DNA of 64,000 nucleotides, taken from NCBI RefSeq assembly GCF_003634695.1, contig NZ_RBWV01000009.1, forward strand, positions 310,001 to 374,000. The letters are read 5' to 3'. Positions 1 through 64,000 of this stretch are shown here, piece after piece (within the stretch, counting starts at the first letter, position 1; every line of letters begins with the position of its first letter). The position numbers were made by a program, and so were the translations under genes. The notes beneath the pieces were generated by a model that was given only the letters and a program-made list of their open reading frames with translations, was not told where the DNA came from and made no database searches. The DNA is from Motilibacter peucedani (GTDB taxonomy: Bacteria; Actinomycetota; Actinomycetes; Motilibacterales; Motilibacteraceae).

Positions 1-2269
1 TGCCCATGCCGAAGACGAACGACTTGTCGATCTTGACCTCGTGGACGGGCAGCCGGCTCAGCTGCGCGAGCGAGGAGTAGCCGGTGCCGAAGTCGTCGAC
101 CGAGATGTGCACGCCCAGCTCGGCGATGCGCGTCAGCGCCTCACCGGCGCTCGCGCGGTCGTCCATGATGCTGGTCTCGGTGAGCTCGAGCGTGAGCAGG
201 TGGCCGGGTACGCCGTGGTGCCTCACGACGCCCGCGACCTCGTCGACGAACGCGCTGTCGAGCAGCGCGCGCACGGAGACGTTGACCGCGACCGGGATCC
301 GCTTGCCCTCGTCGAGCCACGCGCGGCACTGCGCGACCGCCTCGTCGAGCACGAGCGTCGTGAGCGGCGCGATCAGGCCGGTGTGCTCCGCTGCGCCGAT
401 GAACTCGTCGGGCAGCACGAGCCCGCGGGTCGGGTGGTTCCACCGCACCAGCGCCTCGACGCCGGCGAGGACGTCGTCGGAGAGCTGGACCTTGGGCTGG
501 TAGTAGACGACGAGCTCGCGCGACCGGAGCGCCTGACGCAGCTGGGCGACGAGGGCGAGGCGGCGCGCCGTGCCGTCGTCGAGGGAGTCGTCGAAGACGC
601 GGACGCCGAGGCGCCGGTCCTTCGCGTGGTACATCGCGATGTCGGCGTGCTGCAGCAGCGAGGTGGCGTCGCGGCCGTGCTCCGGGTGGAGCGCGACCCC
701 GATCGAGCCCTCGATGTCCATGACCGAGCCCTCGAGCGTGACCGACTGGAGCAGCGAGTCGACGAGCGAGCGGGCGGTCCGCTCGGCCTCGCCCTCACCG
801 CCGGGCCGGCGCAGCAGCACGGCGAACTCGTCGCCGCCGAGGCGCGCGACGGTGGACTGCGGTGGTGCGGCCGCGAGCAGCCGCTGGGCGACCGCGCAGA
901 GCAGCTGGTCCCCACTGGTGTGGCCCAGGGCGTCGTTGATGTCCTTGAACTCGTCGAGGTCGAGGATGCAGACCGCGACGGGCACGTCGTCGCGCACCTC
1001 GGCCGCGACCTCGGTCATGAACTGCGACCGGTTGACCAGGCCCGTGAGGTCGTCGTGGGTGGCCTCGAGCCGCAGGCGCTCGAGCAGGCTGCTGTTCTCC
1101 AGGGCGAAGCCCGCCTGGGTGGCCAGCGTCTCGAGCAGGTGCAGGTCCTCCTCGCGGAACGACCGGCTCTCGGCGAGGTGGCCGGTGACCTCGAGCGTCC
1201 CGATCACCCCCGACTCCGAGGGCAGCGGCACCACGACGGCGTCGCGGGCGTCGCGCCCTGCCAGCCACGCCTTGAGCTCGACGTCGGCCGTGGACCGGGT
1301 CACGAGCACCGGCTGCTGCCGGCGGCGCACCTCGGCGTGGACGCTGTCGTCGAGGGTGTCGACGACCTCGACGCCCGACGGGCCGAGAGTGGTACGCCGC
1401 GGCCCGGTGCCGTCGGCCAGGGCGGTGAGCTCGAGGGTCGCGCTGCGCGCGTTGAGCAGCTCGACGGCCCGCTGGAGCAGGTTGCGCTCGAGGCCGGTGA
1501 GGTCCTGGCCGGGGCGCACGGTGCGGGACGTCTCGTAGAGCCGGCCGAGGGCGACGTGGCGGCGCAGCAGGGCGCCGTAGACCCGGTAGCCGACGTAGAA
1601 CGACAGGCCGAGGGGGACGAGCAGCATCGGCTGCCACGACCCCGCCTCGACCAGCACGTAGGTGATGACGCCGACGGTGCCGCTGAAGAGCGCCGCCAGC
1701 AGGGCGATCCAGAGCGTCCAGCCGGTCTCGGCGGTCGGCGCGGTGCCCTCGTTGAGGTAGATCGCGCCTTGGACGGCGGCGAACTCGAAGGCGCTGGCCA
1801 GCAGGACGCCGAGCAGCGCGCCGGCACCCGCCGCGAGGCCGAGGTGGCCGTGCGGGGAGCACAGCTGCTGCACGGAGTAGGCGATCAGCGTCGTGCTGAC
1901 GTAGAGCGCGACGTTGAACAGCCGCTTGATGAGCGGCACCGGCGTGAAGAGGCTGCCGACCAGCACGCCCACCGAACGGGCCAGGGCCAGCCCGAGCGGG
2001 TTGAGGAGGAAGAGCCCGAGGGCGACGGGCATGTCGCTGAAGTGCACGCCGTGCGTGTCGCGGCGGACCTCGATCTGGATGGGCAGCGACTCGGTCGCGG
2101 CGAAGGCGAGGGTCAGGGCCAGCAGCCAGCGCCACGACCCGAGGTTCGTGTCATGGCCGAGGGCCACCCAGAGGACGGCGCCGAAGCCCAGCAGCGCCGT
2201 CGCACCCAGCCCGGCGGTCGCCTCGAGGGAGAGGCGACCCGCGGGCGAGCGCTCGGCTCCCTCGACCAC
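1..2269 (-). CDS. Membrane GGDEF-EAL c-di-GMP signalling protein (3' end outside window)
   Basis: Makes and/or breaks cyclic di-GMP at the membrane. The reading frame starts at a GTG (2267-2269) preceded by GGAGGA six bases away and stays open to the left edge, giving 756 codons here. An N-terminal region of about 200 residues is hydrophobic with several membrane segments, followed by a GAF-like sensor stretch, a GGDEF domain with an intact GGDEF motif (residues 478-482) and an EAL domain with E-A-L at 605-607 and the DDFGTGYSS loop near the edge. Both catalytic signatures look intact, so cyclase and phosphodiesterase activity are both possible. It lies 27 bases downstream of the subtilase stop on the same strand and may be cotranscribed. 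The C-terminus is not visible. Confidence 0.93.
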   Translation of the reverse strand, partial: MVEGAERSPAGRLSLEATAGLGATALLGFGAVLWVALGHDTNLGSWRWLLALTLAFAATESLPIQIEVRRDTHGVHFSDMPVALGLFLLNPLGLALARSVGVLVGSLFTPVPLIKRLFNVALYVSTTLIAYSVQQLCSPHGHLGLAAGAGALLGVLLASAFEFAAVQGAIYLNEGTAPTAETGWTLWIALLAALFSGTVGVITYVLVEAGSWQPMLLVPLGLSFYVGYRVYGALLRRHVALGRLYETSRTVRPGQDLTGLERNLLQRAVELLNARSATLELTALADGTGPRRTTLGPSGVEVVDTLDDSVHAEVRRRQQPVLVTRSTADVELKAWLAGRDARDAVVVPLPSESGVIGTLEVTGHLAESRSFREEDLHLLETLATQAGFALENSSLLERLRLEATHDDLTGLVNRSQFMTEVAAEVRDDVPVAVCILDLDEFKDINDALGHTSGDQLLCAVAQRLLAAAPPQSTVARLGGDEFAVLLRRPGGEGEAERTARSLVDSLLQSVTLEGSVMDIEGSIGVALHPEHGRDATSLLQHADIAMYHAKDRRLGVRVFDDSLDDGTARRLALVAQLRQALRSRELVVYYQPKVQLSDDVLAGVEALVRWNHPTRGLVLPDEFIGAAEHTGLIAPLTTLVLDEAVAQCRAWLDEGKRIPVAVNVSVRALLDSAFVDEVAGVVRHHGVPGHLLTLELTETSIMDDRASAGEALTRIAELGVHISVDDFGTGYSSLAQLSRLPVHEVKIDKSFVFGMG

Positions 2270-2296
2270 TCCGGCTCCTCCAGACGTTCTGCTGCG

Positions 2297-3844
2297 TCAG
2301 CCTTCCACACTGCGCCACGAGCTGCCCCGCCAGGACGAGCCGCGCCACGACGACCCGCGCCACGACGACCCGCGCCACGACGACCCGCGCCACGATGACC
2401 CGCGCCAGGAGCTGCCCCGCCACGACGAACCCCGCCACGAGCTACCCCGCCACGACGAACCCCGCCACGAGCTGCCCCGCCAGGACGAGCCGCGCCACGA
2501 GCTACCCCGCCACGAGCTACCCCGCCACGAGCTACCCCGCCACGAGCTACCCCGCCACGACGACCCGCGCCAGGAGGAACCCCGCCATGAGCTGCCGCTC
2601 ACCGAAGTCTCGCCCTGCGCGGCGGCCGGTGTCGACCGGTTCGGAGCAGTCGCCGACGAGGACGACGAGGAGGCGGTGGGTGCCGCGGTCCGCAGGGCCG
2701 CGTCGACGTCGAGGACGCCGGCCGGGCCGAGGGCGGAGGGGGCGGCGGGCAGCGCGCGGGCCGAGGAGACCAGCACCGCCTTGGCCTGGTCCGGGGTCAG
2801 GCCGGGACGTGCCGAGAGGAGCAGTGCGGCTGCGCCGCTGACCACCGCGGTGGCCTGGGAGGTGCCGCTGCCGCGGAACCAGCCCGCACCGGTCCGCGCG
2901 GCCGGGTGCGACCGGTCGAGCGTCGAGCCAGGCACCCGCAGCCCGAGCACCGACTGCCCCGGGGCGAGGACGTCGACGCGACGGGCGGACGTGCCGAGCG
3001 AGGTCACGGGCGACACGGAGTCGGCACCGCGCCGCAGGGCGGAGGCGCCCACGGCGAGCAGGTGCGGCGACGCGGCGGGCACGTCGAGCGCGGCCGAGCG
3101 GCCGGAGTTGCCGGCAGCTGCGACGACGAGGATTCCTGCCTGCCAGGCGGCCTCGGCGGCCCACGTCACGGCCGCCTGCGCCTCGGGGTCGCTCGCGTCG
3201 ACGGCGAGCGAGAGGTTCAGGACGCGGATGTTGCGGCCACCGTCGTGGGCGTGCTCGACGACCCAGCCGACGGCGCCGTAGATGTCGGCGCTGTCGACGG
3301 AGCCGTCCGAGCGGCCGACGCGCACGTTGACGACGCGGGCGTCCGGCGCGATGCCGTCGCGCGAGGTCGGGTCCCCGGGCACCTTCCCGTCGTTGGCGGC
3401 GACCAGGCCGGCCATGACGGTGCCGTGGCCGTAGCGGTCGACGCCGGCCGCACCGTCGGCCGTGACGTCGGGGCCGTCGACGACCTTGCCCCGCGACGAC
3501 AGGCCGGGCACGCGTGCGACACCGGTGTCGATGACGGCGACGTCGACCCCTCGGCCGGTGACGCCCCTGCGCCAGGCGGCGACGGCGTGGACGTCGGAGG
3601 CGACGGCGTACGGCGAGACGCTCGCGGTCGCCGACGATGCGAATGGTGTGGAGAGGAACGCTGCCGCCGAGCGCTCGGGGGTGCGGGCAGCAGGAGCCGG
3701 CGAGGCGGCCGACGAGGGCAGTGAGCCGGCGGTGGCCGACGCGACGGCGGCCAGCGAGAGGGCCGCGGCGAGGGGGACCGTGGCGCGGGCCCGCCGGGCG
3801 GCGGGGCGAGACGTCGGGGCTGCGGGGACCGGAGAATCCAGCAT
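2297..3844 (-). CDS. Secreted S8 (subtilisin-like) serine protease with GSSWR-repeat tail
   Basis: An exported subtilase of 515 residues. The first ~45 residues form a signal peptide (arginine-rich start, then an Ala/Leu core). The catalytic triad is intact: Asp106 in VIDTG, His140 in GHGTVMAG, Ser329 in GSGTSQA, with the oxyanion AAAGNSG motif between. After the catalytic domain a Ser-rich linker leads to 19 exact GSSWR pentapeptides (residues 417-511) and a short SVEG end. The tail carries one Trp and one Arg every five residues; it may bind cell wall or surface, or be a cleaved propeptide, but its role is unknown. GAGAGG precedes the ATG at about ten bases. The GGDEF-EAL gene follows after 27 bases. 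Confidence 0.93.
   Translation of the reverse strand: MLDSPVPAAPTSRPAARRARATVPLAAALSLAAVASATAGSLPSSAASPAPAARTPERSAAAFLSTPFASSATASVSPYAVASDVHAVAAWRRGVTGRGVDVAVIDTGVARVPGLSSRGKVVDGPDVTADGAAGVDRYGHGTVMAGLVAANDGKVPGDPTSRDGIAPDARVVNVRVGRSDGSVDSADIYGAVGWVVEHAHDGGRNIRVLNLSLAVDASDPEAQAAVTWAAEAAWQAGILVVAAAGNSGRSAALDVPAASPHLLAVGASALRRGADSVSPVTSLGTSARRVDVLAPGQSVLGLRVPGSTLDRSHPAARTGAGWFRGSGTSQATAVVSGAAALLLSARPGLTPDQAKAVLVSSARALPAAPSALGPAGVLDVDAALRTAAPTASSSSSSATAPNRSTPAAAQGETSVSGSSWRGSSWRGSSWRGSSWRGSSWRGSSWRGSSWRGSSWRGSSWRGSSWRGSSWRGSSWRGSSWRGSSWRGSSWRGSSWRGSSWRGSSWRGSSWRSVEG
2312..2596 (-). repeat. 19 x 15-bp tandem repeat encoding GSSWR
   Basis: A coding minisatellite: 19 head-to-tail 15-base units with no length variation. 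Units differ only at synonymous positions, mainly in the serine and glycine codons and at the third base of arginine, so the peptide is invariant while the DNA is not. This points to selection on the protein repeat. Identical neighbouring units (for example the three beginning at 2342 and the run at 2507-2551) suggest recent slippage or unequal crossing-over. Confidence 0.97.
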
Positions 3845-4100
3845 GAGCCGTCTACCTCTCTAGGGCGCGCTGCTGCGCTGTCGGTGGTGGTGCTTCGGAG
3901 ACCGATTACCCAAGCGTGAGTGCTCGTCCGGGTGAGCGCTCTCAGCACTCCCAGCACAGATTCACGGAGGCCCCGCCCCTCCGCATCCCGGCGTCACTCA
4001 GCGCAGATCTTAGGTGCACTGCTGGTCACTCGCGCGAGCGACACCTCGTGCCCGGATGCGGTTCCGGTGACGCACCGTGCAGGAGAGTCGCGCAGCGTCC

Positions 4101-5204
4101 CTACGACGTACCGGTCGCGGCGAGCTGCTCCCCCACGAGCGCCGGCGAGTCGCAGGTCGTCGAGATCTCCCGCGCGACGCGGTCGACGGCCGCCTCCAGC
4201 AGGGCCTCCATCACGTCGAGGACGTGGAGGGCCAGCCCGGCGGACGCCCGGTGGGGCTCTCCCTGGGCCAGCGAGCGCGCGAGGTCGGCGACCCCGACGC
4301 CGCGACCGGCGCCGACGTAGCCGGCGGACGCGGGCAGCGTCTCCCACTCCTCCGCGCCGGCGCGGAACACGCGCACATCGCCGTCGAAGTAGTTGGGGTC
4401 GGGCACCGAGAGCGAGCCGTCGGTGCCGTAGACCTCGATGCGCGGCAGCGCCGCCGCCCACACGTCGAAGCTCATCACCATCGTCGTCACGGCGCCGGAC
4501 TCGTGCTCGAGCAGACCGGTCACGTGGGTGTCGACCGTGGACTCGAAGCTGGCGCCGGCACGCGGCCCGGACCCGATGGTACGCAGTGGTCGCGGCCGCG
4601 ACGACGTGCCGACCACGCGGCGCACCGGCCCGAGCAGGTGCACCAGCGCCGAGAGGTAGTAGGGGCCCATGTCGTAGAGCGGTCCGCCGCCGGGCCGGTA
4701 GTAGAACTCGGGGTCGGGGTGCCAGCGCTCGTGGCCTGGAGTGGTCATGAAGGCCGTCGCGGCGACCGGCGTGCCGACGAGCCCCGCCTCGACCGCGGCG
4801 CGCGCGGTCTGGACGCCGGTGCCGAGGACGGTGTCGGGCGCGCACCCCAGCCGCAGCCCGGCGGTCTCGGCGGCCTGGACCACGGCCGCCGCCTCGGACG
4901 TCGTGAGCGCCAGCGGCTTCTCGCCGTAGACGTGCTTGCCCGCGTCGAGGGCGGCGTGCGCCACCGACGCGTGGGCGGCGGGGATCGTCAGGTTGAGCAC
5001 CAGGTCGACGTCGTCGGCCGCGAGGAGCTCCTCGACGGTGCAGGCCCGGGCGCCGGGGTGCTCGGCGACGGCGGCCCGGGCGCGGTCGGCGTCGAGGTCG
5101 GCGACCGCCGTGACGGCGACCTGCGGCAGGTGGGGGAACGTCGAGAGGTAGGCGCCGCTGATCTTGCCGGCGCCGACGACGCCGACCCTCAGCGGCTGGC
5201 CCAC
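4101..5204 (-). CDS. Gfo/Idh/MocA-family NAD(P)-dependent sugar oxidoreductase
   Basis: A 367-residue dehydrogenase of the glucose-fructose oxidoreductase/inositol dehydrogenase family. The Rossmann motif VGVVGAGKISG is at residues 7-17 and the conserved EKP at 95-97, as expected for NAD(P)-dependent oxidation of a sugar or cyclitol ring hydroxyl; the substrate cannot be read from the sequence. The GTG start at 5202-5204 is preceded by GAGAGGGG and lies inside the end of the ThuA gene, overlapping it by 16 bases, so translation is probably coupled. The operon is divergent from a LacI regulator, and paired operators lie between them. A frame extending further upstream into the ThuA gene is not likely real. 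Confidence 0.9.
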   Translation of the reverse strand: MGQPLRVGVVGAGKISGAYLSTFPHLPQVAVTAVADLDADRARAAVAEHPGARACTVEELLAADDVDLVLNLTIPAAHASVAHAALDAGKHVYGEKPLALTTSEAAAVVQAAETAGLRLGCAPDTVLGTGVQTARAAVEAGLVGTPVAATAFMTTPGHERWHPDPEFYYRPGGGPLYDMGPYYLSALVHLLGPVRRVVGTSSRPRPLRTIGSGPRAGASFESTVDTHVTGLLEHESGAVTTMVMSFDVWAAALPRIEVYGTDGSLSVPDPNYFDGDVRVFRAGAEEWETLPASAGYVGAGRGVGVADLARSLAQGEPHRASAGLALHVLDVMEALLEAAVDRVAREISTTCDSPALVGEQLAATGTS

Positions 5205-5872
5205 AGCAAGCCCCTCTCGACGATCGTCCGGATCTCGGGCACGTCGAGGTCCTCGGGACGGTGGCCGACCGTGCAGACGAAGACCTTGCCCGCCCCCCAC
5301 GCGCGCGCCCACACGGCGGGCGAGACGACGGGCGCGTGCCACGGGTCGCCCTCGCGCACGGCCTGGGTCGTGGTGGCGAGCACGTCGCTGGCCGAGTCGG
5401 CGAGCACCCAGTACTGCTCGGTCTCGAGCGCGACGCTGGTGAACCCCTGCACGACCGGGTGGTCGGCACGCTCGGGGACGACCTCGACGGTGTAGGGGAC
5501 GAAGCCGCCCGGGTGGGCGGCGAACGAACCGCCGACGAGCTGGAGGTAGTCGGAGGAGTCGCGGAACGAGTCGGCGATCCCGCCGTGCCAGCCGGCCAGC
5601 CCGGTGCCCGCCTCGACGGCCGTGCGCAGCCCGGCCAGCTGCTCGGGGGTGATGGTGCCCATCGTCCAGCACTGGACGACGAGGTCGGTCGCCGCCATCA
5701 GCTCGGCGTCGGCGTAGGGCTCGAGGCTGTCGGACACCGTCACGTCGTAGCCGGAGGACTCGAGGAAGGGGAGGAACCGCTCGGTCGCCGCGACCGGGGA
5801 GTGACCCTCCCAGCCGCCGCGCACCACCAGCGCCCGCCGGCTCGGCCCCTGGCCGCTCTGCGTCTCGCTCAA
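5189..5872 (-). CDS. ThuA-domain protein, sugar utilisation
   Basis: A 227-residue ThuA-like protein (glutamine-amidotransferase-like fold). Seen are the N-terminal ALVVRGGWEGH segment, GWHGG, and a C-terminal AWGAGKVFVCTVGH block typical of the family. ThuA proteins usually sit beside Gfo/Idh/MocA oxidoreductases and act on keto-sugar intermediates; the exact reaction is unsettled. The chosen start is a TTG at 5870-5872 with AGGAGAG six bases upstream. An earlier in-frame TTG at 5906 lies inside a palindromic operator and is less likely. It is the first gene of a two-gene operon. Confidence 0.82.
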   Translation of the reverse strand: MSETQSGQGPSRRALVVRGGWEGHSPVAATERFLPFLESSGYDVTVSDSLEPYADAELMAATDLVVQCWTMGTITPEQLAGLRTAVEAGTGLAGWHGGIADSFRDSSDYLQLVGGSFAAHPGGFVPYTVEVVPERADHPVVQGFTSVALETEQYWVLADSASDVLATTTQAVREGDPWHAPVVSPAVWARAWGAGKVFVCTVGHRPEDLDVPEIRTIVERGLLWASR

Positions 5873-5897
5873 CGTCGCTCTCCTGCCCTGCGGCTGC

Positions 5898-5986
5898 CAG
5901 TTGCGCAACGCGGGACCCCGGTCACGCAGGTGGTCACCTTGTCAGAGGGCTGGACCAGCGTCAACGGGAATCTTGTTGCGCAACTG
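5898..5986. promoter_or_regulatory. Paired LacI-type operators GTTGCGCAAC
   Basis: The perfect 10-bp palindrome GTTGCGCAAC occurs at 5900-5909 and at 5975-5984. The two copies are mirror images over a longer stretch (GCCAGTTGCGCAAC against its reverse complement) and their centres are 75 bp apart. They bracket the divergent intergenic region between the ThuA operon (minus) and the LacI regulator (plus). The central CG dyad is typical of LacI-family operators. Repression of both directions by looping, with autoregulation, is the inference. Confidence 0.8.
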
Positions 5987-6011
5987 GCGGCTGCCGCGAC
6001 AGACTCCACGC

Positions 6012-7067
6012 GTGTCTGCAGGAGCCCGCACCCCCACGCTCGGCGACGTGGCGGCGCTGGCCGGGGTCACGGTGCCTACGGTGTCGAAGGTGCTCAACGC
6101 GCGCAGCGACGTGTCACCCGCCACGCGCGAGCGGGTCCTGGCCGCCCTGCAGCGCACCGGCTACGCGAAGCCCCCGCGCGGCCGGCGCGGCACGACGGCC
6201 GCGGCGGGCGCCCGCACGCAGCCCGGCCTGGTCGACCTGGTGCTCGGCAGCGTCGAGGGGTCGTGGGGCAACCGCGTGCTGGGCGGGGTCGAGCGGGCCG
6301 CCGCCGAGCTGGGCCACGACGTCGTCGTGACGCTCGCCGACCCCGACACGGCCGACGGGCGCAGCTGGGTCGACCGCCTGCTCGCCCGCGGCTCGACCGG
6401 CGCGGTCCTCGCCCTCGTCGACGCGTCGGCCCAGCAGCGGGCCCGCCTCGCCGACGGAGGCGTGCCCGTCGTGCTGCTCGACCCCCGCAGCGAACCGGGG
6501 CCGGGGGTGGCGAGCGTCGGGGCGACCAACTGGGCCGGCGGGCGCGCCGCCGGCGAGCACCTCGTCGCGCTCGGCCACCGCGACATCGGCGTGGTGGCCG
6601 GCCCGCCCCAGCAGGTCTACAGCACCGCGCGCGTCGACGGACTGCGCTCGGCGCTCACCGAGGCCGGACTGGTGCTCGCGCCCGAGCGGGTGCGCTCCGG
6701 CGACTGGACCAGCGAGGGCGGCCAGCGCGCGGCGGCCGAGCTGCTCGGCTCCCGCCCTGCACCGACCGCCGTCTTCGCCTGCTCCGACCGGATGGCGCTC
6801 GGCGTCTACGCCGAGGCCGCGGCCCGCGGCCTGCGCATCCCCGAGGACCTCGCCGTCGTCGGCTTCGACGACCTGCCCGAGGCCCGCTGGCTGGTCCCGA
6901 CGCTGACCACCGTGCGCCAGCCGGTGCGCGAGATGGGGGCGGTCGCACTGCGTACCCTGCTGCGCCTGCGCGCCGGCGGAGCGCCCGAGACCACCCGGCT
7001 CGAGCTCGCGACCTCCCTGGTCGTCCGCGCCAGCGCGCCCGCGGTGCCCCGTCCGGAGGTGAAGTAG
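6012..7067 (+). CDS. LacI-family transcriptional regulator of the ThuA/oxidoreductase operon
   Basis: A 351-residue LacI repressor. The N-terminal helix-turn-helix (TLGDVAALAGVTVPTVSKVLN) is followed by a periplasmic-binding-protein-like effector domain ending in VVGFDDLPEARWLVPTLTTV, the usual family signature. The GTG at 6012 places the HTH at the normal distance from the N-terminus; upstream codons in frame would cross the operator at 5975. No strong ribosome site precedes the GTG, so a short leader is possible. It is divergent from the sugar operon and flanked by two identical operators, so it very probably controls that operon and itself. The inducer is unknown, likely a sugar or sugar derivative. 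Confidence 0.9.
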   Translation: MSAGARTPTLGDVAALAGVTVPTVSKVLNARSDVSPATRERVLAALQRTGYAKPPRGRRGTTAAAGARTQPGLVDLVLGSVEGSWGNRVLGGVERAAAELGHDVVVTLADPDTADGRSWVDRLLARGSTGAVLALVDASAQQRARLADGGVPVVLLDPRSEPGPGVASVGATNWAGGRAAGEHLVALGHRDIGVVAGPPQQVYSTARVDGLRSALTEAGLVLAPERVRSGDWTSEGGQRAAAELLGSRPAPTAVFACSDRMALGVYAEAAARGLRIPEDLAVVGFDDLPEARWLVPTLTTVRQPVREMGAVALRTLLRLRAGGAPETTRLELATSLVVRASAPAVPRPEVK

Positions 7068-7107
7068 GTTGAGCCCGACCGGGGTTCCGCATCAGGGAGG
7101 CCGCTCC

Positions 7108-8112
7108 ATGGGTCCCAGCATGCGCGACGTCGCTGCACGCGCCGGGGTGTCGCCGAAGACGGTGTCGAACGTCGTGCGCGGCTGGCCCAACGTCACCGAC
7201 GAGACGCGGGCCCGGGTCAACGAGGCGCTCGAGGCGCTCGGCTACCGCATGAACCTCTCCGCGCGCATGCTGCGCAGCGGGCGCTCGGGGATGCTGGCGC
7301 TGGCGGTGCCCTACCTCGCCGTGCCCTACTTCGCCGAGCTGACCAGCGGCATCGTCCGGGTCGCCGAGGCTCGGGGCTGGACGGTGCAGGTCGAGCAGAC
7401 CGACGGCTCCCTCGACCACGAGCTGCGGGTCCTGCAGGGCGCGCGCGGCAACCTCATCGACGGGCTGATCCTGAGCCCCTACGCCGCGGGGCCCGAGCAC
7501 ATCGCGGCACGCACCGCCCCGACGCCGCTGGTGCTGCTCGGCGAGCGCATCGGCCACGGCGCCGCCGACCACGTCGCGGTCGACAACGTCTCCGCGGCGC
7601 GCGACATGGTCTCGCTGCTCGTCTCGCGCGGCTACCGCCGCATCGCCGCGATCGGCCTGGTCGGGGGGGCGACCGGCCAGCACTCGCGGATGCGGCTCGA
7701 GGGCTACGAGCAGGCGCTCGCGCGGGCCGGCCTGCCCCTCGTGCCCGAGCACCAGCGGCAGGTCTCGGAGTTCGGCCGGGCCGAGGGCGCCCGCGCGATG
7801 GACGAGCTGCTCGACCTGCCCGAGCGCCCTGACGCGGTCTTCTGCTTCGACGACCTGCTCGCGCTCGGGGCGCTGCACGCGGCCCACGAGCGAGGTGTGC
7901 GCGTGCCGGACGAGATCGCGGTGGCCGGCTTCGACGACATCGAGGAGTCGCGCTACTGCTACCCCACGCTGACGACGGTGCGCCCTGACAAGGAGGCGCT
8001 GGCCCGCCAGGCGGTCGAGCTGGTGCTGGCCCGTCTCGACGCGGGCGACTCCGAACCGCCGCGCAGCATGGTGCCCGACTACGCACTCGTCGAGCGCGAC
8101 AGCACCGCCTGA
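7108..8112 (+). CDS. LacI-family transcriptional regulator
   Basis: A second, distinct LacI repressor of 334 residues, 40 bases after the first. HTH MRDVAARAGVSPKTVSNVV, hinge ALGYRMNLSARMLRSG, and an effector-binding domain ending VAGFDDIEESRYCYPTLTTV. The ATG at 7108 follows AGGGAGG at seven to eight bases; an earlier TTG at 7069 lacks such a site. Its target is not obvious: no sugar transporter is adjacent. The palindrome before the GH76 gene 2.4 kb downstream is a candidate but this is only an inference. Confidence 0.9.
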   Translation: MGPSMRDVAARAGVSPKTVSNVVRGWPNVTDETRARVNEALEALGYRMNLSARMLRSGRSGMLALAVPYLAVPYFAELTSGIVRVAEARGWTVQVEQTDGSLDHELRVLQGARGNLIDGLILSPYAAGPEHIAARTAPTPLVLLGERIGHGAADHVAVDNVSAARDMVSLLVSRGYRRIAAIGLVGGATGQHSRMRLEGYEQALARAGLPLVPEHQRQVSEFGRAEGARAMDELLDLPERPDAVFCFDDLLALGALHAAHERGVRVPDEIAVAGFDDIEESRYCYPTLTTVRPDKEALARQAVELVLARLDAGDSEPPRSMVPDYALVERDSTA

Positions 8113-8150
8113 CCGCTCAGCGCGGCCGCCGCCCTGCCGATCCTGAGGCC

Positions 8151-8166
8151 GGGACCGGCCGGTCCC
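8151..8166. promoter_or_regulatory. 16-bp perfect palindrome between LacI and diguanylate cyclase genes
   Basis: GGGACCGGCCGGTCCC reads the same on both strands and lies 17 bases before the cyclase GTG. It could be a dimeric operator or the core of a hairpin; there is no T-run after it. Its role is not established. Confidence 0.4.
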
Positions 8167-8182
8167 CAGGGACGAGGGGGCG

Positions 8183-9580
8183 GTGTCGGCGGTGCGTGCC
8201 TACGCGGTCGACGCCGTGGCGGCGCTGCTCTCCGCCGTGCTCTGCGTGCGCGCGTCCCGGCTCGCCTCGCCCCGCGGCGCCCGCGCGTGGCGCTGCCAGT
8301 CGGCGGCCCTGGCGTGCGGGGCCGCGACGGCGCTGGCCACGGCGCTGCTCCCGCCGCCCTGGCGCACGATCGCCGCAGACACCGGCGCCGTCGCCTCCAG
8401 CGTGCTGGTGGCCGCGGGCATGTGGCTGACCTCCCGCGCGCCGGACGCGCGGGCCCGTGTCCGCATGCTGCTCGACGGCCTGACCGGCGCGACCGCGGCG
8501 TTCGTCCTGCTCTGGACGGCACTGCTGGGCCCGGCCTGGGACGCCGCGCCCGGCGACCGGCACTCCGTCGCCGCCGTGCTGCTCCCCGTCGCGCCGCTGA
8601 CGCTGGCGGCGTTCTACCTGTTCATCCTGTGCGCCGAGATCCCGCCCGGCCGGCGGGTGATGCCGGTGCTGCTGAGCTCGGCGCTGCTGTGCGACACGGT
8701 CATGCAGTCGGCCCGGCTGCTCGGTCGGCTCGGTGGGGACGGCCCGCTGCCCGCCGTCGTCCACGGCGGCTGGCTCGGCTGCTGCGCGCTGTTCGCCGCC
8801 GCGGCGCGGACCTACCGCGGCACGTCGGTGCGGCGCACGAACTCCTCCACCCTGCTGGGAGTCGGCCTGGCGCCCTACGTCCTGGTGGCGCCGGCGCTCG
8901 CGGTGCTCCTCGCGCACTGGCTCCAGGAGCGGAGCCTGCGCCCGGCCGACCAGTGCGCGGTCGCCGCGCTCGTCGTGCTGGTGACCCTGCGCCAGTGCGT
9001 CACGCTCGCCGAGAACCGCGTGCTCGTCGCACGGCTCGCGGCCCGTGAGGCCGAGCTCGAGCACCGCGCGACCCACGACAGCCTCACCGGGCTCGCCACC
9101 CGGTCGCTGCTGCTGCGCCGGCTCGACGAGGCGCTCGAGGCCGGGCCTGCGGGCGTGCTGCTGGTCGACCTCGACGGCTTCAAGCAGGTCAACGACACCC
9201 ACGGGCACGCCGTCGGGGACGCGTTGCTGGTCGAGGTCGGTCGCCGGCTGCAGGCAGCCGTGCGCGAGACCGACCTGCCGGCCCGCCTCGGCGGCGACGA
9301 GTTCGCCGTCGTGGTGCCGGGACCGCCCGAGGCGACCGCCCGCGCGGCGGCAGCGCTGTGCAGGGAGCTGTCCGCCGCGTACGCGCTCGGCGGGCTCGCC
9401 GTGACGGGCGTCGGTGCGAGCGTCGGCACCGCCCACGGCTCGGCCGCGGACGGCGCCACCGGCGCGCAGCTGCTCGTCGCGGCAGACCTCGAGATGTACG
9501 CGGCCAAGCGCGCCGGGCGCCCCGCCGGCGCCCGCTGCTCGACGGGTCCTGGGCAGCCGGCCCGCGCAGTGCTTGGATGA
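8183..9580 (+). CDS. Membrane-anchored diguanylate cyclase (GGDEF)
   Basis: Makes cyclic di-GMP from GTP. It has 465 residues: about 270 N-terminal residues with seven or so hydrophobic segments, a short connector rich in Glu/Arg, then a GGDEF domain. DLDGFKQVNDTHGHAVGDALL and RLGGDEF (GGDEF at 370-374) are intact, so it should be active. No EAL domain follows. GTG start at 8183 with a purine-rich AGGGACGAGGGGG upstream. No recognisable soluble sensor is present; the membrane part resembles the unnamed sensor regions of other actinobacterial cyclases. Confidence 0.92.
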   Translation: MSAVRAYAVDAVAALLSAVLCVRASRLASPRGARAWRCQSAALACGAATALATALLPPPWRTIAADTGAVASSVLVAAGMWLTSRAPDARARVRMLLDGLTGATAAFVLLWTALLGPAWDAAPGDRHSVAAVLLPVAPLTLAAFYLFILCAEIPPGRRVMPVLLSSALLCDTVMQSARLLGRLGGDGPLPAVVHGGWLGCCALFAAAARTYRGTSVRRTNSSTLLGVGLAPYVLVAPALAVLLAHWLQERSLRPADQCAVAALVVLVTLRQCVTLAENRVLVARLAAREAELEHRATHDSLTGLATRSLLLRRLDEALEAGPAGVLLVDLDGFKQVNDTHGHAVGDALLVEVGRRLQAAVRETDLPARLGGDEFAVVVPGPPEATARAAAALCRELSAAYALGGLAVTGVGASVGTAHGSAADGATGAQLLVAADLEMYAAKRAGRPAGARCSTGPGQPARAVLG

Positions 9581-9627
9581 CGCCTGCCGGCACTACGAGG
9601 CCGGCTCCCCGCGCTCCCGGAGGCACC

Positions 9628-10467
9628 GTGCACCGCCGCCCGCACCTGCGTACCCCCCTCGCCCTCGGTGTCGTGCTCGCCTCGCTGGTGGCGTCGACGC
9701 CCGCCGCGTCCGCCGACACCGGGCCGCGACACGTGCCGGCGCCGGCGCGCGTCGCCGTGCTGGGCGACTCGATCAGCCGCGGCTTCGACGCCTGCTCGGT
9801 GCTGCAGGACTGCCCCGAGGTGTCGTGGTCGACGGGCAGCGTGCCGGCCGTGCAGAGCCACCTCGCCCGCATCGCCGCGCTCAACCCCGCGGTGCAGCCG
9901 GTCAACGCCGCCTTCACCGGCGCGCGGGCGTCGGCGCTGCTGCCCCAGGCCCGCGCCGCCGTGCAGCAGGGCGCCGACTACGTCGAGGTGCTGATCGGCG
10001 CCAACGACGCGTGCGCGCCGAGCGAGGCCGCGATGACACCGGTCGCGACGTTCCGCACCCAGGTCGCCAGCGCGTTCGCGGCGCTGCGCGGCACGCGGGT
10101 GTTCGTCGCCTCGGTGCCCGACGTGCGCAAGGTGTGGCAGGTGGCGCACACGACGCCGGCGGCGGCACTGGTGTGGTCGACGTTCGGGCTCTGCCAGAGC
10201 ATGCTCGCGAACCCCACCTCGACGGCGCCCGCCGACGCCGACCGGCGCGCCCGGGTGCGCCAGCGCATCCAGGACTACAACACCGTGCTGCGCCAGGAGT
10301 GCGCCGCGCTGCCGACCTGCCGCTACGACCACGGCACGGTCTTCAAGACCGACTACGCGCTGGCCGACCTCTCGCCGATCGACTACTACCACCCGAGCGT
10401 CTCCGGCCAGGCCCGCCTGTCGGCCAACACCTGGCCCGAGACCTGGAAGTTCCAGCCGGTCGGCTGA
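9628..10467 (+). CDS. Secreted SGNH/GDSL-type esterase
   Basis: A 279-residue exported hydrolase. Residues 1-33 are a signal peptide ending ASADT. Block I is VLGDSISRG with the catalytic Ser; block III is IGANDAC; the C-terminal DYYHPS supplies the catalytic Asp-x-x-His pair. Cysteines in FDACSVLQDCPE, GANDACAPS, LCQS, RQECAALPTCRY suggest disulfides, fitting export. It resembles the actinobacterial SGNH hydrolases acting on lipids or acylated polysaccharides; the substrate is unknown. The GTG start has CGGAGG at the right distance. The secreted mannanase follows, so both may act on extracellular glycans. Confidence 0.87.
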   Translation: MHRRPHLRTPLALGVVLASLVASTPAASADTGPRHVPAPARVAVLGDSISRGFDACSVLQDCPEVSWSTGSVPAVQSHLARIAALNPAVQPVNAAFTGARASALLPQARAAVQQGADYVEVLIGANDACAPSEAAMTPVATFRTQVASAFAALRGTRVFVASVPDVRKVWQVAHTTPAAALVWSTFGLCQSMLANPTSTAPADADRRARVRQRIQDYNTVLRQECAALPTCRYDHGTVFKTDYALADLSPIDYYHPSVSGQARLSANTWPETWKFQPVG

Positions 10468-10502
10468 TCCCGCGCGTCCGGGAGGCTTCCGTCCGGGCGT
10501 CG

Positions 10503-10526
10503 GGTCGGTATAACGTTATCCCGACC
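10503..10526. promoter_or_regulatory. Palindromic operator/promoter upstream of GH76 gene
   Basis: A 24-bp inverted repeat with a single mismatched pair, centred on AACGTT (10512-10517, flanked by TATAACGTTATC), 35 bases before the GH76 ATG. It is strikingly AT-rich for this genome and contains a possible -10 hexamer TATAAC. A LacI-family repressor site overlapping the promoter is the simplest reading; the cognate regulator is not proven. Confidence 0.7.
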
Positions 10527-10560
10527 GGCTGAGACGACTCTAACGAAGAGGTCCGAACCG

Positions 10561-11751
10561 ATGCCCCTCGCCCTGCGGATCCGACTGGCCGTGCTCGGCG
10601 CGGCGACGTCCCTGGCGGCCGCGCTGGTCGCTCCGCCCGCGGCGGAGGCCGCCGCACCGGGCGACCACTCGACGAACGCGCGCCGCGCCCAGGCGTCGTG
10701 GGCCGCGCTGCAGCGGTGGTTCGCCGTCCCGGACGGCTCCGGGCTCTACCGCGAGCAGTTCCCGGTCGCCGCCGGCGACGGCGCCTACTCCTACGAGTGG
10801 CCGTTCTCCCAGGCGCACGTCGCCGCGCTCGACCTGACCGGGATGTCGGGGGCGCACTCGGACGCCGCGAGCTACGTCGACGACCTCGCGGCGCACGACG
10901 CGGCGCAGCTGCACTACTGGACGCCGGCGTCGACCACGGGGCTGCCCGGCTTCGCCTCCGGGGCCGAGCCGCCGTTCTCCAGCGGCGGCGACCTCTTCTA
11001 CGACGACAACGAGTGGGTCGGGCTGCAGGACGTCCAGCACTACCTCCAGCACGGCGACGCCGCGTCCCTCGACCAGGCGCGTCAGATCTTCGACCTGGTG
11101 ATGTCGGGCTGGGACTCCGACCCCGCACACGCCGACCCGGGCGGCATCTTCTGGACGCAGGCGCCGTGGAGCCAGGACCGCAACACCGTCTCCAACATGC
11201 CCGCCGCCGAGCTCGGGCTCCGGCTCTACTCGCTGACGCACGAGCAGCGCTACCTCGACGGCGCCCTGCGCTCCTACCGCTGGACCAATGCGAACCTGCG
11301 GACGCCCGAGGGCCTCTACTACGACCACGTCGACCTGCAGGGCAACGTCGAGAAGACGATCTGGTCCTACAACCAGGGCGTCCCGGTGGGCGTCAACGTC
11401 CTGCTCTACGAGGTCACCCACGACAAGAGCTACCTGCAGGAGGCGCAGCGCATCGCCTCCGCCGCCCTGGCCTACTACGCGCAGGGCGGGCGCCTCGACG
11501 CCCAGCCGCCGTTCTTCAACTCCATCTTCTTCAAGAACCTGCTGCTGCTCTCCAGCGTGAAGAGCGACAGCGCGGTCCGCGAGGCGCTGGTCGCTTACGC
11601 GGACCGGCTGTGGACCCAGCACCGCGACCCCGCCACCGGGCTGTTCCGCTTCGGGGACGCGGCGGGCACGCAGATGATCGAGCAGGCCGCCGTGACCCAG
11701 GTCTTCGCCGTCCTCGCGTGGTCCCGCGGGGACTGGAGCCAGCTCTACTGA
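10561..11751 (+). CDS. Secreted glycoside hydrolase family 76 (alpha-1,6-mannanase-like)
   Basis: A 396-residue exported enzyme. Residues 1-30 are a signal peptide (AAEAAAPG cleavage region). The body is an (alpha/alpha)6-type repeat with Trp/Tyr-rich helices and the adjacent Asp148-Asp149 of YDDNEWVGL, the catalytic pair of GH76. The family cleaves alpha-1,6-mannan backbones, either fungal mannan as food or mycobacterial-type mannan in the own envelope. Single gene with its own palindromic operator, convergent with the heptose operon (7 bases between stops). The family assignment is firm, the substrate is inferred. Confidence 0.9.
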   Translation: MPLALRIRLAVLGAATSLAAALVAPPAAEAAAPGDHSTNARRAQASWAALQRWFAVPDGSGLYREQFPVAAGDGAYSYEWPFSQAHVAALDLTGMSGAHSDAASYVDDLAAHDAAQLHYWTPASTTGLPGFASGAEPPFSSGGDLFYDDNEWVGLQDVQHYLQHGDAASLDQARQIFDLVMSGWDSDPAHADPGGIFWTQAPWSQDRNTVSNMPAAELGLRLYSLTHEQRYLDGALRSYRWTNANLRTPEGLYYDHVDLQGNVEKTIWSYNQGVPVGVNVLLYEVTHDKSYLQEAQRIASAALAYYAQGGRLDAQPPFFNSIFFKNLLLLSSVKSDSAVREALVAYADRLWTQHRDPATGLFRFGDAAGTQMIEQAAVTQVFAVLAWSRGDWSQLY

Positions 11752-11758
11752 GACCTGC

Positions 11759-12505
11759 TCAGCGCGGGTAGGTCTCCGTGCGGTTGGTGATGACGACCGT
11801 CTGCAGCACGACGCCGGCGGGCAGCGAGACCGCGGCGTGCACCATGCCGGCCACGTCGCGCGGGTCCATCATCCGCTCCTGCGGCAGGTTCCACTGGTCC
11901 ATCATCGGCGTGTTCATCGCGGCCGGGTTGACCGCGCACACCCGCACCGGCCAGCCGCGCTCGCGCGACTCGGTCTGCAGCACCTCGGTCAGCTTGAGGT
12001 GGGCGGCCTTCGAGGCGTTGTAGGCGCCGGCGCCCGCGCCGACGGTCAGCGCCGAGATCGAGACGATCGACACGATGTCGGCAGGGCGGGTACGTGTCGG
12101 TGCCGCCGCGAGCACGCCGCGCACGAACGCGCGGGCGGTGTAGAAGGGCCCGTGCACGTTGACGGCGAAGACGCCGTGCCACTGCTCGTCGCTCAGCTCG
12201 GGGATGTCGGCGCCGCGGTCGGTGCCCGCGTTGTTGACGAGGACGTCCAGGCTCTCGCCGTGCTGCGCGAACGCGTTCTGGAAGAACGCGTCGACCGCCT
12301 CCGAGGAGGTGACGTCGAGGTCGACCGCCTCCGCGCTGCCGCCGGCGGACGTGATCTGCTCGACCGTGGTCCTGGCGTTCTCGGCGTTGACGTCGGCGAC
12401 CAGCACGTGGGCGCCGGACTCGGCCAGCAAGGTCGACGTCGCGCGCCCCAGCCCGCTGCCGCCTCCGGTCACCACGGCGACGCGGCCGCTCAGGTCGTTG
12501 CTCAT
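11759..12505 (-). CDS. Short-chain dehydrogenase/reductase, last gene of the heptose operon
   Basis: A classical 248-residue SDR. The cofactor motif TGGGSGLG is at residues 13-20, NNAG near 91-94, catalytic Ser149, Tyr162 and Lys166 (YNASK). VADVN after the second strand suggests NAD(H) preference. Its ATG overlaps the stop of the GT9 gene (ATGA), so it is part of the glycan operon and might modify a sugar intermediate or lipid carrier. It is too short and too unlike the extended SDR HldD to be the ADP-heptose epimerase, although it is the only SDR in the cluster. Confidence 0.88.
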   Translation of the reverse strand: MSNDLSGRVAVVTGGGSGLGRATSTLLAESGAHVLVADVNAENARTTVEQITSAGGSAEAVDLDVTSSEAVDAFFQNAFAQHGESLDVLVNNAGTDRGADIPELSDEQWHGVFAVNVHGPFYTARAFVRGVLAAAPTRTRPADIVSIVSISALTVGAGAGAYNASKAAHLKLTEVLQTESRERGWPVRVCAVNPAAMNTPMMDQWNLPQERMMDPRDVAGMVHAAVSLPAGVVLQTVVITNRTETYPR

Positions 12506-13488
12506 GCCTTCTCCTCCATCGTTGGGTCGGTGCCGGCGATCAGCCGCAGCGCGGCCTCGACGACGTCAGGGGGCTCGATCCGCAGCAGCGCGGCGTCGAC
12601 GGTGTCGGCGTTGGGCGCGCCGCGTCCGGTGCCCCGCCACAGCACGGTGTGCACGTCGGGGTCGATCGCCGGGCCCCAGCTCGAGGGCGGCGTCGGGCCG
12701 AACAGCAGCACCGAGGGCACGGCCAGGGCGGTGGCGAGGTGGGCGACGCCGGTGTCGCCGCAGAGCAGCAGCCGGGCCGAGCCCAGCAGCGCGCTGAGCT
12801 CGGGCAGCGGCAGCACGCCGACCGGCGCCCCGGGCAGGCCGGCGAGCGCGGCCACCTCGGCCACCAGCGCGTCCTCCCCGGGTCCGCCGGTGATGCGCAC
12901 CTGGTGCCCGGCCGCGGCGAGGTCCGCCGCGACCCGGGCCCAGCGCTCCGCGGGCCACCGGCGGGCGGCGTACGCAGCGCCCGGGTGCACGACGACGGCC
13001 CGGCCGCGAGCGGCCTCCGCCTCCGCGCGCGAGCGCAGCCGCAGGTCCTCGGGGTCGCACCGCGCGCCGACGGCCTCGACGAGGCGGCACCACCGGCGTA
13101 CCTCGTGCTCGTCGGGGTCCCACGCGATGCCGTCGAGCTCGAAGGCGAGCAGGCGGCGAGGACCGGCAGCGCGCAGCAGGTCGCGGCTGGCCGGACCGTT
13201 GCCGTGCAGGTCGACGGCGTCGTGCAGGCCGAGCTCGCGTCCGGGCGGCGGGCCGTCGAGCCCGCGGGTCGGCACCAGCCCGTCGACGACGCCGAGCTCG
13301 ACCTGCCAGCGGCCGACCGCCTCGGGCGCGGCCAGCAGGACCGGGCGCGGCGCGACCAGCCGGCGCAGCGCCCGCAGGGCGGGGAAGCCGGTGAGCGCGT
13401 CGCCGAGCCCGAGGGCGCGCAGCACGAGCACCGGGGCGTCAGGGGCGTCGGCGCCGTCGTCCCATCCCGCCGGCGCGCTCCCCCTCAC
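12502..13488 (-). CDS. Glycosyltransferase family 9 (heptosyltransferase-like)
   Basis: A 328-residue GT9-type transferase with the family's two-Rossmann layout: N-terminal LRALGLGDALTGFPALRALRR and C-terminal VVHPGAAYAARRWP, ITGGPGED and LCGDTGVAHLATALAVPSVLLFGPTPP, the donor-binding block that in WaaC/WaaF holds ADP-heptose. The GTG start overlaps the HldE stop by four bases, and its own stop overlaps the SDR start. Linkage to gmhA, hldE and gmhB supports an ADP-heptose donor. No signal peptide: it should work on the cytoplasmic face of the membrane. Confidence 0.85.
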   Translation of the reverse strand: MRGSAPAGWDDGADAPDAPVLVLRALGLGDALTGFPALRALRRLVAPRPVLLAAPEAVGRWQVELGVVDGLVPTRGLDGPPPGRELGLHDAVDLHGNGPASRDLLRAAGPRRLLAFELDGIAWDPDEHEVRRWCRLVEAVGARCDPEDLRLRSRAEAEAARGRAVVVHPGAAYAARRWPAERWARVAADLAAAGHQVRITGGPGEDALVAEVAALAGLPGAPVGVLPLPELSALLGSARLLLCGDTGVAHLATALAVPSVLLFGPTPPSSWGPAIDPDVHTVLWRGTGRGAPNADTVDAALLRIEPPDVVEAALRLIAGTDPTMEEKA

Positions 13489-14939
13489 TCGCTGTGTCCG
13501 AAGCCGTCGGCGCCCGACCAGGGCGGACGGGCCGACACGTTCGGACTGAGGACGGCGGGGCGGGCGAGGCGCTCGAGGAGCGCGGTGGTCGACCGGCCCT
13601 CGACGAAGGGGACGATCTCGACGCGGCCGCCGTAGGACTCGACGACCCGGGCCTCGGGCAGGTCCTCGAGCCGGTAGTCGCCGCCCTTGACCCAGACGTC
13701 GGGGCGCAGCCGCTCGAGGGTCGCGTCGGGCCGGTCGTCCTCGAACACGACGGCCGCGTCGACGCAGGCCAGCGCCTCGAGCATGCGCACGCGGTCGGCC
13801 GCGGGGTTGACCGGCCGCTCCAGGCCCTTGAGCCGGCGGGTGCTGTCGTCGGAGTTGACCAGCACGACCAGCGCGTCGCCCAGCCCGCGCGCGGCCTGCA
13901 GCAGCGAGAGGTGGCCGGGGTGGAGCAGGTCGAAGCAGCCGCCGGTGGCGACGACGCGCCCACCCCGGGCGCGGGTGCGGGCGACGACGTCCTCGGCGGT
14001 CGGCGAGTCGTCGAGCAGCGGCGCAGCACCCGGCTCCGGATTCGCGAGGGCACCGACGCCCCCGGCCGCGAGCCAGGCCGCGACCTCCTCGACGGCCGCG
14101 TCGACGGCGGCGGGCAGGGGCAGCCCGGTGCCCAGCCCGGCAGCCACGGCTGCCGCGAAGCGGTCGCCCGCGCCGCAGGTGTCGACCGAGTCGGGGCACG
14201 GCTGCGCGCGGTGCCGCGTGGCGCCCGCACCCTTGGCGAGCACGACGCCGCGCGCGCCGTCGGTGACCGCGACCGCGCCGGCGCTCCACCGGGCGGCGAG
14301 CGCGGCGCCGAGCGCGGCGAGGTCGTCGGCAGCTCCGCCCAGCAGGGTGGCCTCGGCCCGGTTGGGCGTCACGACGGCGCAGCCGGCGACCGGCTCCAGC
14401 CCGCGGGGGTGCGGGTCCCAGACGACCGGCACCGCCCGGGCGGCGGCCGCCAGAGCGTCGCGGACCCCAGGCGCTGCGGTCACCGGGCCGCCGTAGTCGG
14501 CGACGAGCACCGCGTCGGCCGAGGCGAGCAGCAGCTCGAGCGCGCTCGGGTCGAGCGCGCCGGGCCCTGCCGGAGCGGCGGACGGCTCGAGGTCGAGCAC
14601 CGAGCCCTCGCTGTCCAGGCGCAGCAGCGACTGGCCGCGCACGCGTACGCGGGTCTTGCTCCTGGTCGGCACGCGCAGCGCGAGCTCGTGGAGCGCCACG
14701 GCGGGGGCGAGCAGGGTACGCAGCCGCTCCCCCGCGGCATCGGCGCCGAGCGCCGTCACGAGGGTCACCTCCACGCCGGGCGAAGCGGCGAGCAGCGCCG
14801 CCAGCCCGGCGCCGCCGGGCCGGTCGTGCACGGCGGAGACGTCGACCACGGGCACGGGCGCGTCGGGCGCGACGCGCTCGACGGTGCCGACGACGTCGCG
14901 GTCGAGCAGCGCGTCACCGACGACGACCAGCCGCGTCAC
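13485..14939 (-). CDS. hldE: Bifunctional heptose-7-phosphate kinase / heptose-1-phosphate adenylyltransferase
   Basis: A 484-residue HldE (RfaE)-type protein. Residues 1-~310 are a PfkB/ribokinase-fold kinase with the anion-hole motif DTCGAGD and catalytic Asp259. Residues ~330-465 are a cytidylyltransferase-like nucleotidyltransferase, TGGCFDLLHPGH with the HxGH motif at 340-343 and a late GRSTT. It should phosphorylate D-glycero-D-manno-heptose 7-phosphate at C1 and, after GmhB removes the 7-phosphate, adenylylate it to ADP-heptose. GTG start overlapping the upstream stop (GTGA). The kinase half begins unusually close to the domain (TRLVVVGDALLD). The last ~20 residues are an unconserved tail. 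Confidence 0.9.
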   Translation of the reverse strand: MTRLVVVGDALLDRDVVGTVERVAPDAPVPVVDVSAVHDRPGGAGLAALLAASPGVEVTLVTALGADAAGERLRTLLAPAVALHELALRVPTRSKTRVRVRGQSLLRLDSEGSVLDLEPSAAPAGPGALDPSALELLLASADAVLVADYGGPVTAAPGVRDALAAAARAVPVVWDPHPRGLEPVAGCAVVTPNRAEATLLGGAADDLAALGAALAARWSAGAVAVTDGARGVVLAKGAGATRHRAQPCPDSVDTCGAGDRFAAAVAAGLGTGLPLPAAVDAAVEEVAAWLAAGGVGALANPEPGAAPLLDDSPTAEDVVARTRARGGRVVATGGCFDLLHPGHLSLLQAARGLGDALVVLVNSDDSTRRLKGLERPVNPAADRVRMLEALACVDAAVVFEDDRPDATLERLRPDVWVKGGDYRLEDLPEARVVESYGGRVEIVPFVEGRSTTALLERLARPAVLSPNVSARPPWSGADGFGHSE

Positions 14940-16801
14940 CGGCGGGCCCCGGCCGGCGGCAGCACGCCGTCGGCGACCTCGCGCAGGTCGACCTCGTCGA
15001 GCCTCGCCAGCGAGCGCTCGACCGCCGCGCACAGCGCGTGGACCGCGACCAGGTGACCCTCCTGGATGGAGGAGACCGACGCGGCGTCGACGCTCAGCAC
15101 CCGGTCGGCCAGCTCGGCGAGCGGGTTCGGCCGCGGGCCGGTGAGCGCCCACACCGCCACCCCGCAGGCGCGGGCGCGGGTCGCCGCGGCGAGCAGGTTG
15201 CTGCTGCGCCCGCTGGTGCTCAGCAACAGGAGCACGTCGCCGGGCCTGCCGTGGGCCTCGACCTGGCGGGCGAAGACCTCGTCGGCGCCGTAGTCGTTGG
15301 AGATCGCGGTGGTCGCCGAGGTGTCGCCGTGGAGCACGATCGCCGAGAGCGGGCGCCGCTCGCCCTCGAAGCGGCCGACCAGCTCGGCGGTGAGGTGCTG
15401 CGCCTCCGCGGCGCTGCCCCCGTTGCCCGCGACCAGCAGGCGGCCACCGTCGAGGCAGCTGGCGAGCTGCTCGCCCCAGCGGTCGATCTCGTCGCTCTGG
15501 GCGGCGAGGTCGGTCAGCCCGCGGGCGAGGTCGTCGAGGTGGTCGGACAGGCTGGTGTAGGTCGTCACCGGAGGTCTCCCCTGGCTGGTGGCAGTGGGCC
15601 GCGCGGGCTCGAGCAGACGGGCGTAGACGGCTTCGGTGGCGGCCGCGACGGAGTCCCAGGTGTAGTGGTCTCGCACGCGCCGGGCCCCGGCCCTGCCGGC
15701 CGCGTGCAGCCAGCCCGCGTCGGCCAGCGCGCGCGAGACGGCGGCCGCCACGGCGGACGGGTCGCCGGGCGGGACGTGCAGGCCGGTCACCCCGGGCAGC
15801 ACGGTGTCGAGCATCCCGCCGACGCCCGAGGCGACGACCGGGGTGCCGCACGCCATCGCCTCGATCGGGACGATGCCGAAGGGCTCGTAGGCGGGCACGG
15901 CGAGCAGCAGGTGCGCCCCTCGCAGCAGCCGGGCGGCGCGGGCCGGGTCGACGCGGCCGACGAAGCGCACCCGGTCGGCGACGCCGAGCGCGGCGGCGTG
16001 CGCGCGCAGGCGCTGCACGTCGGGGTCGTAGTCGAGCGCCTCGGCGGCCGGTCCGCCGGCCACGACGAGCTCGGCGCCGGGCAGCAGCGCCAGGGCCTCC
16101 ACCGCGGTGTGCACGCCCTTGCGCTCGACCAGCCGCCCGAGGCAGAGCAGCCTGGTCCGCGCCTCGGCGCTCCACGCGTCCTCGGCCGGGCCGGCGGGAT
16201 GGAACACGGCGGTGTCGACCCCGCAGGGCACGACGTGGAGCCGGTCGGCGACCGCCCCGAGCGCGAGCAGCTCGGAGATCTCGTCGCGGCAGGTCGCCAC
16301 GACCGCGTCGACGCCGGCGAGCAGCCGCGACTCGTGAGCGGCGCGCTCGGCCGGGCTCGTGTCCCGGGAGCCCTGGTGGCGCCGCTTCACGACGCCGAGC
16401 GCGTGGAAGGTCTGCGCGAGCGGCGGGGCGGCGGGCAGCGTACGCAGCGCCGCCTCGGCCGCGACCCCCGACATCCAGAAGTGGGCGTGCACGACGTCGG
16501 GGCGCTCGCGCGCCCACCCGCGCGCGAGCCAGGCGCCCATCTCGGGCATGTAGGGCAGCAGCGCGTCCTTGCCGAGCGCCTCCGGCGGGCCCGCCGGCAC
16601 GTGCACGACCTCGACGCCAGGCGCGAAGGGCACCCGCTCGGGCAGGTCAGCGGCGTCGCGGCGGGTGTAGACGCGTACGTCGTGGCCACGTCGCGCGAGC
16701 GCCGTGGACAGCGCCGCGACGTGGACGTTCTGGCCGCCCGCGTCCTCGCCGCCGAGCACCGCCAGCGGGCTGGCGTGCTCAGAGACCATGGCGATGCGCA
16801 T
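14936..16801 (-). CDS. gmhA: GT4 glycosyltransferase fused in frame to phosphoheptose isomerase (GmhA)
   Basis: One uninterrupted 621-codon frame. Residues 1-~402 are a GT-B glycosyltransferase of family 4 (GGEDAGGQNVHVAAL loop, LGRLVERKG, EPFGIVPIEAMACGTPVVAS donor motif). From Val412 on is a SIS-domain GmhA (GNGGSAAEAQHLTAELVGRF, SNDYGAD, STSGRSSNL, QEGHLVAVHALC), which isomerises sedoheptulose 7-phosphate to heptose 7-phosphate. No stop lies between the two; the linker is short and Pro/Ala/Thr-rich. A GTG at 15566-15568 with AGGGGAG seven bases upstream could also start free GmhA, so both a fusion and a 210-residue isomerase may be made. The ATG at 16801 overlaps the previous stop (TGATG). 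The GT4 part resembles sucrose-synthase/mannosyltransferase-like enzymes. Confidence 0.9.
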   Translation of the reverse strand: MRIAMVSEHASPLAVLGGEDAGGQNVHVAALSTALARRGHDVRVYTRRDAADLPERVPFAPGVEVVHVPAGPPEALGKDALLPYMPEMGAWLARGWARERPDVVHAHFWMSGVAAEAALRTLPAAPPLAQTFHALGVVKRRHQGSRDTSPAERAAHESRLLAGVDAVVATCRDEISELLALGAVADRLHVVPCGVDTAVFHPAGPAEDAWSAEARTRLLCLGRLVERKGVHTAVEALALLPGAELVVAGGPAAEALDYDPDVQRLRAHAAALGVADRVRFVGRVDPARAARLLRGAHLLLAVPAYEPFGIVPIEAMACGTPVVASGVGGMLDTVLPGVTGLHVPPGDPSAVAAAVSRALADAGWLHAAGRAGARRVRDHYTWDSVAAATEAVYARLLEPARPTATSQGRPPVTTYTSLSDHLDDLARGLTDLAAQSDEIDRWGEQLASCLDGGRLLVAGNGGSAAEAQHLTAELVGRFEGERRPLSAIVLHGDTSATTAISNDYGADEVFARQVEAHGRPGDVLLLLSTSGRSSNLLAAATRARACGVAVWALTGPRPNPLAELADRVLSVDAASVSSIQEGHLVAVHALCAAVERSLARLDEVDLREVADGVLPPAGARR

Positions 16802-17757
16802 CAGACCACCTCCGCCAGCAGGGCGTCCCAGTCGGCGAGGAAGCGCTCGAGCGAGAAGTGCGCGAGCACGTGCTCGCGGGCGAGCTTCCCGGCCTGGGCC
16901 GCCGCAGCCGGGTCCGCGAGCAGGTCGCGCGCCGCGCCCGCGAGGGCGCGTACGTCGCTCGACACCAGCCCAGCCCCCGCCGGCACGGCCTCGGGCGCGG
17001 CGGTCGCGGCCAGCACGAGCACCGGCGAGCCGAGCACCATCGCCTCGAGCAGCGAGAGGCCCAGGCTGGTCCAGCGGTAGGTGTGCAGGTAGGCGCGGTG
17101 GCTGGCCATGCGCAGGTGCAGGCCGGCCTGCGTCAGGTTCTCGTGCAGCCCGCTGGCGAAGGCCGGCTCCCTGTCGACCAGCGCGTCGGTGCCCATGCCG
17201 TAGACGTCGACCGGCACGCTGCCCGCCACCGCGGCGGCGAGGTCCATGCCGGCGACGCGCCACCGGCGTACGGGCTCGTTGACGCTCATCGAGAGCCGTG
17301 GCACCTCGCCGGTCCAGATCGGACCGGGGTCGAGGACCCCGTGCTCGACCACGCGGGTGGGGACCGAGCCGTTGTCCCACATCATCCGGTTGAACTCGGT
17401 CACGTGGACGACGGGGACGCGCGTCTGCCCGGCGAGGTGGTGGCGCATGCCGGTGACGTCGCCCTCGGGGGTGTTGTGCTCGACGTAGACCGCCGGCACG
17501 TCGACGCCCGCGCGCAGCCCGGTCCACTGCTCGAGCAGCGCCGCCTCGTGCGGGCGCTGGAGCACCACGACGTCGGGGCGCGGCTCGGCGAGCCGCTCGG
17601 GCGGCAGCTCGACGACCGAGGCCGGCCAGTCCCAGGTGCGGGCGCGCCCGAGCCCGTCGGGGCCGCGGTCGGGGAGCACGGGCAGGACGTAGTCGTGCCG
17701 GCCCTGCAGGAAGGCGGTCGCCCACGAGCCGTGCACGTGCCAGAGCAGGATCCTCAT
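16801..17757 (-). CDS. Glycosyltransferase, GT4-like
   Basis: A 318-residue GT-B-type transferase. The N-terminal half (MRILLWHVHGSW, YVEHNTPEG, HVTEFNRMMWDNG) is the acceptor domain; the C-terminal half has VRRWRVAGMDLA and GLSLLEAMVLGSPVLVLAATAAPEAV, with the glutamates of the EX7E-like donor motif. No signal peptide. It overlaps the next gene by one base and the previous gene by four. Within the operon it should add one sugar of the heptose-containing glycan. Linkage and donor are not predictable. Confidence 0.85.
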   Translation of the reverse strand: MRILLWHVHGSWATAFLQGRHDYVLPVLPDRGPDGLGRARTWDWPASVVELPPERLAEPRPDVVVLQRPHEAALLEQWTGLRAGVDVPAVYVEHNTPEGDVTGMRHHLAGQTRVPVVHVTEFNRMMWDNGSVPTRVVEHGVLDPGPIWTGEVPRLSMSVNEPVRRWRVAGMDLAAAVAGSVPVDVYGMGTDALVDREPAFASGLHENLTQAGLHLRMASHRAYLHTYRWTSLGLSLLEAMVLGSPVLVLAATAAPEAVPAGAGLVSSDVRALAGAARDLLADPAAAAQAGKLAREHVLAHFSLERFLADWDALLAEVV

Positions 17758-18776
17758 GCGGCCACCGCCAGGAGCGAGTCGACGGCGGCGACCACGTCGT
17801 CGGGCGCGACGCCGGAGAGGCACGGGTGGCCCGGCACCGGACAGGTGCGCGCGCGGCTCGCCGCGCACTCGGCGCCCTGGTCGCCGAGCACCGCCACCGG
17901 CACGCCCCACGGCGCCCACGCCTCGGCCGCGACCACGGGCGCGAACAGGCTGACGACCGGGGTGCCGACCGCAGCGCTCAGGTGCGCCGGCCCGGTGTTG
18001 ACCGCGACGGTGCAGCGGGCGCGCTCGAGCACGGCTGCCAGCTCGGCGAAGCTGGTGGCGCCGACGAGGTCGACGAGCCGGTGCTCCGCGCCGACGGCCG
18101 CGGCGGCCACGGTGTCGGCCAGCGCGCGGCCGGAGGCGGCGCCGGTGAGGACGACGTCGTGGTGGCGCAGCAGCGCCGCCGCGATGTCGCGGGCCTGCGC
18201 AGCGCTGATGCTCCGGGCCGGCACGGAGGCGCTCGGGTGCAGGACGACGTAGCCGCGCTCGAGCGCCACCGGCGGCTCGGGCAGCGGGGTACGCAGTGCG
18301 AGCCTCCCGTCGTCGCCCTCCGGCAGCGGCCAGCCGGCCGCCGCGACGAGGGAGAGGTTGCGCTCGACCTCGTGCGGGCCGCCCGGCGGGTGGCGCAGGT
18401 CGAGCAGCGAGCCGGGGTAGTCGGTGCTGGTGCCGGCGATGCGGGCGACCCCGGCCATGCGCAGGAGCAGCGCGAGCGGCAGCGGGCTCTGGTGGAACGA
18501 GGTGAGCACGACGGCGGCGTCGATCTCGAGCCCGCGCAGCCGGTCGACCAGTCCCAGCACGTCGGCCGCGTCGACGGGCGACGGGGTGAACCCGGTCCAC
18601 GGGCAGTCCCAGACCACCACCTCGTCGACGTCGGGCAGCAGCTCGGCGGCGGGGGCTCCGGTCGGCGAGACGAGCAGCGTGACCCGCGCGCCGGAGGCGG
18701 CGACCGCGCGCACGGCCGGGCCGGCGAGCAGCACGTCGCCGAAGCTGTCGAGGCGGGCGAGGAGGACGCGGCTCAC
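17754..18776 (-). CDS. Glycosyltransferase family 9 (heptosyltransferase-like), second copy
   Basis: A 340-residue GT9 protein: MSRVLLARLDSFGDVLLAGPAVRAVAASGARVTLLVSP is the canonical heptosyltransferase N-terminus and VAVNTGPAHLSAAVGTPVVSLFAPV the donor-site block. A Cys-rich segment near the end (ECAASRARTCPVPGHPCLSG) matches the conserved Cys cluster often seen in GT9 enzymes. GTG start overlapping the GmhB-fusion stop; its stop overlaps the next ATG. Two GT9 enzymes in one operon suggest two heptose transfers or two acceptors. Confidence 0.87.
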   Translation of the reverse strand: MSRVLLARLDSFGDVLLAGPAVRAVAASGARVTLLVSPTGAPAAELLPDVDEVVVWDCPWTGFTPSPVDAADVLGLVDRLRGLEIDAAVVLTSFHQSPLPLALLLRMAGVARIAGTSTDYPGSLLDLRHPPGGPHEVERNLSLVAAAGWPLPEGDDGRLALRTPLPEPPVALERGYVVLHPSASVPARSISAAQARDIAAALLRHHDVVLTGAASGRALADTVAAAAVGAEHRLVDLVGATSFAELAAVLERARCTVAVNTGPAHLSAAVGTPVVSLFAPVVAAEAWAPWGVPVAVLGDQGAECAASRARTCPVPGHPCLSGVAPDDVVAAVDSLLAVAA

Positions 18777-20290
18777 CGGGGCACGCCCAGCAGGTCGAGC
18801 GCCTCGGTGAGCGAGCCGGCGCGGCGGGCGGCCGCGTCGACCTCGTCGGCGCGGGTCGCGGGCGTGGGCACGAGGATGCCGGTGGCGCCGGCGGCCTCCG
18901 CCGCGCCGACGTCGGCTCCGATGTCGCCGATGACCGCGATCGCGGCGGGCTCGACGCCGAGCGCGTCGGCCGCGGCGAGCACCATGCCGGGGCCGGGCTT
19001 GCGGCAGGCGCAGCCGTCCTCGGGCCCGTGCGGGCAGACCTGCCAGGTGTCGAACGGGCCCAGCAGCGCGTCGACCCGGCCGTTGACCGCGTCGACCTGG
19101 TCGCGGGTGAGCAGGCCGCGGGCGATGCCGGACTGGTTGGTGACCACGCCGAGCGCGACGCCGGAGCTGCGCAGCCTGGCGACCGCCTCGGAGGCGTCGT
19201 CGACCGGACGGACCCGGGCGGGGTCGCCGTTGTAGGGGACGTCGTGGATGAGCGTGCCGTCGCGGTCGAAGAGCACCGCCCTGACGGCCGGCGCTGCCGT
19301 CTCCGCCTGTGCTGCCGGCGCCGGGACCGGCTTCGGCTCGGCGTCTCGGTGCCGCCACTCGCCGGCCAGGCGGTGCCCGACCGCGGCGAACGGGATGAGC
19401 ACCGACGTCAGCACCATCTCCTCGACCTCGTCGCGCGTGCGCGGCCCGGGCACGATGCGGCGGGCGGCGAAGTCGGCGGTGAGCGCGAGCCACCCCGCGG
19501 TGAGCACAGCAGACGTACGCGGGCGCCGCAGCGCGAGCGCGCCGACCGCTCCTGCGGCAGCGGCCACCGTCGCGACGTGCCACGGCAGCCGCCCGGGCGG
19601 GCACTCGGTGTCGGCCATCCAGCGCGGCCCGTGGAGCTTGCGCATCAGCACGTCGTCGGCGTTGCCGCGCTGCTGGCGCAGGCTCGCGAGCCGGCTCGCC
19701 GGGCGCACCGGGTGGACGGCCTCGCGGGAGCCGCGCGCGAGGGTCCAGCCGGCCCTGCGCACCCGCGCGGCGAGGTCGGCGTCCTCGCGGAAGGCGCGCG
19801 GGAACCGCTCGTCGAAGCCGCCCACCGCCTCGAGCGCCGCCCGTCGGTAGGCCATCTCGGCGGTCGCCCACCGGGCAGCCTCGAGACCGGCCGTGCCACG
19901 CTCCCAGTCGGTCGGCCGCCGGCCGCCGGGCAGGGGTACGCGCAGGCGCGCCTGGCTGCCGCCGAGCGCGGGGTCCGCCTCGACGAGGTCAGCCACGAGC
20001 GCGTCGGACCAGCCGGCCGGCAGCACGACGTCGTCGTCGACGAAGACGACCCACGGAGTGAGCGTCCGCCGCCACCCGAGGTTGCGGGCGGCCGCGGGGC
20101 CGCGGCCACCACTGCGTACGACCTCGACGCCCTCGGGCAGTGCGAGAGCGGTCAGCGGCTCGCGGCGGTCGTCGACCACCACGACCTGCGCGGGCCGGTG
20201 CGGCTGCGCCGCCAGCGAGTCGAGCAGCACCTCGAGGCTGGGCCGGCCGACCGTGGGGACGACGACGCTCCAGCCCGCAGCGGCCCTCAC
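18773..20290 (-). CDS. gmhB: GT2 glycosyltransferase fused to heptose-bisphosphate phosphatase (GmhB)
   Basis: A 505-residue two-function protein. Residues 1-~230 are a GT2/GT-A transferase (SVVVPTVGRPSLEVLLDSL, VVVDDRREP, FVDDDVVLP metal-binding DDD, FREDADLAARVRRAGW). Residues ~245-325 contain two hydrophobic stretches. Residues ~335-505 are a HAD-IIIA phosphatase with DRDGT (nucleophile Asp342, acid Asp344), TNQSG, the zinc loop CPHGPEDGCACRKP and GDIGADVGAA. The zinc loop and DRDGT are specific to GmhB, which removes the 7-phosphate from heptose 1,7-bisphosphate. GTG start overlaps the carbamoyltransferase stop. Fusion of a transferase to a sugar-phosphate phosphatase mirrors the GT4-GmhA fusion downstream. 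Confidence 0.9.
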   Translation of the reverse strand: MRAAAGWSVVVPTVGRPSLEVLLDSLAAQPHRPAQVVVVDDRREPLTALALPEGVEVVRSGGRGPAAARNLGWRRTLTPWVVFVDDDVVLPAGWSDALVADLVEADPALGGSQARLRVPLPGGRRPTDWERGTAGLEAARWATAEMAYRRAALEAVGGFDERFPRAFREDADLAARVRRAGWTLARGSREAVHPVRPASRLASLRQQRGNADDVLMRKLHGPRWMADTECPPGRLPWHVATVAAAAGAVGALALRRPRTSAVLTAGWLALTADFAARRIVPGPRTRDEVEEMVLTSVLIPFAAVGHRLAGEWRHRDAEPKPVPAPAAQAETAAPAVRAVLFDRDGTLIHDVPYNGDPARVRPVDDASEAVARLRSSGVALGVVTNQSGIARGLLTRDQVDAVNGRVDALLGPFDTWQVCPHGPEDGCACRKPGPGMVLAAADALGVEPAAIAVIGDIGADVGAAEAAGATGILVPTPATRADEVDAAARRAGSLTEALDLLGVPR

Positions 20291-21936
20291 GCGGCCGGGC
20301 TCCCACCTGCGAACACGTCGGCCCTGCGCACGACGAACGGGCCCATCACCAGCGTGTCGACCGGCGCCGAGCCGAACAGCTCGAGCACGTCGCTCGGTGA
20401 GTCGACGATCGGGCGGCCCGCGGTGTTGAGGCTGGTGTTGACCAGCACAGGCACGCCGGTGCGCGCCTCGAAGGCGTCGAGCAGGCCGGCCAGCAGCGGC
20501 TCGGTCGCCCGGTCGACGGTCTGCACGCGCGCGGTGCCGTCGACGTGGACGACCGCCGGGATCCGGTCGCGCCAGCCGGGCTTCACCTCGTGGACGAACA
20601 GCATGTACTCGCTCGGGATCCGGCCCTCGAAGATGTCGGACGCCCGCTCGAGAAGGCACAGCGGCGCCACCGGGCGGAACTGCTCGCGGCCCTTGATGTC
20701 GTTGAGCAGCTCGAGGTTGGCCGCCAGGCCGGGGTTGGCGAGCAGCGAGCGGTGGCCCAGCGCGCGCGGGCCGTACTCGGCCCGGCCCTGGAACCACGCG
20801 ACGACCCGGTTGGCGGCGAGGTCGTCGGCGACGGAGGCCGCGAGGTCGGCGGGCCGGTCGTAGGGGACGCGGGCGGTCTTCAGCGCCTGCTCGAGCTGCT
20901 CGTCGGAGAAGCCGCGGCCGAGCGCGGCCGTGGTCATGGGCGCGCCGAGCCGGTCGCGCTCCTGCGCCACGTGGAGGGCGGCGCCGAGCGCCGTGCCGGC
21001 GTCGCCCGCGGCCGGCTGCACCCAGACCTCGTCGTAGGGGCCGTCTCGCAGGATGACCGCGTTGGCGACGCAGTTGAGGGCCGTGCCGCCGGCCATCGTC
21101 AGGGCGCGGTGGCCGGTGCGGTCGTGGATCCAGGTGGCGAGCTCGAGCAGCACCTGCTCGAGCCGCTTCTGCACGGTGGCGGCGAGGTCGGCGTGGGCCT
21201 CGGTGAGCTCGCCGGTGCCGCGGGGCGCGTAGGCCTCCCAGTCGATCTTCTCGGTCACGAAGCCACCGTCGTCGGTGGTGCGGACGAGCTCGCTGAAGTC
21301 GGCCAGGTGGCGCGGCTTGCCGTAGCTCGCCAGCGCCATGACCTTGTACTCGTCGCTGGAGCGGTGGAAGCCGAGGTGGGCGGTCAGGTCCTCGTAGAGG
21401 AACCCCAGCGAGTGCGGCAGCGACTGGGCCGCCAGCACCTCGAGGGCGCCGTCGCGGTAGCTGCCAGCCAGGTGCGACGCGGCCTCGCCGCGCCCGTCGA
21501 GGACGAGGGACGCGCACGTACGGTGCGGCCCGGCGAGCGCCGCGGAGGCGGCGTGCGCCTTGTGGTGCGGCACGAAGACGACCTTGTCGGGGTCGAGGCC
21601 GGGCAGCGCGTCGGCGAGCAGCGACGGCGTACGCGTCGCGAACGTCACGCGCAGCGGGTCCCACGGGTCGTCGAGCCCCAGCTCCTCCGGCGGCCGGGTG
21701 AGCGACGGGTCGAACGACACCGCGACGGCGTCCAGGTCGCGCGCCCGCACGCCGGCCTGCTCGAGGCACCAGGCGGCCGACAGCGTCGGCATCTCCCAGG
21801 CGGAGAACGGCACGTTGGGCTTGCCGTGCTTGCGCCGGTTGAAGCGCTCCTCCTCCGCGGCGGCGACGATCTCGCCGTCGACGACGAGCGCGCTCGCCGG
21901 GTCGTGGAAGACGGTGTTGACCCCGAGGACCCGCAC
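20287..21936 (-). CDS. NodU/CmcH-type O-carbamoyltransferase, first gene of the heptose operon
   Basis: A 549-residue carbamoyltransferase. The N-terminal Kae1-like domain has LGVNTVFHDPASALVVDGEIVAAAEEERFNR split motifs and the metal-binding HHKAHAASA; the C-terminal domain has AEYGPRALGHRSLLANP and VNTSLNTAGRPIVDSPSD. Such enzymes (NodU, TobZ, CmcH) use carbamoyl phosphate and ATP to carbamoylate a sugar hydroxyl. The GTG at 21934-21936 has GGAG six bases upstream; longer upstream extensions lack a site. It heads an eight-gene operon, so carbamoylation probably decorates the heptose glycan. Confidence 0.93.
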   Translation of the reverse strand: MRVLGVNTVFHDPASALVVDGEIVAAAEEERFNRRKHGKPNVPFSAWEMPTLSAAWCLEQAGVRARDLDAVAVSFDPSLTRPPEELGLDDPWDPLRVTFATRTPSLLADALPGLDPDKVVFVPHHKAHAASAALAGPHRTCASLVLDGRGEAASHLAGSYRDGALEVLAAQSLPHSLGFLYEDLTAHLGFHRSSDEYKVMALASYGKPRHLADFSELVRTTDDGGFVTEKIDWEAYAPRGTGELTEAHADLAATVQKRLEQVLLELATWIHDRTGHRALTMAGGTALNCVANAVILRDGPYDEVWVQPAAGDAGTALGAALHVAQERDRLGAPMTTAALGRGFSDEQLEQALKTARVPYDRPADLAASVADDLAANRVVAWFQGRAEYGPRALGHRSLLANPGLAANLELLNDIKGREQFRPVAPLCLLERASDIFEGRIPSEYMLFVHEVKPGWRDRIPAVVHVDGTARVQTVDRATEPLLAGLLDAFEARTGVPVLVNTSLNTAGRPIVDSPSDVLELFGSAPVDTLVMGPFVVRRADVFAGGSPAA

Positions 21937-22005
21937 GTCAGCTCCGTCTCTGGCCCCTCGGCCGATCACGCAGAGTGGCCGCTTGACGACGGTCACCTAC
22001 TCGGA

Positions 22006-22036
22006 GAAGCGCTCACTCTACGGAGAGTAGCGCTTC
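22006..22036. terminator. Strong hairpin between GAF-ANTAR gene and carbamoyltransferase
   Basis: GAAGCGCT(c)ACTCT and AGAGTAGCGCTTC pair over 13 bases with one bulged base and the four-base loop ACGG. It lies 100 bases after the GAF-ANTAR stop and 70 before the carbamoyltransferase GTG, both on the minus strand. It may end the upstream transcript or act in the leader of the heptose operon, possibly as an antiterminator target. There is no clear U-tract. Confidence 0.5.
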
Positions 22037-22137
22037 GGCACAAACGTCTGGACTGGTGCAATTGCGAGGATTCGAGGCGACCATAGCGACGCTCCGTGGG
22101 CTCCACAACCCGAACCGGCGGGGCTGTGGACGAGCAC

Positions 22138-22848
22138 TCACCGGGGCTGTTGGGCCGCGTCGAGCAGGTCGGCCGCGATGTCGCGCAGCTTGCGGTTGCT
22201 GACCGAGGAGGCCCGGACCAGCACCTCGAAGGCCTGCTGCGGCGTGCAGCGCCGCTGCCCCACGATCAGCCCCTTCGCCTGCTCGATGACCGCGCGCGAG
22301 GCGAGCGCCGACTCCATCTGCCGGCACAGCGTGGCGGTGGAGGCGAACAGGTGGGCGTTGGCCACGGAGATCGCGGCGTAGCCGGCGAAGGTGCGGGCCA
22401 GGGCCACCGACTCCTGGTCGAAGGCGTGCGGCTGAGTGGCGTAGAGGTTGAGCGCGCCGGTCACCGTCTCCTGCACGGGCAGCGCCACGGAGAGCGAGGA
22501 GCGGGCGCCCCGGGCGACCGCGGTCGGAATGTAGTCGGGCCAGCGGTCGTCGGAGGCGAGGTCGGGGACGAGCACCAGCTCGCCGCCCGCGGCGGCCGCG
22601 AGGCAGGGGCCCTGGCCCGTCGCGTACTGCGCCTCGTCGAGGTCGCGGGCCAGCTCCCCGCTCCAGGCCGGCGTCGTGCCCCGGTCGCCCTCGAGCAGCG
22701 TCACCGACGCCTCGGAGGTGCCGGGGATGGTCTGGGTGGCGAGCCGCGAGACCTTGGCCAGGACGTCCTGGAGGCTCTCGGTGCGCAGGTCGAGCCGCGC
22801 GAACTCGCTGAAGGCGTCGGCCGGGGGCAGCCACGTCCGGTCGGTCAT
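22138..22848 (-). CDS. GAF-ANTAR RNA-binding antiterminator regulator
   Basis: A 236-residue protein with a GAF sensor (residues ~20-165; TPAWSGELARDLDEAQYATGQGPCLAAAAGG is the actinobacterial GAF signature) and a C-terminal ANTAR domain (ALASRAVIEQAKGLIVGQRRCTPQQAFEVLVRASSVSNRKLRDIA). ANTAR domains bind tandem hairpins in leader RNA and prevent termination. The ATG at 22846-22848 has AGGA at eight bases; another ATG two codons earlier is too close to it. Its target is unknown; the hairpin just downstream, ahead of the heptose operon, is one thing to test. Confidence 0.9.
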   Translation of the reverse strand: MTDRTWLPPADAFSEFARLDLRTESLQDVLAKVSRLATQTIPGTSEASVTLLEGDRGTTPAWSGELARDLDEAQYATGQGPCLAAAAGGELVLVPDLASDDRWPDYIPTAVARGARSSLSVALPVQETVTGALNLYATQPHAFDQESVALARTFAGYAAISVANAHLFASTATLCRQMESALASRAVIEQAKGLIVGQRRCTPQQAFEVLVRASSVSNRKLRDIAADLLDAAQQPR

Positions 22849-23014
22849 CTGCATCTTCCTGGGACGGCACGTGCACAGGGTCGCTCGCGCCGTTGTCTCA
22901 ACGCCGGGCGCGCGCGCACCGGCGCGCGTCCTGCGAGCAGCCTAGTTGCTCGGTGACCAGGCGCACCCCGCACCGGCCGCATCGTCGCGGCGCGGCCGGG
23001 GAACGCTGGCTGGC

Positions 23015-23854
23015 ATGGCTACTACATCGATGACCTCGCTGACGCTCACCAACGGGATGACGATCGACCAGATCGGCTTCGGTGTCTTCCAGATCCCGCC
23101 GACCGAGACCGTCGCTCCCGTCCGCGCCGCCATCGAGGCGGGCTACCGGTTGATCGACACCGCGCAGGGCTACGGCAACGAGGAGGGAGTCGGCCAGGCG
23201 GTCCGCGAGAGCGGCGTGCCCCGCGACGAGCTCTTCATCACCACCAAGCTGACCAACAGCGAGCACGGCCGCGACAAGACGCTGCGCGCGTTCGACGCGA
23301 GCATGGACAAGCTCGGTCTCGACGTGCTCGACCTGTTCCTGATCCACTGGCCGCTGCCGATGTACGACCAGTACGTCGAGACCTGGAAGGCGTTCGAGGA
23401 GCTGCACGCCAGCGGCCGGGTCCGCGCCATCGGCGTCTCGAACTTCACCAAGGAGACCCTGCAGCGGCTCTTCGACGAGACCGACACGGTGCCGGTGCTC
23501 AACCAGATCGAGCTCCACCCGCGCTTCCCGCAGGCCGAGCTGCGCGAGTTCCACGCGCAGCACGGCATCGTCACCGAGGCCTGGAGCCCGATCGGGCAGG
23601 GCAAGGGGCTGCTCGACGAGCCGGTGCTGGCCGAGATCGCGCAGGCGCACGGCAAGACGCCCGCCCAGGTCGTGCTGCGCTGGCACGTCCAGCTCGGCAT
23701 CGTCGCGATCCCGAAGTCGGTCAACCCCGAGCGCATCGCCCAGAACATCCAGGTCTTCGACTTCGAGCTCAGCGACGACGACATGGCCCGCATCGCCACG
23801 CTCGACACGGGCGAGCGGATGGGCCCGGACCCCGCCACCGCCTCGTTCCGCTAG
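23015..23854 (+). CDS. Aldo/keto reductase
   Basis: A 279-residue NADPH-dependent aldo/keto reductase of the 2,5-diketo-D-gluconate reductase type. The catalytic tetrad is present: Asp and Tyr in LIDTAQGYGNE, Lys in ITTKL, His in LIHWPLP. NADPH-binding IPKSVNPERIAQN is near the C-terminus. The ATG at 23015 was chosen; a second ATG five codons on (23030) is possible. It is transcribed alone, divergent from the GAF-ANTAR gene and convergent with the decarboxylase. Substrate unknown, broad carbonyl reduction likely. Confidence 0.92.
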   Translation: MATTSMTSLTLTNGMTIDQIGFGVFQIPPTETVAPVRAAIEAGYRLIDTAQGYGNEEGVGQAVRESGVPRDELFITTKLTNSEHGRDKTLRAFDASMDKLGLDVLDLFLIHWPLPMYDQYVETWKAFEELHASGRVRAIGVSNFTKETLQRLFDETDTVPVLNQIELHPRFPQAELREFHAQHGIVTEAWSPIGQGKGLLDEPVLAEIAQAHGKTPAQVVLRWHVQLGIVAIPKSVNPERIAQNIQVFDFELSDDDMARIATLDTGERMGPDPATASFR

Positions 23855-23870
23855 CCCCCGCTCGGGCTAG
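23851..23870. terminator. Bidirectional terminator between convergent genes
   Basis: CTAGCCC and GGGCTAG form a perfect 7-bp stem with a six-base loop. The arms contain the stop codons of both converging genes (TAG at 23852-23854 and the minus-strand TAG at 23867-23869). Confidence 0.65.
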
Positions 23871-25252
23871 GAGGCGGCGCGGCGGACCGCGTCGACGGAG
23901 CGGCGTACGTCGTCGGCGTCGGTCGTCCAGTTGCTGACCGACACGCGCAGGACGTCGCGCCCCCGCCAGCGCGAGCCGGACATCCACGCGGTGCCGTCCG
24001 CCAGCAGGCGGGCGGTCACCGCGCGGGTCCGCTGGTCGCTGCCGAAGCTGACGCACACCTGGGTGTAGCAGACCTCGTTGAGCACCTCGGCGCCCTCGAC
24101 GGTGGCGATGCCGGCGGCGAGCTCCCGCGCGTTCGCGGCCAGTCCGTCGACCAACGAGGCAACCCCGGTGCGGCCGAGGGAGCGCAGCGCCGCCCAGACC
24201 GGCACGCCGCGGGCGCGCCGGGAGAGCTCCGGGACGCGCTCGTGCGGGTCCCCCGGCCCGTCGTCGCCGGCGGCGATCAGGTAGCTCGTGTGCACTCCCA
24301 TCGTCGAGCGCAGCGCCGCCCGGTCGGCGACCACGGCGATGCCGCAGTCGTAGGGCGCGTTGAGCGTCTTGTGGGCGTCGCTCGCCCACGAGTCGGCGCC
24401 AGCCATGCCCGCGGTGAGGTGGGCCAGTGCCGGCGAGGCGGCGGCCCACAGCCCGAAGGCGCCGTCGACGTGGACCCACGCGCCGTGCCGGTGGGCGACC
24501 TCGACCGCCTCGGCGAACGGGTCGAAGGCGCCCGAGTGCAGGTTGCCGGCCTGCAGGCAGACCAGCACCGGCGACCCCGGCGGCAGCGCGGCGAGGGCGT
24601 CCGCGAGCGCGTCGGTCCGGACGCGTCCCTGGTCGTCGGCGGGCACGGGCTCGGGTCGCCCCAGCCCGAGGTAGCGCAGCGCGAGGTCGACGGTGTCGTG
24701 CCGCTCGGCGCCGACGAGGACGCGTACGCGGGGCGCCCCCTGCAGCCCGTCGGCCACGACGTCATGGCCGGCGCGGGCGAGCACCGCGGTCCGGCCGGCC
24801 GCCAGCCCGGTGAAGTTGGCCATCGTGGCACCGCTGACGAAGCCGACCTCGGCGGCGCTCGGCAGGCCTAGCAGGTCGAGCAGCCAGCCGGCCGCCGCCT
24901 CCTCCGCAGCGACCACCCCGGGCGTCGCGGCGCGCATGCCGGCGTTCTGGTCCCAGGTGCTCACGAGCCAGTCGGCGGCGAGGGCGGCCGGCAGCGTGCC
25001 GCCCATGACCCAGCCGAAGAACCGGCCGGAGCCGATCGCCATGAGGCCCGGCTCGACGGCCGCCGCCAGGGCGTCGACCACCTCGTCGGCCGCCTGCGGC
25101 GACTCGGGCAACAGCCCGCCGAGCGTGGCGAGGACGGCGTCGGCGTCGGTACGCGGTGGCACCGGCCGCTCGCCGACCGAACCCAGCCAGTGCCGGGCGT
25201 GCTCGTCGGCGCGTGCCAGCGCCCGGTCGTAGTCCTGCCCGCGTGCGCCCAC
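23867..25252 (-). CDS. PLP-dependent group II decarboxylase
   Basis: A 461-residue enzyme of the aromatic-L-amino-acid/glutamate decarboxylase group. Seen are FFGWVMGGTLPAALAADWL, GFVSGATMANFTGLAAGR, HVDGAFGLWAA with the pyridoxal-facing Asp, and SDAHKTLNAPYDCG with the Lys that forms the Schiff base. Substrate could be an aromatic amino acid or another acid; the sequence alone does not settle it. The GTG at 25250-25252 is preceded by GGGAGG at five bases; another GTG two codons upstream is too close to it. Convergent with the aldo/keto reductase and divergent from the ABC transporter operon. Confidence 0.87.
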   Translation of the reverse strand: MGARGQDYDRALARADEHARHWLGSVGERPVPPRTDADAVLATLGGLLPESPQAADEVVDALAAAVEPGLMAIGSGRFFGWVMGGTLPAALAADWLVSTWDQNAGMRAATPGVVAAEEAAAGWLLDLLGLPSAAEVGFVSGATMANFTGLAAGRTAVLARAGHDVVADGLQGAPRVRVLVGAERHDTVDLALRYLGLGRPEPVPADDQGRVRTDALADALAALPPGSPVLVCLQAGNLHSGAFDPFAEAVEVAHRHGAWVHVDGAFGLWAAASPALAHLTAGMAGADSWASDAHKTLNAPYDCGIAVVADRAALRSTMGVHTSYLIAAGDDGPGDPHERVPELSRRARGVPVWAALRSLGRTGVASLVDGLAANARELAAGIATVEGAEVLNEVCYTQVCVSFGSDQRTRAVTARLLADGTAWMSGSRWRGRDVLRVSVSNWTTDADDVRRSVDAVRRAAS

Positions 25253-25375
25253 GGCCACCTCCCGGTGACTGGTCTGCGGAGGGCACCACTCGACGCGCGC
25301 CGCCCTTGCGGTGCGATGTGGTGCGGCTTACTCTCACGCAATGGTAACGACGCCAGGTGGTCCTTGGGAAGAGAC

Positions 25376-26329
25376 GTGACAGCGGTCGCCACCTCGGCAC
25401 CTGCGGCGACCGCCCCGCCGCGACGTCAACGGCACAACGCGCGCGAGACGCGAGCCGCGTACCTCTTCATCCTGCCGTGGATCATCGGCTTCCTGGTGTT
25501 CACCGTGGGCTCGATGGTCTACAGCCTGGTGATCTCCTTCAGCAACTACAACCTCGCGACCAACACCGCCACACCGACCGGCCTGTCGAACTACCGCGGG
25601 CTGCTGGACGACCCCAAAGTCCTGCAGTCGTTGAAGAACACGCTCGTCTACGCACTCATGGCCGTTCCAGCCGAGATCTGCTTCGCACTGCTGCTGGCCT
25701 CGCTGCTCAACCGGGTCACCCGTGGGGCGGGCGTCTTCCGCACTCTCTACTACCTGCCGAAGATGACACCGTCGGTGGCGACGGCCTCGATGTTCCTGCT
25801 GCTGCTCAACGGCAACACGGGTGCGGTCAACTCCTTCCTGCGCTTCTTCCACATCCCCGGCCCGCAGTGGCTCGTCGACCCCGCGTGGGTGAAGCCGTCG
25901 ATCGTGCTGATGACGCTGTGGGGCGTCAGCGGCACGATGGTGATCTTCCTGGCAGCGTTGAAGAACGTGCCTCGCGACCTCTACGAGGTGGCCGAGCTGG
26001 ACGGTGCCGGTCCGGTTCGCAAGTTCTTCAGCATCACCGTCCCCATGATCTCCGGCGCGATCTTCTTCAACGTCATCGTGCTCACGATCAACGCTCTGCA
26101 GGTCTTCGACCAGGCCTACCTGCTGTTCTGGCGCGACCAGACCAACGCGTCCCCCGACTCGTCGCTGTTCTACGCGGTCTACCTGTTCCAGCAGGCGTTC
26201 CGCCAGTTCGACTTCGGCTTCGCCGCCGCGATGGCCTGGGTGCTGTTCGTCATCGTCATGCTGGTCACGCTGGTGCAGGTGCGCGTCGGCAACCGGTTCG
26301 TCTACTACGAGGGCGAGAAGAGCTCATGA
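25376..26329 (+). CDS. Sugar ABC transporter permease (MalF-type)
   Basis: A 317-residue inner-membrane permease with six predicted membrane helices (the first begins AYLFILPWIIGFLVF). The EAA loop that contacts the ATPase is present (EVAELDGAGPVRKFFSITVPMI). GTG at 25376 with GGGAAGAG just upstream. It overlaps the second permease by ATGA. No ATPase gene is nearby; in actinobacteria a shared MsiK-type ATPase usually serves such systems. The binding protein is encoded convergently just downstream. Confidence 0.92.
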   Translation: MTAVATSAPAATAPPRRQRHNARETRAAYLFILPWIIGFLVFTVGSMVYSLVISFSNYNLATNTATPTGLSNYRGLLDDPKVLQSLKNTLVYALMAVPAEICFALLLASLLNRVTRGAGVFRTLYYLPKMTPSVATASMFLLLLNGNTGAVNSFLRFFHIPGPQWLVDPAWVKPSIVLMTLWGVSGTMVIFLAALKNVPRDLYEVAELDGAGPVRKFFSITVPMISGAIFFNVIVLTINALQVFDQAYLLFWRDQTNASPDSSLFYAVYLFQQAFRQFDFGFAAAMAWVLFVIVMLVTLVQVRVGNRFVYYEGEKSS

Positions 26330-27255
26330 GCGTCACCCGCTCCGTCGGTGTCGAGGACGAGCCGGTGGGTCTCGAGCTCGCCAGCCCCCGAGGCCGCCGG
26401 CCCTGGCACCAGCCGAGGTCACTGGCCGTACGCGGTCTGCTGTGGGTCGTGCTGGTCGCCTTCGCCTGCCTGTTCCTCTACCCCTTCGTCTGGCTGCTCG
26501 CCTCGAGCCTCAAGCCGCGGGGCCAGGTCTTCGACAACGCGCTGATCCCCAAGACCTTCGTGTTCCACAACTACGTCGAGGTCTGGCAGCGGCTGCCGCT
26601 GCTCCACTGGCTGTTCAACAGCGTGTCGATCGCCGTGATCGCGGCGGGGCTCGTCGCGGTCAGCAGCTCGGTCGTCGCGTTCGGCTTCGCCTACTTCCGC
26701 TTCCCCGGGCGCAACCTGCTGTTCGGGCTCGTGCTGGCCACGATGATGCTGCCGACGGCCGTCACGCTCGTGCCGCAGTACCTCATCTGGAAGGACCTCG
26801 GCCTCATCGGCACCTGGGTGCCGCTGTTCGGGTCCAACCTGTTCGGGTCGGCGTTCTACATCTTCCTGCTGCGCCAGTTCTTCCTCGGCGTGCCGCGCGA
26901 GCTGTTCGAGGCGGCGCGGATCGACGGCGCCGGCTACTTCGGGCTCTTCTGGCGCATCGCGATGCCACTGGCCGTCCCCGCGTTCCTCATCGTGTTCGTC
27001 TTCGAGTTCCAGGCGAGCTGGAACAACCTGCAGGGCGCGTTGATCTACCTCAACGGCGGATCTCCTGACGGGTTCACCGTCCCGCTCGGCATCGCCTACG
27101 CCATGACGAAGTTCAGCCCGACCAACGGCGGCCACGGCGACTACCAGTTCGTGATGGTGGCCGCCCTGCTGGTGACGCTGCCCATGCTGGCGGTGTTCGC
27201 CTTCGCGCAGCGCTACTTCATCGAGGGTGTGGCCACGCAGGGCCGCAAGGGCTGA
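26326..27255 (+). CDS. Sugar ABC transporter permease (MalG-type)
   Basis: A 309-residue partner permease. A cytoplasmic N-terminus of ~35 residues is followed by six helices, the first around VLVAFACLFLYPFVWLL. The EAA loop reads EAARIDGAGYFGLFWRIAMPL. The ATG overlaps the previous stop (ATGA), so the two permeases are translated together to form the channel. Carbohydrate uptake is the family role; the sugar is not predictable. Confidence 0.93.
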   Translation: MSVTRSVGVEDEPVGLELASPRGRRPWHQPRSLAVRGLLWVVLVAFACLFLYPFVWLLASSLKPRGQVFDNALIPKTFVFHNYVEVWQRLPLLHWLFNSVSIAVIAAGLVAVSSSVVAFGFAYFRFPGRNLLFGLVLATMMLPTAVTLVPQYLIWKDLGLIGTWVPLFGSNLFGSAFYIFLLRQFFLGVPRELFEAARIDGAGYFGLFWRIAMPLAVPAFLIVFVFEFQASWNNLQGALIYLNGGSPDGFTVPLGIAYAMTKFSPTNGGHGDYQFVMVAALLVTLPMLAVFAFAQRYFIEGVATQGRKG

Positions 27256-27266
27256 GCTCCCGCGCT

Positions 27267-27308
27267 TTGCGTGACTTCCGCCTGCCAGGTCAGGTGGAAG
27301 TCACGCAA
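27267..27308. terminator. Long bidirectional hairpin between ABC permease and binding-protein genes
   Basis: TTGCGTGACTTCC and GGAAGTCACGCAA form a perfect 13-bp stem; inside it CCTG and CAGG pair again, giving a 42-base hairpin. It sits in the 80-base gap between convergent genes and should stop transcription in both directions. Part of it (GTGACTTC, TGCCA) recurs in the palindrome at 57216-57266, so it may belong to a dispersed hairpin repeat family. Confidence 0.8.
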
Positions 27309-27335
27309 CCCTCGAGTCAACGCCCGGACGACCGG

Positions 27336-28709
27336 CTACTTCACGACCTTGGTGTAGGCCTGCATCGACGCGTCCTGCGCCGCCTTCAGCGCGTCCGCGG
27401 GCGACTTCTCGCCCAGCAGCGCCGAGGCGATCGCGTTGGTGATCTCGGTCTGGATCTGCTGGCCGGCGGGCGAGGAGCCGAACGACTTCCCCGTCGGCAG
27501 GATGCTGTAGTAGGTGTTGATCGTCTGGTCGAAGCCGGCGTTGCCGCTCGGCTTGACGTAGGTCGAGCGGATGCTCTTGTCGGCCGACGGCGAGCCGGTG
27601 AACAGCCCGGTGTTGATGGCACCCGGCTTGGCCTTCAACGTGGCAGCGCGGGCAGCGCCGGCCGCCATCCATCCGGCGTCGGAGGTGAGGTCGAGCATCC
27701 AGGCGCACGCGGCGGCCGGGTTCTTGGCGCCCGCGGGGATGACGAACGCCGTGCCGCTGGCCGCCGTGACGGGCTGGCCGCTCGAGTCCTTGAGCGGCAC
27801 TGCCGAGATGTCCACCTGCTTGACGTAGGGCGTGAGGACGTTGACGTACCACTGCGCGTCGACCTCGGCGCCGACCTGGTCCTTGACGAACTGGTTCTTG
27901 TCGCCGAAGACGTCGAAGGAGTCGGTGAAGCTCTTGATCTTGGCCCAGCCGCCCTGCGCGTCGACGAGCTGCTTGAGGAACGTGAGCGCCTGCGCGTTCT
28001 TCGGGTCGTCGAGGGCCGGCTTGCCCTGGTCGCCGATCAGCTTGCCGCCGAACGCGAGCAGCCACAGCCCGGGCTGGCCGGTCGGGACCGGGTTGAAGCC
28101 CATGGTGGTCGGGTTGCCGCCGCTGGCCTTCGTCATCTTCTTCGCCGCGGCGATCAGCGCCTCCGGCTTCGAGGTGTCGATGTCGGCGGCCGTGACGCCC
28201 GCGGCGTCCATCACGCGCTTGTTCAGGATGATGGCCGGCGGCTGGTAGAACTGCGGGACCGCCCAGATCTTGCCGTCGTACTTCACGTCGTCGACGACCT
28301 GCGGGTACCAGTGGTCCGTCGCCGTCACCGAGTGCGTGGACAGGCACTGGTCGACGGGCGTGATGAGCCCCTGCGCGGCGTAGGTCGCCACGAACTGGCT
28401 GTTCATCTGCACCACGTCGGGCACGTTGCCGCTCGCGATGCGGGTCGTGAACTTCTGCGCGTCGAAGGCCGTCTGGTCGAGCTTGATGTCGAGCCCGCCG
28501 AGCTGGCCCTTGGCGTAGTCGAGGCGGGCCTTGCCGACGTCGTCGGCGTTGTCGAACGCCCACGCGTTGAGCGTGCCGGTCGGCTTGCCCTTGAACGTGT
28601 CGGCCGACGCGCCGTTCGACGCGGTCGACCCGGACCCGCACGCGCTCAGCACGGTGACCGACGTGGCCAGCACGGCCGTGGCGACCGCGCGTCGTTGCCT
28701 GATGCTCAT
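27336..28709 (-). CDS. Sugar ABC transporter substrate-binding lipoprotein
   Basis: A 457-residue family-1 solute-binding protein. The signal peptide ends in the lipobox LSAC, so the protein is anchored outside by a lipid on Cys. Two-lobed binding-protein features follow: NVPDVVQMNSQFVATYAAQGLI, KYDGKIWAVPQFYQPPAIILNKRV, VDAQWYVNVL. The ATG at 28707-28709 has GGGGAG three bases upstream. It faces the two permeases and ends 80 bases from them: an unusual arrangement, because binding protein and permeases normally share one operon in order. Confidence 0.92.
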   Translation of the reverse strand: MSIRQRRAVATAVLATSVTVLSACGSGSTASNGASADTFKGKPTGTLNAWAFDNADDVGKARLDYAKGQLGGLDIKLDQTAFDAQKFTTRIASGNVPDVVQMNSQFVATYAAQGLITPVDQCLSTHSVTATDHWYPQVVDDVKYDGKIWAVPQFYQPPAIILNKRVMDAAGVTAADIDTSKPEALIAAAKKMTKASGGNPTTMGFNPVPTGQPGLWLLAFGGKLIGDQGKPALDDPKNAQALTFLKQLVDAQGGWAKIKSFTDSFDVFGDKNQFVKDQVGAEVDAQWYVNVLTPYVKQVDISAVPLKDSSGQPVTAASGTAFVIPAGAKNPAAACAWMLDLTSDAGWMAAGAARAATLKAKPGAINTGLFTGSPSADKSIRSTYVKPSGNAGFDQTINTYYSILPTGKSFGSSPAGQQIQTEITNAIASALLGEKSPADALKAAQDASMQAYTKVVK

Positions 28710-28893
28710 CTGCTCCCCTTCGACGGTGCCGGCGACGGTGCCGGCCCCTGGCCCCCGCGCCGCCACGAGGGCGGGCACCGGGCTGACGACTCTCCAACAG
28801 GCGGAAACTAAGGCCAACCGGACACTCGCACAAGGCGACGAGCCGCATCTGCCTGCCGCGGGCCGCCCATCGAGCGCCCGTGCAGGCGTGCCG

Positions 28894-29772
28894 TCAGCGC
28901 GCCAGCAGCGCGCGCACGGCGTCGACCACGGTGCCGGGCGCGCTCTCGGCCATGAAGTGGCCGGCGGCGACCGTGCGGTGGTCGAGGTCCGGCGCCCACG
29001 CGCGCCAGAGCGCGGCGGCGTCGTAGCCGAGCGCCGCGCCCCAGTCCTGCTGCAGCACGGTGACGGGCATGCGCAGCTGCTCGCCCGCCGCCCGCGACGC
29101 GCGGTCGTGCTCGGCGTCGACGCCCGCTGAGGCGCGGTAGTCGGCGACGATGGAGGGCACCGCCGAACGGCAGGCGTCGAGGTACGCGGTGCGCACCTCG
29201 GGCGCGACGACGTCCGGCCCGCCGCCCCACGTGTCGAGGAACCAGCCGAAGAACGCGTCGGCGCTGGCGGCGACCATCTGCTCGGGCAGGCCGGGCGGCT
29301 GCGCCATCAGGTAGAGGTGGAACGCCACGGCGGCCCCCGCCCCCGAGAGCACGTCCCACATGTCGAGCGTGGGCAGCACGTCGAGGATGCCCAGGTGGGT
29401 GACTGCGTCGGGCGCGTCGAGCCCGGCGCGGAAGGCGACCAGCGCCCCGCGGTCGTGGCCGACGAGCGCGAAGCGGTCGTGGCCGAGGTGGCGGGCGAGC
29501 GCGACGACGTCGGAGGCCATGGTGCGCTTGGAGTAGGTGTCGGGGCCCGACTCGGCGGGCTTGTCGCTCGCGCCGTAGCCGCGCAGGTCGGGGCAGATGA
29601 CGGTGTGGTCGGTGGCCAGCCCCCGGGCGACGTGCCGCCACATCAGCGAGGTCTGCGGGAAGCCGTGCAGCAGGACCACGGGACTCCCCTCGCCGAGCAC
29701 GGTGACTGACAGCGCCACGCCGTCGGAGACCGGCACGCGGGTGGTGGAGCCAGGGAGGGTGGGGGTCGTCAT
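28894..29772 (-). CDS. Alpha/beta hydrolase of the haloacetate dehalogenase/epoxide hydrolase group
   Basis: A 292-residue cytoplasmic hydrolase: oxyanion HGFPQTS, DLRGYGASDKP, nucleophile Asp107 in GHDRG, and catalytic His in AAGHFMAESAP. An Asp nucleophile rather than Ser is typical of dehalogenases and epoxide hydrolases. Overall it reads like haloacetate dehalogenase, but the second carboxylate-binding Arg after the HDRG motif is absent (HDRGAL) and the Trp of the halide pocket is replaced (FHLYLMAQPP), so fluoroacetate cleavage is doubtful and epoxide or ester hydrolysis is as likely. Transcribed alone, divergent from the SARP gene. Confidence 0.85.
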   Translation of the reverse strand: MTTPTLPGSTTRVPVSDGVALSVTVLGEGSPVVLLHGFPQTSLMWRHVARGLATDHTVICPDLRGYGASDKPAESGPDTYSKRTMASDVVALARHLGHDRFALVGHDRGALVAFRAGLDAPDAVTHLGILDVLPTLDMWDVLSGAGAAVAFHLYLMAQPPGLPEQMVAASADAFFGWFLDTWGGGPDVVAPEVRTAYLDACRSAVPSIVADYRASAGVDAEHDRASRAAGEQLRMPVTVLQQDWGAALGYDAAALWRAWAPDLDHRTVAAGHFMAESAPGTVVDAVRALLAR

Positions 29773-29854
29773 GGATCGGTCCTCTCGTCGGGGTGCTCGA
29801 CCACCCTCCGGCGGCTGGATGAGCAGCGGATGAGCGCCGCTAGCGTGGGCTGGC

Positions 29855-31789
29855 GTGCAGCCAGCAGCGAGCGTCGAGGTCACCGTGCTCGGGGCGGTGC
29901 AGGCGTTCCGCGGCGGCTCCGAGGTCGCGCTCGGCGGGCCGAGGCACCGCGAGCTCCTCGCCCGGCTGGTGCTCGCCCGCGGCCGCGTCGTGCCCGTCGA
30001 CCGGCTCGTCGCCGACTTCTGGGGCGAGGAGCCCGCCGGCGACCCGGTGGCGGCGCTGCGTACGTTCGTCGCTGCCTTGCGCCGCGCGCTCGAGCCGGAG
30101 CGTGCGCCGCGCTCCCGGCCGTCCCTGCTGGTGACCGAGGGAGCCGGGTACGCGGTGCGCGCCGTCGCGGTCGACGCCTGGCGCTTCGAGGCGGCGGTCG
30201 CCGCCGCGGCTCGCGCGGTGCCCGAGGCGTCGCTGCAGCTCAGCGAGGAGGCGCTCGCGCTCTGGCGGGGTGCGGCGTACGTCGACCGCGAGTGGGCGCG
30301 GGCCGAGCGCGCGCGGCTGGCCGAGCTGCGGCTGCAGGCGGTGGAGCTCCGTGGCGGCGCGCTGCTCTCGCTGGGTCGCCCCCGGGAGGCGGTCGCCGAC
30401 CTGCGCGCCCACGTGTCGGAGCACCCGTGGCGCGAGGAGGGCTGGCGGCTGCTGACCCTCTCGCTCGCGGGCTCCGGCCGGCGGGCGGAGGCGCTCGAGG
30501 CGGTACGTCTGGCGCGGGGCACGCTGGCCGACGAGCTCGGTCTCGACCCCGGACCGGCGCTGCGCGCACTGGAGGACGACCTGCTCCGACGGCCCGACGA
30601 GCTGGCGCCGGACCCGGTGCAGCAGCTCTGGGAGCGGGCGACGTCCACCTACGCACGGACGGCGGCGCCGGGTCCGCGGGCCCGGCTGGAGTCGACCGTC
30701 GGCGTCCTGCGCAGCCTGGCCGTGACGGGCGGGCCCGGCCTGCTGGCCGCGAGGGAGCAGCGCGCCGCCGTCGTGGCGGCCGCCGACTCGCTCGGCGACC
30801 CGGTGCTGACGGCGCGGGTCATCGGCGCTTATGACGTGCCGGCCGTGTGGACGACGCTCGACGACCCCGAGCAGGCGCGTCGCGTCGTCGCCGCGGCCGA
30901 GCGCGCGCTGCGCGAGCTGCCGGTCTCCGCGCCGCCCTCGCTGCGGGCCCGGCTGCTCGCGACGGTCGGCGTCGAGACCCGCGGCACGACCTCGGCGCGG
31001 GGACCGCAGGCGGCCCGGCTCGCGGTGGAGCTTGCCCGCGGCCTCGACGACCCCGCCGTGCTCGCCTTCGCTCTCAACGCCCAGCTGCTGCACGCGACGT
31101 CTCCGGCGGGACGCTCGGCCGAGCGCGACGCGCTGGGCGCCGAGCTCATCGAGGTGTCGTCGCGGCACGCGCTCGAGGGGTTCCTCGCGCTGGGGCACCT
31201 CGCTCGGATGCAGGCTCGCAGCGCCGTCGGCGACTTCGCCGCAGCCGACAGGCACGCGGCCGCGGCGGACGCGCTGGCGGGCAGCCACGAGCGGCCGCTG
31301 GTCCGGGTGTTCACCGGCTTCTACCGGGCGCTGCGGCTCGCGGTCGGCGGATCTGTTCCGGAGGCGACGGCGGCGTACGACGCGGTGCTGGCGAACCTGC
31401 CGTCGTCGGGCATGCCGGGCCTCGCGACCGGGCTCGCGCCACTCGTGCGTCTCTCGCTCACCGTGCGCTCCGGCGCCGCGGTGGGGCTCGACGGGGAGTG
31501 GGGGCCGTACGAGCCGTGGGTCCGGCCGCTGCTGCTCGCGCGGTCCGGTGGTGACGCGCCCGGGGCGCTGGCGAGCGTCCCGGACCCGCCGCCCGGGCTG
31601 CTGCTCGAGGCGGTGTGGGCGCTGGTCGGTCTCGCTGCGTGTGAGGTGGGCGACGCCGCGGCGGCCGGTCGGGCGATGGACGCGCTCGGGCCTGCGAGCG
31701 GCGAGCTGGCCGGTGCGGGCAGCGGGCTGATCACCCTCGGCCCGGTGTCGGACCTCCTCGCCCGCCTGCGGGCTACCGCCGGCGGGTGA
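29855..31789 (+). CDS. SARP-family transcriptional regulator with long C-terminal helical region
   Basis: A 644-residue AfsR/DnrI-type (SARP) activator. Residues 5-95 form an OmpR-like winged helix (LGGPRHRELLARLVLARGRVVPVDRLVADFWGEEP); residues ~105-240 are the BTAD domain (WREEGWRLLTLSLAGSGRRAEALEAVRLARGTLADELGLDPGPAL). The remaining 400 residues are Ala/Leu/Arg helical repeats (TPR-like) without the NB-ARC ATPase of AfsR. SARPs often activate secondary-metabolite genes, but none are nearby. Its 3' end overlaps the DMT transporter gene on the other strand by 17 bases. GTG start without a clear ribosome site. Confidence 0.9.
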   Translation: MQPAASVEVTVLGAVQAFRGGSEVALGGPRHRELLARLVLARGRVVPVDRLVADFWGEEPAGDPVAALRTFVAALRRALEPERAPRSRPSLLVTEGAGYAVRAVAVDAWRFEAAVAAAARAVPEASLQLSEEALALWRGAAYVDREWARAERARLAELRLQAVELRGGALLSLGRPREAVADLRAHVSEHPWREEGWRLLTLSLAGSGRRAEALEAVRLARGTLADELGLDPGPALRALEDDLLRRPDELAPDPVQQLWERATSTYARTAAPGPRARLESTVGVLRSLAVTGGPGLLAAREQRAAVVAAADSLGDPVLTARVIGAYDVPAVWTTLDDPEQARRVVAAAERALRELPVSAPPSLRARLLATVGVETRGTTSARGPQAARLAVELARGLDDPAVLAFALNAQLLHATSPAGRSAERDALGAELIEVSSRHALEGFLALGHLARMQARSAVGDFAAADRHAAAADALAGSHERPLVRVFTGFYRALRLAVGGSVPEATAAYDAVLANLPSSGMPGLATGLAPLVRLSLTVRSGAAVGLDGEWGPYEPWVRPLLLARSGGDAPGALASVPDPPPGLLLEAVWALVGLAACEVGDAAAAGRAMDALGPASGELAGAGSGLITLGPVSDLLARLRATAGG

Positions 31790-32663
31790 TGCTGACGCCC
31801 GCTAGCGCGAGCGCCCCACCGAGCAGAGCGAGCGCCGGCGGCACCTCGCCGAGCAGCGGCCAGGCGAGCAGCACGGTGACCGGCGGCACCAGGTAGGTCG
31901 TCACCGCCAGCCGACCCGCCGGCACCCGCGCCAGGGCGTAGGCCCAGGTCGTGAAGGCGAGCGTCGTGGGCACCAGCCCGAGGTAGGCCAGACCTGCCGT
32001 CTGCCCGGCCGATGCCGAGCCGAGGTCGTGCACGAGCGACGGGGCCGCGGGCAGGCAGGCGACGGACGCCACGGCGCAGGCGATCCACGTGACCTGGAGC
32101 GCCGGCAGGCGCGCGAGGAGCGGCTTCTGCGAGAGCACGCCGACCGCGTACGTCGCTGCGGCCAGCAGGCTGAGGACGACGCCCAGCCCGTCAGCGTGGG
32201 CGTCGGTCGTCGTGGCGACGCCGATCACGACCGCTCCGGCGAACGCCACGGCTGCCCCGGTGAGCAGCGGGCGCGGGAAGCCCTCGCCGAGCAGAGCGCC
32301 GGCGAGCAGGGCGATGAGCACCGGGCCGACGTTGACGAGCATGGCGGCGGTGCCGGCGTCGATGCGGCGCTCAGCGGCGTTGAGCGCGAGGTTGTAGACC
32401 GCGAACCACGAGAGGCCGCACAGGACGAGGAGCAGCCACTCGCGCTGCGTCGGCGCGACCCAGCGGCCGCGGACGAGCAGCAGGCCACCGAGCGCGACCG
32501 TGCCGATGAGCAGGCGGCCGAGCGTCAACGGTCCGGGCCCGAAGCCGTGGCCAACGCCGCGGATGGCGACGAACGCCGACGCCCAGGCCAGGACGGTCAC
32601 GCCGGCGGCAGCGAGGGCCCGGCCGGGCAGGGCGTGCGTGCCCGGCAGGGCGGGAGCAGTCAT
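31773..32663 (-). CDS. EamA/DMT-superfamily transporter
   Basis: A 296-residue membrane protein with ten predicted helices in two EamA halves (VLAWASAFVAIRGVGHGFGPGPLTLGRLLIG; FTTWAYALARVPAGRLAVTTYLVPPVTVLLAWPLLGE). The family exports metabolites or amino acids; the substrate is unknown. The ATG at 32661-32663 lies a single base after the 3' end of the tRNA-Ser gene on the same strand, so any ribosome site would sit inside the tRNA. Processing of the tRNA would leave an almost leaderless mRNA. It converges with and overlaps the SARP gene. Confidence 0.9.
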   Translation of the reverse strand: MTAPALPGTHALPGRALAAAGVTVLAWASAFVAIRGVGHGFGPGPLTLGRLLIGTVALGGLLLVRGRWVAPTQREWLLLVLCGLSWFAVYNLALNAAERRIDAGTAAMLVNVGPVLIALLAGALLGEGFPRPLLTGAAVAFAGAVVIGVATTTDAHADGLGVVLSLLAAATYAVGVLSQKPLLARLPALQVTWIACAVASVACLPAAPSLVHDLGSASAGQTAGLAYLGLVPTTLAFTTWAYALARVPAGRLAVTTYLVPPVTVLLAWPLLGEVPPALALLGGALALAGVSITRRR

Positions 32664-32664
32664 G

Positions 32665-32751
32665 CGGAGGGCGAGGGATTCGAACCCCCGGTGACGTCGC
32701 CGCCACAACGGTTTTCAAGACCGCATCCATAGGCCACTCGGACAGCCCTCC
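32665..32751 (-). tRNA. tRNA-Ser (anticodon UGA)
   Basis: An 87-base class II tRNA on the minus strand. The acceptor stem is GGAGGGC/GCCCTCC with discriminator G; the anticodon loop CTTGAAA carries TGA (plus-strand 32715-32717); a long variable arm and the T-loop GGTTCGAATCC follow, all typical of tRNA-Ser. No CCA is encoded. The start codon of the DMT transporter follows after one base. Confidence 0.95.
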
Positions 32752-32832
32752 TGGTGGAGCCATGGTGCCAGAAGGAGTGATGTCGGACCGTTGGGGTGAT
32801 CGCGGGTCAGGTCCCGTGGCACCGTCACGAGC

Positions 32833-32994
32833 ATGCCTGAACGCGCCATCCTGGAGCACGAGTCGATCACCTTCGACACGGACCTGCTGGGCCTCGACAT
32901 GCCGTGGCGCACCGCCGAAGCGCTCGAGGACTTCGGCGTGCTGCTGCGGGAGGGTGCGACCGACCGGACGACCGCCACCCTTCCGGTGCCCTGA
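32833..32994 (+). CDS. Small acidic protein, 53 residues, function unknown
   Basis: ATG to TGA in 54 codons with almost exclusively G/C third positions, the coding bias of neighbouring genes. The product (begins MPERAILEHESITFDTDLLG) is acidic, soluble, without Cys or membrane segment. It is flanked by the tRNA-Ser gene on one side and a strong terminator just after its stop on the other, as expected for a real short gene. I do not recognise a family. Confidence 0.6.
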   Translation: MPERAILEHESITFDTDLLGLDMPWRTAEALEDFGVLLREGATDRTTATLPVP

Positions 32995-32999
32995 CGCGA

Positions 33000-33043
33000 C
33001 CTGTCCCGCAACAGGTGCGTAGCCGCGCCTGTTCTGGGACAGG
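33000..33043. terminator. Bidirectional two-step hairpin terminator
   Basis: CCTGTCCC (33000-33007) pairs with GGGACAGG (33036-33043), and inside it AACAGG (33010-33015) pairs with CCTGTT (33028-33033). It lies between the small gene's stop and the stop of the convergent CHAT gene. Confidence 0.7.
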
Positions 33044-33056
33044 AGCCAGCGACGCC

Positions 33057-35483
33057 TCACCCCGCGCCGTAGGCCTGGAACGCGCACGAGGCGACGAGCT
33101 CACCGGGCGAGCCGAGGTCCAGCCCGCTGCGCGCGGTGTGCAGCGCGCTGGCGACGGGCGTGCCGCGTACGAGCTCGGCGTGCAGCCGCCGCATCAGCGG
33201 CACCACGTCGAGGTCGGGCAGCAGCACGGTGCTCGCGAGCAGTCCTCGCGTGCCGCGGTCGAGCAGCGCGCTGACGAAACCGAGCGACTCCTCGCCCGCG
33301 TAGGTCGTCTGCACCGCTGAGTCGCACGCCGCGAGGACGACCTGCGGCGGCGTACGCGTGCGGCTCCCCAGCTCCTGCACCGTCAGCGCGCCGTCGGTCA
33401 GCACCAGCGACGAGAACAGCGGGTTGTCGACGCGGATGCGGCCGTGGCACGCGAGGTGCGCGAGGTCGGAGCGCTCGACCGCCTCGAGCGTCGCGGCCGG
33501 GGTGCTGTGCGGCGGCTGCAGGCAGGTCGCGCCCGGGTGCTGCTCGGCGAGCGCCGAGACCTCCGCCACCGCGCCGGGCAGCTCGGGACCGGCGACCAGC
33601 GCGACCGTACGCGGTGGTGCGACCGCGCCGACGGTCGATGCCCACACGGTCGCCGAGGGCGCCACCGTGACCGGCCCGTCGTGCAGCGGCGTCCACGGGA
33701 TGTGCTGAAGCGGGCCCGCCGGCACGACGACCAGCGGCGCCGACCGGTCGAGACCCAGCGGCTCCAGCAGTCGCGCGGAGAGCCGCGCGAGCAAGGAGGT
33801 CGTCGACGTACGCGCCGCGTCCTGCGACGCGGCCGGTGCGCCTGCGCGCGCCAGCCGGCGAAGGGCGAACAGCAGCGCGTCGCCGCCGCGGACCGCGTCG
33901 TCGGCGGGGCCGAGGGCGACCAGCCGCGTACGCGTCGGCTCCACCACGACGGCGTGCAGCGTGCCGCGCACCACCGCGTACTCGACGAGGGTGGCGCCGG
34001 CCAGGGCTGCGCGGAGGTCCGCGACCGAGAGGACGGCTGCTGACGACGTACGCAGTGCCGCCGCCCGGGTCCGCTCCATCCACGCCAGCGCGGCCGCCGG
34101 GCGCTGCGACGGCAGCACCGCCTGCATGGCCAGCTCGCCGAGCTCGACGCCGTGCCCGGACGCGTGCGCGCGCAGCTCCATCGAGGGCAGAGCGTCGCGG
34201 TGGCGCGCGAGGTCGGCGAGACCTGCGCGGGCGTGCCGCAGCACCTGCTCGGGCGACCCGGCGGCCAGCGCGCCGGCGACGCGCCCCTTGAGCCTGAGCA
34301 GGACCGGTCCGCGCGATGCCAGCCGACCAGCCTCGGCGAGGTCGGCAGCGCGGCCCGAGACCCGACCGGCGACGAGATAGGCCTCGACCGCTTCCGCGAG
34401 CAGGCCGTGCTCGCGCAGCGCCGCTGCCTGCCGGCGCAGTGCCGCCAGCTGGGCAGCGGTCAGCGAGTCGGCCTGTGCCTCGAGCGCGAGGGCGCTCGCG
34501 CGCACGGCCCAGGGCGTGCGGCCTTGACGCCGGAACGCCCGGGCGGACTTCCGCGCGACCGTCGCCGCCTGGAGACCGTCGCCGGTGAGCAGCAGCAGCC
34601 GAGCCACCCGCAGCTGGGCCTCGGCGCGCATGAGCGGTGTCTGCGCCAGCTCTGTGACGGCTCGTTCGGCGGCCGAGAGCGCCTCCGGGAGCAGCCGCAG
34701 GTCGGCGAGGGCGTCGGCGTACTCCGTGTAGTGCTCGCCGAGTGGCAGCCCAGCGGCGGCGTAGAGCGTGCCGGCCCGCTCGAACAGCGCGATCCCCGCG
34801 ACCGGGCGACCCGCCTGCACGTGCACCCACGCCGCGGTCGAGGTGACACCCGCCTCGGTGGCCGGTCCTGCGGCGGGCGCCTCGGCCGACGCAGCCGCGA
34901 CGTGGCGCAGCGCAGCAGCGTGCCGGCCGAGCTGCGACTCGAGCACCGCGACGTTGTTGGCGGCCTTCACCCGCTCGTCGAGGCTCGACGCGGCGTCCTG
35001 CTCCACCAGGCGCAGCAGCCGCAGCGCCTCCTCGGCCCGCCCGAGGTTGGCGAGCAGCGTCGCCTGCTGGAGCGCGAGCGCGGGCCGCCGCGACCGGGCG
35101 ACCAGGCTGCGGGCGCGCGACAGGTCCCGCTGGGCGGCGTCCGTGCGGCCGAGCTCGGAGAGCACGGCGGCGCGGCTGACGAGCGCGTCGGCGAGGTGGT
35201 CGGCGAGGTCAGGGGCGGCAGACGTACGCACCGCCTCGTCGAGCAGCCGCAGCGCCGTGCGGTGCGCCGACGTGCCGCGGTGCGCCCAGGCCGCAGCTCG
35301 CAACGCGGCTGTCAGGGCTGCCGGGTCACCGGCCTGCCGGGCCTCTGCGAGCAGCTGCAACGCGTGCGGCAGGGCGCCCACCGGGTCCGACCCGGCGTGC
35401 TTGTGCATCTGCTCAGCGCGGAGAAGGATGGCGGGCGCGGGATGATCATCACCACCCCGCGCCGCTCGCTGCACCCGCTCCAC
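33057..35483 (-). CDS. CHAT-domain (caspase-like) protease with N-terminal TPR repeats
   Basis: An 808-residue cytoplasmic protein. Residues 1-~490 are Ala/Leu-rich helical repeats readable as about ten TPR-like units. The C-terminal ~300 residues are a CHAT domain: VVVPAGPLQHIPWTPLHDG, catalytic His680 in LACHGR, FSSLVLTDG and catalytic Cys720 in LAACDSA. CHAT proteins are caspase-like cysteine proteases, often the executioner of bacterial conflict or cell-death systems, with the TPR part sensing or holding the target. GTG at 35481-35483 with GGAGG about ten bases upstream; the frame stays open further but would run into the divergent protease gene. It shares an 86-base divergent promoter region with the S8 protease. 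Confidence 0.9.
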   Translation of the reverse strand: MERVQRAARGGDDHPAPAILLRAEQMHKHAGSDPVGALPHALQLLAEARQAGDPAALTAALRAAAWAHRGTSAHRTALRLLDEAVRTSAAPDLADHLADALVSRAAVLSELGRTDAAQRDLSRARSLVARSRRPALALQQATLLANLGRAEEALRLLRLVEQDAASSLDERVKAANNVAVLESQLGRHAAALRHVAAASAEAPAAGPATEAGVTSTAAWVHVQAGRPVAGIALFERAGTLYAAAGLPLGEHYTEYADALADLRLLPEALSAAERAVTELAQTPLMRAEAQLRVARLLLLTGDGLQAATVARKSARAFRRQGRTPWAVRASALALEAQADSLTAAQLAALRRQAAALREHGLLAEAVEAYLVAGRVSGRAADLAEAGRLASRGPVLLRLKGRVAGALAAGSPEQVLRHARAGLADLARHRDALPSMELRAHASGHGVELGELAMQAVLPSQRPAAALAWMERTRAAALRTSSAAVLSVADLRAALAGATLVEYAVVRGTLHAVVVEPTRTRLVALGPADDAVRGGDALLFALRRLARAGAPAASQDAARTSTTSLLARLSARLLEPLGLDRSAPLVVVPAGPLQHIPWTPLHDGPVTVAPSATVWASTVGAVAPPRTVALVAGPELPGAVAEVSALAEQHPGATCLQPPHSTPAATLEAVERSDLAHLACHGRIRVDNPLFSSLVLTDGALTVQELGSRTRTPPQVVLAACDSAVQTTYAGEESLGFVSALLDRGTRGLLASTVLLPDLDVVPLMRRLHAELVRGTPVASALHTARSGLDLGSPGELVASCAFQAYGAG

Positions 35484-35569
35484 CTGCGACCACCCTCCGG
35501 GTCTCGGCGCACCGAACGTCGCCGAGGCTACTGCCGGGGCCTCGCGGGACGTCCGCGAAGGGAGAGTGC

Positions 35570-36973
35570 ATGGCACAGCAGGACGACGACGGCCTCGGCC
35601 GCTCGCGGCAGGAGGGGCGCCGCGACGCGGGTACGCCGTGGTCCGACGAGCTCCGTGAGCACCGCGACCTCGAGACGCTGAAGGCCGACTCCGAGGCGGT
35701 GCGCCGACAGGCCGGCGGGCTCGACCCGGGCGAGGACCAGGACGCCTGGCGCGACCGGGTCACCCGGCGCATCGTCGCCCAGCGCGCGAAGTTTCCCGAG
35801 CTGCCGCAGGTCGACCTGGTGCGCGACGCCCGCCGGGCGGTGGTGCCGGTGATCCGCGGGGAGCTGCTGCTCCGCTCCGACGTCAAGGCGGACGGGACGC
35901 TCTGGGCGCTGCTGCAGGACTACGGCACCGCCGAGGACGTCGTCGAGCTGGACAGCCGCTTGGTGCGGCTGCGGTCGTCGCTGCCGGCGCGCCGTCTGCA
36001 GGCGCTGGCCCGGTTCGTGCGCGAGCGCGGCTACGAAGCCTCCGTCAACCACGTCACACCACTAGGTCCACTGCTCAAGGGCGAGGGCGGACCAGAGCAG
36101 ACCAAGGCGACCCTCGGCTTCCCCCTCGCCCTGCTCGAGCAGCAGCCGTGGGGTCACGTGACGGTCGCGGTCGTCGACACCGGCGTGGTCCGCGACGAGC
36201 GCGACGACGGCTGGGTCACCGGGCTCCGTGCGCCGGACGCCAGCAACGCCGACCCGCTCGACGAGATCCCGCTCGACGGGCTCCTCGACGTCGGCGCCGG
36301 TCACGGCACGTTCGCCGCGGGCGTCGTGCAGCAGGTGGCGCCGATGGCGAACCTGCTCGTACTGCGCGCGATCCGCAGCGACGGCATCGGTGACGAGGTC
36401 GACGTCGCTGTCAAGATCGTGGAGGCGGTGCGTACGGCTGACCCCGACGCCCCGCTCGTCATCAACCTCTCGCTCGGGGCGGAGACGCTCGACGACCAGC
36501 CGCTGCTGGCCATCGAGGTGGCGCTCGAGATCGCGCACGAGGTGCACCGCGACTGCATGGTCGTCGCCGCGGCCGGCAACTCGGGCTCCACACGCCCGTG
36601 CTTCCCCGCTGCCTCGCGCGACGTGGTCGCGGTCGCCGCCCTCGACGCCGACCTGCAGCCGACGAGCTGGACCAACCGCGGCTTCTGGGTCGACTGCGCG
36701 GTGGTCGGCGAGGGGATCCTCTCGACCTACGTGCCCGGCCACGAGTCGACGCTGGCGGACTTCTCACCGGAGACGTGGGACGCGCCGGACCCCTGGGCGC
36801 TGTGGAGCGGTACGTCGTTCGCCGCCCCGCAGGTCGCCGCCGCCGTCGCGCGGCGGGCGTCCGAGGTCGGGTGCACGACGCACGAGGCGCTCGCGTGGCT
36901 GTTCGCCCAGTCGCCGAGGGTGCCCGACGTCGGCCGCGTGCTCCGGCTGCTGCCGGGCACGCCGGTCACCTGA
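35570..36973 (+). CDS. Intracellular S8 (subtilisin-like) serine protease
   Basis: A 467-residue subtilase without signal peptide or membrane segment. The ~185-residue N-terminal extension is charged and helical (residues 1-80 very rich in Arg, Asp, Glu), then the protease domain: Asp203 in AVVDTGV, His245 in GHGTFAAG, Asn in AAAGNSGS and Ser416 in SGTSFAAP. The triad is complete. A soluble subtilase paired with a CHAT protease suggests regulated proteolysis inside the cell rather than nutrition. GGGAG lies five bases before the ATG. It converges with the sigma-factor operon, six bases between stops, and diverges from the CHAT gene. Confidence 0.92.
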   Translation: MAQQDDDGLGRSRQEGRRDAGTPWSDELREHRDLETLKADSEAVRRQAGGLDPGEDQDAWRDRVTRRIVAQRAKFPELPQVDLVRDARRAVVPVIRGELLLRSDVKADGTLWALLQDYGTAEDVVELDSRLVRLRSSLPARRLQALARFVRERGYEASVNHVTPLGPLLKGEGGPEQTKATLGFPLALLEQQPWGHVTVAVVDTGVVRDERDDGWVTGLRAPDASNADPLDEIPLDGLLDVGAGHGTFAAGVVQQVAPMANLLVLRAIRSDGIGDEVDVAVKIVEAVRTADPDAPLVINLSLGAETLDDQPLLAIEVALEIAHEVHRDCMVVAAAGNSGSTRPCFPAASRDVVAVAALDADLQPTSWTNRGFWVDCAVVGEGILSTYVPGHESTLADFSPETWDAPDPWALWSGTSFAAPQVAAAVARRASEVGCTTHEALAWLFAQSPRVPDVGRVLRLLPGTPVT

Positions 36974-36979
36974 CGCGGC

Positions 36980-37447
36980 TCACAGGTGCATCCACGACGT
37001 CGACACCGGGTCGGCGCCGGGGCGCTCGACGCGCACGCGGACCAGGCCGGGGAGCAGGCCGTCGACGCGGAAGCAGCCGAGCTCGTCGACCTCGCGCTCC
37101 CCGCCCAGGCCGTCGGGGGTGTCGACGCGTACGCGCTCCCCACCGGTCCCGGGCACCAGCTGGCCGAGCAGGCTGACCCGGCCACCGACGTACGACACCT
37201 GCAGCTCGACGGCGAGACCGTCGGCCTGGTATCCGACCAGGCGCGTGCTCGTGGACGCTCCGCGCACTCCCGCGCCGGCGAGGTCGGCGTCCTCGACCAG
37301 CTGCGCCAGCTCGGCGTCGAGGTCGCGCAGCGCGAACAACGCCCGGCAGGCCTCGATCAGCGCCGGCGGGACGGGATCGGCGACCGCGGCCACCCGTCCC
37401 AGCTCGCCGAGCAGTGCACGGTCGGCCGCGCCCAGGGTCTCGCTCAT
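36980..37447 (-). CDS. Small sigma-associated protein with C-terminal beta-sandwich-like segment
   Basis: A 155-residue soluble protein. The N-terminus (PVPPALIEACRALFALRDLDAELAQLVED) is helical; the C-terminus (ELGCFRVDGLLPGLVRVRVERPG, then PVSTSWMHL) resembles a carboxypeptidase-regulatory/Ig-like fold. Proteins of this layout commonly follow an ECF-type sigma gene in actinobacteria. The ATG overlaps the sigma stop (ATGA), so the two are made together; a role in binding or restraining the sigma factor is an inference. It has no zinc-finger anti-sigma motif (HxxxCxxC). Confidence 0.75.
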   Translation of the reverse strand: MSETLGAADRALLGELGRVAAVADPVPPALIEACRALFALRDLDAELAQLVEDADLAGAGVRGASTSTRLVGYQADGLAVELQVSYVGGRVSLLGQLVPGTGGERVRVDTPDGLGGEREVDELGCFRVDGLLPGLVRVRVERPGADPVSTSWMHL

Positions 37448-38082
37448 GACAGACCACCTCCGGTGGCGGGCTCGAAGGAGTAGCCGCCGGCGCGGGTCAG
37501 CGCCCGCAGCCGGTCGAGGCAGCGCATGCGTGTCGGGCCGATCGAGCCGACGGGCATGCCCATGGCCTGCGAGACCTCGGCGTACGCCACGGGCTCGGCT
37601 GCGAGCAGCACCCGCAGCAGGCGCTGGCAGCGCTCCGAGAGCCGGGCGAAGCAGCGCCACAGCTCGGCGTCGCGCTCGTCGGTCAGCAGCCCGAGGTCGG
37701 GCGGCGGGGCAGGGTCGGGCAGCTCGAGCGAGGTGTCCTCGACCGGCGTGGGCAGCTCGCGTCCGGCGCGGCTCAGCACCCGCAGGCACTCGCGCCGCGT
37801 CGTGGTGACCAGCCAGCCGGGCAGCCGTTCGGGGTCCTCGATGCGGCCGAGGTTCTCGAGCAGGCGCAGCCAGCTCGTCTGCACGACGTCGCTCGCGTCG
37901 GCCTCGGTCAGCCGGTGGCTGCGGGCGACCGACCACAGCAGGTTCGTGTAGCGGAGCACGAGCGCGTCCCAGGCCGCCGCGTCCCCCGCTGCTGCGCCGT
38001 GGACCAGCTGGGTCGTCGTTGCGCAGGCGTGTTCCACCCGCGGTTCGGGCAGGCCGCACACCGCGGTCGTGGACTTCGACAT
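37444..38082 (-). CDS. Sigma-70 family (ECF-like) RNA polymerase sigma factor
   Basis: A 212-residue sigma factor with region 2 (YTNLLWSVARSHRLTEADASDVVQTSWLRLLENLGRIEDPERLPGWLVTTTRREC) and region 4 (RLSERCQRLLRVLLAAEPVAYAEVSQAMGMPVGSIGPTRMRCLDRLRAL). ATG with GGGAGG six bases upstream. The gene is followed by the coupled small protein. Together with the neighbouring CHAT and S8 proteases this forms a regulator-plus-two-proteases module; which promoters it reads is unknown. Confidence 0.93.
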   Translation of the reverse strand: MSKSTTAVCGLPEPRVEHACATTTQLVHGAAAGDAAAWDALVLRYTNLLWSVARSHRLTEADASDVVQTSWLRLLENLGRIEDPERLPGWLVTTTRRECLRVLSRAGRELPTPVEDTSLELPDPAPPPDLGLLTDERDAELWRCFARLSERCQRLLRVLLAAEPVAYAEVSQAMGMPVGSIGPTRMRCLDRLRALTRAGGYSFEPATGGGLS

Positions 38083-38156
38083 GCCGGCCTCCCGTGGACC
38101 AGTGGCGGTCTCCTACGGGACAAGAGGGCGGTGGGCAGCGCGGTGATACACCGCGC

Positions 38157-40805
38157 CTAGGCGAGCCCGAGCTCGTCGGCACGGACGACCACGGAGCGCC
38201 GGCTCGCCAGCCCGAGCTTGGTGAGGACCGCAGACACATGGTGATCTGCGGTCTTCGGCGAGATGAAGAGCCGGGTGGCGATCTCGGAGTTCGTGAGTCC
38301 CCGGGCGACCAGGCGAGCCACGTCGAGCTGGCGGTTGGTGAGCCCGCCCGGGTTCGCGCGGGTGCTGGCGCGCGCCCGGGCGGGGACGTGGAGGTCGCTG
38401 TCGCGGCGCAGGTCCACCCGCAGCCGGTCGGCGTTGGCGTAGGCGCCGAGGGCGTCCAGCTCCTCGATGGCGCGCAGCCGGTCCTGAACGTCCGCGGAGT
38501 CCGAGAGCACCATCGCGGCGGAGAAGGGCTCGCCGATCCGCTGCCACGCCACCGCGGCGTCGCGCGCCCGGTTGTCCCCGGCCAGCGCGTAGGGCGGAGC
38601 GACGTCGAGCGGGCTCTCGACGAGCAGGTCCAGCCGGTGCAGCCACGCGCGCAGCTCCCCCACCGCCCACGAGGTGCCGGGTGTCGCGCCGAAGCGCTGG
38701 AGGACCTGCGGCGCGAGCTCGGTGACCCTCGGGTCCGCCTCTCCGGTCAGCCACTGCGCCTCGGCGAGGGCGCTGAGGACGTGGAGCGTACGCAGCGGCT
38801 CGTCGATCCGTCCGGCCAGCGCCCACGCTTCGTCCAGGTGGGTGTGCGCATCGCCCGCCTCGCCCGAGCGGAGCGCCACGAGCGCGACGACGAGGTGCGG
38901 CCACAGCCAGGCCAACGGCATCCCGTCCTCCTCGAGGACCGCGTGCGCGTCCTCCACCGCCGCCTTCCAGCGACCCTCCGCGAGCCGGAGCCGTGAGCGG
39001 AGCGCGGTCTGCCAGTGCTGGCAGATCGGGATGTCGCGGGCGCGCGCGAAGGGCAGGCTCTCCTCGAGCACGTGCTCGGCCGCGCGCAGGCGGCGCTGCT
39101 CGACGTCGAGGTTGAGGACCTGCGAGTAGCCGGTGGAGGCCAGCTCGTCCCAGCCGCTGCTGCGGGCCGTCTCGATGTGCTCGAGGATCTCCTCCCGGGC
39201 CCGCTCGTCGCCCTTGCCGAGCCGCACGTAGCAGCCGAGCAGCTGGCCGCGGAGGACCAGGCCCGGCAGGGCGTGCTCCTGGCCGAGCGTCGCCGCCTCC
39301 TGCCCGTGGAGCACGGTGAGGTCGAGCTCGCTGCGCATGTGGGCCAGGTAGGCACGGGTCGCGCGGGCCGCCCCGAGCGCGGGGCCCGACCCCGCGTCCA
39401 CCGCGAACTGCGCCGCCTGCTCGGCGTGGGCCTCGGCCTCCTTGCGTCGACCCTGGTAGTAGCGGTAGACCGCGCACCGCTCGTGCGCCGCCGAGAGGCC
39501 CGGCAGGTCGGCGGCGATGCGCCACAGCGCGAAGGTGGCGCGTACGTTCGCGACCGCGTCCTCGAGCCGGCTCGTCATGTACTGCTCGAAGCCGAGCAGC
39601 TGCAGCAGCTCGGCCCGCTCCTGTGGCGGTGCGTCAGCGAGGTGCTCCAGCGCGATCTCGAGGAAGGCCGCCGCCTCGCTGTGCGAGCCGGCCCGGGCGG
39701 CCTGCTCGGCCGCCTCTCGCGCGTACCGCGCCGCGCGTCCGGCGTCGCGGGCGGACACCGCGTGGTGCGTGAGCACTGCCGGGTCGCGGGGGTCGAGGCG
39801 CTCCAGCGCGTCGAGCAGCCGCCGGTGCAGGCGGTGAGCGCCTCCCGGCGGGATCGTGCTCTCGACGGCCTGGCGCGCGAGCTCGTGGCGCAGGGCGATC
39901 CCGTCGCGGGAGTGGGTGAGCAGCCCGGTGACGCCGAGCCGGCGCAGGGTCGGCAGGCCCACGCCGAGCGCGGCCAGCGCGCGGTCCCCGAGCCCGTCGG
40001 GTGCGGTCGCGACGAGCTGCAGGACCTCGAAGTCCTCGGCCGAAATCTCCGCCGTGCGCGCCAGCACGGCGTCCCGGACGGAGCCCGGCAGCGGGCGGTC
40101 CGGGTCCTTGGCGATCTCCGTGACGAAGTAGGGGTTGCCGCCCGTGATCCGGTGGACCCGCTCAGGGTCCAGCGCCGTTCCCGACAGCAGCGTGCGTACG
40201 CCGGCCACGGTCAGCGGCCCCAGCGGGAGCGTCCGCACGTCCTCGTTGAGCGCGAGGTCGCCGAGCAGCGGTCGTGCCGGGTGCGACTGTCCGACCTCCA
40301 GGTCGCGGTAGCTGACCAGCAGAGCGAGCGGCATGGAGCCGATGCGGCGCACGAGGAAGCGCAGGACCTCGGCGGTCGCCGCGTCCACCCAGTGCAGGTC
40401 CTCGACGACGAGCACCGTGGGCTCGGACCGCAGCCAGTCGTAGAGCTCCTCGCACACCGACGGCAGGGGCACGTCCGGCTGGTGCTGCAGCGGCGCCGAC
40501 GGCACCTGCGCGGCGATGTCGCGGAACGGCCCCAGCGGCCGCGGCGTGCTCAGCGGGTCGCAGCCGCCGCGCAGTACGCGTACGCCGCCGGTGCGCACGC
40601 AGGCTGCGGCGAGCAGCGCCGACTTCCCCGTGCCGGCTTCGCCGGCCAGTGCGACGCCGCCTCCCGTGCCGGAGCGCGCGCCGTCGACGACCGCCCGCAA
40701 CAGGGCGGTCTCGTGGTCTCGCTCGACGAGGTCCACGCGCTCAGCGTAGGGGGCGAGGGCTCGCTCCCGGAAGGGATCGCGCTGCCGGACGAGGGTCGTG
40801 CTCAT
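38157..40805 (-). CDS. Large ATP-binding LuxR-family (LAL) transcriptional regulator
   Basis: An 882-residue regulator. Residues ~28-300 are a STAND-type ATPase (Walker A GEAGTGKSAL, Walker B VLVVEDLHWVD, sensor GGNPYFVTEI); a long helical TPR-like middle follows; the last ~65 residues are a LuxR HTH (LTNRQLDVARLVARGLTNSEIATRLFISPKTADHHVSAVLTKLG). Such proteins switch transcription in response to a ligand bound by the middle part. The ATG at 40803-40805 was preferred; further upstream frame lacks a start site. It ends 74 bases upstream of the sigma gene on the same strand, so it could belong to the module or be independent. Confidence 0.92.
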   Translation of the reverse strand: MSTTLVRQRDPFRERALAPYAERVDLVERDHETALLRAVVDGARSGTGGGVALAGEAGTGKSALLAAACVRTGGVRVLRGGCDPLSTPRPLGPFRDIAAQVPSAPLQHQPDVPLPSVCEELYDWLRSEPTVLVVEDLHWVDAATAEVLRFLVRRIGSMPLALLVSYRDLEVGQSHPARPLLGDLALNEDVRTLPLGPLTVAGVRTLLSGTALDPERVHRITGGNPYFVTEIAKDPDRPLPGSVRDAVLARTAEISAEDFEVLQLVATAPDGLGDRALAALGVGLPTLRRLGVTGLLTHSRDGIALRHELARQAVESTIPPGGAHRLHRRLLDALERLDPRDPAVLTHHAVSARDAGRAARYAREAAEQAARAGSHSEAAAFLEIALEHLADAPPQERAELLQLLGFEQYMTSRLEDAVANVRATFALWRIAADLPGLSAAHERCAVYRYYQGRRKEAEAHAEQAAQFAVDAGSGPALGAARATRAYLAHMRSELDLTVLHGQEAATLGQEHALPGLVLRGQLLGCYVRLGKGDERAREEILEHIETARSSGWDELASTGYSQVLNLDVEQRRLRAAEHVLEESLPFARARDIPICQHWQTALRSRLRLAEGRWKAAVEDAHAVLEEDGMPLAWLWPHLVVALVALRSGEAGDAHTHLDEAWALAGRIDEPLRTLHVLSALAEAQWLTGEADPRVTELAPQVLQRFGATPGTSWAVGELRAWLHRLDLLVESPLDVAPPYALAGDNRARDAAVAWQRIGEPFSAAMVLSDSADVQDRLRAIEELDALGAYANADRLRVDLRRDSDLHVPARARASTRANPGGLTNRQLDVARLVARGLTNSEIATRLFISPKTADHHVSAVLTKLGLASRRSVVVRADELGLA

Positions 40806-41023
40806 GGTGCGATCGTCCGGCTCCAGTCCGGACTCGGCATGGGTGACGGCTCCCCATCTACGGCCACCAGCGCGCGAGATCCCCTCCTGGGGTGCCTCGC
40901 GTGGGGGCACAGCGGCCCGAACGTGGGCAGCCGCCCCCGATCCGCAGCCCCTCGCTCCGCGACTAGACCTGATCCCGTCGGCGCTCGCCGGCACTTCCAC
41001 CGAACGGGAAGGACCCGTCAGTC

Positions 41024-41272
41024 ATGGCACTCTTCATGGACATGCACCAGCTGGACGCCGTCAGCATGGACGCCGTGCGCCAGGCGCACAGCGCGGACCT
41101 CGCGATCCAGCACGAGCACGGCGTCGACTACCAGCGCTACTGGGTCGACGAGGCCCAGGGCAAGGTGTTCTGCCTCGTCGAGGCGCCCGACGCCGAGAGC
41201 GCCACAGCAGTCCACCGGGCCGCGCACGGCCTGGTCGCGGACGCGATCTTCCAGGTGCAGGAAGGGGTCTGA
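41024..41272 (+). CDS. DUF4242/SCO4226-type small protein
   Basis: An 82-residue protein (MALFMDMHQLDAVSMDAV, then a GVDYQRYWVDEAQGKVFCLVEAPDAESATAVHR core) matching the DUF4242 fold, a small ferredoxin-like barrel. The Streptomyces member SCO4226 binds nickel; the His residues here (His8, His22, His30, His64, His68) would allow metal binding, but this is inferred. GGAAGGA precedes the ATG. Divergent from the LuxR regulator, and followed by two short genes on the same strand. Confidence 0.85.
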   Translation: MALFMDMHQLDAVSMDAVRQAHSADLAIQHEHGVDYQRYWVDEAQGKVFCLVEAPDAESATAVHRAAHGLVADAIFQVQEGV

Positions 41273-41280
41273 CAGCTCTC

Positions 41281-41397
41281 ATGCTCAGCGACCCCTCCAT
41301 CACCCTCGTGCTCGTCGAGCAGCGGCTGGGGGAGCTCCGGCGCGCGGCGGAGCTCCACCGGCTGCGCGGACCGTCCACCCGCAGAGCCTCCCCATGA
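41281..41397 (+). CDS. 38-residue protein coupled to the next gene
   Basis: ATG to TGA, 39 codons, starting nine bases after the previous stop and ending in an ATGA overlap with the following gene. The product (begins MLSDPSITLVLVEQRLGELR) is an amphipathic helix with an Arg-rich end. The overlap geometry and G/C third positions support translation, perhaps mainly to couple the next gene. No family recognised. Confidence 0.5.
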   Translation: MLSDPSITLVLVEQRLGELRRAAELHRLRGPSTRRASP

Positions 41398-41957
41398 GCG
41401 CCACGCTCCGCCCCCTCCTGGTCCTCGCACTCGTGCTCACGGAGGTGGGTCTGTGGCAGTGGCGCGTCCTGCTCACCGGGCGCGGACGGACCGGCCTCCC
41501 CGTGCTGCTGGCGATCCTCGGCGCCGTCCTGCAGGTCACCGCGATCGCCCAGGTGGTCACCAATGTCGGCGAGACGCTGACGACCGCCGCGTACGCCGCG
41601 GGCGTCGGAGGAGGCGTGCTCCTCGGAGTCCTCGTCGCTGCGCGGTTCGCGCAGGAACCCGTACGCGTCAGCGTCGTCACGAGAGACGCAGCCCTCGAGG
41701 GTCTGCTGCGCGAGCGCGGGTGGCCGGTTCTTGCGTACGCGGGGAGCTCCGGCGATGCGGTCGTCTCCGTCCTGCAGGTGCTCGCACCGGCACGCCGGCG
41801 CACCGCTCTGCTGGCCGACCTGGACGCTCTCGCTCCGCGGACGCCTCGCTCGGTCGAGGTGCTCGACCGGGCGAGCATCGCGGAGGAAGCCGATGAACAG
41901 GCGCTTCTACCGCGCGTGCCCCTGCCCCGCCGACCGGTCGCGGTGTCGCAGGCGTGA
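41394..41957 (+). CDS. UPF0316/DUF5698-like membrane protein with DUF2179-like domain
   Basis: A 187-residue protein. Three hydrophobic segments fill residues ~5-85 (LLVLALVLTEVGLWQW, LPVLLAILGAVLQVTAIAQVV, AAYAAGVGGGVLLGVLVAARF), then a soluble domain (VSVVTRDAALEGLLRERGWPVLAYAGSSGDAVVSVLQVLAPARRRTALLADL) like the DUF2179 domain of UPF0316 proteins. The family has been discussed in connection with nucleotide signalling, but its function is unsettled. ATG overlaps the stop of the 38-residue gene. Confidence 0.75.
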   Translation: MSATLRPLLVLALVLTEVGLWQWRVLLTGRGRTGLPVLLAILGAVLQVTAIAQVVTNVGETLTTAAYAAGVGGGVLLGVLVAARFAQEPVRVSVVTRDAALEGLLRERGWPVLAYAGSSGDAVVSVLQVLAPARRRTALLADLDALAPRTPRSVEVLDRASIAEEADEQALLPRVPLPRRPVAVSQA

Positions 41958-42121
41958 GGGGACCTCCTCGCTCGCTCAACTGTCAGTGCGTCGCGGCTGC
42001 TGGAAGTGACCCTCGCTACGGCTGAGCCAGCAGCTTGCTCACGGGACCGCGCGCTCATCCCGCACATGCCGTCTCCGTAGTGCGACGGGACATCGCAGGG
42101 CGATTTAACGGACATGCCGGC

Positions 42122-43343
42122 GGTCTCAGGGGGTCAGCGCAACACTCGTTGGATCCGCCAGGGACGGAGGGTGTCGTGCCGCATGGTGACTACGAGAAGC
42201 TGACACCGGAGACGATCGACGCGCTGTGGGTGCGTCTGCGATCGGGGGTGGCGGCCAAGCCCGCGGCCCGCTCGCTCGGACTGTGCCCGGGCACGGTGCG
42301 GGCTTACCTCATTCGTTGTGGCGGAGTGCGTCCGGAGCCGCGCCAGCGTGCCCGTGACCATTTAGGGCTCCAGGAAAGGGAGGAGATTTCCCGCGGGCTG
42401 GCCGCCGGGAAATCGCTGCGCCGAATCGCTAGTGAGCTGGGGCGGGCGCCCTCGACGGTCAGCCGTGAAGTCGCCCGTCACGGCGGTCGAGGCCGCTACC
42501 GAGCCGCTCGCGCAGACCAGGACGCCTGGGCCCGGGCAGCGCGACCGAAACGCTGCAAGCTCGCGGCCAACACCGAGCTGCGGCGGATCGTGCAGGACAG
42601 ACTGGAGCACCGGTGGTCACCTGCGCAGATCGCCGGCTGGCTGCGGCTCGAGTACCCGGGAGACCCGACCATGCAGGTCTCACACGAAAGCATCTACCTC
42701 AGCCTGTATGTGCAGTCCCGGGGCGCCCTGCGCAAAGAGCTCACCCGCTACCTGCGCACCGGTCGGGTGCTGCGCCGCCCGAAAGGGGTCCGGCTCCCCG
42801 ACGGCAGGGGTGGGCGGCCGAACACGCTGCACATCTCTCAACGTCCCGCCGAAGCGGCGGATCGCGCGGTGCCCGGGCACTGGGAGGGCGACCTGGTGTT
42901 CGGCCGGGCGATGAGCCCGGTCGCGACCCTGGTCGAGCGCTCGACCCGCTACCTGATGCTTGTGGCACTGCCGCGCGGCGACCACCAGGCCGACGCCGTC
43001 GCCGACGCCCTCGCGGCCGCCATCACCACGCTGCCGCAGCACCTGGCCAAGTCGTTGACCTGGGACCTCGGGCACGAGATGGCGCAGCATCAACGCTTCT
43101 CCGCCGAGACCTGGAATGATTGTCTATTTCTGCGACCCAAAATCGCCGTGGCAGCGAGGCAGCAATGAGAACACCAACGGCCTGCTCCGCCAGTACCTGC
43201 CTCGGACCCTCAACTTCCGCACGCTCAGCCAGGACGACCTCGACGTCATCGCGCGCGAGCTGAACGAGCGCCCTCGACAGACCCTTGGATTCAAGACACC
43301 ATCACAAGCACTCGCCGAGGTGTTGCACTAACCGCCTGAACCC
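42122..43343 (+). mobile_element. IS30-family insertion sequence (about 1.2 kb)
   Basis: Bounded by imperfect ~24-bp inverted repeats at 42122-42145 and 43320-43343 (19 of 24 positions match; both contain GCAACAC inward). It contains one IS30-type transposase gene whose TAA stop lies inside the right repeat. No clear target-site duplication is visible. It marks the left edge of the accessory segment. Confidence 0.8.
42176..43331 (+). pseudogene. IS30 transposase, frameshifted
   Basis: GTG at 42176 with CGGAGGG upstream. The first 310 residues carry the HTH region (LRRIASELGRAPSTVSREVARHGGRGRYRA) and the first two acidic residues of the DDE site (GHWEGDLVFG, LTWDLGHEM). One extra T at about 43112 (ACCTGGAATG where ACCGGAATG is expected) shifts the frame, so the first frame stops at 43168; the rest, including the final Glu in GSNENTNGLLRQYLP, continues in the next frame to the TAA at 43331. 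A single-base insertion is the simplest cause. A programmed +1 frameshift is possible but not usual for IS30. Confidence 0.85.
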
Positions 43344-43468
43344 GCACCGATGTGCGCGCGCCGGTGGGCACGCAAGATCATCCAGTAAATCGACGACTAT
43401 GCAGGGGAAACCATCTGATCCGGTCGACCAAGAGGGGCTTCAGCGGCGGCATCCGAGGTCGCCTTCGT

Positions 43469-43522
43469 GTCCCGCAAGACGTACCCAAGCGGGCACTTTT
43501 CACCGGGCGGGTCTTGCGGGAC
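43469..43522. repeat. 12-bp perfect inverted repeat GTCCCGCAAGAC
   Basis: GTCCCGCAAGAC at 43469-43480 and its exact reverse complement at 43511-43522, 30 bases apart, with a partly self-complementary centre (CAAGCGGGC, CACCGGGCGG). It could be the ends of a miniature element, a terminator or a recombination site. Confidence 0.75.
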
Positions 43523-43557
43523 AGTGGCCTGAGCGTCTGGTCGGCGATCTCGCCGGT

Positions 43558-43585
43558 GTCCCGTAGCTGGTTCCCGTTACGGGAC
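43558..43585. repeat. 8-bp inverted repeat GTCCCGTA
   Basis: GTCCCGTA at 43558-43565 and TACGGGAC at 43578-43585, 12 bases apart, starting 35 bases after the first hairpin and sharing its GTCCCG core. Confidence 0.65.
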
Positions 43586-43850
43586 GCAGCTCGAGGACGG
43601 CCAGGAGCCAGACCGCGCGTTCACGGCCCGTGACTAACAAGATCCACGAAAGCGGCGCTAGCGATGATCTTGACGAGAGGTTTGATAGACTGCGCTGGAC
43701 GGCGTCGACCGGACGCCGAGCTATGGAACGTCCGCCCCAGCCGGGGTTCCAATGGCGAAGGGGAAGTTGCCCTCACGGTCGTCGAACGTCACAGGCCATC
43801 TCTGCACACTGCGTCGCTGGGGGACGAGGGTGTCAAGAGGAGGCTTTCCC

Positions 43851-44924
43851 ATGACGAAGGACGGCAGTTTCAAGAAGGTCGTTCGCCACCACGCGCAGGA
43901 CACGGGACAGCGCTACACCGAAGCGCTGACCGATCTGACGGGTCTCGGCGCGCGGATGCATCACGAGCCCGCTGGAGAGCGGCTGCTCGCCCATCTGCGG
44001 GCTCGCCACGACATCGACCCGATCGCGGCGACGAAGTTGAGCGTGCACAAGACCTATGTCTTTCGCATCGACCGCAGGGACGGCGAGTCGTGGGTCGCAC
44101 GAGCCTTTCCGCCAGCTCGCCCCAGGGCAGGCGTCGAGGGCGACGCGGCGATTCTGCGGTTCCTGGAGCGACAGGACTATCCCGCGGAGCGCCTCGCGGT
44201 CGACGACGCCGTATCCGACTTCGAGGGCAGCCCAGTCCTTGTGACCCGGTTCGTCCAAGGGGGCCAGCTTCCCGACAGCACGGAGAAGTTCGCGATGATG
44301 GGTGACCTGCTCGGACGACTGCATGCCCTGCCTCAAGACGAGTCCATAAAGCGACCGGGCGGAGCGAGCGGAGAGGACCCAAGCCGTGAGGGCGCACCGC
44401 GTCAGGACCTGCTCGCCGCGCTCGCGTTCCTCGACGCCGTGGATACCAAAGTGCCAGACGCTGACCGCGAACGGTTCGAGCGGCTCAGGGACAAGGTGCG
44501 CTCGGCCGATGACGGCGAGGGTCTTCCCGAGGGCCTGCTGCACGGAAACCTGCTCCACGCCCCCGATCACGCCATCCTGAGCGAGCGAACGCCGGTCGCG
44601 ATCAACTGGAAGGCCTCGGGTCGTGGACCACGCCTTGCCGACTTCGCTTACCTGATCTGGGGAACCGGCTCATGGAACCCGAGGCGGCCGGACCAGGAAC
44701 GCATCGACGCTGCCGTGGGCGCCTACCGCCGGCACATCGAGCCGACCGACGACGAACTCGACCGCCTCGAAGCACTCATGTACATCCGAACGCTCTACCT
44801 CACCTGCTTCGGCTACCGACGCGCGATCCTCAACGGCTCCCCATTCGACGAGTGGTGGTTCATCCGACCACCCGAGTACTTCCGCTCTACCGCAGCCGCA
44901 ACCCGAGCCGCGTTCCGCCGGTAG
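43851..44924 (+). CDS. Aminoglycoside-phosphotransferase-fold protein lacking both catalytic Asp (pseudokinase)
   Basis: A 357-residue protein. Residues 1-~50 are a basic helical leader (FKKVVRHHAQDTGQRYTEAL). The rest follows the APH/choline-kinase fold: HKTYVFRIDRRDGESWVARAFPP with Lys/Arg of the N-lobe, VLVTRFVQGGQLP hinge, LLGRLHALPQ, then the catalytic loop reads HGN (231-233) instead of HGD, and the metal-binding IDW reads INW (251-253). Both Asp-to-Asn changes remove residues needed for phosphoryl transfer, so it is probably a binding or regulatory pseudokinase. The frame is intact. AAGAGGAGG precedes the ATG. Codon use is less GC-biased than in flanking genes, suggesting transfer. Confidence 0.82.
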   Translation: MTKDGSFKKVVRHHAQDTGQRYTEALTDLTGLGARMHHEPAGERLLAHLRARHDIDPIAATKLSVHKTYVFRIDRRDGESWVARAFPPARPRAGVEGDAAILRFLERQDYPAERLAVDDAVSDFEGSPVLVTRFVQGGQLPDSTEKFAMMGDLLGRLHALPQDESIKRPGGASGEDPSREGAPRQDLLAALAFLDAVDTKVPDADRERFERLRDKVRSADDGEGLPEGLLHGNLLHAPDHAILSERTPVAINWKASGRGPRLADFAYLIWGTGSWNPRRPDQERIDAAVGAYRRHIEPTDDELDRLEALMYIRTLYLTCFGYRRAILNGSPFDEWWFIRPPEYFRSTAAATRAAFRR

Positions 44925-45393
44925 GCCGTCGATGGTCGACACGAGACCTTTGCGGAATCATGCGGGCTTTGTTGCTTTTGATTAATGCTACTGACCTTAG
45001 GTTTGTTACTGAGTTTGAGCGCTACCGGAAGGTAGTCCCGATCGGGTGGATTCGATGTCGGCGTCACCGGGAGCGGTGGGAACGTCGGCTGGAGCGACGT
45101 CGGAATGGAGGAGAGGCACGCACAGGCGGGAAGCCTGGGGCTTGAGCTGAGTGGCAGCGCCAGAGGGCGCGGTCGCTAGTCCACGCCCTCGGCGGCATGT
45201 GCGACCGTTGGATGCGGTCCGTCAAAGTGACAGCCCGAGCACGCGCGGGCGCCATGGTCAAGCGGTTTCGTCCCGGTCAACGATCACCTTACGGACACCC
45301 TCGGCTGGCTCGCGCCAGTGGTGACCTCCGACCGCAGCACTGCATGAACATGCATCGGGCGGTCGCAACGACGAACATCGTGTAATGCCGCTG
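44925..45393. other. Noncoding, relatively AT-rich segment
   Basis: No frame with coding bias on either strand. The stretch 44960-45020 is rich in TTG/TTA and unlike the rest of the window. CTACCGGAAGGTAG (45032-45045) is a small stem. Nothing else is recognised; likely decayed transferred DNA. Confidence 0.5.
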
Positions 45394-45528
45394 TCAGCGG
45401 GAGCGGCGGCGCTTGCGCAGAGCGACGAGCGCGAGCACGGCCGCAACGACCAGCACGAGCAGCAGAGTCAGAACGAGCCTAGCTGGCGGCTGCCAGAGCG
45501 TGATCGTCTGCTCGTGGTCGTCGGTCAC
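45394..45528 (-). CDS. 44-residue single-pass membrane protein
   Basis: GTG at 45526-45528 to TGA at 45394. The product begins MTDDHEQTITLWQPPARL, continues as a ~22-residue hydrophobic helix of Leu/Val/Ala, and ends in a cluster of basic residues (RKRRRSR): an acidic outside, one membrane helix, basic inside. The pattern is too regular to be chance antisense, though no clear ribosome site precedes the GTG and an in-frame stop lies four codons upstream. Function unknown. Confidence 0.5.
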   Translation of the reverse strand: MTDDHEQTITLWQPPARLVLTLLLVLVVAAVLALVALRKRRRSR

Positions 45529-45661
45529 GGGCTGACGCTACTCGGCATCCGAACCTCTGACGCAACCGTTCGCACGAGCCGCGATAGTGCGCGTCAGCGA
45601 CGTCCGTCTCGGTGGGTGGCAGGCTGGACAGGAGGTGCGACGCCGAAGGGGCTGAGTTGGC

Positions 45662-46468
45662 ATGACGAGTCCGAGCGGAGCGACGAGGCTGTTCCCGATC
45701 GTCGGCGACCCCATCGAGCACGTCGAGTCCCCGGCACGCCTCAGCCGCACCCTCCTCGAGCGAGGCTATGACGGGCTCTGCGTTCCCTTGAACGTCGCTA
45801 GCGCGGACTTCGACGCCGTCATGGCCGGCTTGGCCGCGACACGGAACGTCGACGGCGTCTTGGTCACGATGCCGCACAAGGCCGCTGCGTTCGCCTACTG
45901 CTCCACGAGCTCGCAGCGAGCTCAGAAGCTCGGGGTCGTGTCCATCCTGCGGCGCAACGCCGATGGCAGTTTGGACGGCGACATGCTCGACGGCCTCGCG
46001 TTCGTGAAGGCGCAGATCGACCACGGGGCCCACCCGGACAAGGCAAGGGCCCTTCTGCTCGGAGCCGGCGCCGCGGGTAGCGCGATCGCCCTCGCCCTCC
46101 TGGACGCCGGGGTCCGTGAACTCGTCGTCCACGACACCGACGACGAGCGCGCCGCCGCGCTCGTGAACCTCGTCTCCAGCCGAACTGACGGGCGGGCGAC
46201 TGCCGGACCACCCGATCCAACAGGATGCGATCTCGTCTGCAACGCCACCCCGCTCGGCATGGACGCCGGTGATCCGCTCCCCGTCGACCTCGCTCGCCTC
46301 ACCTCCAGGATGTTCGTCGGCGACGTCGTCAGCGGACACGGACCGACTCCTCTACTGCGAGCCGCCCACGCCGCCGGCTGCCTCACCGCGAACGGCGGAG
46401 ACATGGTCGAGGCCGCGCAACACCTCATGGCTGACTTCCTGCTGTCCGCGCGACACCGCGCGGCCTAG
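45662..46468 (+). CDS. Shikimate-dehydrogenase-like protein
   Basis: A 268-residue AroE-family protein: GDPIEHVESPARLSRTL (substrate loop), VTMPHKAA with catalytic Lys73, Asp110 in DMLDG, a Rossmann GAGAAGSAIALALLDAGV for NADP(H), and NATPLGM. The Asn-Thr that normally contacts shikimate after the Lys loop is Ser94-Ile95 (GVVSIL), and the usual NTDG is MLDG, so it likely uses a related substrate (quinate-, aminoshikimate- or hydroxy-acid-like) rather than serving the main aromatic pathway. Isolated gene, codon use less biased, inside the accessory segment. Confidence 0.82.
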   Translation: MTSPSGATRLFPIVGDPIEHVESPARLSRTLLERGYDGLCVPLNVASADFDAVMAGLAATRNVDGVLVTMPHKAAAFAYCSTSSQRAQKLGVVSILRRNADGSLDGDMLDGLAFVKAQIDHGAHPDKARALLLGAGAAGSAIALALLDAGVRELVVHDTDDERAAALVNLVSSRTDGRATAGPPDPTGCDLVCNATPLGMDAGDPLPVDLARLTSRMFVGDVVSGHGPTPLLRAAHAAGCLTANGGDMVEAAQHLMADFLLSARHRAA

Positions 46469-46563
46469 TCAGAAGCGGGCCGTGCTGCCGGTGACCTCCG
46501 ATCGTCAACCAGCCCAGTCGTGCAACGTCCGCGCGGGCCGCTTGGCAACGATCGGGGGCGCCG

Positions 46564-46806
46564 AACGTCGAGGTCACCAGCATCGAGGACCCCGGGTGGA
46601 GAGTCCGCATCAAGATCCGAGGGACATCGCTGGAGGACAAGGACGCCCATGCCCGGCGGGTCGAGCGCACTGAGCATGACTCATTCCACACCTGGCTCTC
46701 CAAGCATGTCTTCGACGCAGAATGCGGCGCGCTCGATCTGAGTGAGGTCCTGTACGAGTTCCGAATCTGGGCGGAGGGCGCACGTGCCCCGGCTACCCGT
46801 CCTTGA
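46564..46806 (+). pseudogene. 5'-truncated Imm53-family immunity gene
   Basis: The frame reads VEVTSIEDPGWRVRIKIRGT, then SLEDKD and a C-terminal CGALDLSEVLYEFRIWAEGA, matching the core and end of Imm53 immunity proteins (the TLDNPGW and final helix regions). The expected N-terminal WYxxxCxGDWEH segment is absent and the frame from its upstream stop (46465) to the match contains no ATG, GTG or TTG, so it cannot be translated normally. Imm53 proteins protect against polymorphic toxins; no toxin is nearby. A remnant of a conflict module carried on transferred DNA. Confidence 0.62.
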
Positions 46807-46857
46807 TTCTCCGATCGTGCCCCGTTGACCCGACGCGCGTCCTTACTGCGGGAGCCG

Positions 46858-47229
46858 CTAGAGGAGCCGCACGTCGTAGTCGGCGAACCGTCGATCGACC
46901 GAGAGCAGTTGCAGTCCTCGACGGACGGCCTGCGCGATGAGCATCCGGTCGAAAGGGTCGTCGTGGTGGCGCGGGAGCGCACCAGCGTCCAGCCCGTCCT
47001 CGACGCTGACAGGCAACTCGGTGAAACCCTGCACCTGCACCTGCTCGCGCAGACCGTCCGGCACCGTCAGCTTGCCCAGCGACGCCTTGATCGCGATCTC
47101 CCAGGCAGAGGCGGCCGAGACGAATACTTCGGAATCGCCGTCGCTGATGGCGGTCCGCATCCGCTCGGGCAGGCGGACGTCGTCGCTCAGCCACCACAAC
47201 AAGACATGAGTGTCGAGAAGGAGGTTCAC
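46858..47229 (-). CDS. vapC: PIN-domain toxin (VapC family)
   Basis: A 123-residue PIN-domain ribonuclease with the acidic site complete: Asp6 (LLDTHVLLWW), Glu44 (SAWEIAIK), Asp94 (DPFDRMLIAQA) and Asp112 (SVDRRF). VapC toxins cut tRNA or rRNA. The ATG overlaps the antitoxin stop (ATGA), the usual arrangement with antitoxin first. Confidence 0.92.
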   Translation of the reverse strand: MNLLLDTHVLLWWLSDDVRLPERMRTAISDGDSEVFVSAASAWEIAIKASLGKLTVPDGLREQVQVQGFTELPVSVEDGLDAGALPRHHDDPFDRMLIAQAVRRGLQLLSVDRRFADYDVRLL

Positions 47230-47477
47230 AGCGCGTGCGGCTCGACCTCATCGTGGAACGAAGCCACGAGGTGCTCCGGTGTCTCGTCGAAGTCGTCGGC
47301 GATGACAACCCGTCCCTTCCACGACCCAGGCTGACGCGCTCCCCGGACACGGGCCGGGACGAGCCGCGCCACGGGTTTGCCGGCACGAGCGATCACCACG
47401 TCCTCACCCTGTTCTACTGCTTCGAGCAGTCGCGACAGGTGGGTCTTGGCCTCGTGCACGTTGACCGTCCGTGTCAT
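47226..47477 (-). CDS. vapB: Phd/YefM-type antitoxin of the VapBC pair
   Basis: An 83-residue antitoxin: the N-terminal MTRTVNVHEAKTHLSRLLEAVEQGEDVVIARAGKPVARLVP is the Phd/YefM DNA-binding fold and the C-terminal ~40 residues (DDFDETPEHLVASFHDEVEPHAL) the flexible toxin-binding part. It should neutralise the PIN toxin and autoregulate through the repeats just upstream. Confidence 0.9.
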   Translation of the reverse strand: MTRTVNVHEAKTHLSRLLEAVEQGEDVVIARAGKPVARLVPARVRGARQPGSWKGRVVIADDFDETPEHLVASFHDEVEPHAL

Positions 47478-47491
47478 GGTGTCACTCTATG

Positions 47492-47510
47492 GACTAAGTC
47501 CGACTAAGTC
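47492..47510. promoter_or_regulatory. Antitoxin operator: two GACTAAGTC repeats
   Basis: GACTAAGTC at 47492-47500 and 47502-47510, direct repeats one base apart, each also a near-palindrome. They lie 15 bases upstream of the antitoxin start and ahead of the LacI stop at 47517. Autorepression by VapB/VapBC is the inference. Confidence 0.75.
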
Positions 47511-47516
47511 GAGAGT

Positions 47517-48545
47517 TCAGGCGCTAACGGTCGACCCGCGCACGACCAGCCGCACGGGCAGCACCAGCGGCTCGGTCGACTCGACAGGCGAGGCGGAGAG
47601 CGCCAGCACCTCGGCAGCCGCAGCCGTACCGATCGCCGTGACGTCCTGGCGCACGGTGGTCAGCGGTGGACTGACGTAGGCCGCCTGCCGGACGTCGTCG
47701 TAGCCGACCACTGCGACCTGCCCCGGCACGTCGACGCCTTCCTCGGCGGCGGCGAGCAGCACGCCGATGGCTGCCATGTCTCCCGCGGCGAAGACGCCGT
47801 CGGGCGGCTCCGGCAGGGCGAGCAGCTCGTGCATCGCCGCCTTGCCGGGTCCGAGTTGGAAGCCGACGCTGCGTACGCGTTCCGCCGGCACCTCGAGCCC
47901 GGCGCGCTCGGCCTCGGCGAGGAACCCCTCGAGCCGCTCGCGCGCCATCGGCAGCGCGATCTCACCCGTGATGACGGCCAGCCGGGTTCGCCCGATCTCG
48001 ACGAGGTGGCGGGCGGCCAGCGCGCCGCCGCCGGCGTTGTCGGAGGTGACGCGGCGGGTCGACGGGCCGCTGAGGTCGAGGTCCAGCACGACCGTGGGCA
48101 CGTCGCTCTCGGCGAGCGCCACCACTGCCGGGTCGTCCGGCTCGACACCCATGACCATCACGCCGGCCAGCCGCAGCTGGCGGGCCCGGCGCACGAGCGT
48201 GTCGGGCCGGTCACCGCTGTCGCAGGAGGGCGGCGAGAGCAGCAGCAGGTCGTAGCCCTGGCGCGCCAGCTCGTCGCGCATCGCGTCGAGCACCTCGTGG
48301 AGGAAGGCGTGCGGCGCCTCGTCGTCGTAGGTGCGGCTCCACACGACGCCGACCAGCGAGCTCTTGCCGCGCACGAGCGTGCGGGCGGCCTCGCTGGGGG
48401 TGTAGCCGGTCTCGCGGGCGAGCTGCTCGATGCGCGCGCGGGTCGCCGCGCTCACGTCGGGGTAGCCGTTGAGCGCCCGACTGACGGTCGCCACCGACAC
48501 GCCGCTCAGGCGCGAGAGGTCCGCGATCGACACCACGGCATCCAC
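47517..48545 (-). CDS. LacI-family transcriptional regulator
   Basis: A 342-residue LacI repressor: HTH VSIADLSRLSGVSVATVSRALNGYPDVSAATRARI, hinge TGYTPSEAARTLVRGKSSLVG, and effector domain ending VVGYDDVRQAAYVSPPLTTVRQD. GTG start with GGGAG six bases upstream. No carbohydrate genes adjoin it directly; the nearest is an aldose epimerase 2 kb upstream. Target unknown. Confidence 0.9.
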   Translation of the reverse strand: MDAVVSIADLSRLSGVSVATVSRALNGYPDVSAATRARIEQLARETGYTPSEAARTLVRGKSSLVGVVWSRTYDDEAPHAFLHEVLDAMRDELARQGYDLLLLSPPSCDSGDRPDTLVRRARQLRLAGVMVMGVEPDDPAVVALAESDVPTVVLDLDLSGPSTRRVTSDNAGGGALAARHLVEIGRTRLAVITGEIALPMARERLEGFLAEAERAGLEVPAERVRSVGFQLGPGKAAMHELLALPEPPDGVFAAGDMAAIGVLLAAAEEGVDVPGQVAVVGYDDVRQAAYVSPPLTTVRQDVTAIGTAAAAEVLALSASPVESTEPLVLPVRLVVRGSTVSA

Positions 48546-48612
48546 CCCTGTCTCCCGCGCCAGCGGCGGGGTGGGGCCACAGCCTACGTGGCCGGCACCG
48601 ACGAGGAACCGC

Positions 48613-50418
48613 TCAGCGCGCGAGGACGGCGGGCGAGGCGACGACGACGGTGTTGCGCCCGCCGGCCTTCGCCGCGTAGAGCGCGGCGTCGGCGGCGGCC
48701 AGCAGCTCGGACGAGTCGGCCATGCCGAAGGTCGCGGTCGCGACGCCGATCGAGACGGTCATCGAGGGGTAGGTCGAGGGCCCCTGGCAGGCCTCGACAG
48801 CCTCGCGCAGCCGGTCCGCGACGATGAAGGCCGCGTCGGCGTCGGTCTCGGGCAGCAGCACGACCAGCTCCTCGCCGCCGTAGCGGTAGGCGCTGTCGGA
48901 GGTGCGCAGCCGGCCGAGCACGACCCCGCCCACCAGCCGCAGCCAGGCGTCGCCGACCGCGTGGCCGGCGGTGTCGTTGACCCGCTTGAAGTGGTCGAGG
49001 TCGAGCAGCGCGATGCTGAACGGCCGGTCGTAGCGGCGGGCGCGCGACCACTCGACAGGCAGATCGGTGTCGAGGCTGCGCCGGTTGCGCAGCCCGGTGA
49101 GCGAGTCGCTGCGCGCCTGCTCCAGCGTCTGGGCGTGCAGGCGCGCCGACTCGAGCGCCACGGCGGCGAAGCGGGCGAGCGCCTCGAGCACCGAGTCGAC
49201 CTGGGCGGTGTCCTCGTCGTCCCACGCCTCGTCGACGACGTCGAGCACCCCGACGACGCGGCCGGCGACGACCAGCGGGAAGCAGGCTCGGTCGCCGACG
49301 CGTACAGACCGTGCCTCGACCGCGGCGCGCAGGACGGCCGGTGACGGCGGGTCGGCGGGGCCGGTGGCGGGGGTGGAGCGCACGGGCACGAAGCCGGCGT
49401 CCTCGCTCTCGAGCCACACGACCGCCTGCAGGCGGCCGAGCTCGACGGCTGCGGCGGCGACCATCTCAGCCACCGCGGTGGGGCTCGGCGAGCCGGCTGC
49501 GTTGCGCGCGACGTTGACCACGACCTGCAGCCGCGCGGCCAGCCGGGTGGCGGCCTCCTCGCGCAGCAGGCCCTGCGCCTGCTCGCGCTCGAGGCGCCGC
49601 GACAGCCCGAACAGACCGGTGCCCAGCTCCCAGAACTCCTCGATGTCGCAGGTTGGGTTCTGCACGCCCAGCTCGCCGCGGTCGATGCGGCGCATGGTGT
49701 CGAGCAGCTGGCGGACCGGTGCGTCGACCACCCGCTGCAGGCGCCGGCGGCGGCGCAGGTCGACGACGAGCACGCCGAGGACGAGCGAGACGTCGAGCAG
49801 GCCGGTGAACTCGAAGGTGTGGCGCTGGCGAGCGACCATGTCGTCGCGGCGCTCGCCGGCGCGTACGAGCGCGCGGTCCTGCTGCGTGCGGTAGGTGTCG
49901 AAGAAGCCCTTGCCCACCAGGAAGAACGAGGTCGTGTCGTCGCGCGTCGAGCCGGGCGGCGTGGCCCGCGCCTCCTGCGCCCACTGCTGCTGCCAGGTGC
50001 GCGCCGCGACGAGCATCCCGACGAGGCGCTCGAACTGCTGGCGGTCGTCCCCGGCCACCTTCAGCAGCGCCGGCTCGCAGCGCTGGAAGGCGATGACACC
50101 GGCGTCCGCCGGCTGCAGGAACGCGAGGTCGCCGGTGGACACGTAGGCGCGCAGCCCCGTCTCCTGGTCGAGCATCGAGGTCTGCACGCAGCGCAGCTCC
50201 CGCAGCGTCTCGGTGGCGCTGGTCAGCGCCGGGCCGACGTGCAGCAGGAGGTACGCGGTGGACGCCGCGACGCTCGACAGCAGCACCGCGAGCACCACGG
50301 CCAGCAGGCGCGCGCTCGAGCGCAGCTCGCCCTGGAGCGAGCGCGCCGGCGCGCCCGTCGCGGCGGGCGCGGGCGCGCTCGACCCGGGGGTGTCCCGGAG
50401 ACGTCGTCTGCTGCGCAT
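48613..50418 (-). CDS. Membrane diguanylate cyclase with CHASE3-like, HAMP-like and GAF regions
   Basis: A 601-residue protein. A short cytoplasmic N-terminus, membrane helix (~37-60), extracellular ~150-residue helical sensor (CHASE3-like; DQETGLRAYVSTGDLAFLQP), a second helix (~205-225), HAMP-like linker (VDAPVRQLLDTMRRIDRGELG), a GAF-like domain (residues ~285-425) and a GGDEF domain with the variant YGGEEL, which is catalytically competent. DLDHFKRVNDTAGHAVGDAWL supports activity. It should make c-di-GMP in response to an outside signal. Confidence 0.92.
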   Translation of the reverse strand: MRSRRRLRDTPGSSAPAPAATGAPARSLQGELRSSARLLAVVLAVLLSSVAASTAYLLLHVGPALTSATETLRELRCVQTSMLDQETGLRAYVSTGDLAFLQPADAGVIAFQRCEPALLKVAGDDRQQFERLVGMLVAARTWQQQWAQEARATPPGSTRDDTTSFFLVGKGFFDTYRTQQDRALVRAGERRDDMVARQRHTFEFTGLLDVSLVLGVLVVDLRRRRRLQRVVDAPVRQLLDTMRRIDRGELGVQNPTCDIEEFWELGTGLFGLSRRLEREQAQGLLREEAATRLAARLQVVVNVARNAAGSPSPTAVAEMVAAAAVELGRLQAVVWLESEDAGFVPVRSTPATGPADPPSPAVLRAAVEARSVRVGDRACFPLVVAGRVVGVLDVVDEAWDDEDTAQVDSVLEALARFAAVALESARLHAQTLEQARSDSLTGLRNRRSLDTDLPVEWSRARRYDRPFSIALLDLDHFKRVNDTAGHAVGDAWLRLVGGVVLGRLRTSDSAYRYGGEELVVLLPETDADAAFIVADRLREAVEACQGPSTYPSMTVSIGVATATFGMADSSELLAAADAALYAAKAGGRNTVVVASPAVLAR

Positions 50419-50501
50419 GGCTCAGATGTCGGCGGAGGGAGCCCGGTCCTGAGTGCCGCCGCCCACGGTTGACCCGGACGGGGGTCCCTGCCGGGTGTGC
50501 C

Positions 50502-51413
50502 TCAGACGGCGCGCACGTGCCAGCTCACCGAGTGCTCGGCGCCCGGCTCGAGCACGACCAGGTCGATCCCGGTGCGGAAGGCGTCGGGCGGGCAGGTCAT
50601 CGGCTCGATGGCCAGCCCGGTGCGGTTGAGCCGCTCCTCGGGGCGGTCGGCGGTGTGCACCTGGACCCACGGCGAGGCCGCGTCCCACGAGACCTCGACG
50701 CCGGTGCCGTCGGCGCTGAGCAGGCGGGCCTGCACGAGGCCGTCGTCTCCGGCGGCCAGCTCGGTGAAGGCGTGGTCGACGAACGTGTCACCGATGACGC
50801 GGCCCTGGGTGAAGTCGAACGGCGTGCCGGCGACCGGGACGACCTCGACCGGCAGCAGCCGCTCGTCGTCGACGACCAGGTAGGACGCGGCCGGCAGCTC
50901 GAGCCGCCAGTCGTCGACGTGCCCGGTCGCCGCAGCGACGAAGTAGGGGTGCACGGACCCGCCGTACGGTGCGGCCGAGTCGCTCTCGTTGCGCGCGGTC
51001 AGCGTCCAGGCGAGTCCCTCGGCGCTCAGCGCGTAGGTGACGCTCAGCGCCAGCTGCCACGGGTAGGCGGGGTTCGGGCGCAGGCGGTAGGACAGCCTCA
51101 CGCGGTCGGCGCTGCGCTCGGCGACCTCCCACTCCGCCCAGCCGACCAAGCCGTGGAGCGCGTTGCCGCGCTCGACCTCGTTGATCGGGGCCTGCAGCTC
51201 CTGGCCGCCGAAGGAGTAGGCGCCGTCGCCGATGCGGTTGGGCCACGGCGCGAGCACGGCGCCGCTGAAGACGGGCATCATCTCCTCGGCCGACCAGCTG
51301 CGCACGAGCGGGCGCCCGGCCGACTCGAGGGTGCGCAGGGCACCGCCCACCGTGACGACGTCAGCGGTGTAGCCGGAGGACTCGAGGCGGACCTGCTCGC
51401 CGCTGGGGCTCAT
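50502..51413 (-). CDS. Aldose 1-epimerase family protein
   Basis: A 303-residue galactose-mutarotase-like protein. Seen are APWPNRIGDGAYSF (family start), NALHGLVGWAEW with the first catalytic His, GGSVHPYF with the second His, and GLAIEPMTCPPDAFRTG near the end with the Glu. It interconverts anomers of aldoses. Neighbouring regulators (DeoR upstream, LacI downstream) fit a sugar context. Confidence 0.9.
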   Translation of the reverse strand: MSPSGEQVRLESSGYTADVVTVGGALRTLESAGRPLVRSWSAEEMMPVFSGAVLAPWPNRIGDGAYSFGGQELQAPINEVERGNALHGLVGWAEWEVAERSADRVRLSYRLRPNPAYPWQLALSVTYALSAEGLAWTLTARNESDSAAPYGGSVHPYFVAAATGHVDDWRLELPAASYLVVDDERLLPVEVVPVAGTPFDFTQGRVIGDTFVDHAFTELAAGDDGLVQARLLSADGTGVEVSWDAASPWVQVHTADRPEERLNRTGLAIEPMTCPPDAFRTGIDLVVLEPGAEHSVSWHVRAV

Positions 51414-51482
51414 CGACGGACTCCTGCGCGTGGGTGGGGCGGGTGGCTCGCGCAGCCTACCGACGAGCCGGTCGGGCAGGCC

Positions 51483-52280
51483 TCAGGCGTCGACGTCGTC
51501 GATCGCGGCGGCGCCCTGCGGGCCGACGACGGTGACCTCCACGTCGTCCTCGCGCAGCGCGGCCACCTCGTCCTCGGGGGCGAGCGTGTCGGTGACGAGC
51601 AGGTCGATGCGACTGGTGGCCACGGTCTGCACCATCGTGTCGATGCCCACCTTGGTGTGGTCGGCCAGCACGACGACCCGGCGGGCCGCGGCGGCGATGG
51701 CTCTGTCGACTCCGGCCACGAGCATGCTCGGCGTGGAGAGCCCGCGCTCGGCGGTGAGCCCGTTGCCCGACATGAAGGCGGTCGAGACGCGCAGTCCCGA
51801 CAGGGCGTGCTCGGCGTCGCCGCCGACCAGGGCGTAGATCGACCCCCGCAGCGAGCCGCCGGTCATGACGACGTCGACGCCGGGCGCGCGGGCGAGCGCC
51901 TGGGCCACGAGCAGGCTGTTGGTGACGACGGTCAGGTCGCGCTTGCGGGTCAGCCGGCGGGCGAGCGCCTGGGTGGTGGTGCCGGCACCGAGGACGATCG
52001 CGTCGCCGTCCTCGACGAGCTCGGCGGCCGCCGCTGCGATCGCCGCCTTCTCGGCGGCGGCGACGTGCGCCTTCTCGGAGTGGGTCGGCTCCTGCAGCGA
52101 CTCGGGGGCGACCGCGCCGCCGTGCCGGCGGGAGAGCAGCCCCTCGGCCTCGAGGTGGCGCAGGTCGCGCCGCACGGTCACCTCGGAGGTGCCCGTGAGC
52201 TGCGCGAGGTCGCGCAGCGACACTGCGCCGCTGGACCGCACGAGCTCGCTGATGAGTCGTCGCCGCTCCGCCGCAAACAT
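51483..52280 (-). CDS. DeoR-family transcriptional regulator
   Basis: A 265-residue regulator: N-terminal HTH (RRRLISELVRSSGAVSLRDLAQLTGTSEVTVRRDLRHLEAEGLLSRRHGGA) and a DeoRC sugar-phosphate sensor domain (VLGAGTTTQALARRL, DHTKVGID). It typically represses a sugar-catabolism operon and is released by a sugar phosphate. It ends 70 bases upstream of the aldose epimerase on the same strand and may regulate it. Confidence 0.92.
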   Translation of the reverse strand: MFAAERRRLISELVRSSGAVSLRDLAQLTGTSEVTVRRDLRHLEAEGLLSRRHGGAVAPESLQEPTHSEKAHVAAAEKAAIAAAAAELVEDGDAIVLGAGTTTQALARRLTRKRDLTVVTNSLLVAQALARAPGVDVVMTGGSLRGSIYALVGGDAEHALSGLRVSTAFMSGNGLTAERGLSTPSMLVAGVDRAIAAAARRVVVLADHTKVGIDTMVQTVATSRIDLLVTDTLAPEDEVAALREDDVEVTVVGPQGAAAIDDVDA

Positions 52281-52363
52281 TGCCGCAGAGTATCGCCGGA
52301 TGACCGATTCAGATCGCCGAGACGCCCGAAGTGACCAGATCGAAACCTCCGGCGATCAGCAGG

Positions 52364-53065
52364 TCAGCGGCCAGCGAGCTCCGGCGCCCGCTCGTCGGCG
52401 GCCGCGACGCGCTCGACGAGCACCTCGAGCAGCTCGTCGGCGGTGCCGATGGGGGCGCTGACCAGGTCGGCGCCCGCGTCGTGCATGCGGTCGGCGAAAA
52501 AGCCGGGCGCGAGCAGGTAGGTCGCGAGCGCGACGCGCCCGCCGTGCTCCCGGCGCAGCGCCGCGACGGCCTCGGCGGGCGTGGGCGGGGAGGCCGACGC
52601 GTACGCAGCCAGCACCGGTCCGCCCGTGAGCGCGGCGAGCCACTCGACCGCCTGGGCGGTCGCCGCGGCCGAGCGCGGCGAGGACGAGCCGGCGGCTCCC
52701 AGCACGACGGGGTCACCGTCGCGGTAGCCGGCCTCGCGCAGCCGGCGCAGGACGGCGTGCAGGATCCGGGCGTCGGGGCCGACGGGCGCCGAGCACGTGA
52801 CCGGGTGGCCGGCGGCCGCGGCGACCGTCGGGAGGTCGACGTCGACGTGGTAGCCGGGCGCCAGCAGGAGCGGCACGACGACGGCGGGGGCGTCGAGGGC
52901 GGCGAGCGCGTCGCCGACGGTCGGGGTGATGACGTCGAGGTAGCCGACGACCACCTCGCGGCCGGGCAGCGCCAGCCGGGCGCGCTCCACGACCGCCTCG
53001 ACGGTCTGCTGACCGGCGACGTCGGCGGTGCCGTGCGCCGCGACGACGACGGGGTGCCGGCTCAT
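52364..53065 (-). CDS. CbiX/SirB-type sirohydrochlorin chelatase
   Basis: A 233-residue chelatase-fold protein with VVVAAHGT (catalytic His) at the start, PLLLAPGYHVDVDLP with another metal-site His, and a second half ending LATYLLAPGFFADRMHDAGAD. It would insert Fe2+ into sirohydrochlorin to give siroheme, the cofactor of the nitrite reductase encoded upstream. Last gene of the nitrate operon; its ATG overlaps the HemD stop (ATGA). Confidence 0.88.
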   Translation of the reverse strand: MSRHPVVVAAHGTADVAGQQTVEAVVERARLALPGREVVVGYLDVITPTVGDALAALDAPAVVVPLLLAPGYHVDVDLPTVAAAAGHPVTCSAPVGPDARILHAVLRRLREAGYRDGDPVVLGAAGSSSPRSAAATAQAVEWLAALTGGPVLAAYASASPPTPAEAVAALRREHGGRVALATYLLAPGFFADRMHDAGADLVSAPIGTADELLEVLVERVAAADERAPELAGR

Positions 53066-54222
53066 GCGTCGACCGGGTCGTAGGCCAGCCGGTAGCCGCG
53101 CTTGACCACCGTCTGCACGCAGCGCGGGTCGCCCAGCGCCGAGCGCAGCCGGGTCACGGCCATCTCGACCGCGTGCTCGTCAGTGGCGCCGCCGGGTGCC
53201 GCCCTGAGGAGCTCGGCACGGGACACGACGCGCCCGGGGTGGTGCGCCAGCGCACGCAGCAGCGCCATGGGCACCGGCGGCAGCGGCACCAGCCGCCCGT
53301 CGACCACCACGGCGGACCCGCGCAGCTGCAGCGCGTGGCCGGCGACCCGTACGCCCGGGGACCGTGCGGGCAGCACCTCGCCCAGCTCGCGCACCAGCGC
53401 GCCGAGGCGCGCGCGGCCCGGCTGGACGGTCGGGACCTCGCGCCGCTCGAGCGGCGCGGCGGTCACCGGGCCGACGCACACGGGGACCACACGGGTGCGC
53501 AGCGCCTGGAGCAGCCGCTCCTCGTCACCGCTCGCGGCGGCGGTGCGCAGGAGGCTGACGACCGCCGGCGCGCTGGTGAAGGTCACCGCGTCGAGCGCAC
53601 CGCAGAGCACCTGCTCGACCATGCGCACGAGCGGGGCGGTGTCCTCGGGCGGCTCCCACCGGTAGACCGGCACCTCGACGACGTCGGCGCCCGCGGCGCG
53701 CAGGGCCTCGACGAAGTCGGGCAGCGGCTCGCCGTGGAGCTGCACGGCGATGCGGCGGCCCTCGAGGTCCTCGCCCAGCAGGTGCTCGAGCACCTCGGAG
53801 CTCGACTCCGACGCGGGCGACCAGGCGTCGACGAGCCCAGCGGCGCGCACGGCCCCCCGTGCCTTGGGCCCCCGGCAGAGCACGCGCGCCGCCGACAGCC
53901 GCTCCAGCAGCGCCTCGCCCAGGCCCCAGCCCTCGGCCGCCTCGACCCAGCCGCGGAACCCGATGCCGGTCGTCGCGACGGCGAGGTCGATCGGCGTCTC
54001 GACGCAGGTGCGGGTCGCGGCCAGCAGCTCGGCGTCGTCGGGCAGCGGCACCAGGCGGATCGCGGGGGCGTGGACGACCTTGGCGCCGCGGCGCTCGAGC
54101 AGGTTGCCGAGCTCGTCGGCGCGCCGGGCCGCTGTCACACCGATGGTCCAGCCCGCGAGGGGCAGGACCGGCGTGCCCGGCTCGTCGCCGGCGACCGCGG
54201 CCTCGGTGAGGGCTGTGCTCAC
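53062..54222 (-). CDS. Uroporphyrinogen-III synthase fused to OmpR-type DNA-binding domain
   Basis: A 386-residue protein. Residues ~20-275 are a HemD-like uroporphyrinogen-III synthase (TIGVTAARRADELGNLLERRGA; VTFTSAPAVVSLL); residues ~290-386 are a winged-helix Trans_reg_C domain (LPPVPMALLRALAHHPGRVVSRAELLRAAPGGATDEHAVEMAVTRLRSALGDPRCVQTVVKRGYRLAYDP). Such fusions occur in actinobacteria and may link tetrapyrrole supply to control of nitrate genes. GTG start overlaps the nirD stop. Whether the synthase half is still active is not clear from sequence. Confidence 0.9.
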   Translation of the reverse strand: MSTALTEAAVAGDEPGTPVLPLAGWTIGVTAARRADELGNLLERRGAKVVHAPAIRLVPLPDDAELLAATRTCVETPIDLAVATTGIGFRGWVEAAEGWGLGEALLERLSAARVLCRGPKARGAVRAAGLVDAWSPASESSSEVLEHLLGEDLEGRRIAVQLHGEPLPDFVEALRAAGADVVEVPVYRWEPPEDTAPLVRMVEQVLCGALDAVTFTSAPAVVSLLRTAAASGDEERLLQALRTRVVPVCVGPVTAAPLERREVPTVQPGRARLGALVRELGEVLPARSPGVRVAGHALQLRGSAVVVDGRLVPLPPVPMALLRALAHHPGRVVSRAELLRAAPGGATDEHAVEMAVTRLRSALGDPRCVQTVVKRGYRLAYDPVDA

Positions 54223-54623
54223 AGCGGTCCCGGTCTGCCCGTGGGCTCGTCGCGCCCACCGGCGACCAGCGCCACCTCGACCACTCCGTCCGTCACGCGT
54301 ACAGGGTAGGTCGGCAGCGCCGTGTCCGGCGCATCGAGACAGATGCCGGACCGCAGGTCGAACGCCTGCTTGTGCATCGGCGAGCTCACGACCGGCGCCG
54401 AGCCGCGCGTGCCGACGATGCCGCGGGAGATGACGTTGCTCCCGCTGAAGGGGTCGCGGTTGCCCACGGCGACCACCTCGCCGGTGGAGAGCCGGAACAG
54501 CGCCACCTGCGTCGCGCCGAGCAGCGCGGCGGCTCCGCGCTCCGGGAGCAGGGCGGTCAGCCGGCAGACCGGGAGCCACTGCGTACGAGCGGTGGTGGTG
54601 GGCGGCTCGAGAAGGGTGGTCAT
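54219..54623 (-). CDS. nirD: Nitrite reductase small subunit (Rieske-like fold)
   Basis: A 134-residue NirD: WLPVCRLTALLPERGAAALLG, NRDPFSGSNVISRGIVG, SSPMHKQAFDLRSGICLD. The fold is Rieske-like but the iron-sulfur ligands (CxH...CxxH) are replaced, as is normal in NirD. It partners NirB for NADH-dependent nitrite reduction to ammonium. Overlaps both neighbours by four bases. Confidence 0.93.
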   Translation of the reverse strand: MTTLLEPPTTTARTQWLPVCRLTALLPERGAAALLGATQVALFRLSTGEVVAVGNRDPFSGSNVISRGIVGTRGSAPVVSSPMHKQAFDLRSGICLDAPDTALPTYPVRVTDGVVEVALVAGGRDEPTGRPGPL

Positions 54624-57145
54624 GACGTACGCACCTCCAGGCGCGGGCCGGCGATCAGCGCGGCCCGCTCTTCGGTCGTCGCCGGGCGGTGCTGCTCGCG
54701 CTCGGGAACGAAGACGATGTCGCGGTCGGGTTCTCCCGGCGCGTTGACGAACGAGGTGAAGCGGGCGAGGGTCGCGGGGTCCTCGATGGCGTCGCGCCAC
54801 TCGTCGGAGTAGGACGCGACGTGCCGGGCCATGGCGGCGTCGAGCTCGTCGCAGATGCCGAGCGAGTCGTCGACGACGACTGCGCGCAGGTGGTCGAGGC
54901 CCCCCTCCATCGCCTCGATCCAGGGCGCGGTGCGCTGCAGGCGGTCGGCGGTGCGCACGTAGTAGAGGAGGAACCGGTCGAGCGTGCGCACGAGCTCCTC
55001 GGTGCTGACGTCCTGCACGAGCAGCTCGGCGTGGCGCGGGGTGAAGCCGCCGTTGCCCCCGACGTAGAGGTTCCAGCCCTTCTCGGTGGCGATGACGCCG
55101 AAGTCCTTGCCGCGCGCCTCGGCGCACTCGCGGGCGCAGCCGGACACCCCGCCCTTGAGCTTGTGCGGCGAGCGCAGGCCGCGGTAGCGCAGCTCGAGGT
55201 CGATCGCGAGCCCCACCGAGTCCTGCACGCCGAAGCGGCACCAGCTCGAGCCCACGCACGACTTCACCGTGCGCAGCGACTTGCCGTAGGCGTGCCCCGA
55301 CTCGAACCCCGCGTCGACCAGCCGGCGCCAGATGTTCGGCAGCTGCTCCACGCGGGCGCCGAACAGGTCGATGCGCTGGCCGCCCGTGATCTTCGTGTAG
55401 AGCCCGAAGTCCCTGGCCACCTCCCCGATGACGATGAGCTTGTCGGGGGTGATCTCGCCGCCGGGGATGCGTGGGACCACCGAGTAGGTGCCGTCCTTCT
55501 GCATGTTGGCGAGGAAGTGGTCGTTGGTGTCCTGCAGCGTCGCCTGCTCGCCCTTGAGGATGTGTCCGTTGCCGAGGCTGGCGAGGATGTTGGCCACCAC
55601 CGGCTTGCAGATGTCGCAGCCGCGGCCCTGCCCGTGCTCCTCGACCAGCGCGCTGAACGTCGAGATCTGCTTGACCCGCACGATGTCGAAGAGGTCGGCC
55701 CGCGACAGCTCGGGGAAGTGCTCGCAGAGGCCGCGACTCTGGGCCACGCCTGCCTCGGCGAGCATCTTCTTGAGCAGGGGCACGCAGCTGCCGCAGCCCG
55801 TGCCTGCGCGGGTGCACGCCTTCAGGGCTGGTACGTCTGCACAGCCCTGCTCGTGGATCGCCTCGGTGATCGCGTCTGCGGTCACGTTGGCGCACGAGCA
55901 CACCTGGGCGCTGCCCGTGGGGCCGGCGATCTCGCCGCCTGCGCCGACCAGCAGGGCGTCAGGGGTGCCGGGGAGCCTACCGCCGACGGCTGCGCGGAGG
56001 ACGGGGTACGCAGTGGCATCGCCCACGAGCACACCGCCGAGCAGCGTCTGCGCGTCGTCGGAGAGCACGAGCTTCTTGTAGACGCCCGTCACCGGGTCGT
56101 TGAAGACGACCTCGAGCGCGCCCTCGGTCGTGCCGTGCGCGTCGCCGAAGGAAGCCACGTCGACGCCGAGCAGCTTGAGCTTGGTGGACAGGTCGGCGCC
56201 GGGGAAGCTGGAGCCGCCGCCGCAGAGGCGGTCCGCGACGATCTCAGCCATCGCGTACCCCGGTGCGACGAGGCCGTAGACCCCGCCCTCGATGCAGGCG
56301 CACTCGCCGATCGCCCAGACGTGGGGATCGCTCGTGCGGCAGGTGGCGTCGACGACGACACCGCCGCGTGGGCCGACCTCGAGCCCGCTCTGGCGGGCCA
56401 GCTCGTCGCGGGGGCGGACACCTGCGGCGAAGACGACGAGCTCAGCGTCGATGGAGCCGCCGTCGGCGAACTCCATGCGCGCAACCTCGCCGTCTTGCCC
56501 TGCTGACAATGACTTCGTCGCAGTGGAGGTGTGGACGGTGATGCCGAGCGACTCGACCTTGCGGCGCAGTGTGGCGCCGCCGCCCTCGTCGATCTGCACG
56601 GCCATGAGCCTCGGGGCGAACTCCACGACGTGCGTCTGGAGACCGAGTCCCAGGAGAGCGTTCGCCGCCTCGAGTCCCAGCAGACCACCACCGACCACTG
56701 CGCCGGTGCGCTTGCCCGATGCGTGGGCCTTCATCGCCTCGAGGTCTGCGATCGTGCGGTAGACGAAGGTGCCCGGCAGGTCCGCACCCTCGACGGGCGG
56801 CACGAACGCGTACGAACCCGTTGCCAGCACGAGAGAGTCGTAGGCCAACACGTCGCCACTGCTGGTCGTGACCGTCTTGGCGTCCCGGTCGATCGCCGTC
56901 GCGGACTCGCCGAGCCGCAGGTCGAGCGTCGGGTCGCCGTCGTAGAAGCCCTCGGGCACGAGGCAGAGGTCGGCCTCGGTGCTGCCGGAGAACCACGACG
57001 ACAGACCGACGCGGTCGTAGGCTGGCCGCGGCTCCTCGCACAGGACAGTCACCCGCCAGCGGCCCTCCGTGTCGCGGGCCCGCAGCGACTCGACGAACCG
57101 CTGCCCCACCATCCCGTTCCCCACGACGACCAGGTGCGCTGTCAC
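54620..57145 (-). CDS. nirB: NAD(P)H-dependent assimilatory nitrite reductase, large subunit
   Basis: An 841-residue NirB. Domains in order: FAD/NAD-binding (VVVGNGMVGQRFVES; VVGGGLLGLEAANALLGLG), NirB-specific region, BFD-like [2Fe-2S] (CSCANVTADAI with GTGCGSC), a second BFD-like region near residues 490-540 (GRGCDICKP), then the sulfite/nitrite reductase ferredoxin-like and siroheme-[4Fe-4S] domain (SCVGSSWCRFG; VSGCARECAEARG with the four cluster cysteines). It reduces nitrite to ammonium in the cytoplasm. GTG at 57143-57145 with AAGGAG seven bases upstream, overlapping the previous stop (GTGA). Confidence 0.95.
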   Translation of the reverse strand: MTAHLVVVGNGMVGQRFVESLRARDTEGRWRVTVLCEEPRPAYDRVGLSSWFSGSTEADLCLVPEGFYDGDPTLDLRLGESATAIDRDAKTVTTSSGDVLAYDSLVLATGSYAFVPPVEGADLPGTFVYRTIADLEAMKAHASGKRTGAVVGGGLLGLEAANALLGLGLQTHVVEFAPRLMAVQIDEGGGATLRRKVESLGITVHTSTATKSLSAGQDGEVARMEFADGGSIDAELVVFAAGVRPRDELARQSGLEVGPRGGVVVDATCRTSDPHVWAIGECACIEGGVYGLVAPGYAMAEIVADRLCGGGSSFPGADLSTKLKLLGVDVASFGDAHGTTEGALEVVFNDPVTGVYKKLVLSDDAQTLLGGVLVGDATAYPVLRAAVGGRLPGTPDALLVGAGGEIAGPTGSAQVCSCANVTADAITEAIHEQGCADVPALKACTRAGTGCGSCVPLLKKMLAEAGVAQSRGLCEHFPELSRADLFDIVRVKQISTFSALVEEHGQGRGCDICKPVVANILASLGNGHILKGEQATLQDTNDHFLANMQKDGTYSVVPRIPGGEITPDKLIVIGEVARDFGLYTKITGGQRIDLFGARVEQLPNIWRRLVDAGFESGHAYGKSLRTVKSCVGSSWCRFGVQDSVGLAIDLELRYRGLRSPHKLKGGVSGCARECAEARGKDFGVIATEKGWNLYVGGNGGFTPRHAELLVQDVSTEELVRTLDRFLLYYVRTADRLQRTAPWIEAMEGGLDHLRAVVVDDSLGICDELDAAMARHVASYSDEWRDAIEDPATLARFTSFVNAPGEPDRDIVFVPEREQHRPATTEERAALIAGPRLEVRTS

Positions 57146-58764
57146 GACGAAGCTCCTTGCATGGTGGCGGCCGGGTTCGTCCCGGTTCCTACGGGTTTGG
57201 GCACGCCCCTCGTTTGGCACGATGTGACTTCTTGCCAATCCGATTGGCAAGGAGTCACATCGTGCCGAGGATCGGCGGGGGCGCGCGGATCGGCGGGAGC
57301 GGGCCCCGGGTCGCTGGCGTGCAGCCAGTCGACGAGGCCCTTGACGGTGTCGGTGCACCCGCCGCAGCCGGTGGTGGCGCGGGTGCCGGCGGCGATGGCG
57401 GTCACACTGCGGGCGCCGGCGAGCCAGCAGGTGGTGATCTGGCCCTTGGTGACGCTGTTGCAGGTGCAGACGGTGGCGCGGTCGGGGATGTGCGCCGGGT
57501 CCTCGACCACGGCGGCCGAGCGCCGGAGGCCCGTGAAGAGCAGCGGCAGCGGGTCGCCGGGCACGCGTGCGCCTCGGTCGAACAGCTGCGTCACGGTCCC
57601 GGCCGTGGCCGTGTCGCCGAGCAGGATCGCGCCGGTCACACGACCCTCCCGCAGCAGCAGCTTCTTGTAGACGCGCCGGGCCGGGTCCGAGAAGCGCACG
57701 ACCTCGGTGTCGGCGTCGCCGGTCGTGTCGCCCATCGCCGCGAGCTCCACACCCTTGGCCTTGAGCCGGGTGACCAGCCGTGAGCCGGCGTAGCGCGCGG
57801 TCGGGTCGGCGCCGGTGATCACGTCAGCGACCACCCGGGCCTGCTCCCACGCCGGCGCCACCAGCCCGTACACCTGCCCGTCGTGCTGCGAGCACTCGCC
57901 GATCGCGAAGACGGCCGGGTCGTCGACGGAGCGCAGGTCGTCACCCACGACGATGCCGCGGTCGACGGTCAGGCCGCTCGAGCGGGCGAGTGCAGTCTCC
58001 GGAGCGACCCCGGTCGCCACGACCACCAGGTCGGCGGCCAGCCGCCGCCCGTCGGACAGCTCGACGCCGGTGACGTGCTCGCGACCGTTGACGCGGACGG
58101 TCTCCGCCCCCGTGACGATCTCGACGCCGAGGTCCTGCAGGCTCGCCGCGAGCACGTCGCCCGCGTCGGCGTCCAGCTGTCGGTCCATCACGTGGCCACC
58201 CCTGTGCAGCACCGTGACAGCAAGACCACGCCCGGCCAGTCCACGTGCTGCCTCGAGGCCGAGCAGCCCACCACCGAGGACCACAGCGCTCTGGGCCGAG
58301 GCAGCAACGGCGACGATCCCGTCGCAGTCCACCAGGGTGCGGAAGGTGAAGCATCCGGGCAGGAGCGCGCCGTCCGCACGGCAGAGCCCCGCGATCGCCG
58401 GCACGACCGAGCGCGACCCCGTCGCCAGCACGAGCACGTCGTAGCCCACGGCTCCCTTGTCGGTCAGCACCTTGCGCGCCGAGCGGTCGATGCTCTCGAC
58501 CGTGACGTCCGTGCAGACCTCGTAGCCCACACCGCTCAGCTCGCGCGGGCCGATGCGGATCGCCTCGGCACCGGTCACGCCTGCGAGCACGTTGGAGAGC
58601 AGGATGCGGTTGTACGCGCCGGCCGGCTCCGCGCCCAGCGCGGTGACGTGCAGGTCACCGGAGTGCCGCGAGCGCAGCTCGTCCACCAGGCGCGCGCCGG
58701 CCATCCCGTAGCCGACGACGACGACCTGCGTCGTGCTCGCCGGCGGCGTCGGTGCGGTGTCCAT
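57142..58764 (-). CDS. FAD/[2Fe-2S] electron-transfer subunit of nitrate reductase (NasB-like)
   Basis: A 540-residue flavoprotein resembling the NirB N-terminal half: VVVGYGMAGARLVDELRS and VVLGGGLLGLEAARGLAGRG nucleotide-binding motifs, then a BFD-like cluster site CTCNSVTKGQITTCWLAGARSVTAI with TTGCGGC. It should pass electrons from NAD(P)H to the adjacent molybdenum nitrate reductase. The last ~55 residues (from HASDPGPAPADP on) are unlike the family and are partly encoded by a large palindrome, suggesting an insertion that extended the C-terminus. ATG at 58764; its stop overlaps the nirB start. Confidence 0.87.
   Translation of the reverse strand: MDTAPTPPASTTQVVVVGYGMAGARLVDELRSRHSGDLHVTALGAEPAGAYNRILLSNVLAGVTGAEAIRIGPRELSGVGYEVCTDVTVESIDRSARKVLTDKGAVGYDVLVLATGSRSVVPAIAGLCRADGALLPGCFTFRTLVDCDGIVAVAASAQSAVVLGGGLLGLEAARGLAGRGLAVTVLHRGGHVMDRQLDADAGDVLAASLQDLGVEIVTGAETVRVNGREHVTGVELSDGRRLAADLVVVATGVAPETALARSSGLTVDRGIVVGDDLRSVDDPAVFAIGECSQHDGQVYGLVAPAWEQARVVADVITGADPTARYAGSRLVTRLKAKGVELAAMGDTTGDADTEVVRFSDPARRVYKKLLLREGRVTGAILLGDTATAGTVTQLFDRGARVPGDPLPLLFTGLRRSAAVVEDPAHIPDRATVCTCNSVTKGQITTCWLAGARSVTAIAAGTRATTGCGGCTDTVKGLVDWLHASDPGPAPADPRAPADPRHDVTPCQSDWQEVTSCQTRGVPKPVGTGTNPAATMQGASS
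57216..57266. repeat. 51-base near-perfect palindrome inside the 3' end of the NasB-like gene
   Basis: Two 25-base arms (57216-57240, 57242-57266) around a single central C, with one mismatched position. The core is CCAATCCGATTGG and the outer part GGCACGATGTGACT. It is in frame within the upstream gene's unconserved tail. It shares GTGACTTC and TGCCA with the hairpin at 27267-27308. As RNA it would form a very stable stem upstream of nirB. Confidence 0.85.
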
Positions 58765-58786
58765 GCCCTAGACGATCCCGGCGCCG

Positions 58787-58826
58787 CTTTGCCCGCCGGG
58801 GTCCGTCATGTTTCGGCAGCGCAAAG
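58787..58826 (-). promoter_or_regulatory. Nitrate-gene promoter element A (candidate GlnR-type site)
   Basis: CTTTGC ... GCAAAG inverted 6-mers 28 bases apart, 22 bases upstream of the NasB-like ATG. It matches element B at 28 of 40 positions with identical spacing (shared CTTTGCCCG and TGTTTCGG). Read on the gene strand it gives TTTGC-n6-GAAAC, like a GlnR half-site pair (GTnAC-n6-GAAAC) with changes. Confidence 0.65.
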
Positions 58827-58832
58827 TGGTCC

Positions 58833-60968
58833 TCATCCGGAGGCGTCGTCCGCGGTGAGCCCGGCCCGCTCGACGCGCACCGCGCACACCTTGAACTCCG
58901 GCATGCGCGAGACCGGGTCCAGCGCGTCGCTGGTCACGCTGTTGACCCGCCCGCGCCCCGCCCAGTGGAAGGGCATGAAGACCGTGTCGTCGCGGATGTC
59001 GTCGCTCAGCCGGGCCGGTGCGACCGCAGATCCGCGGCGCGACGTGACCCGCACGAGCTCGCCGGCGCTGATGCCGAGCGACTCGGCCAGTGCGTACGAC
59101 AGCTCGACGAACGCCTCGGGGGCGGCCGCCACGAGCGCCGGCACGCGCCGGGTCTGGGCGCCGCTCTGGTAGTGGTGAAGCACCCGCCCAGTGGTCAGGT
59201 AGTGAGGGTGCTCGTCGTCGCGCTGCTCCACCGGCGCACGGTGCTCGACGGTGACGAAGCGGGCCAGACCGTCCGGCGTCGCGAAGGAGTCGAGGAACAT
59301 CCGGCGCGTGCCGGGGTCGTGCTTGTCTCGGCATGGCCAGAACACGCCGCCTTCGAGCGCGATCCGCTCGTAGGTGATGCCCGAGTAGTCGGCTGGCCCG
59401 CCGGCGCTGGCCCGCCGCAGCTCGTCGAAGACCGCTCGCGGCCGCACCTCGAGCTCCACCGGCGAGCCCAGGTGGCGGGCGAGCTCGGCGAGGATCTCGA
59501 GGTCGCTGCGCACGCCGGGTGGAGCGGGCCGGGCCTTGCGGCGCAGCAGCACGCGGCCCTCGAGGTTGGTCATCGTGCCGTCCTCCTCGGCCCACTGCGT
59601 CGTGGGCAGGACGACGTCGGCGAGGGCACCGGTCTCCGAGAGCACGAAGTCGCTGACGACGAGGAAGTCGAGCGCTGCGATCCGCTCGGCCACCGACCGC
59701 GCGTTCGGCGCGGACACGAGCGGGTTGGACCCGGCCAGCAGCAGCGCCTTCGGCCCGTCGTCGCGGCCGAGCGAGTCGAGCAGCTCGTAGGCCGACACAC
59801 CCTTGCCCGGCAGGCTCTCCGGCTCGACGCCCCACACCGACGCGACGTGCGCGCGCGCCGCCGGATCCTCGATGCTGCGGTAGCCGGGCAGCTGGTCGGC
59901 CTTCTGCCCGTGCTCGCGCCCGCCCTGGCCGTTCCCCTGTCCGGTCAGGCAGCCGTAGCCGGAGCCCGGCCGCCCCGGCAGCCCGAGCGCCAGCGCGAGG
60001 TTGATGAAGCCGGTGACCGTGTCGGTCCCGTTGCTGTGCTGCTCGGCGCCGCGCCCGGTGAGCACCACAGCCGTACGCGCCTCGGCCAGCAGGTGCACCG
60101 CCTGCCGCAGGTCCCCGACGGGTACGCCCGTGGTGCGTTCCACGCGCTCCGGCCACCACGTCGCGGCGGTGCGGGCGACGTCCTCCCAGCCGGACGTGCG
60201 GGCGGCGACGTAGGCGTCGTCCACCAGGCCGTCGACGAGCGCGACGTGCAGCATCCCGAGCGCCAGCGCGAGGTCGGTGCCCGGCGTGGGCTGCAGGTGC
60301 AGCCGTGCCTTCTTCGCCGTCTCGGTGGCGCGGGGGTCGACGACCACCAGCGAGCGCCCGGCGCCCTCGAGGTGGCGGACGAACGGCGGCATCGTCTCGG
60401 CGGAGTTGCCGCCCACGAGCAGGACCGCATCGGCGGCCGCCACGTCCTCGATCGGGAAGGGCAGTCCGCGGTCGACGCCGAAGGCGCGCGTCGAGGCCGC
60501 CGCCGCGCTCGACATGCAGAACCGGCCGTTGTAGTCGATGTTCTTCGTGCGCAGCGCGACCCGCGCGAACTTGCCGAGCGTGTAGGCCTTCTCGTTGGTC
60601 AGCCCACCGCCGCCGAAGACGGCGACGGCGTCGCGCCCGTGCGTACGCTGGATCCTCCCCATCTCGACCGCGACGCGGCGCATCGCGACGTCCCACGACA
60701 CCGGCTCGAGCGGCGCGTCGCGCGACGCGCGCATCAGTGGCGTCGTGAGGCGGTCTGGTGTGGTCAGCAGCTCGGCCGCCGTCCACCCCTTCTGGCACAG
60801 GCCGCCGCGGTTGGTCGGGAAGTCGCGCGCGTGCACGGTGAGCTCGCGCCCCGGTCCCGGCGACAGGTGCATGGCGCACTGCAGCGCGCAGTAGGGGCAG
60901 TGCGTGTCGACGCCCACTGCCGTTCCGGCGCCCGTGGGGCCCGGCAGCGTGGGCACGGTCGTCGGCAT
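58833..60968 (-). CDS. Assimilatory nitrate reductase, molybdopterin catalytic subunit
   Basis: A 711-residue molybdopterin oxidoreductase. The N-terminal [4Fe-4S] site is Cys24, Cys27, Cys31 and Cys58 (CPYCALQC ... CQKG). Further blocks: FGGGGLTNEKAY, SNPLVS, GCLTGQGNGQGGREHGQKADQLPGY, and a C-terminal dinucleotide-binding domain (LTTGRVLHHYQSGAQTRR, VFMPFHWAGRGRVNSVT). No twin-arginine signal, so it is cytoplasmic and assimilatory. It opens the nitrate gene set; the 68-base gap to the next gene contains its own promoter element. Confidence 0.93.
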   Translation of the reverse strand: MPTTVPTLPGPTGAGTAVGVDTHCPYCALQCAMHLSPGPGRELTVHARDFPTNRGGLCQKGWTAAELLTTPDRLTTPLMRASRDAPLEPVSWDVAMRRVAVEMGRIQRTHGRDAVAVFGGGGLTNEKAYTLGKFARVALRTKNIDYNGRFCMSSAAAASTRAFGVDRGLPFPIEDVAAADAVLLVGGNSAETMPPFVRHLEGAGRSLVVVDPRATETAKKARLHLQPTPGTDLALALGMLHVALVDGLVDDAYVAARTSGWEDVARTAATWWPERVERTTGVPVGDLRQAVHLLAEARTAVVLTGRGAEQHSNGTDTVTGFINLALALGLPGRPGSGYGCLTGQGNGQGGREHGQKADQLPGYRSIEDPAARAHVASVWGVEPESLPGKGVSAYELLDSLGRDDGPKALLLAGSNPLVSAPNARSVAERIAALDFLVVSDFVLSETGALADVVLPTTQWAEEDGTMTNLEGRVLLRRKARPAPPGVRSDLEILAELARHLGSPVELEVRPRAVFDELRRASAGGPADYSGITYERIALEGGVFWPCRDKHDPGTRRMFLDSFATPDGLARFVTVEHRAPVEQRDDEHPHYLTTGRVLHHYQSGAQTRRVPALVAAAPEAFVELSYALAESLGISAGELVRVTSRRGSAVAPARLSDDIRDDTVFMPFHWAGRGRVNSVTSDALDPVSRMPEFKVCAVRVERAGLTADDASG

Positions 60969-60990
60969 GCTGCCGACTCTGGCGGCGACC

Positions 60991-61030
60991 CTTTGCCCGG
61001 CCGTTCCGGTCGTGTTTCGGGCAGGCAAAC
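60991..61030 (-). promoter_or_regulatory. Nitrate-gene promoter element B (candidate GlnR-type site)
   Basis: CTTTGC ... GCAAAC separated by 28 bases, 22 bases upstream of the nitrate reductase ATG, the same distance and layout as element A. On the gene strand: TTTGC-n6-GAAAC-n6-GGAAC. Confidence 0.68.
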
Positions 61031-61076
61031 AGGGTTTGTCGGGCGAAGCACCGGCGCTGTGAGGACCGCAGGTGGA

Positions 61077-61766
61077 TCAGCGCAGGGTGAAGACTGTCGC
61101 GCGGTGGACGCCGGCGTTCTCGAGCATCGGGTCACCCGTGATCTCGACCTGGGCGAGCTCCGCGAGGCCGTCGCCCGGCAGGTAGTCGCGTCCCGGGTCG
61201 CCGAGCAGCACCTCGATGCCGGCGTCGTGGCACAGGTGCAGCCAGCCCAGGATCCCGCCGGCCATGCCCGGCTCGTAGCAGACGTCGCCGGCCAGCACGA
61301 CGTCGACGTCGGGCGGCGGGCCGGCCGTGAGGTCGGCCAGCAGGCCGGGCACCTCGACGCCGTTGGCGGCGGTGTTGAGCTCGAGCGCGACCATGGCCAC
61401 CGGGTCGATGTCGCAGGCCGTGACCCGAGACGCGCCGGCCTGCACCGCGGCGATGGCGCAGAGCCCCGAGCCGGTCGCGAGGTCGAGCACCGCACGGCCC
61501 GCGACCAGCGCCGGGTGGTCGATGACGTGACGGGCGACGGCCTGCCCGCCCGCCCACGCGGCGGCCCAGTAGGGCGGGTCGAGGTCGGGGACGCCGAAGA
61601 AGACCTGGCTGCGCTGCCACAGCGTGGTCATGTCGCGTGCCTGGCGCAGCTGCACCTCGGGCACCTGCGGTGCGGGCAGCAGCGTCGTCTGCGCCAGCAG
61701 GAACTCGCGGACCTCCGCGTCGCTGCGGGCGCTCGTCGGGTGCCCGGTCGCGGAAGGAGGGGTCAT
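61077..61766 (-). CDS. Class I SAM-dependent methyltransferase (ETFB-lysine/PrmA-like)
   Basis: A 229-residue methyltransferase: DPPYWAAAWAGGQAVARHVIDHP before motif I VLDLATGSGLCAIAA, acidic DIDPVA for the SAM ribose, and AGDVCYEPGMAGGIL as motif post-II. The W/G-rich segment before motif I is typical of the protein-lysine methyltransferases acting on electron-transfer flavoprotein beta or ribosomal L11. Its ATG overlaps the stop of the phosphatase gene (ATGA). Confidence 0.85.
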   Translation of the reverse strand: MTPPSATGHPTSARSDAEVREFLLAQTTLLPAPQVPEVQLRQARDMTTLWQRSQVFFGVPDLDPPYWAAAWAGGQAVARHVIDHPALVAGRAVLDLATGSGLCAIAAVQAGASRVTACDIDPVAMVALELNTAANGVEVPGLLADLTAGPPPDVDVVLAGDVCYEPGMAGGILGWLHLCHDAGIEVLLGDPGRDYLPGDGLAELAQVEITGDPMLENAGVHRATVFTLR

Positions 61767-64000
61767 CCCCCCAGTGTCCCAGCCCGCACGGCGACCAGCG
61801 CCACGTCGTCCTCGGTGCGCTCGGGCAGCAGCCGCGCGAGCAGCCCGTCGCACAGCTGCTCGAGGCCGAGCCCCTCGGCGGCGAGGTCCTCGAGCGCCCC
61901 GCGCAGCCGCGCGAGCCCGTCGTCGAGCGACTGGCCGCGCCGCTCGATCAGCCCGTCGGTGTAGAGCAGGACGGTCGCCCCGGCCTCGAGCTCGACGGTC
62001 GACTCGGCCCGGTCGCTGCCCGGGTCCATGCCCAGCAGCAGGTCGGCACGTGCGGCCATCAGCTGGAGCAGGGTTCCGTCGGGCTGCAGGACCAGAGGCG
62101 GCGGGTGACCTGCGTTCGACCAGCACACGGTGGTGCCGCCGCCCGGCAGGTCGTCGATGCGCGCGACCACCGCAGTGGCGGTGACGCCGACCTGCAGCGT
62201 CTCCATCGCGCCGTCCACCGCGCGCAGCACGTCGGCGGGTCCGGCACCGGTCGTCGCAGCGACGGTGCGCAGCATGGTGCGCACCTGGCCCATGGCGGCA
62301 GCGGCGGCCGTGTCGTGGCCGACGACGTCACCGATGGCGAGCACGAGGCCCCCGTCGGGCTGGCGGAAGGCGTCGTACCAGTCGCCGCCCACCTGCGCGG
62401 CCTCGGCTGCAGGCGAGTAGCGCACGACGATCTCGGCGCCCGGCAGCGGAGGCGGGTCGCTGAGCAGCGAGCGCTGCAGCTCCTCGGCGAGGTCGCGCTG
62501 CTGGCGGTAGAGCCGCGAGCTGTCCAGCGCCAGGCCGGATCGCACGGCGACCTCGTGGGCCGTCGTGAGCTCCTCGTCGGTGATGGGCCCGCGCCCCACT
62601 CCGTTGAAGAGCGAGAGGAGACCGAGCGTCCGGCCACCGCCCTTGAGCGGCAGCACGACGAAGGAGTCCGGTGCCAGCTCGGCGACGAGCTCGCGCGCGG
62701 TGCCGGGCCGCAGCACCTCGCGCAGGGCGGCGCTGGCCCCTTCGCGCAGCGACACGGTGGTGCCGGTGCGCAGCGAGCGGAAGAGGTACGCGTCGTCGAG
62801 CAGCGCTGCGAACCGCACCTCTGCGTACCTCACCGTCAGCGGCAGCGCGGCCGGGTCGACGTGCGCGTAGCCGATGTCGTGCAGCTGCGGCCGGTGGGTG
62901 GCGCCCGGGCGGGCGCCCTCGCCCTCGACGAGGGTGACCAGGCACCAGTCGGCCAGTGCCGGCACGACCAGCTCGGCCAGCCGGGCGACGGCGACCTCCG
63001 CCTCCACCGTGCTGGTCAGCTCGGTGGCGACCTCGGCCAGGAGCGTCGCGCGCAGGGCTGCGTGCTCCGCCTTCTCCTGCGCGAGGCGGCGGGCGGTGAT
63101 GTCGAGGAAGTAGACCGCGACGCCGTCCGGGTCGGGCCAGGCCTGCACCTCGTACCACGCGTCGAGGGGCTCGGGGTAGTAGGCCTCGAAGCTGCTCGCC
63201 TCGCGCTGCTCCATCGCACGGGCGTAGTGCACCTCGAACTCGGTGCCCACCGCGAGGGGGAAGAGCTCCCAGATGCCGCCACCGACCAGGTCGGCCCGCG
63301 ACGCGCCGAGCAGCTGCTCGGCCCGGGCGTTGACGTAGGCGAAGCGCCAGTCGCGGTCGAGCAGGAAGAACGCCGCGCTCATCGACTCGAGCACGCGGGA
63401 GACGCGGGCGTCGAACTCGCGGGCCAGCGTCGTGTCGTAGGCGGCCCCGAGCAGCCGGGTGCTCCTGCCCTGCTCGTCGACGAGCGCGCGGCCGCGGGCG
63501 ACGATCCAGCGCATCTCGCCCTCGGGCGGGACGACGCGGTACTCCAGCGCGAACTCGCCGCCGGTCTCGACAGTGCCCTCGACCGCGCGCATGACGCGCT
63601 CGCGGTCGTCGGGGTGCACGCCGGCGGCGAACGCCTCGATGCTGGCGCCGAATCCGTCGCGGTCGTAGCCGAACAGCTGGAGCATCCGCTCGTCCCACTC
63701 GAGCCGGCCCGTGACGAGGTCCCAGTCGAACGTGCCGACGCCGGCGGCGTCCACCGCGAGCTCCCACGCCACGCGCCGGGCGGCCGGATCGACGCCAGGG
63801 GCAGCGAGCTCGAGCTCCGCGGTCGCGGAGGCCGCGATCTCGCGCAGGAGCGCCACGTCGGCCTCGGACCACGCGCGTGGTCCGGCTTCCGACACCGAGA
63901 GCACGCCGACGACCTCACCGGACAGCCTCGCGAGGGGCACGCCGACGTAGGCGCCCGTGGACGCCGGGTCGAGGCGGCGGACGCGGGAGTCGGCGGCGGC
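61763..64000 (-). CDS. GAF/PAS-sensor SpoIIE-type PP2C phosphatase (5' end outside window)
   Basis: The frame is open from the right edge, 745 codons. Domains in order: end of a GAF domain (GAYVGVPLARLSGEVVGVLSV), a PAS domain (GTFDWDLVTGRLEWDERMLQLFGYD), a second PAS (SAAFFLLDRDWRFAYVNARAEQLLGAS), a second GAF (residues counted from the edge ~320-480), then SpoIIE phosphatase (GAEIVVRYSPAAEAAQVGGDWYDAF, VLAIGDVVGHDTAAAAAMGQ, NAGHPPPLV, TVLLYTDGLIERR, DDVALVAVR). Such enzymes dephosphorylate anti-anti-sigma factors (RsbU-like) in stress signalling. Metal-binding Asp residues are present. Confidence 0.93.
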   Translation of the reverse strand, partial: AAADSRVRRLDPASTGAYVGVPLARLSGEVVGVLSVSEAGPRAWSEADVALLREIAASATAELELAAPGVDPAARRVAWELAVDAAGVGTFDWDLVTGRLEWDERMLQLFGYDRDGFGASIEAFAAGVHPDDRERVMRAVEGTVETGGEFALEYRVVPPEGEMRWIVARGRALVDEQGRSTRLLGAAYDTTLAREFDARVSRVLESMSAAFFLLDRDWRFAYVNARAEQLLGASRADLVGGGIWELFPLAVGTEFEVHYARAMEQREASSFEAYYPEPLDAWYEVQAWPDPDGVAVYFLDITARRLAQEKAEHAALRATLLAEVATELTSTVEAEVAVARLAELVVPALADWCLVTLVEGEGARPGATHRPQLHDIGYAHVDPAALPLTVRYAEVRFAALLDDAYLFRSLRTGTTVSLREGASAALREVLRPGTARELVAELAPDSFVVLPLKGGGRTLGLLSLFNGVGRGPITDEELTTAHEVAVRSGLALDSSRLYRQQRDLAEELQRSLLSDPPPLPGAEIVVRYSPAAEAAQVGGDWYDAFRQPDGGLVLAIGDVVGHDTAAAAAMGQVRTMLRTVAATTGAGPADVLRAVDGAMETLQVGVTATAVVARIDDLPGGGTTVCWSNAGHPPPLVLQPDGTLLQLMAARADLLLGMDPGSDRAESTVELEAGATVLLYTDGLIERRGQSLDDGLARLRGALEDLAAEGLGLEQLCDGLLARLLPERTEDDVALVAVRAGTLGG

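Follow-up and report, generated by a model that had tools for sequence, protein, structure and literature searches.

The stretch of Motilibacter peucedani DNA analysed here (the window; 64,000 nucleotides) carries four adjoining genes, confirmed by an open-frame and profile check, that encode a TPR-CHAT protease (CHAT), an S8 subtilase (S8), an ECF sigma factor (SIG) and a small protein (SMALL). The initial annotation had the subtilase converging on the sigma factor across six bases; the spacing is correct, but the nearest gene is SMALL, with SIG lying behind it. Similarly, the 86 bases that it gave for the divergent gap between S8 and CHAT hold if the GTG at 35483 is the CHAT start, whilst the ATG at 35408 widens the gap to 161 bases. 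Translational coupling of the sigma gene to the small protein, proposed in the same annotation, fits a 4-base overlap between the SIG stop and the SMALL start. An Rfam search of the region returned no match.

Table 1 Features of the four-gene locus, in window positions.
Feature	Position	Strand	Basis or remark
TPR-CHAT caspase-like cysteine protease (CHAT)	33057..35483	-	GTG at 35483 taken as start, ATG at 35408 also possible
CHAT domain	33123..33791	-	Pfam match over residues 596-818 (open frame of 839 residues)
Catalytic His of CHAT (H655 from the ATG, His680 in the initial annotation)	33444..33446	-	Conservation among homologues
Catalytic Cys of CHAT (C695 from the ATG, Cys720 in the initial annotation)	33324..33326	-	Conservation among homologues
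Cytosolic S8 subtilase with N-terminal prodomain-like region (S8)	35570..36973	+	Pfam, model, fold matches, invariant residues
SMALL, 155 residues, N-terminal helices and beta sandwich, proposed sigma inhibitor	36980..37447	-	AF2 model, linkage to SIG
ECF sigma factor (SIG)	37444..38082	-	Sigma70_r2, TIGR02937, ECF sigma structures
Promoter GTATCA-N17-CTCT, proposed autoregulation	38123..38149	-	Pattern scans, sequence, orientation, enrichment

What is known of CHAT proteases comes mostly from CRISPR and cell-death contexts. The description of this locus as holding two complete cytosolic proteases stands, as both match their Pfam families and the catalytic residues named for them are conserved: CHAT matches PF12770 (E 3.5e-24) and its His/Cys pair is kept in 130 of 133 aligned homologues, and S8 matches PF00082 (Peptidase_S8; E 3.7e-18) with D203, H245, S416 and the oxyanion residue N337 invariant across 58 homologues. 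No strong hydrophobic N-terminus was found in any of the four proteins or their relatives, except in three S8 relatives, in keeping with the reading of S8 as lacking a signal peptide. The solved CHAT structures closest to the CHAT part of the window protein are chains of Csx29, itself a TPR-CHAT protein. The NCBIfam Csx29 model nevertheless scored only 18.6 bits against a cut-off of 300 and, judged from these matches, the window protein is therefore a TPR-CHAT protease but not Csx29 itself. The predicted model of S8 (pLDDT 83.5) has a prodomain-like N-terminal part, and its top structural matches are unprocessed pro-subtilisins. Assignment of S8 as a mycosin of a T7SS was considered and rejected, given an equivalog score of 81.6 bits against 278.75 and the lack of an N-terminal hydrophobic stretch.

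SIG matches Sigma70_r2 (PF04542; E 4.2e-12), TIGR02937 (66.8 bits, cut-off 42.9) and ECF sigma structures, whereas SMALL had no good Pfam match. For SMALL, the AF2 model (pLDDT 84) predicts two N-terminal helices followed by a seven-strand beta sandwich, as anticipated by its earlier description as beta-sandwich-like. A fold search with SMALL retrieved generic Ig-like sandwiches only, none at E <= 0.001; comparison with known anti-sigma domains gave no match, leaving a weak similarity to CarboxypepD_reg, present in 21 of 58 SMALL members, and neither the SMALL profile nor its model matched Csx30 chains.

Conservation of the four-gene unit

Motilibacter peucedani carries a second complete copy of the four genes, approximately 240 kb from the window copy. 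We counted related loci in a scan with a CHAT alignment, taking one genome per species, which yielded 80 loci and, with three seed loci, a total of 83. The taxa covered include Cellulomonas, Micromonospora, Streptosporangiales, Pseudonocardiales, Kineosporia, Pseudofrankia and Acidimicrobiia, among others; gene calls in related loci came from a codon-based caller, such that gene starts are approximate. All four genes stand side by side at 62 of the 83 CHAT-anchored loci, most commonly in the order SMALL<-SIG<-S8 | CHAT->. As a check on anchoring by CHAT, the scan was repeated with SMALL as anchor, giving 59 loci, largely one or two copies per genus, at which SIG adjoins SMALL in 54, CHAT in 45 and S8 in 39. 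Beside the SIG-SMALL pair in this sample, CHAT without S8 (9 loci) outnumbers S8 without CHAT (2 loci).

Co-occurrence was assessed in 297 genomes of the class: CHAT is present in 92 of 93 genomes that carry SMALL, as against 65 of 204 that do not (Fisher p 2e-32), and SMALL itself occurs in 50 of the 114 genera sampled. The grouping is thus far beyond chance, and as a unit the four genes are widely distributed in actinobacteria. Both the conserved neighbourhood and, for SMALL and CHAT, co-variation in presence, about which the initial annotation had asked, were found, and conservation limited to close relatives, the outcome named there as counting against a module, was looked for and gave way to a grouping that spans Actinomycetota.

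SIG directly precedes SMALL at 126 of 137 SMALL copies, overlapping or abutting it in 83. The unit is not invariably intact: in several genomes it is split into distant SIG-SMALL and S8|CHAT pairs with both halves present, and some SIG-SMALL pairs stand away from both proteases, which were found elsewhere in the genomes checked. SMALL with S8 and CHAT, and no neighbouring SIG, also occurs, and in one genome (G001) SMALL lies beside S8 and not beside SIG.

A shared promoter motif and its predicted regulon

Intergenic regions of these loci contain a bipartite motif, TGTATCA-N16/17-CTC[T/C]G, with a gene usually beginning 30 to 100 bases downstream and a spacer length that peaks sharply at 16. 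It lies upstream of S8-SIG-SMALL, or of SIG where SIG comes first; in the window it lies 41 bases before SIG. The motif was found upstream of S8 in 41/113 cases (Fisher p 1e-36), of SIG in 12/131 and of CHAT in 0/135, compared with 17/1420 for other genes. The SMALL-anchored loci, which had not been used in its discovery, showed the same enrichment (13/96 vs 9/537, p 1.6e-6). An exact match is absent at 76 of 125 loci with SIG, including those of Micromonospora. Reading the motif on the opposite strand as a CHAT promoter (GAG-N16-TGATAC) was rejected, as sites outside divergent regions give the reverse direction, GTATCA-N16-CTC.

Genome-wide, the motif occurs 249 times in 41 genomes with SMALL against 125 for a reversed control, and 144 times in 36 genomes without SMALL against 136; the excess is confined to SMALL-bearing genomes. 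The promoter also follows the genes when they separate: in G001, where SIG is distant from S8 and SMALL, it is present at both places, and in a further genome (G004) it precedes an S8 gene that is remote from SIG. Of 59 motif sites examined across five genomes of the family, 45 lie no more than 300 bases from a gene start and only 4 fall within genes. Among the predicted targets are AIM24, Spo0M, DUF2252 and secreted proteins, along with haem peroxidases in two genomes and FAD-linked oxidase-like proteins in four; Pfam supports one of these oxidases, and the rest were assigned by their similar starts. The targets are thus predicted to be of secreted, redox and developmental type. These results strongly suggest that SIG is the sigma factor using the TGTATCA-CTC motif, and the set of sites reads as a sigma regulon that would include the unit itself, which SIG appears to switch on from the shared promoter. 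Taken together, the 62 of 83 complete loci, SIG at 54 of 59, the motif before S8 or SIG and the excess in SMALL-bearing genomes agree with the proposal that the module is under sigma control.

A candidate protease-linked sigma switch

We compared protein distances across 97 complete sets, of which 60 remained after removal of near-duplicates, using partial correlations with bootstrap intervals. The four proteins are linked as a chain, SIG-SMALL-CHAT-S8, with partial correlations of 0.59 for SIG-SMALL, 0.41 for SMALL-CHAT and 0.31 for S8-CHAT (95% interval 0.17-0.48, corrected for the other partners), and -0.05 for SMALL-S8; the bootstrap intervals separate SMALL-CHAT from SMALL-S8. SMALL, strongly tied to SIG and then to CHAT with next to no tie to S8, is probably the hub of the unit, and the co-evolution of CHAT with S8 is what a relation between the two proteases predicts. 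Gene order alone would lead one to expect a SIG-S8 link, not SMALL-CHAT. Residue co-variation over 126 SIG-SMALL pairs placed the helices in 40-46% of top pairs, versus 38% expected; the signal exceeds that of shuffled pairings, yet is too shallow to map an interface.

We propose a cytosolic, protease-linked sigma switch in which SMALL inhibits SIG, CHAT removes SMALL and CHAT is in turn the target or the partner of S8, a reading we consider to have an even chance of being right. From the motif, SIG would transcribe a few other genes and the unit in which it lies, namely S8-SIG-SMALL or, if SIG comes first as in the window, SIG-SMALL. SMALL, produced in translational coupling with SIG, would bind it and hold it inactive until CHAT, presumably activated through its TPR region, cleaves or otherwise removes SMALL. 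SIG thus freed would drive positive feedback, yielding more SIG and more of its own unit. S8 would be made in a proenzyme-like form and may serve as activator or off-switch of CHAT, possibly by cutting it. We infer both the input signal and the cleavage steps of this scheme.

The roles of the two proteases could also be exchanged, with S8, as a member of the SIG-SMALL operon, removing SMALL, its prodomain acting as the sensor, and CHAT serving as an effector that is produced or activated after the switch has been turned on. The pro-subtilisin fold of S8, the promoter placed before S8 and the commonest gene order, with S8-SIG-SMALL on one strand and CHAT divergent, all favour such an arrangement. 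It is nonetheless unlikely in our view: SMALL tracks CHAT and not S8 in the partial correlations, SIG-SMALL-CHAT loci without S8 are commoner than SIG-SMALL-S8 loci without CHAT, and the motif is absent upstream of all 135 CHAT copies. SMALL might instead be a positive partner or ligand-binding sensor of SIG, the proteases being merely nearby members of the regulon, as could be read from the weak resemblance of its sandwich to carboxypeptidase regulatory domains and from SIG-SMALL pairs that stand apart from the proteases. We consider this improbable, since the co-evolution of SMALL with CHAT exceeds what SIG and S8 explain, SMALL is almost confined to CHAT-bearing genomes, and it can accompany S8 and CHAT where no SIG adjoins.

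The initial annotation had inferred a proteolytic cascade of the two proteases and a role in defence. Taken as a rival reading, this would make CHAT and S8 joint executioners of infected cells, with sigma control merely setting the dose. Both active sites are intact, and the CHAT protease Csx29 does act in a type III-E CRISPR system (PMC10028731). PADLOC models run against the window proteins gave partial, weak matches only and no convincing system (CHAT to BovA, E 9e-4; S8 to a generic subtilase model, E 2e-6, and to IetS, E 2e-4). Many units also occupy core chromosomal loci, unlike mobile defence islands, although such placement is compatible with a defence use: in Cellulomonas the module sits between rplA and rplJ within the run secE-nusG-rplK-rplA-rplJ-rplL-rpoB-rpoC (identities read from the sequences), and another such site is clpS-DUF2017-[CHAT/S8]-JAB-like protein-small MoaD-like protein (flanking identities assigned by eye). 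The predicted regulon of secreted proteins, FAD oxidases, haem peroxidases, Spo0M and AIM24 likewise points away from defence. A defence role is thus not supported, and we regard the executioner reading as improbable. On the preferred reading, in which CHAT acts on SMALL, CHAT appears here as a permanent component of a sigma-factor switch, and the SMALL family, so far without an assigned function, gains its first functional lead. If this is true, the unit offers a native, non-CRISPR setting where TPR-CHAT proteases regulate transcription, with a promoter and a candidate inhibitor ready for testing.

Relation to known systems

A literature search found no description of the module; the published ECF classification, which lay outside that search, may already number the SIG group or list its neighbourhood. 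The proposed logic resembles that of DegS/RseA/sigmaE, where an ECF sigma factor is released when its inhibitor is proteolysed (as described in PMC10028731); the anti-sigma factor there resides in the membrane, whereas all parts of the present unit look cytosolic. Caspase/EACC2 systems (PMC8195603) similarly bring together a caspase-superfamily protease, TPR and an ECF sigma factor in one neighbourhood, with a transcriptional output proposed, although CHAT and subtilases go unmentioned in that work. A further resemblance is to CalpL/CalpT/CalpS of type III CRISPR (PMC11417357), a three-part switch of cytosolic protease, cytosolic anti-sigma factor and ECF sigma factor; its protease, however, is a SAVED-Lon enzyme gated by cyclic oligoadenylate, with neither CHAT nor subtilase.

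The CASP/Craspase arm of type III-E CRISPR, comprising Csx29, Csx30 and CASP-sigma, likewise places a TPR-CHAT protease and an ECF sigma factor in one locus: Csx29 cleaves Csx30, thereby relieving inhibition of the ECF sigma factor, and the sigma sites include some within its own locus (PMC10028731). The present unit differs in that SMALL, at 155 residues, has no detectable similarity to Csx30, an S8 subtilase is added, and the unit is widespread across Actinomycetota and chromosomal in location. Its flanks in the window, like its recurrent neighbours elsewhere, consist of ordinary genes, including ribosomal and transport ones, and no CRISPR effector such as Cas7-11 (gRAMP) was seen among them. 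With no such effector seen beside it, and no relationship detected between SMALL and Csx30, the unit belongs to neither CASP/Craspase nor CalpL/T/S. We tentatively suggest, at somewhat less than even likelihood, that it is a CRISPR-free chromosomal counterpart of the Craspase arm, possibly ancestral, in which CHAT would cleave a beta-sandwich anti-sigma factor with a proenzyme subtilase acting upstream or in feedback, throughout Actinomycetota. If so, it suggests a possible origin for the wiring of Craspase.

A papain-like protease in the predicted regulon

The second module of the Motilibacter peucedani genome is accompanied by a papain-like protein, for which the top PDB match was a cysteine protease (E 9e-7), and a copy of the GTATCA-CTC promoter lies 34 bases upstream of its gene. 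This protein would be a third protease within the predicted regulon.

Genes near the two M. peucedani modules
Feature	Sequence	Coordinates	Strand	Remarks
Papain-like protein	Locus L009, own genome C9	11628-12338		Adjoins second module; QGxxGSC...NSWG motifs
Large AAA/LuxR-type regulator	Window	38157-40805	-	Gene end just upstream of SIG promoter, same strand
IS30-like transposase frame (assigned by eye)	Window	42035-43168	+	~4 kb from module; end appears truncated

Modules of Micromonospora and Verrucosispora

The GTATCA promoter was absent from the modules of Micromonospora and Verrucosispora (loci L078-L121), and two to three of their subtilase (S8) copies carry a hydrophobic N-terminus. These modules possibly represent a rewired branch. 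Many of them adjoin LacI/sugar-transport genes.

Genomic settings of the module and of the sigma pair

Across several families, pairs of the ECF sigma factor and its small partner (SIG-SMALL) recur separately from the proteases at a SepH-like / thymidine-kinase-like locus (L177, L146, L168 and similar), where L201 harbours SIG alone, without SMALL. In Cellulomonas (L043-L057), the entire module is inserted between rplA and rplJ, in the core run of ribosomal protein and rpoBC genes.
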